From Maribacter sp. (GTDB lineage: Bacteria; Bacteroidota; Bacteroidia; Flavobacteriales; Flavobacteriaceae), in contig NZ_JADGES010000032.1 in NCBI RefSeq assembly GCF_016744255.1, forward strand, positions 1-33,127: a stretch of DNA of 33,127 bases, in the 5' to 3' direction. The notes below the pieces were generated by a model. The model was not told the DNA's origin. It saw nothing but the letters and a program-made list of their open reading frames with translations, and did not search any database. The position numbers were made by a program, and so were the translations under genes. Positions 1 through 33,127 of the stretch are shown here, piece by piece (the stretch's first letter is position 1; each line of letters begins with the position of its first letter).

Positions 1-10
1 TTTTTTAACC

Positions 11-982
11 TTATTCTCTTTGCCCAACATGAAACAAAGCATCCCCTTGATTAACTACAGCTTGGAAATTTAGCGCAATCACAAAACCATCATAAGGAGC
101 CTTAATATTTTTAGTTTTAAGAGCTATAGCGTCTGTAATAATGCCTAAAATTTGTCCTTTTTTAATTTCGGAACCATTCAATATCTCAGGAATAAACATG
201 CCTGCAGTAGGTGCTCGCAGCCATTTTCTATCCGTTAAAACAATAGATGTTGTGCGTTCTGTATACTTAGGCTCTATACTCTTAATCATCCCCAAATGTT
301 TTAAAACATTTAGAATGCCTTGCATTCCTTCTAAAATAGAGGAATCATCGAAACGCATACTTTCCCCAGCTTCAAAAACAACGGTTGGCTTCCCGATTTT
401 ATGCGCCGCATTTCTAAAAGAACCTTTAATAAGCTTGGAAGGAAAGATAAAAGGAGCATTAAAAATCGCAGCCAACTCCTTACTTAAATTATCTTCTGCT
501 GTATACCTTATTTGCGGATAATTATGTCTTTGTGCACCACCAGTATGCAAATCGATACCTAAATCTATTTGCGACAAAATTTCAGAAATATAGTGATATG
601 CAATTCTACTAGCCATAGAACCAGATTTAGACCCTGGAAAACTACGATTTACATCTTTTCCATCTGGCACATCACGAGAAAAGTGAATAAAACCAAAAAC
701 GTTTAAAATTGGAACGGCAATTACAGCACCTTTATCAACATTAAACAATTGTTCTTGCATCATTTTACGAACAATCTCTATTCCATTTATCTCATCGCCA
801 TGCAACCCTCCTTGTACTAATAGTATTGGGCCTGGTTTTTTAGCGTTGTATACGTAAACAGGAATATCTATTAGAGTTCCTGTTGGCAAACGATCAATAT
901 TAATTTTGAGTAATTTATCTTCTCCTGGGGCAACTTTCTGTCCCCCAATAATTATATCCTTATTTTCTTGTTCGCCTACCAT
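11..982 (-). CDS. Succinylglutamate desuccinylase/aspartoacylase-like zinc hydrolase
   Basis: A 323-residue cytoplasmic protein of the AstE/aspartoacylase branch of the M14 metallopeptidase fold, which hydrolyses N-acyl or amide bonds on amino acids or peptides. The zinc triad is visible as HGDE (His61, Glu64) and DLHTGG (His146). DVNRSFPG (about 110-117) gives the substrate-binding Asn-Arg, and FEAGES (about 203-208) supplies the likely catalytic Glu. The C-terminal third is beta-rich, as in AstE. Its start overlaps the end of the upstream ATP-grasp ligase by 23 bases, so the two are almost certainly co-translated. A RimK-like ligase paired with an AstE-like hydrolase recurs in bacteria and suggests one adds and the other removes or processes a glutamyl-type group. 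The natural substrate cannot be read from sequence. Family is confident, function is not. Confidence 0.85.
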   Translation of the reverse strand: MVGEQENKDIIIGGQKVAPGEDKLLKINIDRLPTGTLIDIPVYVYNAKKPGPILLVQGGLHGDEINGIEIVRKMMQEQLFNVDKGAVIAVPILNVFGFIHFSRDVPDGKDVNRSFPGSKSGSMASRIAYHYISEILSQIDLGIDLHTGGAQRHNYPQIRYTAEDNLSKELAAIFNAPFIFPSKLIKGSFRNAAHKIGKPTVVFEAGESMRFDDSSILEGMQGILNVLKHLGMIKSIEPKYTERTTSIVLTDRKWLRAPTAGMFIPEILNGSEIKKGQILGIITDAIALKTKNIKAPYDGFVIALNFQAVVNQGDALFHVGQRE

Positions 983-1850
983 TTTTTTCTACGAATTTTA
1001 TAATCTCCTTGGCTATATTAACACCAGTAGATTCTTCTATACCCTGTAAACCTGGCGATGCATTTACCTCAATCAAAAGAGGCCCTTTTTTAGATCGTAT
1101 AATATCTACCCCAGCAACTCCCAAACCCATGTGTTTTGTAGCACTTAAGGCCATATTTAATTCTATTTTTGTTGGCTCTATCTTTTCTGCTCCCCCACCA
1201 CGATGTACATTGGATCTAAATTCATCCGGAGCACTAGTACGTTTCATACTTGCCACAACTCTATTGCCTACCACAAACAAACGAATATCCTCTCCATTAG
1301 ATTCTTCTATATATTTCTGAATAAGAATACTAGTATCCATTTTATAAAAAGTATCGATAATAGATTTTGCCGACTTTTTAGTTTCTGCTAAAATTACCCC
1401 AAGCCCTTGTGTTCCTTCTTGCAATTTTATTATTACCGGCATTCCTCCTAATAATTCTATTTGTTCCTCTATGTTGTCTGGATTAATTGAAAAAAGAGTT
1501 TCCGGAATAGGAATTCCCTTCCGAGCCATAATTTGCAGTGTTCTCACCTTGTTTCTTGCTCTTGTAATGCTCAAAGACCGAGCCGTGCTAAACACGCCGT
1601 TCATTTCAAACTGCTTTACAATAGCTGCACCATGTTTTGTTACTTTAGTTCCTATCCTTGGAATAATAGCCTCAAAATCATTCGTAATATCTTCGCCGTT
1701 GTAATAAATTTGAGGTTTTTCAGCACCCAATTTCACAGCACATTTAGTATGATCTATCTGTTCTATGTAGTGTCCTAAATTCTCCGCTTCCTCCGCTATT
1801 CTCATGGTAGAATAGACGTTCATACTTACAGATAACAATCCAATATCCAT
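960..1850 (-). CDS. rimK: RimK-family ATP-grasp alpha-L-glutamate ligase
   Basis: A 296-residue ATP-grasp enzyme, close to the usual RimK length of about 300. RimK adds glutamates to the C-terminus of ribosomal protein S6; relatives ligate amino acids to other carboxylates. Visible ATP-grasp features are the central segment with PVIIKLQEGTQGLGV (about 137-151), the QKYIEES strand, the IRLFVVGNRVVASM segment and the metal-binding end LLIEVNASPGLQGIE. The N-terminal lobe (MDIGLLSVSMNVYST) matches the RimK pre-ATP-grasp fold. It is the first gene of a two-gene unit with the AstE-like hydrolase and is divergent from sdhC across about 150 bases. Whether the substrate is S6 or a small molecule is not decidable here, since many genomes carry RimK paralogues. 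Confidence 0.85.
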   Translation of the reverse strand: MDIGLLSVSMNVYSTMRIAEEAENLGHYIEQIDHTKCAVKLGAEKPQIYYNGEDITNDFEAIIPRIGTKVTKHGAAIVKQFEMNGVFSTARSLSITRARNKVRTLQIMARKGIPIPETLFSINPDNIEEQIELLGGMPVIIKLQEGTQGLGVILAETKKSAKSIIDTFYKMDTSILIQKYIEESNGEDIRLFVVGNRVVASMKRTSAPDEFRSNVHRGGGAEKIEPTKIELNMALSATKHMGLGVAGVDIIRSKKGPLLIEVNASPGLQGIEESTGVNIAKEIIKFVEKNGRRTRK

Positions 1851-1953
1851 GACAGGTATTAATCTTAAGTTAATATTTAGTGTCTAATATCGGTAAAATA
1901 CCAACATTTTTCTTTATAATTATTCTAAATATCAATCTTAGCTATTGTTAATT

Positions 1954-1984
1954 TTTGTTAATAAGAAACTCTGCAGTAAATTTG
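1954..1984 (+). promoter_or_regulatory. Bacteroidetes-type promoter of sdhCAB
   Basis: TTTG at 1954-1957, a 19-base spacer, then TAAATTTG at 1977-1984. This fits the Bacteroidetes sigma consensus of a -33 TTTG and a -7 TAnnTTTG with normal spacing. Predicted transcription start is near 1990, about a dozen bases before the sdhC ATG at 2002. That placement excludes the upstream in-frame start at 1945 as a normal initiation site. Confidence 0.7.
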
Positions 1985-2001
1985 AACAAACTTCTATACC
2001 A

Positions 2002-2673
2002 ATGAGTGGATTTTTCACATCTTCAATCGGCCGAAAGTACGCAATGGCACTTTCCGCATTTTTCCTAATGTTTTTCTTAATAATGCATGTTGCTTTAAAT
2101 GCTGTATCGCTTTTTAGTGAAGATGCTTTTAACCAAGCTTCGCATTTTATGGGTACAAACCCTTTAATTCAGTTTCTAATGCAACCTGTTTTAATGCTAG
2201 GCGTAGTTTTTCATTTTGTTATGGGCTTTATCCTTGAGATAAAAAACAGATCTGCAAGAGTTGTTAAATATGCAAAAAATAATGGCGCAGCAAATTCTAC
2301 TTGGATGAGTAGAAACATGATTTACAGCGGTTTATTTATTTTGATCTTCTTAGTAATACACTTTTTAGATTTCTGGATTCCAGAAATTAATACAAAGTAT
2401 ATTGTTGGAGACATGAGTGGGTTACATGACGGTTCTTTTAGATACTTTCATGAATTACAACATAAATTTATTCCTATTTGGCGTGTAGCCTTATATTGTA
2501 TAGGATTTATTTTCTTAGCACTGCACTTACTACATGGCTTTGATTCTGCTTTCCAATCGCTTGGAGCAAACAACAAATACACAAAAGGTTTAAAAGGGTT
2601 TGGAAAAGCATATGCTATCTTAATTCCGCTAATGTTTATTATAATAGCTCTTTTTCATCATTTTAATCATTAA
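2002..2673 (+). CDS. sdhC: Succinate dehydrogenase cytochrome b subunit
   Basis: A 223-residue membrane anchor and haem b subunit of respiratory complex II (b558 type, single anchor protein as in Bacteroidetes and Bacillus). It carries about five hydrophobic helices: residues about 15-35, 55-80, 105-125, 155-180 and 198-220. Candidate haem-ligand histidines lie in LIMHVALN, FHFVMGF, FLVIHFLDF and LALHLLHGF. The frame is open back to 1945, but I chose ATG 2002 because it gives the family N-terminus MSGFFTSSIGRKYAMALS and because a good promoter overlaps the extra 19 codons. It leads sdhC-sdhA-sdhB and stops 12 bases before sdhA. Confidence 0.93.
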   Translation: MSGFFTSSIGRKYAMALSAFFLMFFLIMHVALNAVSLFSEDAFNQASHFMGTNPLIQFLMQPVLMLGVVFHFVMGFILEIKNRSARVVKYAKNNGAANSTWMSRNMIYSGLFILIFLVIHFLDFWIPEINTKYIVGDMSGLHDGSFRYFHELQHKFIPIWRVALYCIGFIFLALHLLHGFDSAFQSLGANNKYTKGLKGFGKAYAILIPLMFIIIALFHHFNH

Positions 2674-2685
2674 TAATACAATTCT

Positions 2686-4701
2686 ATGTCTGTATTAGAT
2701 TCTAAAGTACCTAAAGGCCCCATTAAAGATAAATGGACCGATTATAAAAATCATATCGATTTAGTTAACCCTGCTAATAAACGTAATATAGATATTATCG
2801 TTGTTGGTACTGGTTTAGCAGGAGGTTCTGCTGCTGCTACCTTAGCAGAATTAGGTTATAACGTAAAAGCATTTGCTTACCAAGATTCTCCAAGGCGCGC
2901 ACACTCCATTGCAGCACAAGGAGGTATCAATGCAGCAAAAAATTATCAAGGAGATGGTGATTCTACCTATAGATTGTTTTATGATACTGTAAAAGGTGGT
3001 GATTACCGTTCTCGTGAAGCTAACGTTTATCGTTTAGCAGAAGTATCTGCCAATATTATTGATCAATGTGTAGCGCAAGGAGTTCCTTTTGCACGTGATT
3101 ATGGTGGACTACTAGATAACCGTTCTTTTGGAGGGGTATTAGTTTCTAGAACTTTTTACGCTAAAGGACAAACAGGGCAACAATTACTATTAGGTGCTTA
3201 TTCTGCAATGAATAGACAAATTGCTCGTGGTAAAATCGAAATGTTCAACCGTCATGAAATGTTAGACGTAGTTCTTGTAGACGGCAAAGCAAGAGGTATT
3301 ATTACTCGTAATTTAATTACTGGTGAGATAGAAAGACATTCAGCACATGCTGTAGTAATTGGTACTGGTGGTTATGGAAATGTATATTTCTTATCTACCA
3401 ATGCTATGGGATCTAACGCAACTGCTGCATGGAAAATACATAAAAAGGGAGCTTTCTTTGCTAACCCTTGTTATACACAAATTCACCCAACATGTATTCC
3501 ACGTTCAGGAGATTATCAGTCTAAATTAACATTGATGTCTGAGTCTCTACGTAACGATGGTAGAATTTGGGTTCCAGCAAAAATTGAAGATGCCAAAGCT
3601 ATTCAAGAAGGCAAGTTAAAACCAACACAAATTGCAGAAGCAGATAGGGATTACTACCTAGAACGTCGTTATCCTGCATTTGGTAATTTAGTTCCTCGTG
3701 ATGTTGCTTCCAGAGCAGCTAAAGAGCGTTGTGATGCTGGTTATGGCGTAAACGCAACTGGCGAAGCTGTATACTTAGACTTTGCTGCTGCTTTTCAACG
3801 TTATGGATCAGAACAAGCAAAATTAAAAGGAATTAAAAACCCTTCGAAAGAAGAAGTTATTAAATTAGGACAAGCAATTATTGAAGAAAAGTACGGGAAT
3901 TTATTCCAGATGTATGAAAAAATTATTGCTGAAAATCCGTATGAAACACCAATGATGATATATCCTGCAACACACTATACTATGGGTGGTGTATGGGTAG
4001 ATTATAACTTAATGACTACGGTTCCTGGTTTATACTGTATTGGAGAAGCAAATTTCTCTGATCATGGAGCAAACAGATTAGGAGCTTCAGCATTAATGCA
4101 AGGTTTAGCTGATGGTTATTTTGTTTTACCTTATACTATCGGTGACTATTTATCTAATGATATTAGAACTGGCAAAATACCAACAGATACTCCTGAGTTC
4201 GATGCTGTAGAAAAAGAAGTTCAAGACAAAATAGACTTCTTCCTTAATAACAATGGAACCAAATCTGTAGATCATTTCCACAAAAGGCTTGGAAAAGTAA
4301 TGTGGGATAAAGTGGGTATGTCTCGTAATGCTCCACAGCTAAAAGAAGCTATGGCAGAAATTAAAGCCATTCGTGAAGAGTTCTGGAAAGAAGTTAAAGT
4401 ACCAGGTTCTGGAAGCGAAATGAATCTAGAATTAGAAAAAGCTGGTCGTGTTGCTGATTTCTTAGAGTTAGGAGAATTATTCGCTAAAGATGCTCTTGTA
4501 AGAGAAGAATCCTGTGGAGGACACTTTAGAGAAGAATCTACAGAACTCGATGGCGAACAAAAAGGAGAAGCAAAACGAAACGATAAAGACTTTGCTTTTG
4601 TTTCTGCTTGGGAATACAAAGGAGAACCAGCAGATGCAGTCTTACACAAGGAAGAGTTAGAATTTAATGATATTGAACTTAAACAACGTTCATACAAATA
4701 A
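2686..4701 (+). CDS. sdhA: Succinate dehydrogenase flavoprotein subunit
   Basis: A 671-residue catalytic subunit that oxidises succinate to fumarate with covalently bound FAD on the cytoplasmic face of complex II. The Rossmann motif [17 protein letters not shown] lies at about 41-57. [15 protein letters not shown] (about 70-84) holds the FAD-linking histidine, His73. HPTCIPRSG and the capping-domain [12 protein letters not shown] segment carry dicarboxylate-binding residues. [12 protein letters not shown] and [20 protein letters not shown] close the FAD site. The length and N-terminal extension before the Rossmann motif match the Bacteroidetes/Bacillus type. It sits 8 bases ahead of sdhB in the same operon. 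An antisense open frame at 4272-4697 is a by-product of its codon usage. Confidence 0.97.
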
Positions 4702-4709
4702 GAAAGACT

Positions 4710-5456
4710 ATGAATTTAACGCTTAAAATTTGGAGACAAAAAGACTCGAAAACTAAGGGTCAAATGGTAGACTATAAAGTTACCGATATCTCAGAACACA
4801 TGTCTTTCCTAGAAATGATGGATGTTCTTAATGAACAATTAGTAAATTCTGGAGATGAACCAGTAGCTTTTGATCACGATTGCCGAGAAGGAATTTGTGG
4901 TATGTGCTCTATGTACATCAATGGAGAAGCGCATGGACCAGATAGAGGTATTACTACCTGTCAATTACACATGCGTATGTTCAACGATGGTGACACTATT
5001 ACTATCGAACCGTTTAGAGCAAAAGCATTCCCTGTAATTAAAGATTTAGTTGTTGACCGTATGTCTTTTGAACGTATACAACAAGCTGGTGGTTATATCT
5101 CTGTAAACACTTCTGGTAATACACAAGATGCAAATGCTTTACCAATATCTAAACATGCTGCTGATGAAGCTATGGATGCTGCTGCTTGTATTGGTTGTGG
5201 TGCTTGTGTAGCTACTTGTAAAAACTCTTCTGCAATGTTATTCGTAGGTGCTAAAGTTGCTCAATATGCTCTTTTACCACAAGGGCAAGTAGAAGCTGCT
5301 GACCGTGTTAAAAATATGGTTGCTCAAATGGATTTAGAAGGTTTTGGAAACTGTACCAATACTGGTGCTTGTGAAGTAGAGTGCCCTAAAGGAATTTCTC
5401 TAGAGAATATTGCGAGAATGAATCGTGAATTTTTAAAAGCATCTATAAAAGGATAA
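4710..5456 (+). CDS. sdhB: Succinate dehydrogenase iron-sulfur subunit
   Basis: A 248-residue electron-transfer subunit passing electrons from SdhA FAD to the quinone site. The N-terminal plant-type ferredoxin domain binds [2Fe-2S] through [19 protein letters not shown] plus the following Cys in GITTC. The C-terminal helical domain carries [11 protein letters not shown] and [14 protein letters not shown], which together provide ligands for the [4Fe-4S] and [3Fe-4S] clusters. It is the last gene of sdhCAB and is followed 20 bases later by a strong intrinsic terminator, so the operon closes here. The sequence appears intact with all cluster cysteines present. Confidence 0.97.
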
Positions 5457-5476
5457 CTTCCTTTCTTAAATAATAC

Positions 5477-5518
5477 AAAGCCCTAAGCATTCTATTTTGC
5501 TTAGGGCTTTTTTCTTTT
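5477..5518 (+). terminator. Intrinsic terminator after sdhCAB
   Basis: Twelve-base arms AAAGCCCTAAGC (5477-5488) and GCTTAGGGCTTT (5499-5510) pair perfectly around a 10-base loop and are followed by a T-rich tract (TTTCTTTT). Confidence 0.93.
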
Positions 5519-5588
5519 CTAAATATTCATATTGCTTCAAAATTTTATAAAAAAAGACCCTTCGTATTAACTTATATCCAAATATTGT

Positions 5589-5609
5589 TAGATTTGTCTA
5601 AACAAAATA
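5589..5609 (+). promoter_or_regulatory. Candidate promoter and operator of the MerR/CarH-like gene
   Basis: TAGATTTG (5589-5596) matches the -7 TAnnTTTG consensus, but no good -33 element lies at the right distance. Overlapping its end is TTTGTCTAAACAAA (5593-5606), an imperfect inverted repeat (TTTGT, 4 bases, ACAAA). Read on the other strand it gives TATTTTGTTTA (5609 down to 5599), identical over 11 bases to the left repeat in front of crtI. This suggests that the regulator controls its own promoter; it is inference from sequence only. Confidence 0.45.
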
Positions 5610-5617
5610 GCATTCCC

Positions 5618-6511
5618 TTGAACAACATTAAAACCAAATTCTCCATAAAAGATTTAGAAAATATCTCTGGAGTAAAAGCCCATACCATCCGTATTTGGGA
5701 AAAAAGATACGCACTATTTACTCCAAGTAGAACCAAAGGTAATTCAAGATTCTACGACCAAGAAAGCCTACAAAAGCTCCTAAATGTTATTCTACTCAAC
5801 GAGAATAACTACAAAATATCTAAAATTGCGGCACTCACAAATGAAGAAATTGTTCTAAAAGCAAGAGAAATTGCACTTCAAAATAACATAGATGATGATG
5901 CTATCAACTCGCTTAAGATTGCCATGTACAATTTTGATCAGAATTTATTTAACAAGGTATACGCCGAACTTTTAGTAAAAAAAACATTTCAAGAAATATT
6001 CAAAGACACTTTTATTCCTCTTCTTAAATTTATTGGCTTATTATGGCAGACCAAAACACTAACTCCAGCGCATGAGCATTTTATCACCAATTTAATTTCC
6101 CAGAAAATTCAAGTTAATACGGAGCGAATAAGTTTTAACCCTATTAATAATGACAAAGTATATGTATTGTACCTTCCTGAAAATGAAATACATGAATTAG
6201 GGCTTCTTTATTTAAATTATGAACTTAAGTTAAGAGGGTTGCATTCCATTTATTTAGGACAAAGTGTTCCTTTAAAAAATTTAGAAGACCTACAGAATGT
6301 ATTCAATTCTATTTGTTTTATATCTTACTTCGTAGTTGAGCCTGCAGAAGATAAAATTATTCCGTATTTCAACGAAGTCTCTAATATAATGAAAGATAGC
6401 TCCAACGAGTTATGGGTTGTCGGCAGAAAAGCACATGGAATAAACACTGAAAACACATTTAAAAACATTAAAATTTTCCCCAATACTACCAGTGTTCTAG
6501 AAAAATTATAG
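5618..6511 (+). CDS. MerR-family regulator with B12-binding (CarH-like) domains
   Basis: A 297-residue regulator. Residues about 6-75 form a MerR winged helix (FSIKDLENISGVKAHTIRIW). Residues about 85-165 form the helical B12-binding cap and about 178-297 the Rossmann-like B12 domain. The cap has Trp143-x9-Glu153-His154 and the Rossmann domain has Glu190-x-His192-x-x-Gly195, the two signatures of adenosylcobalamin photoreceptors of the CarH type. The residue after the Trp is Gln, whereas Thermus CarH has His132 there, the residue that caps cobalt after light exposure. The start is TTG 5618 (MNNIKTKFS), because a -7 element covers the region just upstream; a longer TTG start at 5585 is possible. 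It lies 47 bases before the crtI ATG, so it probably controls the carotenoid operon in response to light or B12. Confidence 0.85.
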   Translation: MNNIKTKFSIKDLENISGVKAHTIRIWEKRYALFTPSRTKGNSRFYDQESLQKLLNVILLNENNYKISKIAALTNEEIVLKAREIALQNNIDDDAINSLKIAMYNFDQNLFNKVYAELLVKKTFQEIFKDTFIPLLKFIGLLWQTKTLTPAHEHFITNLISQKIQVNTERISFNPINNDKVYVLYLPENEIHELGLLYLNYELKLRGLHSIYLGQSVPLKNLEDLQNVFNSICFISYFVVEPAEDKIIPYFNEVSNIMKDSSNELWVVGRKAHGINTENTFKNIKIFPNTTSVLEKL

Positions 6512-6523
6512 TTCGACACTCTA

Positions 6524-6555
6524 TTTTGTTTAACTTTTTTGTATTTTTGTTAAAC
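6524..6555 (+). promoter_or_regulatory. Candidate crt promoter overlapped by two 11-bp direct repeats
   Basis: TTTTGTTTAAC (6524-6534) and TTTTGTTAAAC (6545-6555) are 10/11 identical direct repeats exactly 21 bp apart, two helical turns. TATTTTTG (6542-6549) matches the -7 consensus and shares bases with the second repeat; no -33 box sits at normal distance. The crtI ATG follows at 6559, so a transcript from here would have almost no leader. A regulator on this pair would directly contact or block polymerase. The MerR/CarH-like protein is the natural candidate. Confidence 0.5.
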
Positions 6556-6558
6556 GTT

Positions 6559-8025
6559 ATGAATAAAACTATATATATAATAGGTTCTGGTTTTGCATCT
6601 TTATCTGCCTCTTGTTACTTAGCACAAGCCGGTCATAAGGTCGTTGTACTCGAAAAAAATCCTACTCTCGGAGGTAGGGCACGGCAACTAAAAAAAGAAG
6701 GTTTTATATTTGACATAGGCCCTACTTGGTATTGGATGCCCGACGTATTTGAACGTTTCTTTTCTGATTTTAATAAAACACCCTTAGACTATTATCACTT
6801 AGACAAACTAAACCCTGCCTATGAAGTCTATTTTTCTAAAGAAGAATCTAAAACCATTTCGGGCAATTTAGATGAGATTTATGAGATGTTCGAGGAAGAA
6901 GAGCCTAGAAGTTCTTTACATCTTAAGAAATTCCTAGAATCCGCTCAAAAGAACTACGAAACAGCAATAAAAGAACTAGTATATAGACCGGGAGTCTCAC
7001 CAATCGAATTAATTACCCCAAAAACAATAATAAGAGCTAACCAATTCTTATCCACTATACGGAAACAGGTAAGGAAAAATATTAAAAGCGAAAAGCTTAT
7101 AAAAATTCTGGAATTCCCAGTATTATTTCTAGGAGCAAAACCAAGTAATACTCCTGCCTTCTATAATTTTATGAATTATGCAGATTTTGGTCTTGGAACC
7201 TGGCATCCAAAAGGAGGCATGTACAAAGTCATTGAAGGCACGGTAACTTTGGCTAAATCCTTAGGTGTAGAATTCCATACTAATGCCAATGTAGAACAGA
7301 TTACAGTAGAAAATAGTAAAGTAAAAGGAATAACGGTTAATGGTATTTTTACGGAGACAGAAATAGTTCTTAGCGGAGCAGATTATCACCATACAGAGAC
7401 ACTATTACCAAAAGAACACCGACAGTATTCAGAGAACTATTGGGAAAAGAAAACCTTTGCTCCTTCTGCACTCTTGTTTTATGTAGCTTTAAATAAACCT
7501 TTGCAAAATGTATCTCATCATACTTTATTCTTTGATTGTGATTTTGAGAAGCATGCAGAAACTATTTACGATAACCCAAGTTGGCCAGACGAGCCTTTGT
7601 TCTACGCCAGTTTTCCAAGCAAAACAGATAGCTCTTTAGCCCCGAAAAATAAAGAAGCCGCAACTTTTTTAATTCCACTAGCGCCAGGCATAAAAGACAC
7701 TATGGAAATCCGAGAATTATACTTTAATAAAATCATAGACAGATTAGAAAAAGTAACCAATCAAGAAATTAAAAGTAACATTCTATTTAAAGAATCTTTT
7801 TGTGTAAATGATTTCATAAAACAGTACAATTCCTATAAAGGAAATGCATATGGATTAGCAAACACGCTATTACAAACCGCATTTTTAAGACCTAAAATAA
7901 AAAGTAAAAAAGTTAAAAATTTATTCTTCACAGGGCAACTTACCGTACCGGGGCCAGGAGTACCACCAGCATTGATTTCCGGAAAAATAGCGGCTAATTT
8001 AATTCTAAAAAATATGCAATCATGA
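6559..8025 (+). CDS. crtI: Phytoene desaturase
   Basis: A 488-residue FAD-dependent amine-oxidase-fold enzyme that desaturates phytoene to lycopene. The N-terminal dinucleotide motif is YIIGSGFASLSASCYLAQAG followed by VVLEKNPTLGGRARQ. The third glycine of the usual GxGxxG is Ser here. The C-terminal CrtI signature FFTGQLTVPGPGVPPALISGKIAAN closes the FAD site. DIGPTWYWMP near residue 55 matches bacterial CrtI. The frame is open from a TTG at 6526, but ATG 6559 gives the family N-terminus and lies just after a -7 promoter element. It overlaps crtB by 4 bases (ATGA), so translation is coupled. It is a normal length for CrtI (about 490). Confidence 0.95.
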   Translation: MNKTIYIIGSGFASLSASCYLAQAGHKVVVLEKNPTLGGRARQLKKEGFIFDIGPTWYWMPDVFERFFSDFNKTPLDYYHLDKLNPAYEVYFSKEESKTISGNLDEIYEMFEEEEPRSSLHLKKFLESAQKNYETAIKELVYRPGVSPIELITPKTIIRANQFLSTIRKQVRKNIKSEKLIKILEFPVLFLGAKPSNTPAFYNFMNYADFGLGTWHPKGGMYKVIEGTVTLAKSLGVEFHTNANVEQITVENSKVKGITVNGIFTETEIVLSGADYHHTETLLPKEHRQYSENYWEKKTFAPSALLFYVALNKPLQNVSHHTLFFDCDFEKHAETIYDNPSWPDEPLFYASFPSKTDSSLAPKNKEAATFLIPLAPGIKDTMEIRELYFNKIIDRLEKVTNQEIKSNILFKESFCVNDFIKQYNSYKGNAYGLANTLLQTAFLRPKIKSKKVKNLFFTGQLTVPGPGVPPALISGKIAANLILKNMQS

Positions 8026-8861
8026 AAAATTTATATACCGAATTATCTTTTTCTTGCAGTAAATTAGTGACGCAACAATACAGCACCTCTTTTTCATCTG
8101 CAGTTCGCATGTTGTCTCCTAAAATTAGAAGCGCCATCTATAGTATTTATGGTTTTGTTCGCTTAGCAGATGAAATTGTAGACAGTTTCCAAGACCACAA
8201 CCAAGAAGAACTACTAAATACCTTTGAAAAAAATTACTATCTCGCTTTAAAAGACAACATTAGTCTAAATCCTATTCTACATTCTTTTCAAGAAACCGTA
8301 AAAAAATACCATATAGAGAATACATTAATTCAATCTTTCTTAAAAAGCATGCGTGCAGATTTATACAAGACAGAGTATAATACCAAAGAAGATTATGAGA
8401 CTTACATATATGGTTCCGCAGATGTCGTTGGCCTAATGTGCTTAAAAGTATTTACCAATGGTAATACGGAAAAGTACGAATCCCTAAAAGAACCAGCCAT
8501 GCGATTGGGATCGGCATTCCAAAAAGTAAATTTCCTTAGAGATATTAAAGAAGATTATGAAGTATTGCATCGCTCCTACTTTCCCAATATTAATCTAAAA
8601 CAATTGTCTCCTGAAGATAAAGCGAAAATAATATTAGAAATTAAGGAGGATTTTAAAGAGGCTTATAAAGGTGTTATAAAATTGCCTTTGGAATCTAGGT
8701 TTGGGGTTTACACTGCGTATAGATACTATTTAAAACTTTTACGAAAGTTAGAAGTTACACCCTCTCATAAAATAATGGATGCAAGAATAAGAGTATCCGA
8801 TTTTATGAAGATTAATTTATTAGCTAAGTCCTTTATCCGTTTTAAATTAAATATCTTGTAG
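8022..8861 (+). CDS. crtB: Phytoene synthase
   Basis: A 279-residue trans-isoprenyl diphosphate synthase of the squalene/phytoene synthase family that joins two GGPP molecules head to head to give phytoene. The two aspartate-rich Mg-diphosphate sites are visible: DEIVD at residues 50-54 in the YGFVRLADEIVD context, and DIKED at 174-178 in VNFLRDIKED. YSTSFSSAVRMLSP near residue 20 is the substrate-pocket segment. Start overlaps the crtI stop, and the next gene begins 1 base after its stop. No GGPP synthase gene (crtE) is in the cluster, so GGPP must come from an enzyme encoded elsewhere. Confidence 0.95.
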   Translation: MKNLYTELSFSCSKLVTQQYSTSFSSAVRMLSPKIRSAIYSIYGFVRLADEIVDSFQDHNQEELLNTFEKNYYLALKDNISLNPILHSFQETVKKYHIENTLIQSFLKSMRADLYKTEYNTKEDYETYIYGSADVVGLMCLKVFTNGNTEKYESLKEPAMRLGSAFQKVNFLRDIKEDYEVLHRSYFPNINLKQLSPEDKAKIILEIKEDFKEAYKGVIKLPLESRFGVYTAYRYYLKLLRKLEVTPSHKIMDARIRVSDFMKINLLAKSFIRFKLNIL

Positions 8862-8862
8862 A

Positions 8863-9321
8863 ATGCATTTAATTACATACGTACTAATACTCCTAACCAC
8901 ATTTTCTATAATGGAGGTAGTAACATGGTTAACGCACAAATATGTAATGCATGGCTTTCTATGGTATTTACATGAAGACCACCACCAACCAAAGTACCAA
9001 GGAATTTTTGAAAAAAACGATTGGTTTTTTGTAATATTCGCTATTCCAAGTATCCTACTATTTTGGTACGGCGTTACTCCAGAACTTAACTACCTGTTTT
9101 TTATAGGACTTGGTATTTTATGCTACGGTATATCCTATTTTTTAATACATGATGTTTTAATTCACCAAAGATTTAAATGGTTTAAAAAAACGAAAAACAA
9201 ATATTTAACTGGTCTTAGAAAAGCCCACAAAATGCATCACAAACATCTAGGAAAAGAACATGGAGAGTGTTTTGGCATGTTATATGTTCCTTTACATTAT
9301 TTTAAAAAACCTTTGATATAA
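8863..9321 (+). CDS. crtZ: Beta-carotene 3-hydroxylase
   Basis: A 152-residue membrane di-iron hydroxylase of the fatty-acid hydroxylase superfamily that adds 3-OH to the beta rings, giving zeaxanthin through beta-cryptoxanthin. Histidine boxes are HKYVMH (25-30), HEDHH (37-41), HDVLIH (96-101) and HKMHHKH (122-128), the expected set for CrtZ. About four hydrophobic stretches (3-22, 54-70, 76-97) place it in the inner membrane. Its stop codon shares one base with the start of the next gene (TAATG), so expression is coupled with the cyclase. No ketolase gene is nearby, so the end product is predicted to be zeaxanthin rather than astaxanthin. Confidence 0.93.
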   Translation: MHLITYVLILLTTFSIMEVVTWLTHKYVMHGFLWYLHEDHHQPKYQGIFEKNDWFFVIFAIPSILLFWYGVTPELNYLFFIGLGILCYGISYFLIHDVLIHQRFKWFKKTKNKYLTGLRKAHKMHHKHLGKEHGECFGMLYVPLHYFKKPLI

Positions 9322-10007
9322 TGTATCTGTACCTACTACTAAATGTAGCTTCGATAAGTATTCCACTTCTCTATTCCTTTCATAGAAAAATGAATTTTAT
9401 TCGGCATTGGAAAGCTGTATTTATCTCTATATGCATTACGGGAGCTTGTTTTATTACCTGGGATTCCTTGTTCACACTATATGGTGTTTGGGGTTTTAAT
9501 GACAAATACCATTTGCCATACCAATTTTTAAACCTTCCTCTAGAAGAATGGTTGTTCTTTTTATGCATTCCCTATGCTTCTATATTTATTCATTATGCCC
9601 TAGAATATTATTTTCCTAAAGCTAGTATTCCCAAAAAAATAACGCAAACTCTTACTGTGTTACTAATTTTAACACTAGCCATTACGGTAGTATATAATAC
9701 CGACAAAGCTTATTCTCTGGTCAACTTTAGTTTAGCTATCATTGTTTTAAGTGTTGGTTTCTTTAAAATAAAGATTATCCAAAAATTCTATCTTTCTTTT
9801 CTTATCATTTTGATTCCGTTTTTTATTGTCAATGGAATTTTAACAGGCAGTTTTATTGACGAACCCATTGTTTGGTATAACAATAATGAAAATTTAGGGA
9901 TTCGTATTGCAACAATTCCAATAGAAGATATTGTTTATGCATTCAATCTATTATTTATAAATCTACTTTTTATAGAAAAACTAAAATCAAAATCAAAGAA
10001 CGTTTAA
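9321..10007 (+). CDS. crtY: Lycopene beta-cyclase, fused CrtYc-CrtYd type
   Basis: A 228-residue polytopic membrane protein of the lycopene cyclase domain family, the type found as separate CrtYc and CrtYd chains in actinobacteria and as a single chain in Bacteroidetes, archaea and fungi. It forms the beta rings of beta-carotene without a soluble flavin fold. Two homologous halves each carry the family acidic motif: PLEEW (residues 73-77) in the first half and PIED (200-203) in the second. Six or seven transmembrane helices are apparent. It is the last crt gene. Its stop overlaps the stop of the convergent thioredoxin-like gene by 3 bases, leaving no room for a dedicated terminator. The symbol is used for function; it is not homologous to the flavoprotein CrtY. 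Confidence 0.88.
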   Translation: MYLYLLLNVASISIPLLYSFHRKMNFIRHWKAVFISICITGACFITWDSLFTLYGVWGFNDKYHLPYQFLNLPLEEWLFFLCIPYASIFIHYALEYYFPKASIPKKITQTLTVLLILTLAITVVYNTDKAYSLVNFSLAIIVLSVGFFKIKIIQKFYLSFLIILIPFFIVNGILTGSFIDEPIVWYNNNENLGIRIATIPIEDIVYAFNLLFINLLFIEKLKSKSKNV

Positions 10008-10561
10008 TTATCACTATAATTAGGGGTATACCCCCCATTAATTATACTCAAAATATCCTTCTCTAAGCTCTCTACGGGACTTTCTACAATTCTATTTACT
10101 TCTTTACCATTCTTGAAAAAAATAAAGGTGGGCACTTTAATAATGTTCAATCCTTTTTCCTCCCCTGTAGGGCTCTTTTTATATTCTTCCCGGGTATGGT
10201 TTAGCGCTATAGTTTCCACTTTCTTATTTTGGAAATCTAAGCTTTCTAATATCTTATAAAACCTTGGCACTTCTCTTTTACTATCACCACACCATGTTCC
10301 TAAAAAGATTTTTATTTCGTAGTCTTTTAATGGCTGCTCCAATTTAGAAATAACCTTTGCGTCTGGGGTATAGGTATTAAACTGAGATGTAAACCAATTG
10401 GCAAACGAATGGCTTTGCAATCCCTTTTCATCTATCTTACCTAATAAAATTTCTTTCCCATTTTCCTCTATGGTAAGTGTATTAATTTCTTGGCTTTTAC
10501 ATGAAATTATCCCAAAACAGAAGACCATTTGCAAAAACAAAAACCTACTAACTACTATCAT
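10004..10561 (-). CDS. Thioredoxin-fold lipoprotein with a WCGDS active site
   Basis: A 185-residue secreted protein. A signal peptide ends in GIISC with the lipidated Cys at 21, so it is predicted to be membrane-anchored in the periplasm. The thioredoxin fold is indicated by IKIFLGTWCGDSKREVPRF (about residues 83-101) and the cis-proline strand KVPTFIFFKNGKEV. The active site has one cysteine (WCGDS) rather than CxxC, so it cannot form the usual internal disulfide. This variant is common in Bacteroidetes, where its substrate is unknown to me. It faces the carotenoid operon tail to tail and is divergent from the sensor kinase. No link to carotenoids is shown beyond proximity. Confidence 0.8.
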   Translation of the reverse strand: MIVVSRFLFLQMVFCFGIISCKSQEINTLTIEENGKEILLGKIDEKGLQSHSFANWFTSQFNTYTPDAKVISKLEQPLKDYEIKIFLGTWCGDSKREVPRFYKILESLDFQNKKVETIALNHTREEYKKSPTGEEKGLNIIKVPTFIFFKNGKEVNRIVESPVESLEKDILSIINGGYTPNYSDN

Positions 10562-10671
10562 AACTTTAGATTTAATATGTAATCCAAACCTATTTTAATC
10601 TAGGTCTTCTAAAAAGAATAATTTTTCAACAACTATAAAAACAATACCAACATCTGTTTACAAAATATAAT

Positions 10672-10703
10672 GCGTTTGGTATTGCCAAAACCGCTGTTGG
10701 TAT
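10672..10703 (+). promoter_or_regulatory. Candidate LytTR operator upstream of the kinase gene
   Basis: GCGTTTGGTAT (10672-10682) and GCTGTTGGTAT (10693-10703) match at 9 of 11 positions and are spaced 21 bp, the period known for LytTR-domain regulators such as AgrA. The repeats end 62 bases before the kinase ATG. A near-consensus -7 box TACATTTC lies at 10745-10752. An additional inverted copy ATACCAACA (10644-10652) can pair with TGTTGGTAT (10695-10703). Autoregulation by the downstream response regulator is the simplest reading. Confidence 0.45.
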
Positions 10704-10765
10704 ATTAAAATCCCCGTTTACTTTATGCTTTATTAGATTCTTAGTACATTTCTATTTTAAAATCT

Positions 10766-11737
10766 ATGCGTTTCTTAAGTAACAACATTACCAAAACCCT
10801 AATTCACCTACTTTTCTGGGTGCTATTTGTATTTATTTCTCTCTTTGTCTTTTCTAATTATTATTGGACAGAAAACCCCTTTTTACAGTATTTTTTTATT
10901 CTAGCATCCATAGTATATTTTAACAATGGTATTTTACTCCCTTTCTTTATTAAAAAGAAATATTATTTTTTATATGTAATTCTTATATCTGCAATTGCAT
11001 TTTTAGGTACCCAAGCCTATTGTAATTTTTTTGCCCAATGTGGTTGCTCTATAATGAAGTGCCTATCGGATTATCTGTGGCAAACCTTAGTGCCTATTGT
11101 CTTCTTTTCATTTATTTGGATGCTGTTTTCCTATCTAGAGAAGGAAGAAGAAGTAAGAGAGATTAAAGAAAAAAATAATGAGATGGAATTACAATTCCTA
11201 AAGTCTCAAATAAACCCTCATGTCCTTTTTAATAATTTAAACACCATTTATTCCTTTGCCTTAGAAGATCCTAAGAAAGTACCTGAAATGATTTTAATGC
11301 TATCGGATAATCTAAAGCATGTACTTTATGAAAGTAACACTACACTGGTTTCTTTGCAGAAAGAGTTAGATTATATCACCAACTACATTGCGTTTCAAAA
11401 AATTCGAACAGAAAACATAAAAGAAATCATTTTTCTTAAAAACATAGACTCTACAAACTACCACATAGCACCTTTGTTGTTAATTTCCTTAATAGAAAAT
11501 GCTTTTAAGCATAGCGCATCAAAATCTACTATTACCATAAAAATTCATTCAGAAAATGGAGCCTTAACTTTAGATGCTACGAACAAAATTGCTGCTCATA
11601 CCTCCAAAAATATAGGGACTCCTATTGGTTTAGCAAATTTAAAAAAACGGTTAAATTTACTTTACAAGGACAAGCATGCATTGGTAATTGCCGAGACAGA
11701 AAATTATAGTGTACAACTAAAATTGCAGTTAACATGA
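10766..11737 (+). CDS. LytS/YehU-type sensor histidine kinase
   Basis: A 323-residue membrane kinase of the His_kinase (PF06580) type. Four hydrophobic helices at about 13-30, 42-60, 66-84 and 105-122 form the sensor. A short coiled coil (about 124-148) leads to the phospho-acceptor in QINPHVLFNNLN, His152. The ATP-binding domain shows the N-box LLISLIENAFKHS and G-box GTPIGLANLKKRL. The loop between helices 3 and 4, predicted periplasmic, has four Cys within 14 residues (86, 92, 94, 99). It overlaps the response regulator start by 4 bases. The signal is unknown. LytS/LytR-type pairs commonly sense peptides, envelope state or small metabolites. Confidence 0.92.
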   Translation: MRFLSNNITKTLIHLLFWVLFVFISLFVFSNYYWTENPFLQYFFILASIVYFNNGILLPFFIKKKYYFLYVILISAIAFLGTQAYCNFFAQCGCSIMKCLSDYLWQTLVPIVFFSFIWMLFSYLEKEEEVREIKEKNNEMELQFLKSQINPHVLFNNLNTIYSFALEDPKKVPEMILMLSDNLKHVLYESNTTLVSLQKELDYITNYIAFQKIRTENIKEIIFLKNIDSTNYHIAPLLLISLIENAFKHSASKSTITIKIHSENGALTLDATNKIAAHTSKNIGTPIGLANLKKRLNLLYKDKHALVIAETENYSVQLKLQLT

Positions 11738-12432
11738 ATTGCATAATAATAGAAGATGAAATTCCCGCTCAGAGGATACTCCTAAATTATATTTCTAAAA
11801 TTCCAGAAGTTCATTTAATTGAGGTGTTTCAATCTGCTTTAGATGCGAATAACACCATTGCCAATACAGACATAGATTGCATCTTTTTAGATATTAATTT
11901 ACCTGATATTTCTGGACTTCAGTTTATAAAAACAATCTCTAATTCTCCTGCCATTATTATGACAACGGCGTACCCCGAGCATGCCGTTGAAAGTTTTGAA
12001 CTGGAAAACATTTGCGATTATCTAATAAAACCTTTCTCCTTTGAGCGTTTTTTAAAAGCAGTTAATAAATGTAAAAAAGGAATTAATAATTCTCTTTCCT
12101 CCACATTGAAGGGAGAAACCTCTTCTAATGACTTTTTTTTAAACATTGACAAAACGTTACACAAAGTTTCATTGAGAGATATTCTTTACATTTCTTCAGA
12201 TAAAAATTATGTTACTATTTTTACTAAAACCAATAAGCTTACGTACTTAGATTCGCTAAAAAATTGGATATTAAAACTTCCCAGAGAAAAATTTATCCAA
12301 ATACACAAATCACATATTATTAATTGCTCAGAGGTAGAAAAAATATCTGGAAACTTGGTTTTTATAAATGGCCAAAAAGTTCCTATTGGACGCAGCTATA
12401 AAAAAAACTTGCTAAATATAACTACTTTATAA
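11734..12432 (+). CDS. LytTR-family response regulator
   Basis: A 232-residue transcriptional regulator. The receiver domain (1-120) has acidic residues EDE at 7-9, the phospho-acceptor Asp53 in CIFLDINLPD, Thr/Ser in MTTAYP and Lys99 in YLIKPF. The C-terminal LytTR DNA-binding domain (about 133-230) has the typical DILYISSDKNYVTIFT and FIQIHKSHIINC segments. It is translationally coupled to the sensor kinase. The paired 21-bp-spaced repeats upstream of the kinase gene are the expected type of target for this domain. A strong palindromic terminator starts within 5 bases of the stop codon. Confidence 0.94.
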   Translation: MNCIIIEDEIPAQRILLNYISKIPEVHLIEVFQSALDANNTIANTDIDCIFLDINLPDISGLQFIKTISNSPAIIMTTAYPEHAVESFELENICDYLIKPFSFERFLKAVNKCKKGINNSLSSTLKGETSSNDFFLNIDKTLHKVSLRDILYISSDKNYVTIFTKTNKLTYLDSLKNWILKLPREKFIQIHKSHIINCSEVEKISGNLVFINGQKVPIGRSYKKNLLNITTL

Positions 12433-12436
12433 AACT

Positions 12437-12474
12437 AAAAAAGGACCAAACTTCTAGAAGTTTGGTCCTTTTTT
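12437..12474. terminator. Bidirectional intrinsic terminator, perfect 38-bp palindrome
   Basis: Arms of 19 bases read AAAAAGGACCAAACTTCTA and its reverse complement with no mismatch and no unpaired centre. A-runs on the left and T-runs on the right give U-tracts in both directions. It ends the kinase-regulator operon on the plus strand and would also end a minus-strand transcript covering 12490-12597. Confidence 0.92.
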
Positions 12475-12489
12475 TATTGTTATGCTATA

Positions 12490-12597
12490 CTACAACATAA
12501 ACAATTTTCTCATTAAGTGAACAACACCACTAAAAAAATCATTCCTATATATTTGAATTTCTTTGGGTGCTGGCATGTTGTTAATTTGGGCGTCCAT
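12490..12597 (-). CDS. Possible small protein of 35 residues facing the LytTR regulator
   Basis: An ATG-started frame encoding 35 residues, beginning MDAQINNMPAPKEIQIYR and ending in a more hydrophobic basic segment (GVVHLMRKLFML). The stop is 16 bases from the bidirectional terminator, which gives a clean 3' end on this strand. TATATTTA about 45-50 bases before the ATG is one mismatch from the -7 consensus, but no -33 element is evident. I do not recognise the sequence. It could be a regulatory or signal peptide linked to the adjacent two-component system, a short leaderless peptide, or chance. The coding case rests on position and terminator, not on homology. Confidence 0.35.
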   Translation of the reverse strand: MDAQINNMPAPKEIQIYRNDFFSGVVHLMRKLFML

Positions 12598-12752
12598 TTT
12601 ACTTTAATTTAATTTGGATTTTACTCTATTTTATACTATAAATATACTTCATAACGCTCATTCTATTTATATTATTGTTGTAAAAGCAGCAATTTTTGTG
12701 GTGTAAAGGACCAAACGTTTTTTTACTCGACAAACAACTAGGATACACTATT

Positions 12753-13406
12753 CTACATTTGCATTTCTGGGATATCTCCTTCAATAATTAAATGCCCTTC
12801 CGTTGCATTTTTTATCTCCTCTACACTAATCCCTGGAGCACGTTCTAAAAGTCTAAATCCTTGGCTTGTAACTTCTAATACAGCAAGATTGGTAACAATT
12901 TTCTTTACACAACCAACACCTGTTAATGGCAAACTACATTTTTTTAAGAGTTTGGATGCTCCTGCCCTATTGGTATGCATCATAGCAACAATTATATTCT
13001 CGGCAGACGCTACTAAATCCATAGCGCCACCCATTCCCTTAACCATTTTACCCGGAATTTTCCAATTGGCAATATCGCCTTCCTCAGATACCTCCATGGC
13101 TCCTAAAATAGTTAAGTCTACATGTTGCCCCCTAATCATCCCAAAACTTGTTACAGAGTCAAAAAAAGAGGCTCCTGGCATGGTCGTAATCGTTTGTTTA
13201 CCTGCATTAATAATATCGGCATCTTCTTCTCCTTCAAAAGGGAAAGGCCCCATCCCTAAAACACCATTTTCACTCTGGAACTCTACACTTATATCTTCTT
13301 GCACAAAATTGGCAACCAAGGTAGGTATACCTATTCCTAGGTTTACATAATAGCCATCTTGCACTTCTTTTGCTATTCTTTTTGCTATTCCGTTTTTATC
13401 TAACAT
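12753..13406 (-). CDS. scoB: 3-oxoacid CoA-transferase, subunit B
   Basis: A 217-residue beta subunit of a family I CoA-transferase (succinyl-CoA:3-ketoacid type), which moves CoA between succinyl-CoA and acetoacetate in ketone-body or branched-chain amino acid breakdown. The catalytic glutamate is Glu46 in SENGVLGMG, the thioester-forming residue. GYYVNLGIGIPTLVANF near the N-terminus and GGAMDLV in the middle are subunit B hallmarks. Subunit A is encoded upstream on the same strand, with a small membrane-protein gene between the two. The exact acyl acceptor cannot be decided from sequence; acetate or adipate-type transferases look similar. Confidence 0.92.
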   Translation of the reverse strand: MLDKNGIAKRIAKEVQDGYYVNLGIGIPTLVANFVQEDISVEFQSENGVLGMGPFPFEGEEDADIINAGKQTITTMPGASFFDSVTSFGMIRGQHVDLTILGAMEVSEEGDIANWKIPGKMVKGMGGAMDLVASAENIIVAMMHTNRAGASKLLKKCSLPLTGVGCVKKIVTNLAVLEVTSQGFRLLERAPGISVEEIKNATEGHLIIEGDIPEMQM

Positions 13407-13447
13407 GTATTTTAATTTGAATATGAGCCAATTTAAAAATTGGACAA

Positions 13448-13789
13448 TTATTTTCTTCTTAACGCGAATGAATTAAATTTATGGGCTTGCTCACTTTCAT
13501 ACTTCCATACAAATATTGGGATTGAAAAGGTAAATACAGCAGTAAAACCCAAATAGCCAATCAATATAGTGGTAGCAAGAACTCCAATAACGGCACCAAG
13601 TATAATTATCCTATTATCTGGAATTGCAGTAATTCTGTTTATATGTCTTTTATCATCCTTTCCACAGGTATTACAATTTACTCGAACTTCATCCGCGTTA
13701 ACTTTCATTTGTAAATTTGGCCTTGTATCTTCTTTAATCGGTAGATAATTTTGCTTTTTACATACTCTACAAGTATAAGTTAACCTCAT
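13448..13789 (-). CDS. Small zinc-ribbon membrane protein between the CoA-transferase subunits
   Basis: A 113-residue protein I do not recognise by name. The N-terminal 45 residues carry two CxxC pairs (Cys7/10 and Cys39/42), a likely zinc ribbon. Residues about 60-80 and 82-96 form a hydrophobic hairpin of two membrane helices, followed by a short basic tail ending LRRK. Both termini are therefore predicted to face the cytoplasm. It begins 6 bases after scoA and ends 41 bases before scoB, so it is in the same transcript. Its role is unknown. It might be a membrane adaptor, or simply a gene inserted into the operon. Confidence 0.75.
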   Translation of the reverse strand: MRLTYTCRVCKKQNYLPIKEDTRPNLQMKVNADEVRVNCNTCGKDDKRHINRITAIPDNRIIILGAVIGVLATTILIGYLGFTAVFTFSIPIFVWKYESEQAHKFNSFALRRK

Positions 13790-13795
13790 AAATTA

Positions 13796-14497
13796 TTACA
13801 TTTTTTTACGAACAGTCCTTTGCTCAATACGCTTCTCATAATTTTCCCCTTGAAAGATTCTTTTTACGAAAATTCCAGGAACATGAATTTCATTTGGATC
13901 TAAAGTCCCTGCAGGAACCAACTCTTCTACCTCCGCTACCGTTATTTTTGCTGCACCACACATAGCTGGATTAAAATTACGTGCCGTTCCTTTAAAAATA
14001 AGATTCCCGGCTTCATCGCCTTTCCAAGCCTTTACAAAAGAAAAATCTGCCTTGTATGCTTCTTCTAATACATACATTTTACCATTAAATTCTCTGGTTT
14101 CTTTCCCTTCTGCCACTTCTGTCCCATAGCCTGCTGGTGTATAAAATGCTGGAAATCCTGATTGTGCTGCTCTGCATTTTTCTGCTAGAGTTCCTTGTGG
14201 TGTAAGTTCTACATCTAACTCTCCACTTAACATTTGTCTTTCGAACTCATCATTTTCTCCGACATAGGAGGATATCATTTTTTTAATTTGACGTTTTTGC
14301 AGTAACAACCCCAAACCAAAATCGTCTACTCCTGCATTGTTCGATATGCAAGTGATATCTTTTATCCCTAATGCTACCAATTCGGCAATTGCATTTTCTG
14401 GAATCCCACATAGTCCAAAGCCACCTAACATAAATGTCATGCCATCTTGAACCCCCTTTAATGCCTCTTGAATAGTATTTACTTTTTTATTTATCAT
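13796..14497 (-). CDS. scoA: 3-oxoacid CoA-transferase, subunit A
   Basis: A 233-residue alpha subunit of the family I CoA-transferase. [15 protein letters not shown] (residues about 23-37) is the CoA-binding glycine-rich signature of subunit A. The [20 protein letters not shown] and [20 protein letters not shown] segments match the family core. It would form a heterodimer or heterotetramer with the scoB product, which supplies the catalytic glutamate. It is first in a three-gene unit with the zinc-ribbon gene and scoB. Length is normal for the subunit. The upstream terminator at 14574-14617 separates it from the penicillin-binding protein gene. Confidence 0.92.
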
Positions 14498-14573
14498 TAT
14501 CGATTCTTCATATTTAGATTAAATATCAGACCTATTTATTAATAATTCTCACTAAAAATACAAGTTTAATATG

Positions 14574-14617
14574 AAAAAAGCACCTTTCTTTTACATATAA
14601 AAGAAAGGTGCTTTTTT
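14574..14617 (-). terminator. Intrinsic terminator after the ricT-gldH-PBP1 cluster
   Basis: Nineteen-base arms (14574-14592 and 14599-14617) pair perfectly across the 6-base loop ACATAT. The G/C-containing core is GCACCTTTC/GAAAGGTGC with U-tracts on both sides. It lies 21 bases past the penicillin-binding protein stop codon. Confidence 0.92.
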
Positions 14618-14637
14618 TATTACGGAACTAAAAGAGT

Positions 14638-16998
14638 CTAGAAATCTAGACCCTCTAAATCATCTGCATTTTCTTTATCAGCCGCAGCCTCTTTTAATAT
14701 TTTAGAACAATCTACATTAATAGATAAGTTTTTAGGCTTAGGAAAACTCTTATCAGAAATACCTAGCTCTTTATTTTCGTAGTTCTTTTTCATATAAAGA
14801 CCCCATATTGGTAACGCCATAGAGGCTCCTTGTCCGTAAGTAATACTTTTGAAATGAATCGGTTTATCATCTCCACCAACCCAAACACCTGTAACCAAAT
14901 TCGGAACCATTCCCATAAACCAACCATCACTTTGGTTTTGTGTGGTTCCAGTTTTACCAGCTATAGGGTTTTTAAAGCCATATGGATATCCCGTAATAAC
15001 TTCATCATACGCTTTATTCCACTTATTTGCGCCAGTGGTACGCAAACGAGTTCCAGAACCACCTTGGGTTACTCCTTGCATTAAATCTAACATAGCATAA
15101 GCTACATCTTTACTTAGCACATCTTTTGTCTCTGGCACATATTCATAGAGAACCGTTCCATTTTTATCCTCAATACGTGTAACCATTACTGGTTTTACAT
15201 AAACCCCTTGGTTCACAAAAGCACCATAAGCTCCCACCATTTCATACACATTGACATCTGGTGTCCCTAATGCTATAGACGGCACTTCTGGTATGTCTGC
15301 TGTTATTCCTAAATTCTTAGCAATTATTGCTACGGACTTTGGCCCTACTTTATCTATTAATTGTGCAGTAATCGTATTCACAGAATTAGCTAGTGCCTTT
15401 TTAAGCGTATAATTTTTTCCTGAATATTTTCCATCGGAATTTTTAGGACACCAAGCCTCTGGATTCCCATGTTTATCTGCTTCAATACAATACTGTGTAT
15501 CTGGTAGTTCATCGCAAGGAGAATAGCGTAATTGATCTATAGCAGCAGCATAAACAAAAGGTTTAAAAGTAGAACCTGCTTGCATTGACCCTTGTATTAC
15601 ATTATCATATTGAAAATGTTTATAATTTATACCACCAACCCATGCTTTTACGTGCCCTGTTTGTGGCTCCATAGACATCATTGCTGTACGTAAAAAGGTT
15701 TTGTAATAGCGAATAGAATCCAAAGGAGTCATAATAGTATCTTTCTCTTTGGTTTCACTTTTCCAATCGAAAACTGTCATATCTTTTTTCTTCGTAAAAG
15801 AAGCCCGTATTATTTTTTCTGATTTTCCTTCTTTCTTCATTTGTCGCCAACGGTCCGAGTTCTTCATGGCTCTTTCCATAATACGATCAATCTGCTTTTT
15901 ATCTACACCTAAAAAAGGAGCCGTTTTATTTCTTTCTGGAGTATTTTGGTGAAAAAATTCTGCTTGTAACTTTGTCATATGCTGGGAAACCGCATCTTCT
16001 GCATTAGCTTGCATACGAGAATCTATGGTAGTGTAGATTTTAAGTCCGTCTAAATAAATATTCCACTTATCTCTTTCTCCATCTAAAGCTGGTTTTGGAT
16101 TTTTACTTATCCATTTATTCATATACCCTTGTAAGTACATTCTAAAGTACGTTGCTAAACCATCTCTATGAGACTCAGGGTTATAATTTAATTTCATTTC
16201 CAAAGACTGCAAAGAGTCTTTTTCTTTTTGACTTATATAATCGTATTTAGCCATCTGAGCCAATACTACATCTCTCCTATTTTTAGTTCCTTCAGGGTTT
16301 CTATGCGGTCTTGGGTTATATAAAGAGGAATTTTTAAACATCCCAACTAACATAGCAGCTTCCTCTACCTTTAACTGTACAGGCTCTTTACCAAAATAAA
16401 TTTTCGCTGCAGAACGAATACCATCTGCATTGTTGCCAAAATCATAAATATTAAAATACATAGTCATGATTTCTTCTTTGGTATAATTGCGTTCTAGCCT
16501 TGTTGCAATTACCCATTCCCTAATTTTTTGAGTATATTTTCTCCAGTCTTTAACCCTTACTCCAACAAATAATTGCCTCGCCAATTGTTGGGAAATAGTA
16601 CTTCCTCCACCAGCATTTCTAAATGTTAATTTAGCAAATAGTGCTCTAAAAAAACTCCTTGCATCTATTCCAGAATGTTCATAATAACGAGCATCCTCTG
16701 TAGCAACTAATGCATCTACCAAATTCTTACCTAAATCCTCATATTTTACAGGCGTTCGGTTATCATCCAAATAATACTTAGATAGCAATACTCCATCCCC
16801 AGAAATTACTTCCGAAGCTAAATTGGTTTGGGGGTTTTCCAAACTTTCAAACGTTGGCATTTCACCCAGCCAACCTCTTGACGCCAAAATAAAAACCAAA
16901 GCAACAGTCGATACGCCTGTGATAAACAGTATCCAAAACCACTTTATAAACCTCAAAAAACTTGTTGTTTCTTTTTTCTTTACAGCTTTCTTTGCCAT
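14638..16998 (-). CDS. Class A penicillin-binding protein (PBP1A-like)
   Basis: A 786-residue bifunctional peptidoglycan synthase. A basic cytoplasmic tail and one membrane helix (about 18-41) precede the GT51 glycosyltransferase domain, with catalytic EDARYYEHSGID (Glu near 101) and GGSTISQQLARQLF. The transpeptidase domain has the nucleophile Ser near 476 in STFKPF, then SVN and GKTGTT. The linker between domains contains a charged insert (about 345-425). The frame extends one codon to a TTG, but ATG 16998 is preferred, since it makes the normal MAKKAVKKK start. It starts 4 bases after the gldH stop and is followed by a strong terminator. It probably builds septal or lateral wall; which role is not shown. 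Confidence 0.95.
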   Translation of the reverse strand: MAKKAVKKKETTSFLRFIKWFWILFITGVSTVALVFILASRGWLGEMPTFESLENPQTNLASEVISGDGVLLSKYYLDDNRTPVKYEDLGKNLVDALVATEDARYYEHSGIDARSFFRALFAKLTFRNAGGGSTISQQLARQLFVGVRVKDWRKYTQKIREWVIATRLERNYTKEEIMTMYFNIYDFGNNADGIRSAAKIYFGKEPVQLKVEEAAMLVGMFKNSSLYNPRPHRNPEGTKNRRDVVLAQMAKYDYISQKEKDSLQSLEMKLNYNPESHRDGLATYFRMYLQGYMNKWISKNPKPALDGERDKWNIYLDGLKIYTTIDSRMQANAEDAVSQHMTKLQAEFFHQNTPERNKTAPFLGVDKKQIDRIMERAMKNSDRWRQMKKEGKSEKIIRASFTKKKDMTVFDWKSETKEKDTIMTPLDSIRYYKTFLRTAMMSMEPQTGHVKAWVGGINYKHFQYDNVIQGSMQAGSTFKPFVYAAAIDQLRYSPCDELPDTQYCIEADKHGNPEAWCPKNSDGKYSGKNYTLKKALANSVNTITAQLIDKVGPKSVAIIAKNLGITADIPEVPSIALGTPDVNVYEMVGAYGAFVNQGVYVKPVMVTRIEDKNGTVLYEYVPETKDVLSKDVAYAMLDLMQGVTQGGSGTRLRTTGANKWNKAYDEVITGYPYGFKNPIAGKTGTTQNQSDGWFMGMVPNLVTGVWVGGDDKPIHFKSITYGQGASMALPIWGLYMKKNYENKELGISDKSFPKPKNLSINVDCSKILKEAAADKENADDLEGLDF

Positions 16999-17002
16999 CA
17001 AT

Positions 17003-17491
17003 TTACTCTTTACTTTTTACTATTTCAAAACCAACATCTGTAATACCTTCTAAATCTACAATTCCAGGGATACTACCATTCTTACGCATAGCGTGTGTTA
17101 TCTCTAAAGTATATACGCCAGAATTAGGAAAAACGATGTTTTCTCTAAACCACAATTTACTCTCTTTAATACTTCCTTGCCCTTTTCCTAACCAAGTACC
17201 ATCTGGTTGGGCCATATTAAACTCTAGTGTGTCTTTAATAACATCTCCATTAGGGTACCCTAGTTCCGTAATTAAGAACAAATTACTATACGGGTAATCT
17301 TGATCGTTTCTTATGTTAATAAACATATCGTGCTTTTGCACCGTGTCTATCTCCGAAAAATTAAATTTTAGAGCATTACTCTTATTCCAACTAGCGTCAT
17401 CAAGGGTTTGGTATTCCGATTTTACAATGGCATTATTACAAGAAACTACCGTTAAAAAAACGGTAACTAAGATTAAAAAAGACTTAAGCAT
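17003..17491 (-). CDS. gldH: Gliding motility lipoprotein GldH
   Basis: A 162-residue lipoprotein required for gliding and chitin use in Flavobacterium johnsoniae, where GldH is one of the lipoproteins tied to the type IX secretion/gliding machinery. The signal peptide MLKSFLILVTVFLTVVSCNN ends in a lipobox with Cys at 18. The mature part shows the family pattern of beta strands around YPYSNLFLITELGYPNGDV and VYTLEITHAMRKNG. The frame stays open upstream to 17614, but this runs through the end of the neighbouring gene; ATG 17491 gives a correct signal peptide and overlaps that gene by only 8 bases. It lies between the ricT-like and PBP genes. Confidence 0.9.
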   Translation of the reverse strand: MLKSFLILVTVFLTVVSCNNAIVKSEYQTLDDASWNKSNALKFNFSEIDTVQKHDMFINIRNDQDYPYSNLFLITELGYPNGDVIKDTLEFNMAQPDGTWLGKGQGSIKESKLWFRENIVFPNSGVYTLEITHAMRKNGSIPGIVDLEGITDVGFEIVKSKE

Positions 17492-18653
17492 CTTTTGGTT
17501 TTCTATTTTTATTATTCCTTCTTTTTTTATTTCTGTTTTTGTTATTGTTATTTCTACGTTTTGGCTGATCAAAGCGCGTAAGGCTATCTTGCCCAACAAC
17601 ATTCTCAAAAACAACTTTTTCTTCGAGAGTAGTATCTATCGCATATTCCTCTAAACTTGCTACTTTCTCTTTCTTTCTGTTCTTTCCTAATATCTCAGTC
17701 ACCTGCTCTTTAGAAAGCACGTGCCAATTAGAAGGCTCATCTTTATAGGTAAACCATAAAAGCCCTTTAAAAATATCTGTTTTCTGACAATAAGCAAGCC
17801 CTTTTTCGGTATACAATTTTGTGTCCTGTCCTGGGAAACCTTTTAGAGCATCTAAATAGGTATCTAACTCATAATTAAGACAACATTTTAGCTTTCCACA
17901 TTGTCCTGCTAATTTTTGTGGATTTAAGGATAATTGCTGATAACGTGCTGCAGATGTACTGACCGACCTAAAGTCTGTTAGCCAAGTAGAACAACAAAGC
18001 TCCCTGCCGCAAGAACCAATACCTCCTAAACGCTGTGCTTCTTGGCGATAACCAATTTGGCGCATTTCTATACGAAGACCAAAGGCTTTTGCCATATCTT
18101 TAATGAGCTGTCTAAAATCTACCCGCTCTTCTGCTGTATAATAAAAAGTAGCCTTAGAACCATCTCCTTGAAATTCTACATCTGAAATTTTCATTTGTAG
18201 TTTTAGAACGATGGCTATTTCACGAGCACGTTTTTTAATTTCTTCTTCACGGCCTCTACATCTTTGCCAAATGTCTATATCTTTTTGAGAAGCTTTACGG
18301 TAAATTTTTGGAGACTCTTCAGCAGAAATACTGACTTTTTTCTTCTTCATCTGTACACGCACCAATTCACCAGTAAGTGTAACCATACCAATATCATGGC
18401 CAGATTGTGCTTGTGTAGCAACAACATCTCCTATAGAGAGTGTTAAATTCTCTCCATTTTTAAAAAACTCTTTTCTGCTATTTTTAAATCGTACTTCAAC
18501 AAAGTCAAAAGGTTTCTCCCCATTTGGAAGAGACATGTTAGAAAGCCAATCAAAAACCGTTAATTTATTACAACCATCCGTTCCGCAAGTACCATTGTTC
18601 TTACATCCACCTGGCTGTCCGTCCTTTCCGGTTGAACAACTACTGCAACCCAT
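17484..18653 (-). CDS. ricT: PSP1-domain protein of the RicT (YaaT) family
   Basis: A 389-residue protein with the PSP1 C-terminal domain. In Bacillus, RicT (YaaT) acts with RicA and RicF in an Fe-S-containing complex that influences RNase Y and phosphorelay. The N-terminus is Cys-rich (GCSSCSTGKDG, CKNNGTCGTDGC). The core has GSCGRELCCSTWL and GQCGKLKCCLNYE, the conserved cysteine clusters likely to bind metal or Fe-S. The last 25 residues are an Arg/Lys/Asn-rich tail that might bind RNA; this is inference. Bacteroidetes lack the sporulation phosphorelay, so the old name sporulation protein is misleading. It heads the unit with gldH and the PBP gene. Confidence 0.88.
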   Translation of the reverse strand: MGCSSCSTGKDGQPGGCKNNGTCGTDGCNKLTVFDWLSNMSLPNGEKPFDFVEVRFKNSRKEFFKNGENLTLSIGDVVATQAQSGHDIGMVTLTGELVRVQMKKKKVSISAEESPKIYRKASQKDIDIWQRCRGREEEIKKRAREIAIVLKLQMKISDVEFQGDGSKATFYYTAEERVDFRQLIKDMAKAFGLRIEMRQIGYRQEAQRLGGIGSCGRELCCSTWLTDFRSVSTSAARYQQLSLNPQKLAGQCGKLKCCLNYELDTYLDALKGFPGQDTKLYTEKGLAYCQKTDIFKGLLWFTYKDEPSNWHVLSKEQVTEILGKNRKKEKVASLEEYAIDTTLEEKVVFENVVGQDSLTRFDQPKRRNNNNKNRNKKRRNNKNRKPKDA

Positions 18654-18667
18654 AATTTATATCTAGA

Positions 18668-18696
18668 TTTGAAAAGCAAGAAAATCGCTTTTCAAA
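18668..18696 (-). other. Hairpin between trhO and ricT
   Basis: TTTGAAAAGC (18668-18677) and GCTTTTCAAA (18687-18696) form a 10-bp stem with a 9-base loop. On the minus strand it lies about 30 bases past the trhO stop and just ahead of the ricT start. There is no long U-tract after it, so it is either a weak terminator or a leader hairpin. Confidence 0.4.
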
Positions 18697-18728
18697 AAAG
18701 GTTCATATTAATCTTAAACGTAAAGATA

Positions 18729-19760
18729 CTATTTTTTAAATTTTAAAACTTCAGACCTTCCCTTTTTAAAAATTTTGTTACTCAAGGTCTTGCCTTTGCG
18801 TAATTTTTTTTGTTCTACAAATGGAAGTTCGTGTACTGTTTTGCAATCATCAGAACAACAGTTGTTCATTTTTTTAGCACAATCCTCGCATTGAATAAAT
18901 AATAAATGACAAGCCTCATTTGCACAATTAACGTGTTCATCGCAAGAATTTCCGCATTGGTGGCAATTGGCAATTACATCTTCGGATATACGTTCTCCTC
19001 TACGGTGATCAAACACAAAGTTTTTTCCGACAAACTTATTTTCTAAATTTTTATTCTGTACTTGTCTGGTATATTCAATTATCCCTCCTTCTAATTGATA
19101 CACATTCTTAAACCCTTTATGCTTGTAATATGCGCTTGCTTTTTCGCATCGAATTCCACCTGTGCAATACATTACGAGCTTCTTATCCTCTTTAGAATCC
19201 TTTAAATCTTGCTCAATAATATCTAAAGAATCTCTAAATGTATCTACGTCTGGAGTAATTGCATTTTTAAAATGCCCAATCTCACTTTCGTAGTGATTAC
19301 GCATATCTACCAAAACGGTATTCGGGTCCTCTATAAGTTCGTTGAATTTTTCTGCACCAACATGAATTCCTTTATTGGTAACATCGAAACTAGCATCATT
19401 CAATCCGTCCGCAACAATCTTATGACGCACTTTAACTTTTAACTTTAAGAAAGACTTATTGTCTTGTTCAATAGCAATATTTAGACGTACATTTTCTAAG
19501 AAAGAAATACTATCTAAATGCGCTTTAAATACTTCAAAATTTTCTGCAGGAACAGATAGTTGGGCATTTATACCTTCGTGAGCTACATAAATTCGCCCAA
19601 GAACATCCTGTTCATTCCAAGTAATAAATAAGTGATTTCTGAAAATCGATGTGTTTCCAATGTGTGCATATTTGTAGAAAGAAATGGTAAGTCGTTCCTT
19701 ACCAGCTTCCTCAATAAGAGAAGCTCTTTCTTTTGCACTTAATGTATTGTACAGTTGCAT
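18729..19760 (-). CDS. trhO: tRNA uridine(34) hydroxylase TrhO
   Basis: A 343-residue rhodanese-domain enzyme of the YceA/TrhO family. TrhO hydroxylates U34 of certain tRNAs to 5-hydroxyuridine using O2, the precursor of wobble cmo5U or mo5U. The N-terminal 90 residues form the acylphosphatase-like UPF0176 domain. The rhodanese domain has VDMRNHYESEIGHF and the active loop CTGGIRC (199-205). The C-terminal Cys-rich part (CHQCGNSCDEH, CANEACHLLF, CEDCAKK, CCSDDC) is a likely zinc site, as in the family. It follows a ferredoxin and a U32 protein on the same strand, the latter related to the O2-independent hydroxylase TrhP. Length is normal (about 350 in E. coli). Confidence 0.9.
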   Translation of the reverse strand: MQLYNTLSAKERASLIEEAGKERLTISFYKYAHIGNTSIFRNHLFITWNEQDVLGRIYVAHEGINAQLSVPAENFEVFKAHLDSISFLENVRLNIAIEQDNKSFLKLKVKVRHKIVADGLNDASFDVTNKGIHVGAEKFNELIEDPNTVLVDMRNHYESEIGHFKNAITPDVDTFRDSLDIIEQDLKDSKEDKKLVMYCTGGIRCEKASAYYKHKGFKNVYQLEGGIIEYTRQVQNKNLENKFVGKNFVFDHRRGERISEDVIANCHQCGNSCDEHVNCANEACHLLFIQCEDCAKKMNNCCSDDCKTVHELPFVEQKKLRKGKTLSNKIFKKGRSEVLKFKK

Positions 19761-19813
19761 GCTATACCAATTTTTAAGTTAAAAGATGTAATTAAGCACA
19801 AAGCTACAATAAT

Positions 19814-20044
19814 CTAAAGTAATTTTGTGGTAATAATTTTTACAGGGCAGGCTTTTTGAGCTTCTACACAAGGCTGATACATACTTGCATCTGGAGACTT
19901 TAAGGTAAAAAAACCCTTTTTATCTACGGATCTAAGTAAGACACTTTTACCGTCTTTTTTAGACATTTGAAATTGCTCTGGGGCCAATTCTACACAATAA
20001 TTACAACCAATGCATTTTTTACGTTGTAGTGTTACTACTACCAT
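19814..20044 (-). CDS. Small [4Fe-4S] ferredoxin
   Basis: A 76-residue protein with Cys11-x2-Cys14-x2-Cys17 and a distant Cys66-Pro, the ligand pattern of a single [4Fe-4S] cluster ferredoxin. Another Cys at 59 could form a disulfide. Its ATG overlaps the U32 gene stop by one base (TAATG), so the two are translated together. The location suggests that it feeds electrons to, or shares Fe-S assembly with, the U32 protein; that is inference from coupling. The trhO gene begins 53 bases further on. Confidence 0.88.
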   Translation of the reverse strand: MVVVTLQRKKCIGCNYCVELAPEQFQMSKKDGKSVLLRSVDKKGFFTLKSPDASMYQPCVEAQKACPVKIITTKLL

Positions 20045-21285
20045 TATTCCTTAACTATTTTGTATAATTTGTCTGATGCTCTAATTTTAAAACCGGTCGG
20101 TATAGTACAGCTATTTCCTTTACTCGCTACCTCTGAAACAACATCTTCCACCATCATTTCGGTAAGTTCTAATTCCTTAACTCCTGTGGTAGGGCCTGTA
20201 ATTAGCAACTGATCCCCTATTTTTATATCAAAAGCTTCAATTTTAAACTGTGCTATTCCAGGTTTTGGGAAATAATGCTCTCCCTTGCCCACATATAATT
20301 TCTTTTGTGTAGCATGTGAACCAGAACCTGTACTCCATTCTCCTAATTTTTGCCCCAAATAATAACCGCTCCAAAAACCACGATTATATACTTTTTCTAA
20401 CTCCTCCATCCATACACTTACTTTTTTCTGCGTATAGATTCCTTCCGCATGAGCATCTATAGCTTCTCTATATGTTTTAATAACTTTTGCAACATATTCT
20501 GGCGCTCTTCCTCTGCCTTCTATTTTTAAAACTTTAATCCCAGTATCTATCACTTGGTCTAAGAAATCTAGGGTACATAAATCTTTTGGAGACATCATAT
20601 ACTCATTATCTAATTCTATTTCAAAGCCGCTGTCTTGATCAATAACCGTATATTTTTTACGGCAATTTTGTTTGCATGCTCCTCTATTCGCAGAAGAATT
20701 ATGAGAATGTAAGCTTAAATAACACTTACCTGAAACCGCCATACATAAAGCACCATGACCAAATACCTCTATCTCTACTAACCTTCCAGAAGGCCCTTTT
20801 ACTTCTTCTTTTTCTATTTGGGAACAAATATTCTGAATCTGCCTTAAACTTAATTCCCTACTAAGAACCATTGTATCTGCAAAAAGAGCGTAAAACTTAA
20901 CCGTTTCTATGTTGGTAATATTAATCTGGGTAGAAATATGCACCTCCATACTAATTTGCCTGGCATAGGAAATAACAGCCTGATCCATAGCAATAACAGC
21001 AGTTATATCTGCCTTTTTGGCGGTATCTAAAACCGTTTTTATTACGGATAAATCGTGATCATAAACAATGGTATTAAGGGTAAGGTAGGTACGTATTTTT
21101 TTTTCTTTACATCGTTCCGCAATTTCCGCCAAATCTTCTAGCGTAAAATTAATACTGGCTCTAGCTCTCATATTAAGCTGCTCTACTCCAAAATATACAG
21201 AGTCTGCACCATTATCAATTGCCGCTTGCAAAGACTCAAAATTCCCTGCAGGAGCCATTAATTCAATTATACTAGCATGTACCAT
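20044..21285 (-). CDS. U32-family protein, TrhP-like tRNA hydroxylation factor
   Basis: A 413-residue member of the peptidase U32 family, which is now known to include RNA-modifying Fe-S proteins: TrhP (YegQ) for tRNA U34 hydroxylation and RlhA for 23S rRNA C2501. The family cysteines are all present: Cys181 and Cys188 in ALCMAVSGKC, Cys204 and Cys208 in NRGACKQNC, and Cys237 in SPKDLC, the expected [4Fe-4S] ligands plus an extra. MAPAGNFESLQAAI and GADSVYFGVEQLNMRARA are typical of the TIM-barrel start. TrhP is favoured over RlhA by the adjacent trhO and by length, since RlhA is longer. Start at 21285 follows a good promoter. Confidence 0.85.
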   Translation of the reverse strand: MVHASIIELMAPAGNFESLQAAIDNGADSVYFGVEQLNMRARASINFTLEDLAEIAERCKEKKIRTYLTLNTIVYDHDLSVIKTVLDTAKKADITAVIAMDQAVISYARQISMEVHISTQINITNIETVKFYALFADTMVLSRELSLRQIQNICSQIEKEEVKGPSGRLVEIEVFGHGALCMAVSGKCYLSLHSHNSSANRGACKQNCRKKYTVIDQDSGFEIELDNEYMMSPKDLCTLDFLDQVIDTGIKVLKIEGRGRAPEYVAKVIKTYREAIDAHAEGIYTQKKVSVWMEELEKVYNRGFWSGYYLGQKLGEWSTGSGSHATQKKLYVGKGEHYFPKPGIAQFKIEAFDIKIGDQLLITGPTTGVKELELTEMMVEDVVSEVASKGNSCTIPTGFKIRASDKLYKIVKE

Positions 21286-21317
21286 AATCTCAATTACTTA
21301 TCCCATTTTTTGGGTTG

Positions 21318-21346
21318 CAAATATACATTATATCGTAAAAAAGAAA
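21318..21346 (-). promoter_or_regulatory. Promoter of the trhP-fdx-trhO cluster
   Basis: On the minus strand TTTC (21346-21343), a 17-base spacer and TATATTTG (21325-21318) match the Bacteroidetes promoter with one change in the -33 box. Predicted start is near 21311, about 25 bases before the U32 start codon. Confidence 0.55.
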
Positions 21347-21365
21347 GGTTTTTATAGAGAACAAA

Positions 21366-21393
21366 AAAGAGTCTTGAAAATTCAAGACTCTTT
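21366..21393 (-). terminator. Minus-strand terminator between trhP and recA
   Basis: AAAGAGTCTTGAA (21366-21378) and TTCAAGACTCTTT (21381-21393) pair over 13 bp. On the minus strand the stem runs into TTTTTTGT, while the plus strand gives only three T. It therefore ends a minus-strand transcript arriving from the recA side; no recognised gene supplies one. Confidence 0.8.
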
Positions 21394-21660
21394 ATCGACC
21401 ATTCCGATTAATCTTTTTCATAGCATTCTTTGAGTTTTGCTAAAAGGACATGGTCATGATTGCCTACTGCCTTTAAAAAACAGTAGATTATATATTGAGT
21501 TAGTATATATGCTTTTTTACAAGATGCATATTTTTTTAAAAGGTTGCGTAAGCGATAAAAAAATATTTTCTTATTGATTTAATCTGTTAATAAAATTAAA
21601 ATGGTAGCTGTCATTTTTGATAAAAGAATTGGTAATTTAGCTAGCCTAAAAAAATAGATA
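21394..21660 (-). ncRNA. Candidate structured transcript or small ORF upstream of the terminator
   Basis: No recognised gene fits this stretch. On the minus strand a frame of 56 codons (21578-21411, stop TAA at 21408-21410) ends 15 bases before the terminator. It reads as protein-like, including KKYASCKKAYILTQYIIYC, but has no ATG, GTG or TTG. The same frame upstream contains ATG at 21619-21617 (MTATILILLTD) separated from it by one in-frame TAA at 21579-21581. The RNA can also form several hairpins: ATATGC/GCATAT, CTACTG/CAGTAG and GACCAT/ATGGTC. I cannot choose between a small RNA, a decayed small gene and a peptide with an unusual start. The plus-strand recA promoter must also lie here, but no consensus match stands out. 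Confidence 0.35.
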
Positions 21661-22671
21661 ATGAGTTCTGAAAAAGATGCGAAATTAAAAGCCCTTAAAC
21701 TAACCCTAGATAAATTAGATAAGACCTACGGCAAAGGAGCTGTAATGAAACTAGGAGATAGTGTTATACAAGATGTTGAGGTAATTCCGTCTGGTTCTCT
21801 TGGTCTTGATGTTGCTTTAGGTGTTGGAGGCTACCCAAGAGGGCGTGTTATAGAAATATACGGACCAGAATCCTCAGGTAAAACTACATTAACTTTACAT
21901 GCTATTGCGGAAGCTCAAAAAAATGGTGGTATTGCTGCTTTTATTGATGCAGAACATGCTTTTGACCGCTTTTATGCTGAAAAATTAGGGATAGATATAG
22001 ACAACCTTATCATTTCACAACCAGATAATGGGGAACAAGCTTTAGAAATTGCAGATAACTTAATTCGTTCTGGTGCTATTGATATTGTTGTAGTTGATTC
22101 TGTTGCTGCCTTAACTCCAAAAAGTGAGATTGAAGGTGAAATGGGAGACTCTAAAATGGGGCTTCATGCAAGACTTATGTCTCAAGCGCTACGTAAACTA
22201 ACAGGATCTATTAGCAAAACTAATTGTACCGTAATTTTCATTAACCAATTAAGAGAAAAAATTGGCGTAATGTTCGGTAATCCAGAAACAACTACTGGTG
22301 GTAACGCATTAAAATTCTATGCTTCTGTTCGTTTAGATATTAGAAGATCTACACAAATTAAAAATACAGATGGTGCTGTTCTAGGAAACAAAACCAGAGT
22401 AAAAGTGGTTAAAAATAAAGTAGCACCTCCTTTTAGAACTACAGAATTCGATATTATGTATGGCGAAGGAATCTCTAAAGCGGGTGAAATTATTGACCTT
22501 GGTGTTGAATATGAAATAGTTAAGAAAAGTGGTTCTTGGTTTAGTTATGGTGACACCAAATTAGGACAAGGAAGAGACGCTGTAAAAGCATTGATTTTAG
22601 ACAATCCTGAATTGTTTGAAGAACTAGAAACAAAAATTCGCGAAGCGATTAATGCTCTAAAAGAAGCATAA
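21661..22671 (+). CDS. recA: Recombinase RecA
   Basis: A 336-residue RecA, the ATP-dependent strand-exchange protein of homologous recombination and DNA repair. The Walker A motif is GPESSGKTT (about residues 68-76). [24 protein letters not shown] is the Walker B and L1 region, and [17 protein letters not shown] follows L2. The C-terminal domain ends in a short tail (AINALKEA) without the long acidic stretch of E. coli RecA. No LexA-like palindrome is evident in the 300 bases upstream, consistent with the frequent absence of a classical SOS box in Bacteroidetes; I did not search exhaustively. The nearest start codon, ATG 21661, gives the family N-terminus. Confidence 0.98.
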
Positions 22672-22717
22672 ACCTTCCTCTTTCCTTTAAATAATAGTAC
22701 AAAAACGCAACCTTTAG

Positions 22718-22754
22718 CATAAGCAAACATCTTAAAATAAAATGTTTGCTTATG
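22718..22754 (+). promoter_or_regulatory. Hairpin covering the start codon of the lipoprotein gene
   Basis: CATAAGCAAACAT (22718-22730) and ATGTTTGCTTATG (22742-22754) are perfect 13-base arms around an 11-base loop. The last three bases of the right arm are the ATG of the downstream lipoprotein gene at 22752. There is no U-tract. In a recA read-through transcript the stem would hide the start codon. A transcript beginning inside the loop would be free of it. Confidence 0.5.
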
Positions 22755-23177
22755 AAAAGGCTTGTTTCCGTCATTTCTATAGTTTTCTTAGGACTTCTCC
22801 TTAGTAACTGTAGTGTTGTAGAAGATGACAGTCCAAACTTTCAATTTGTTCCCTTGCAAATCGTTAGTGCTGAATTACCAGAATTTTTCAATCTAGAAGA
22901 AACTTACCAAATCAAAGTTTCTTATTTAAAACCAAACAGTTGCACCTTCTACGAAGGTTTTGAGGTTACCAAAGAAGACCAAACTATACGTAACGTTGTT
23001 GTTGTTGGTTCCGAACGTATAAATTACGACGATTGTACAGAACAAGCCGTTGAAGAAACTGCTATATTCAATTTTGTAGTACTTTACGATAAAACGTATA
23101 CCTTTAAGTTCTGGCTAGGAGAAACTGCTTCGGGAGAACAGGAGTATTTAGAAATTGAGGTACCAGTTAATTTATAA
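22752..23177 (+). CDS. Hypothetical lipoprotein upstream of an ECF sigma factor
   Basis: A 141-residue protein with signal peptide MKRLVSVISIVFLGLLLSNC and lipidated Cys20, followed by an acidic linker (SVVEDDSPN). The mature part is rich in beta-forming residues, with two cysteines at about 71 and 97 that could bond, and ends EYLEIEVPVNL. No enzymatic motif is visible, and I do not recognise the family. An in-frame TTG lies 6 bases earlier, but ATG 22752 gives the better signal peptide. It is 20 bases ahead of the sigma factor gene and probably cotranscribed. It may sit at the cell envelope and relate to the stress sensed by the sigma system, which is speculation from position. Confidence 0.75.
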   Translation: MKRLVSVISIVFLGLLLSNCSVVEDDSPNFQFVPLQIVSAELPEFFNLEETYQIKVSYLKPNSCTFYEGFEVTKEDQTIRNVVVVGSERINYDDCTEQAVEETAIFNFVVLYDKTYTFKFWLGETASGEQEYLEIEVPVNL

Positions 23178-23197
23178 TAACAAAAATCAAATTTAAT

Positions 23198-23761
23198 TTG
23201 AGTCTAGAAGAACTCATACTAAAATGTAAAAAGAACGAAAGAAAGGCACAGGCAGAATTGTACAAAACTTTCTCTTCTGTACTTTTTGGTATTTGCTTAA
23301 AGTACTCTAGTAATAAAACGGAGGCTGAAGACAATCTGCACGATAGTTTTATGACTATTTATGAAAAAATAGAACAATACAAATCCAAGGGTTCTTTTGA
23401 AGGTTGGTTAAAGAGAATTACGGTGAATACCGTATTACAGAAATACAGAAAAAAAGAGTACCTCAATGCAGTTACAGAGAACACGGAAGATGTAATAGAG
23501 ATAGAACAAGAAGATGCTGAAATAAGCTTACAAACCTTACTTAGTTATATTCAAGAGCTACCCACAAAATACAGAACCACCTTTAATTTATATGTTTTAG
23601 ATGGGCATTCGCACAAAGAAATAAGCGAACTTTTAGGGACAACCGTAGGCACTTCAAAATCTAATCTTGCAAGAGCAAGAGCCATTTTAAAAGAGAAAAT
23701 AGAAACTAAAACCGTTCAATCCATCGTAGGTATTTTAATATTTGGATTAGAAAACACATAA
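23198..23761 (+). CDS. ECF-family RNA polymerase sigma factor
   Basis: A 187-residue sigma-70 factor of the extracytoplasmic-function class, with only regions 2 and 4. Region 2 is at about 20-90 (AEDNLHDSFMTIYEKIEQYK, GSFEGWLKRITVNTVLQKYRK). Region 4 is at about 115-175 (LPTKYRTTFNLYVLDGHSHKEI, ELLGTTVGTSKSNLARAR). The first codon is TTG (MSLEELILKCKKNERKAQ), the only start that retains the whole region 2 helix. The following gene encodes a protein with an anti-sigma-like cytoplasmic segment and membrane anchor, so the pair probably forms a regulatory unit. Likely targets are unknown. Confidence 0.93.
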   Translation: MSLEELILKCKKNERKAQAELYKTFSSVLFGICLKYSSNKTEAEDNLHDSFMTIYEKIEQYKSKGSFEGWLKRITVNTVLQKYRKKEYLNAVTENTEDVIEIEQEDAEISLQTLLSYIQELPTKYRTTFNLYVLDGHSHKEISELLGTTVGTSKSNLARARAILKEKIETKTVQSIVGILIFGLENT

Positions 23762-23817
23762 TACGCCATTTAACTTACCTAAACCAGTAGGTTATAAAGG
23801 CATAAGACAGTATAAAG

Positions 23818-25326
23818 ATGAGTAAGAAAAATTTAGATAAACTTTTCCAAGAAAAGTTTAGCAGCTTCCAAGAGTCCCCAGACGCAAAAGTTTGGCAGAC
23901 CATAGAAGCATCCTTAAACGAAAAGGACAAAAAACGGAGAATTATACCACTATGGTGGAAAATAGGCAGCATAGCTGCAATATTGGCTCTGGGGTTCTTT
24001 TTAATTAACCCATTTGGAGCCAATGAAACTATATCGCCTTACATAATTACGGATACAAAAAATCCAGAGAAAATCTTGGATAATAATGCAACTTCTACTG
24101 AGAATGAAGAAGAAAACCTAAAGGAAACAGAAAACACAAAGGTTGCCAAAGTAAATTCTAGCAATTCTTCCGAAGAGCAAAATCTTATTTTAAATCCATC
24201 GAAAAGCAATATTACCACAACGATTAAGAATCCATCAAAGAATAAAATAGCGAGCGTTACCAACTCTGCTACCCAAGATAACAGGTTAGTAAGTAAAGAA
24301 ACTAAGAATAGTAAGAACAACACAGGAATAAACAGCCCTCTTTATTTAAGTAATTCAGAAAAAGCTATTGCAAAAATAGAAAAAGAAGAGATTGTTACCA
24401 AACAACAAGACCTCTCCAACCCAGTTAAAAAAGCTTTAGAAGAATCACAAAAAACAACAAATACTATTGCTGTTGTTGATGAACAAAAATCTAATACAAT
24501 AAAAGAAGTTCAGAAAAAATCTATATACGACGAAATAGAAGCCCAAAAAACAGAGAAAGAAGAAGAGGCAATAGCCCAAATAAAGCCTAACAAATGGTCC
24601 GCAGGAGCAAATGTTGCTCCTGTATATTTTAACGCTCTAGGCGATGGTTCGCCCGTTGGCGAAATGTTTGTCTCAAATTCTAAATCCGGAGACACCAACC
24701 TTAGTTATGGATTATCTATTGCTTATGAAGTAAGTAATAAATTAAGCATACGCTCAGGAATAAACAAAGTAGACTATGCCTATAGTACTCATAATGTTCG
24801 TTTTTCGTCTAATTTCAATGGCCAAACAAACAAACAATTAAGTACTATAAATTATGACACCAACTCTATTAATCTAGAACTTTTAAGCACGGATGCTGAG
24901 GCAAGTCCCAGTTTTTCCAAAAAAGACAATGTAGCCAACGATGTATCTGCCAAAAACCCTACTAGAGAAGGCATTATGTCACAGCAATTTGACTATTTAG
25001 AAGTGCCCTTAGAACTTAAATACCAATTGGTAGATTCTAAATTTGGAATAGATATAATTGGCGGCGTAAGCTCTTTATTTTTACTAGATAATTCGGTATT
25101 TCTGTCCTCAGGAACTATCACAACAACACTAGGGGAAGCTAACAACATGAACAATGTAAACTTTAGTACCAACATTGGTATTGGCTTAAATTATAAATTC
25201 ACACCTAAAATAAAAATTAATGTAGAACCCATGTTTAAGTATCAGTTAAATACATTCTCTAATACAGAAGGAACTTTTGAACCTTATTCTATTGGAGTAT
25301 ATAGTGGGTTAACATTTAGGTTTTAG
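23818..25326 (+). CDS. Membrane-anchored protein with long periplasmic linker and C-terminal beta-barrel
   Basis: A 502-residue protein with an unusual layout. Residues 1-45 are a cytoplasmic segment with the LDKLFQEKFSSFQESPDAKVW pattern seen in Bacteroidetes anti-sigma-like proteins. Residues about 46-64 are one membrane helix (WWKIGSIAAILALGFFLI). Residues about 70-255 are a Lys/Glu/Asn/Ser/Thr-rich, low-complexity linker. From about 258 to the end, alternating strands with aromatic ends (NKWSAGANVAPVYFNAL to YSIGVYSGLTFRF) resemble an outer-membrane beta-barrel of the PorT-like class with a C-terminal Phe. It therefore looks tethered to the inner membrane and inserted in the outer one. 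It follows an ECF sigma gene by 56 bases, so a sigma-controlling role is plausible. Its stop overlaps plsC by 11 bases. Confidence 0.85.
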   Translation: MSKKNLDKLFQEKFSSFQESPDAKVWQTIEASLNEKDKKRRIIPLWWKIGSIAAILALGFFLINPFGANETISPYIITDTKNPEKILDNNATSTENEEENLKETENTKVAKVNSSNSSEEQNLILNPSKSNITTTIKNPSKNKIASVTNSATQDNRLVSKETKNSKNNTGINSPLYLSNSEKAIAKIEKEEIVTKQQDLSNPVKKALEESQKTTNTIAVVDEQKSNTIKEVQKKSIYDEIEAQKTEKEEEAIAQIKPNKWSAGANVAPVYFNALGDGSPVGEMFVSNSKSGDTNLSYGLSIAYEVSNKLSIRSGINKVDYAYSTHNVRFSSNFNGQTNKQLSTINYDTNSINLELLSTDAEASPSFSKKDNVANDVSAKNPTREGIMSQQFDYLEVPLELKYQLVDSKFGIDIIGGVSSLFLLDNSVFLSSGTITTTLGEANNMNNVNFSTNIGIGLNYKFTPKIKINVEPMFKYQLNTFSNTEGTFEPYSIGVYSGLTFRF

Positions 25327-26053
25327 AAGTTAACGTGTTATAAATAACCTCTCTCACTTCTTCTCTTAAGGTTATTTTATCCCCTTCTGCCAATATTCCT
25401 GTTTCATGGAAAGGATGTACAATTGCTCTAGTTACACCCGGAAAACCGCTAAAAAAAGAAAAAGAAAAACGTTTTTTATTATCCTGAAAAGTTATGGGAA
25501 CAATGGGAATATTATGTGCAATTGCCATTTTAAAAGCCCCATCTTTAAAGCTATCTAAAACAATATGCTCTTCTGGCACTCCTCCTTCTGGAAAAATACA
25601 AATACTTAGTCCTTGCTGTAATCTTCGTTGTGCTCTTCTATAAACCCCTGTTCTACTTTTTGTGCTCTCACGATCTACCAATATACATACGCGTTTATAG
25701 AAAAAGCCAAATACCGGAATCTTTACCAATTCCTTTTTTCCCACAAATACAAAAGGATTTTTACTCATGTATAGCATCAACATAATATCTAACATACTTG
25801 TGTGGTTAGCTACAAGCATATAGCTTTTACCCTTAATTAATTTTTGCTCTCGTTTTACTCTAGGAGGACACCCCATTCCATACAAAATAGGTTTTGCCCA
25901 TAAATTTCTAGCTATCCAAAAAAATGGAGGATACCATTTTTCCTTTATAGAAAACAAAATCAAAAAAGGAAAAAATAAAAAGATAGGAATAGCTACTAAA
26001 ACATGAAACCAAATACGATATAAAAACCAGAATATATATTTAAAAACAACCAT
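25316..26053 (-). CDS. plsC: 1-acyl-sn-glycerol-3-phosphate acyltransferase
   Basis: A 245-residue PlsC-family acyltransferase making phosphatidic acid from lysophosphatidic acid at the inner membrane. The catalytic NHTSMLD motif (HX4D) and the substrate-binding FPEGGVP (canonical FPEGTRS) are both present. An N-terminal hydrophobic stretch (about 8-40) anchors it. The open frame reaches a TTG at 26062, but this TTG is the end of a -7-like box TATTTTTG (26067-26060), so ATG 26053 (MVVFKYIFW) is preferred. Its 3' end overlaps the convergent beta-barrel gene by 11 bases. It is divergent from trpS. Acyl specificity cannot be inferred. Confidence 0.9.
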   Translation of the reverse strand: MVVFKYIFWFLYRIWFHVLVAIPIFLFFPFLILFSIKEKWYPPFFWIARNLWAKPILYGMGCPPRVKREQKLIKGKSYMLVANHTSMLDIMLMLYMSKNPFVFVGKKELVKIPVFGFFYKRVCILVDRESTKSRTGVYRRAQRRLQQGLSICIFPEGGVPEEHIVLDSFKDGAFKMAIAHNIPIVPITFQDNKKRFSFSFFSGFPGVTRAIVHPFHETGILAEGDKITLREEVREVIYNTLTSKT

Positions 26054-26100
26054 TAAAGTCAAAAATACATAATTGTAACGAGCTATTCTATTAAAAAAAT

Positions 26101-26108
26101 TACCTTTG
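26101..26108 (+). promoter_or_regulatory. Possible -7 element for trpS
   Basis: TACCTTTG matches TAnnTTTG exactly, 47 bases before the trpS ATG. The nearest -33-like TTG (26073-26075) is 25 bases upstream, longer than usual, so this is tentative. Confidence 0.35.
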
Positions 26109-26155
26109 CTTTTCGTTTAACTTTTAATAAGACACTAGTCTTCTTAGATAATAAT

Positions 26156-27124
26156 ATGTCAAGAATTTTAACAGGAATACAAAGTACAGGAACTCCACAT
26201 TTAGGAAATATTTTAGGAGCTATAATGCCCGCAATTAAAATGGCCAACGATTCTAAAAATGAATCTTTTCTTTTTATTGCAGATATGCATTCCCTTACCC
26301 AAATAAAAAACGGAGAAGAATTACGTAATAACACCTACGCTGTGGCAGCTACTTGGTTGGCATTTGGTCTAAACATAAATAAAACTGTTTTTTATAGACA
26401 AAGTGATGTTCCACAAACCACAGAACTTTCTTGGTATTTAAGCTGTTTTTTTCCATACCAAAGACTTACTCTGGCACATTCTTTTAAAGATAAAGCAGAC
26501 CGATTAGACGATGTAAATGCTGGTTTATTTAGCTACCCAATGCTTATGGCCGCAGATATTCTTTTGTATGACGCTGAGATTGTACCCGTTGGTAAAGACC
26601 AAATGCAGCATATAGAAATGACACGAGATGTTGCCTCACGTTTCCATGCTCAATTAGGAGAAACCTTTGTAATACCAGAAGGCAAAGCACAAGAAGAAAC
26701 CATGTATATTCCTGGTACGGACGGAGCCAAAATGAGTAAGAGTAAAGGGAACTTAATTAATATATTTCAGACAGATAAAAAGCTCCGTAAACAAATTATG
26801 GGAATCCAAACGGACAGTACTCCAATGGAAGACCCTAAAGACCCAGATACCGATAATGTATTTGCTTTATATAAAATAGTAGCAAACGAAGAACAGATTA
26901 CCGAAATGCGTGCTAATTACCTAAACGGAAATTACGGTTACGGACATGCCAAACAAGCTTTATACGAAGTTATAGTAGATCAATTTGGAGAAGCCCGAGA
27001 AAAGTTCGATTACTATATGAATAATTTAGAAGAGATAGATGCCGCTTTAGCTCTTGGAGCTGAGAAAGCGAGTAAAGTTGCGAATGACGTATTAGCAAGA
27101 GTAAGAACAAAACTCGGGTATTAA
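26156..27124 (+). CDS. trpS: Tryptophanyl-tRNA synthetase
   Basis: A 322-residue class I aminoacyl-tRNA synthetase charging tRNA-Trp. The HIGH-equivalent is TGTPHLGN near residue 11 and the KMSKS loop is KMSKSKGN near 193. MQHIEMTRDVASRF and ADILLYDAEIVPVGKDQ line the Trp and ATP pocket. The length is normal for bacterial TrpRS (about 330). ATG 26156 gives the family N-terminus MSRILTGIQSTG. It is a single-gene unit, divergent from plsC and convergent with the FKBP gene, 32 bases away without a visible terminator hairpin. Confidence 0.97.
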   Translation: MSRILTGIQSTGTPHLGNILGAIMPAIKMANDSKNESFLFIADMHSLTQIKNGEELRNNTYAVAATWLAFGLNINKTVFYRQSDVPQTTELSWYLSCFFPYQRLTLAHSFKDKADRLDDVNAGLFSYPMLMAADILLYDAEIVPVGKDQMQHIEMTRDVASRFHAQLGETFVIPEGKAQEETMYIPGTDGAKMSKSKGNLINIFQTDKKLRKQIMGIQTDSTPMEDPKDPDTDNVFALYKIVANEEQITEMRANYLNGNYGYGHAKQALYEVIVDQFGEAREKFDYYMNNLEEIDAALALGAEKASKVANDVLARVRTKLGY

Positions 27125-27156
27125 GAATTTTGCCTTACTCTTAACTTACATCTAAT

Positions 27157-27912
27157 TTACTTTTCAATAGACAATAACTCTACATCAAAAATTAAAGCAG
27201 CGTATGGAGGAATAGAACCTCCTGCACCTCTTTGCCCATATGCCAAATCTTGAGGAATATAAACCCTCCATTTAGAACCAACTTGCATTAACTGCAAGGC
27301 CTCTGTCCACCCTGCTATAACTTGTGACACTCCAAAAACTACAGGCTCTCCTCTTTCTACAGAACTATCAAAAACTTTTCCATCGATTAATTTTCCTTCG
27401 TAATGTACCTTTACTTTGTCTGATGCTATTGGTTTTTCTCCATTGCCCAGTGTTAAAACTTCATACTGTAATCCACTTGCTGTGCTTACAATTCCAGGTT
27501 TCTTCTCATTTTCAGCTAAGAAAAGTTCTCCAGCCTCACTCAATTCTTTTGCTTCTCTTTCTTGAATTTCTTGAATACTCTTTTGCACCACCGTACGAGC
27601 TTCTTCTGCAGATATTCTTTCTTTTCCGCTAAAAGTCTCTTCCAAAGCTGTTGCAAAAACATTGTAAGCCAAAGAATCTACGCCTACCGTCTTTAAATTA
27701 GACCCAATCTCTACACCAAAAGCGTAGCTAAATTTATGAAGGTCATCTTCTAAATTGACCTCTCTTGATTTATTAATTTGATTTAATTGCGCCTTCATTT
27801 CTGTAGCTTCTGTTTTTAGCTTAGCTACCTGTGCTATTAAATCTTTCTTTTTTTGACCAAAACTAGCAATGCTCGTAAATAGAACTATTGCCATCCATAT
27901 TAATTTCTTCAT
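27157..27912 (-). CDS. Periplasmic FKBP-type peptidyl-prolyl isomerase
   Basis: A 251-residue secreted prolyl isomerase of the FkpA/MIP type that helps fold envelope proteins. The signal peptide MKKLIWMAIVLFTSIASFG is followed by a helical, coiled-coil-like dimerisation segment (about 20-120) and the FKBP domain (about 140-251). In the FKBP domain, KVHYEGKLIDGKVFDSS, VIAGWTEALQLMQVGSKW and YGQRGAGGSIPPYAALIFDVELL are the active-site segments. There is no lipobox Cys, so the mature protein is probably soluble in the periplasm. It is followed on the same strand upstream by dprA, 243 bases away. A candidate promoter lies in front of it. Confidence 0.93.
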   Translation of the reverse strand: MKKLIWMAIVLFTSIASFGQKKKDLIAQVAKLKTEATEMKAQLNQINKSREVNLEDDLHKFSYAFGVEIGSNLKTVGVDSLAYNVFATALEETFSGKERISAEEARTVVQKSIQEIQEREAKELSEAGELFLAENEKKPGIVSTASGLQYEVLTLGNGEKPIASDKVKVHYEGKLIDGKVFDSSVERGEPVVFGVSQVIAGWTEALQLMQVGSKWRVYIPQDLAYGQRGAGGSIPPYAALIFDVELLSIEK

Positions 27913-27942
27913 TTTATTGTATTATTTAGCACGAAAATAATC

Positions 27943-27973
27943 AAATTCTAAAATAGATACGCTTTAGCCCAAC
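27943..27973 (-). promoter_or_regulatory. Possible promoter of the FKBP gene
   Basis: On the minus strand TTG (27973-27971), 19 bases, then TAGAATTTG (27951-27943). This matches TTG-N19-TAnnTTTG except for one extra base inside the -7 box. It ends 30 bases before the FKBP ATG. Confidence 0.35.
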
Positions 27974-28155
27974 GCTATTTAAAAAACCATGAAAAAAACC
28001 ACTCAGTTTGTTTTCCTCTTCCTCTAATAAGCATCTAATTTATAAAGCAGTGGTGAATCGTTTTCTTTGTCGGACAAAGACATCTAATACCTGTTTTTCC
28101 TCTTCAAAATTTAACAAAACAAACTATGCGGTTGGTTTTACAAGGACCGTTTCCG

Positions 28156-29259
28156 CTATAAAGCCTCAAAAAGTTTACCAGGCAAAGGGCGTATCAACCC
28201 TTTCATTTCCATATTTAAAAGTGTGGAAGATATTTTATAGACTGGTAGTTTACATTCTAACGCTATTACGTCTAATAGTTGTTTTCCTTGCTTTTGGAGG
28301 TAGCTGTAAATCATTTTTTCTTCCGTATTTAGCTCTACAAAAAGTTGTTTTTGAATAGCTGGAGTTTTTTTCTGTTCCACTTCCCAATCTAACAAATAAA
28401 TTAAATCTGCTGCCGAGGTAAGCATATGTGCTTTTTGCTGTTTTATAAGATTATTACAACCCAAACTATATTTATCTTTTGCCCTACCAGGAACCGCAAA
28501 AACATCGCGACTATAACTATTAGCAATATCTGCCGTTACCAAACTCCCTCCTTTTTCTGCCGACTCTATAACAACCGTAGCTTCTGCCATACCAGCAATT
28601 ATTCTATTCCGTTTTAAAAAATTTTCTCTTTCCGGGTTACTTGTACTCCAAAACTCAGTTAAAAAACCACCATTCTTTTCCACATCGGAAACATACTTTG
28701 CATGGGTTTTAGGATATATCTGATTTAATCCATGCGCCAAACAACCAATAGTTTGTAAACCGTGCTTTATTGCTGCTTTTTGAATACAAATATCTACACC
28801 ATATGCAAAACCACTGACAATTATAGGATTTAAAGGAGCTATACTCTCTATAAATTCTTCACAAAAAGCAGTTCCATAGCTTGTAATATTCCTTGTACCA
28901 ACTATACTAATTATTTTCTGGCCTTCTAAATCCATTTTACCTCTTTTAAACAACAGTATAGGACTATCAATACAGTGTTTTAAATATGCCGGATAATCTG
29001 GGTTCATAAAGTAACTATAATCCAGATTATTACGTTGTATATAGGCAAATTCTGATTCCGCTGATTCTAAATGCTCTCCATCAAACAAACCCCTTAATGT
29101 ATGGGTTCCTACGCCATCAATTTTTAAAAGGTTTTGCAATTTATCCTCAAAAATAGCAGCTGGGCTACCACAATGCGTAATTAATTTTTTAGCAGTTACA
29201 TCGCCAATATTTGGTACTCTCTGCAATCGTAAGACCGCAATTAATTCAGTAGTAGTCAT
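28156..29259 (-). CDS. dprA: DNA-processing protein DprA
   Basis: A 367-residue DprA (Smf) family protein that loads RecA on incoming single-stranded DNA in natural transformation. It has an N-terminal helix-hairpin-helix part (VPNIGDVTAKKL, GVGTHTLRGLF). The extended Rossmann core has SIVGTRNITSYG, VSGFAYGVDICIQKAA, FLKRNRIIAGMAEATVVIESAEKGGSL and VFAVPG. The C-terminal winged-helix domain (about 300-367) ends LIRPLPGKLFEAL. All hallmark segments are intact. It is divergent from the HU-SPOR gene. Whether this organism is transformable cannot be told here, since dprA is kept in many non-competent bacteria. Confidence 0.95.
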   Translation of the reverse strand: MTTTELIAVLRLQRVPNIGDVTAKKLITHCGSPAAIFEDKLQNLLKIDGVGTHTLRGLFDGEHLESAESEFAYIQRNNLDYSYFMNPDYPAYLKHCIDSPILLFKRGKMDLEGQKIISIVGTRNITSYGTAFCEEFIESIAPLNPIIVSGFAYGVDICIQKAAIKHGLQTIGCLAHGLNQIYPKTHAKYVSDVEKNGGFLTEFWSTSNPERENFLKRNRIIAGMAEATVVIESAEKGGSLVTADIANSYSRDVFAVPGRAKDKYSLGCNNLIKQQKAHMLTSAADLIYLLDWEVEQKKTPAIQKQLFVELNTEEKMIYSYLQKQGKQLLDVIALECKLPVYKISSTLLNMEMKGLIRPLPGKLFEAL

Positions 29260-29363
29260 TTAGAAATTGTGCTTAGTTATTCACAAAATACTAAAAATAT
29301 AATGTTAATAAAAAGTTATGCGAAGTGTTTCTTAGCCCCCATTTTTTTTCCATATTTGTGTTG

Positions 29364-30347
29364 ATGGTATTAGAACACTATATAAGCGATTTACTTTACA
29401 GATACAACTGTGTTGTTGTTCCTAAATTTGGAGCTTTCTTAACTAATAAGAGAGATGCACAATTAGTAACAGAGAACAACACTTTTCATGCCCCTACAAA
29501 AGAAGTTTCTTTTAATGCGCAATTGACTACCAATGATGGTTTGTTGGTTTCTTATATTGCTGAAGTAGAAAAAACTACTTATGAAGATGTATTATCTAAG
29601 ATTGATGCATTAACAAACGATTGGAAATCTCAACTTGAAAACGTTGGCAGAATTCATTTAGAAAAAATTGGCCTTTTAGCATTAAGCTCGGAAGGTAAAA
29701 TTTTATTCCAACCACAATCGCAAGTAAATTATCTTACTAGTTCTTTTGGGCTATCTACATTTTCTTCTGCTGCTGTTACTAGAGAAATTCTAAAAGAAGA
29801 AGTGGAAGAATTAGAAGATAAAATACCTTTTATAATTACTCCAGAAAAAAGAAAAGAATCTTCTTTTAGACCGTATTTAAAATATGCTGCTATATTTTTA
29901 TTAGCCCTTTCTACAGGACTAACTGCATATCGAGGATATAAGCACTCCGTAACCACAGGGCAATTAGTACAACAAGATGCACAGAACCAAGTTTCTAAAC
30001 ACATTCAAGAAGCTACATTTTTTGATACTGCTCCATTAGAATTACCTTCTATTACCTTAGATGCAACTACGGCTATTAAAAATGCGATAAATACTACTAT
30101 TAGCAAAGACACAGACCAAACAATACATCATATAGTTGCTGGTGCATTTCGCTATAAAACCAATGCAGACAAGAAAATAAGACAACTAAAAAGACGCGGA
30201 TACAATGCCGCTTATTTTGGAACAAACGCACATGGTCTACATATGGTAACTTATGAGCGTTTTATAGATGTGGATACTGCCCTAGAAACGTTACGCACAA
30301 TAAAGAATTCGCACTCTAAAGATGCTTGGTTATTATCCGAAAAATAA
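29364..30347 (+). CDS. HU-like (CCDC81-type) and SPOR domain membrane protein
   Basis: A 327-residue protein. Residues 1-125 resemble the tandem prokaryotic HU/CCDC81-like domains (HYISDLLYRYNCVVVPKFGAF, GLLVSYIAEVEK, RIHLEKIGLL). One membrane helix lies at about 172-189 (LKYAAIFLLALSTGLTAY). Residues about 250-327 form a SPOR domain (HHIVAGAFRYKTNADKKIRQLKRRGYNAAYFG), which in known proteins binds denuded glycan strands at division sites. The predicted topology is HU domain in the cytoplasm and SPOR in the periplasm. The open frame extends to a GTG at 29325, but ATG 29364 gives the family N-terminus. A near-consensus -7 box (CATATTTG, 29350-29357) precedes it. The exact role is unknown; links between chromosome or cytoplasm and septal wall are inference. 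Confidence 0.88.
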   Translation: MVLEHYISDLLYRYNCVVVPKFGAFLTNKRDAQLVTENNTFHAPTKEVSFNAQLTTNDGLLVSYIAEVEKTTYEDVLSKIDALTNDWKSQLENVGRIHLEKIGLLALSSEGKILFQPQSQVNYLTSSFGLSTFSSAAVTREILKEEVEELEDKIPFIITPEKRKESSFRPYLKYAAIFLLALSTGLTAYRGYKHSVTTGQLVQQDAQNQVSKHIQEATFFDTAPLELPSITLDATTAIKNAINTTISKDTDQTIHHIVAGAFRYKTNADKKIRQLKRRGYNAAYFGTNAHGLHMVTYERFIDVDTALETLRTIKNSHSKDAWLLSEK

Positions 30348-30452
30348 AACATAATTACTTCCTTTTTTTTAAACAAGTCATAGAATAAGCCCGTTGCGAT
30401 AATAAAAAACATAGGCTAATTTTAAGAGTGTATCTTTATAAAAAAAAATAAC

Positions 30453-30968
30453 ATGCAAGCTAAAACACCTAGTGACTCTAAGACACTGATGACAGATATG
30501 GTTTTACCAAGTGAAACCAACCCATTAAACAATCTATTTGGAGGAGAACTTTTAGCTAGAATGGACCGAGCATCGAGTATTGCAGCAAGGAGACATAGTA
30601 GAAGAATTACAGTAACTGCATCTGTAAACCATGTAGCATTTAACCATGCTGTTCCTGTTGGAAGTGTTGTAACCGTAGAAGCTTCTGTTTCTAGAGCATT
30701 CAACAGCTCCATGGAAGTTTATTTAGATGTTTGGATGGAAGACAGGTTTAGCGGAGAACGCACCAAAGCCAATGAAGCTATATATACTTTTGTTGCCGTA
30801 GATGAAACAGGAAAACCAACCAAAGTACCTAAATTAATCCCAGAAACAGAACTGGAAAAAGAACGGTTTAATGGTGCTTTGCGAAGAAAACAACTTAGTC
30901 TTGTATTAGCCAGAAAAATGAAGCCTTCCGACGCTACTGAACTTCGTGCTTTATTTATGGGAGAGTAG
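30453..30968 (+). CDS. Hot-dog fold acyl-CoA thioesterase
   Basis: A 171-residue cytoplasmic acyl-CoA thioesterase of the YciA/BACH type, which hydrolyses acyl-CoA to free acid and CoA. The hot-dog motif is NPLNNLFGGELLARMDRASSIAARR (about 24-48), with Asp near 43 and the GG pair typical of the active site. TASVNHVAFNHAVPVGSVV and FVAVDETGKPTKVPKL continue the fold. The C-terminus (ARKMKPSDATELRALF) is charged and may be family-specific. It lies 105 bases after the HU-SPOR gene and may be independent; no hairpin separates them. Chain-length preference is unknown. Confidence 0.88.
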   Translation: MQAKTPSDSKTLMTDMVLPSETNPLNNLFGGELLARMDRASSIAARRHSRRITVTASVNHVAFNHAVPVGSVVTVEASVSRAFNSSMEVYLDVWMEDRFSGERTKANEAIYTFVAVDETGKPTKVPKLIPETELEKERFNGALRRKQLSLVLARKMKPSDATELRALFMGE

Positions 30969-31094
30969 CCTCTATACCTTTGATAAGAGTAAGCAAACAA
31001 CAAGAATAAAAAAGCTCTAAAAATTAATGTTTATACTCTTTTAATGTATAAAGCATGATGAACTTCGAAGTTTGCAGATTCGAAGAACCAAAAC

Positions 31095-32333
31095 CTACAA
31101 CTGATAGACCCAATCCTCTGGATTTAGCCTAACCGTATCTTGGTATAAGTAGAATTTTAGGCGAGTTTGCCCATTAGACCGATTGGTATATATGGTGCCT
31201 AACTCCATTTTAATAGAGACTTTATCCCCTTTTTTAACGTATAAATCCGATAAATTGTAATAGGTGCTTATAAAGTTTCCATGCTTTATTTGCACCCCTT
31301 TATTTCCGCCTGGTACGGCAAGAATTGCTATTACTTCTCCTTCAAAAATGGATCTTGCTTTTGCTCCTTCATCGGTTGCGATAATAACACCATTACTCTG
31401 GTGTTTTATACCTGGGTATACGGCATCTTTATAGATTCCGAATCCCTGACTTTTAATCCCTTTTTCTACCGGCCAGATAAGCTTTCCTTTATTTGCCGAA
31501 AAATTATTCGCCACTGCACTAGCTTCTGGCGTTAAAACAAACTTAGTAGAATTGCTCTTGCTGGTTTTCTTTCCTATTTTTTTGTTCGATGCTACAATTG
31601 CCTTGCGGATTAAACTTTCTATTTGCTTATCTATCTTACGGGCTTCTTTTTTCTTCTTGTTTATTACACTGGTATACTTACTCTCGTTCTTACGAATACT
31701 ATTCAATAATTCTTTCTGTGCCTTAATTTCTCCAAATAATTTATTCTTTGCCTTTCTATTTTGAGCCAATAAGACCTCTTTTACTTTACGTTCCGCATTT
31801 AAATCTTTATTAAGACGATCTAATTCATCGGCTTTCACTGCTATTTGTTCCCCTTGCTCTTTACGGTATTCCGTATACTGCTGCATATATTGCAATCTTT
31901 TAAAAGCTTGGTAGAAGTTAGAAGAAGACAACAGGAACATAAGCCTACTTTGTTGCGATTTGTTTTGATACGATTTCTGAATCATCGTAGCATATTCATC
32001 CTTTACCGTTTTTAAATCCTTATTTAGCTTATAAATACTACGAATATTAGCGCTTATCTGACGGTTTAAAAGATTAGATTGCTGGTTAGTAACTCGGATT
32101 AATTGTTGGCGTACATTTATCTTCTTATCCAACGCTTTCATTTGGTCTAGCACGTCACCTTTTTCCTTTTTTTCCGCAAAAAGCAATCTATTTATTTCGC
32201 GAATTTCCGTTTGGAGTTTTTCTCTTTTTGCTTCTAAAGACTTTTGCTCTTTGGTTTGGGCATGGGTATTGGCAACCGAAATAATGGTTATAAGTACTAC
32301 TAGAATAAACTTTAAAAACGATTTACTTCCCAT
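31095..32333 (-). CDS. EnvC-like factor with coiled coil and degenerate LytM domain
   Basis: A 412-residue secreted protein. A signal peptide (ends ANTHAQ, about residue 26) precedes a long coiled coil (about 27-255, rich in Lys/Glu/Gln). The C-terminal M23/LytM domain (about 285-412) lacks the zinc ligands of active endopeptidases: the HxxxD motif is KHQSNG and the HxH motif is RLKFYL. This is the state of EnvC, which binds and activates cell-wall amidases at division rather than cutting peptidoglycan. The role is inferred from architecture. It overlaps the upstream DUF4292-like lipoprotein gene by 11 bases, so they are co-expressed. Confidence 0.88.
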   Translation of the reverse strand: MGSKSFLKFILVVLITIISVANTHAQTKEQKSLEAKREKLQTEIREINRLLFAEKKEKGDVLDQMKALDKKINVRQQLIRVTNQQSNLLNRQISANIRSIYKLNKDLKTVKDEYATMIQKSYQNKSQQSRLMFLLSSSNFYQAFKRLQYMQQYTEYRKEQGEQIAVKADELDRLNKDLNAERKVKEVLLAQNRKAKNKLFGEIKAQKELLNSIRKNESKYTSVINKKKKEARKIDKQIESLIRKAIVASNKKIGKKTSKSNSTKFVLTPEASAVANNFSANKGKLIWPVEKGIKSQGFGIYKDAVYPGIKHQSNGVIIATDEGAKARSIFEGEVIAILAVPGGNKGVQIKHGNFISTYYNLSDLYVKKGDKVSIKMELGTIYTNRSNGQTRLKFYLYQDTVRLNPEDWVYQL

Positions 32334-33108
32334 TGCCTTTCAATACAATCTCATCATAACCTTTTGGAATCTTATATGGAAAATTCAAAGATCTATTGAA
32401 CTCCATATTTCTATATTCCAAACCTATAGTATTGGTAACCCTCTTCTCTATAGCTGTAATCACTATAGCATTAGGCAATACCTTATTTTCTATTTTTTGA
32501 TAGTTTTTATAATCAATCTCTAAAACTCTATTTTTTAACGGTTGCGAGAGTTGCTGCGTTGCCATTTTAAAATTGGCAGGCTCTATCTGAAAAAAAGTTT
32601 TAAATAAATCTCCTGCTTTTCTAGGCTTTAATTGGTAATTTTTATCTGCTACGGAAGCATTATATTTCTCCTTACGTAAATCGAAAATTGCCTGTCCTAA
32701 TAATAAATCTTGTACTTTATCGAAATCTAAATCGGTTCCTAATAAGTTACTGAGATAGGAGAAATTACCGTCAAAATATTCGTTCTGTAATTTGTTATAG
32801 AAAGACACTCTATTTGGAGTAATAAGTACTTTTACCATGCCTAACGGAGCGCTCATCCAAATAGCTTTGTCTTTCTCCATACGCAAACTAACCGATACGC
32901 CTTGGGAAGATTCTCCATTGGAATAATTGATTTTTACTTTACCACTTAAAGTTTTAAAATCGAGTTGATTTTGATAATGCGATTTAATGATTGCCTTGGC
33001 CGATAAATTTTCGTTTACACTACCATCCGTAACTACTTTTGTGGTTTTACAAGAAGAAACAAATAGAAAAATTATAGGGAGTGCAAAATATCGTAGAGCT
33101 TGCTTCAT
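32323..33108 (-). CDS. DUF4292-like lipoprotein
   Basis: A 261-residue lipoprotein with signal peptide MKQALRYFALPIIFLFVSSC and lipidated Cys20. Mature segments KINYSNGESSQGVSVSLRMEKDKAIWMSAPLGMVKVLITPNRVSFYNKLQNEYFDGN resemble the Bacteroidetes DUF4292 family (LolA/LolB-like fold by analogy; biochemical role not established). I split it here because it is too long to quote whole: key parts are the SGKVKINYSNG strand, IWMSAPLGMVKVLI and YFDGNFSYLSNLLG. In-frame ATGs also exist at 33120 and 33117. It is the first gene of a pair with the EnvC-like factor, consistent with a cell-envelope role. The transcript origin lies outside the window. Confidence 0.8.
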   Translation of the reverse strand: MKQALRYFALPIIFLFVSSCKTTKVVTDGSVNENLSAKAIIKSHYQNQLDFKTLSGKVKINYSNGESSQGVSVSLRMEKDKAIWMSAPLGMVKVLITPNRVSFYNKLQNEYFDGNFSYLSNLLGTDLDFDKVQDLLLGQAIFDLRKEKYNASVADKNYQLKPRKAGDLFKTFFQIEPANFKMATQQLSQPLKNRVLEIDYKNYQKIENKVLPNAIVITAIEKRVTNTIGLEYRNMEFNRSLNFPYKIPKGYDEIVLKGNGK

Positions 33109-33127
33109 GGTATGCATCATACTTTAA

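Follow-up and report, generated by a model that had tools for sequence, protein, structure and literature searches.

The protein encoded at positions 5618-6511 of the window, that is, of the whole 33,127-nucleotide stretch of DNA analysed here, can be assigned to the CarH-type photoreceptors, and this membership is well supported by its modelled fold and its sequence motifs. We consider it probable that it acts as a flavobacterial CarH-type dark repressor, which would occupy dyad operators in its AdoCbl-bound form, would be released by light and would govern a wider light regulon. The chances appear about even for the more far-reaching proposal that one B12-based repressor working without bis-His ligation runs a family-wide photobiology regulon (proteorhodopsin-type pumps, fasciclins, cryptochrome/photolyase, carotenoid/isoprenoid enzymes), with an operator arm that is at the same time its own start codon.

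If this is true, carotenoids, DNA repair, secreted fasciclins and rhodopsin pumps would stand under a single predicted light switch in an abundant family of bacteria, and B12 supply would be tied to photoheterotrophy in marine flavobacteria. What is new relative to the known CarH proteins is the dyad operators, which are different in kind and recur at carotenoid, DNA-repair, fasciclin and rhodopsin genes; the Gln at position 144 is not new. A partial literature search found neither a description of this operator nor rhodopsin or FAS1 genes placed under CarH, and no paper naming a regulator for the light induction of flavobacterial rhodopsin. For the light-induced carotenoids of Chryseobacterium the regulator was stated to be unknown (PMC7064467).

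Organization of the carH-crt locus

The window is a contig (G000:C15) of a Maribacter sp. genome of 3.59 Mb and 99.9% completeness. The carH-like gene opens a carotenoid operon and is followed on the same strand by crtI, crtB, a crtZ-like gene and a lycopene cyclase gene:

5477..5515, + strand: intrinsic terminator 3' of sdhB (13-bp stem and T run; -21.6 kcal/mol, z -6.6)
5618..6511, + strand: carH-like gene, 297 aa from TTG 5618; MerR HTH, four-helix B12-binding_2 and Rossmann cobalamin-binding fold
6559..8025, + strand: crtI-type phytoene desaturase, NCBIfam CrtID above cut-off, likely ATG 6559
8022..8861, + strand: crtB phytoene synthase (PF00494, 1.3e-44)
8863..9321, + strand: crtZ-like beta-carotene hydroxylase, without a match in Pfam or NCBIfam and named from its position and its His boxes
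9321..10007, + strand: lycopene cyclase of CarR/CrtY type (PF18916, TIGR03462)

The terminator divides the sdh from the carH-crt transcription unit, and the GC composition of the locus gave no sign of foreign origin. In 80 related loci crtI follows carH without exception (80/80), while crtB is found in 78/80 and crtZ in nearly all. TTG 5618 is the likely start of carH, since the upstream TTG at 5585 precedes the -7 promoter element at 5589-5596 and falls outside the conserved N-terminus, and the CarH proteins of the relatives begin with MNN... at the position matching 5618; TTG 5585 was thus rejected.

Some side observations were made on these loci. The crtI product exceeds the NCBIfam cut-off for CrtID, a bifunctional enzyme with both phytoene and 3,4-desaturase activity; this is a hint at a carotenoid other than plain zeaxanthin. 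In some Tenacibaculum/Tamlana loci (L002, L007, L009-L011, L013, L018, L027) the carH-crtI interval, the crtB-crtZ interval or both hold extra sequence, probably an additional gene. One contig labelled as a Bifidobacterium breve MAG (L072) groups within Flavobacteriaceae and is probably a mislabelled or contaminated assembly.

Fold, motifs and family membership of the regulator

An earlier note on this DNA had pointed out W143, Q144, E153, H154, E190, H192 and G195, and these residues and their numbering were confirmed in the reading frame 5618-6511:

6044..6046, + strand: Trp143 (TGG), equivalent to W131 of T. thermophilus CarH (TtCarH)
6047..6049, + strand: Gln144 (CAG), at the position of TtCarH His132
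6074..6079, + strand: Glu153-His154, equivalent to TtCarH E141-H142
6185..6202, + strand: Glu190-x-His192-x-x-Gly195, His192 matching the lower cobalt ligand His177 of TtCarH

Both signatures of the family are therefore present, the Wx9EH motif for the adenosyl group as W143-x9-E153-H154 and the ExHx2G motif with His as lower cobalt ligand as E190-I-H192-E-L-G195. When the protein was aligned with TtCarH of strain HB8 (plasmid pTT27, L157), W143 fell on W131, Q144 on H132, E190 on E175 and G195 on G180; E153, H154 and H192 were placed on E141, H142 and H177. Among the 81 rows of a Flavobacteriaceae alignment W143, E153, H192 and G195 are invariant and H154 is kept in 79/81. The MerR-type HTH is also present (PF13411, MerR_1, 3.8e-14), with an invariant recognition helix R25-I-W-E-K-R-Y31 that fits R-x-W-E-x-R-Y. 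In the DNA-binding wing (CarH residues 40-43) the protein reads KGNS and the same-genus genome L091 SGNS, the family having mostly DTNI.

Pfam MerR_1 and B12-binding_2 both scored above cut-off, and phmmer against the PDB gave 3e-14. The NCBIfam CarH model (NF052513) matched at E = 3.9e-20 with 72 bits, below its equivalog cut-off of 400, and by these scores the protein is homologous to the narrow NCBIfam CarH clade but lies outside it. The AlphaFold model (mean pLDDT 88) found its best PDB matches in TtCarH, then in CtMerR and SasPcob; against TtCarH Z was 16.9 at full length and 16.7 for the cobalamin domain (rmsd 2.6 A over 193 residues). In the structural match residue 92 lies on TtCarH chain residue 80, which is the same offset of 12 as in the sequence alignment, and the placement of Q144 at His132 relies on both.

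Not all details of TtCarH are retained. In the Rossmann module the SxT/V...GG motif is partly kept, S236 and G269 being present and the second G absent, and TtCarH itself aligns loosely here. The SignatureFinder signature of light-responsive cobalamin-binding domains is represented by GxxW, EH and GxxxP, while its GxxH reads N189-E-I-H192 (Gly occurs in 5/81 relatives). The dimer salt bridge R176-D201 of TtCarH is replaced by I191/S216, which suggests other dimer contacts, and together with the altered GxxH it indicates that the oligomer contacts differ from those of TtCarH.

The residue at the upper ligand position

The absence of His, to which the earlier note had drawn attention, proved to be nothing special when the relatives were compared. 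Position 144 is occupied by Gln in 76/81 Flavobacteriaceae sequences and by His in 5/81. In the maximum-likelihood tree His arises by two independent Q-to-H changes (one in Kordia, the other in a Polaribacter pair) within a Gln background, the starred branches forcing both; Gln is thus reconstructed as the ancestral state of the family, and the 81 sequences and the tree rule out a His loss specific to this lineage. In more distant Bacteroidia the position holds Q, L, I, S, A, G, R or D, with Wx9EH mostly kept.

Variation at His132 has also been published before. Among myxobacterial CarH proteins "many", but not all, have His after the Trp (PMC9304148), and CtMerR with Arg, SasPcob with Gln and AbDPcob with Tyr at this position have all been described as light-responsive (PMC11796333, PMC10979010). 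Because these published light-responsive CarH-type domains lack His132, we treat this residue as non-defining for CarH / class I LitR. In the light state of SasPcob the cobalt is ligated by water/hydroxide and the dimer interface is disrupted (PMC10979010). The H132A variant of TtCarH shows normal AdoCbl binding in the dark; it yields a light product at 352 nm and is mostly tetrameric in the light (PMC10442372), although an earlier report which that paper cites had observed disassembly. On the evidence of SasPcob and H132A, Gln144 should lead to another end state without the response having to be weaker, and by analogy an aquo/hydroxo instead of a bis-His cobalt is a fair prediction. Of the earlier proposal, the CarH-like B12 photoreceptor is upheld by fold and motifs; the altered or weaker light reaction or pure B12 sensing deduced from Gln144 is not. 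The natural Gln/His variation, in which His was gained twice, could readily be used to compare what bis-His ligation contributes.

A candidate dyad operator over the carH and crtI promoters

The promoters of carH and crtI contain the following elements:

5589..5596, + strand: -7 element of the carH promoter, TAGATTTG, an exact flavobacterial TAnnTTTG
5595..5624, no strand: candidate carH operator dyad, TGTCTAA-N16-TTGAACA, 2 mismatches to TGTTTAA-N16-TTAAACA
6527..6556, no strand: candidate crt operator dyad, TGTTTAAC...GTTAAACG, TGTTTAA-N16-TTAAACA with 1 mismatch
6542..6549, + strand: -7 element of the crtI promoter, TATTTTTG, inside the dyad 6527-6556

TAnnTTTG stands upstream of carH in 78/81 loci. 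The carH dyad spans from the -7 element to the start codon, and its right arm TTGAACA consists of the TTG start and the next codons; this arm lies exactly on the start codon in 66/81 loci, mostly as TTGAACA or ATGAACA. TTG starts of carH occur in 36/81 loci, and the dyad arm over the start codon may explain their frequency. In the intergenic region upstream of crtI the core promoter is covered by an inverted repeat, which reads TTTTGTTTAAC-N14-GTTAAACG here and TTTTGTTTAAC...GTTAAACAAA in relatives. Besides the carH and crtI dyads no further one turns up in the 33-kb window when up to 2 mismatches are allowed.

The spacing was examined in promoters picked by gene identity, not by motif, the rhodopsin set comprising 27 loci (L194-L220; L191-L193, unparsed by motif, were left out). 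At N16, dyads with at most 2 mismatches were found in 70/81 carH, 45/81 crtI and 20/27 rhodopsin promoters, whereas every other spacing from 8 to 24 gave at most 12 dyads and shuffled sequence under 1. Since the register of the dyad relative to the -7 element differs among the three kinds of promoter, promoter conservation alone cannot account for it.

The arms include TAAACA, which conforms to the TnnACA half-site described for CarH operators (PMC9304148), in inverted and not in tandem direct orientation; such a dyad would suit a pair of dimers better than the direct-repeat tetramer of TtCarH. The single half-site TAnnTTTGTTTAAC had only 2 matches in the Maribacter genome, no better than the control. 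Dyads with 2 mismatches numbered 113 in the same genome against 80 in the control and are therefore mostly due to chance genome-wide, so that use was restricted to sites that have 0-1 mismatch or stand at a conserved position, for instance the carH start. The one-mismatch sites on contigs C27, C40 and C119 of this genome lie away from light-related genes and were also taken as chance. That this CarH binds the dyad directly is suggested by the position of the dyad, its autoregulatory placement, the half-site similarity and the co-occurrence.

Predicted regulon in Flavobacteriaceae

A carH homolog was found in 175/199 Flavobacteriaceae genomes. The longer promoter-plus-dyad pattern (at most 1 mismatch) occurs in 113/175 carH+ and 0/24 carH- genomes (p = 2e-10), which are kin by descent and hence not independent, and the 0/24 is partly confounded because crt and other target genes may likewise be missing from carH- genomes. 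The reversed control of the pattern gave only a handful of matches. In the two carH- genomes that have rhodopsin (G003, G158), its promoter is without the dyad.

The target survey covered 60 hand-picked sites outside the mapped crt loci, among the matches listed, plus one site of the Maribacter genome. Three of them precede crtI and two have no nearby ORF; downstream of the remaining 56, again among the matches listed, there are 30 fasciclin (FAS1), 8 GLPGLI and 6 mevalonate-kinase-like proteins, two each of CrtW-like ketolases, cryptochrome/photolyases and TetR-type proteins, and 6 single cases, including one rhodopsin and one SRPBCC-photolyase operon. Each similarity cluster received its family name on the basis of one or two members, and the NCBIfam names of CrtW (223-241 of 350) and mevalonate kinase (63 of 163) are below cut-off. 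None of the operator targets examined is a B12-metabolism gene.

Three FAS1 proteins are encoded in the Maribacter genome, of which one is preceded by a perfect dyad, and given this count 30/56 is far above the base rate. This dyad (G000:C39:25574-25604) is upstream of a four-domain FAS1 lipoprotein (ORF L090:3222-5204), and the same-genus genome G129 (L147) has the same arrangement. Carotenoid-binding FAS1 proteins are known in algae (PMC10147662), and by analogy with algal AstaP the FAS1 lipoproteins are possibly carotenoid carriers. The second perfect dyad (G000:C101:871-900, L222) stands 20 bp before a short SRPBCC-like ORF without a Pfam match, with an SDR gene behind it at a contig end; genome G123 (L136) has a similar SRPBCC-like gene, there followed by a photolyase gene. 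No rhodopsin was found in the Maribacter genome. From the recurring targets we infer a light regulon shared in Flavobacteriaceae under an AdoCbl-bound repressor released by light.

Cofactor supply

The Maribacter genome encodes a PduO-type cobalamin adenosyltransferase, a B12-dependent methylmalonyl-CoA mutase (a member of an AdoCbl-dependent enzyme family) and MetH. The adenosyltransferase is present in 173/175 carH+ and 18/24 carH- genomes (Fisher p = 4e-5), so B12 light sensing stays the best reading. In two genomes, G007 (L158) and G057 (L159), the carH motifs are intact and a PduO-type adenosyltransferase was not found; these genomes may encode an adenosyltransferase of another type, or the cells may take up AdoCbl. 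Many Flavobacteriaceae may depend on outside B12, and thus their light responses could hinge on B12 supply.

Proposed mechanism and alternatives

The model is built on the observed fold, the conservation of the ligand residues, the operators with their spacing, and the co-occurrence with the regulator and the adenosyltransferase. In the dark the protein would bind AdoCbl with Trp143 and Glu153/His154 on the adenosyl side and His192 ligating the cobalt, would oligomerise, and would occupy the TGTTTAA-N16-TTAAACA dyads over the core promoters of carH and crtIBZY. Light would cleave the Co-C bond and the adenosyl group would depart; since residue 144 is Gln, the product would probably be His192-Co(III)-water/hydroxide, as in the Gln-bearing SasPcob, and not bis-His. 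The dark dimer contact would then be lost and the promoters opened. In other Flavobacteriaceae the same operator might bring FAS1 lipoproteins, SRPBCC/photolyase operons, DASH cryptochrome, a CrtW-like ketolase, a mevalonate-kinase-like protein and rhodopsin into the light regulon. B12 binding and a light response of this protein are what we infer from the above, and repression rather than activation is suggested by the known CarH proteins and by operators overlying promoters.

The direction of control might be the opposite, the protein binding the dyad in MerR style between -33 and -7 and twisting the promoter in one B12 state. Classical MerR operators are dyads over the core promoter, and the crtI dyad has this position; nevertheless the other registers to the -7 element at carH and rhodopsin fit occlusion better than a fixed activator geometry, and known CarH proteins repress, so that activation seems quite unlikely. 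The signal, too, could be another one. A B12-status sensor would repress when AdoCbl is plentiful, with little light effect without His132, and crt would follow B12 supply. Gln at the upper-ligand position and the mostly tetrameric H132A TtCarH in light (PMC10442372) would agree with this, but Gln- and Arg-bearing relatives are photoresponsive, AdoCbl is intrinsically photolabile, and the operator targets include cryptochrome/photolyase and rhodopsin and, among those examined, no B12-metabolism gene; we hold such a sensor unlikely.

It is also conceivable that the cobalamin fold is kept without B12 dependence, as in Myxococcus CarA, the signal coming via a protein partner, redox or singlet oxygen. 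CarA likewise retains the B12-binding motif (PMC9304148) and its operator has palindromes, the CarH dimer salt bridge is lost in our protein, and two carH+ genomes are without the PduO adenosyltransferase. CarA, however, lost the Trp of Wx9EH, which is found here in 81/81 with a nearly invariant Glu-His, and the adenosyltransferase co-occurs in 173/175, which makes a CarA-like regulator very unlikely. Light control through a partner, a LOV or other photoreceptor binding the MerR protein as PmSB-LOV does with the Pseudomonas class II LitR, can draw on the similar light genes controlled by class II LitR, e.g. photolyase and cryptochrome (PMC9758184). Class II LitR keeps the four-helix part only, while a full cobalamin domain with His ligand is present here, and a LOV gene was not seen in the carH-crt cluster of the window, so we regard partner-driven control as extremely improbable. 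The AdoCbl-bound dark repressor released by light is retained as the preferred reading.

Comparison with known systems

With Thermus thermophilus CarH/LitR (PDB 5C8D-F, 8C31) the protein shares the MerR HTH plus cobalamin domain, the fold (Z about 17), the Trp, Glu, His and lower His ligand, and the adjoining carotenoid genes. It has Gln144 where TtCarH has His132, Ile/Ser instead of the R176-D201 salt bridge and a larger predicted regulon, and its N16 dyads stand against the tandem 11-bp direct repeats of TtCarH (three in number) and BmCarH. CtMerR of Chloracidobacterium (8JBS/8JBT) and SasPcob (8J2W/8J2X), both among the best structural matches, are likewise light-responsive CarH-type cobalamin domains without His132. 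CtMerR has Arg in place of the Gln found here; SasPcob also has Gln, but it is a globin-fused, bilin-binding photocobilin without a MerR DNA-binding domain.

Myxococcus CarA/CarH resemble the flavobacterial system in the control of a crt promoter and in palindromic operator elements with TnnACA half-sites (TAAACA here), whereas CarA is B12-independent and lacks the Trp that is invariant (81/81) here. The class II LitR proteins of Pseudomonas (PplR/PmlR), which are also MerR-type and related, place photolyase, cryptochrome and SDR genes under light control; they retain only the four-helix bundle of the B12 domain, without the Rossmann module, and act with a LOV partner, while both modules of the cobalamin domain are modelled in the present protein.
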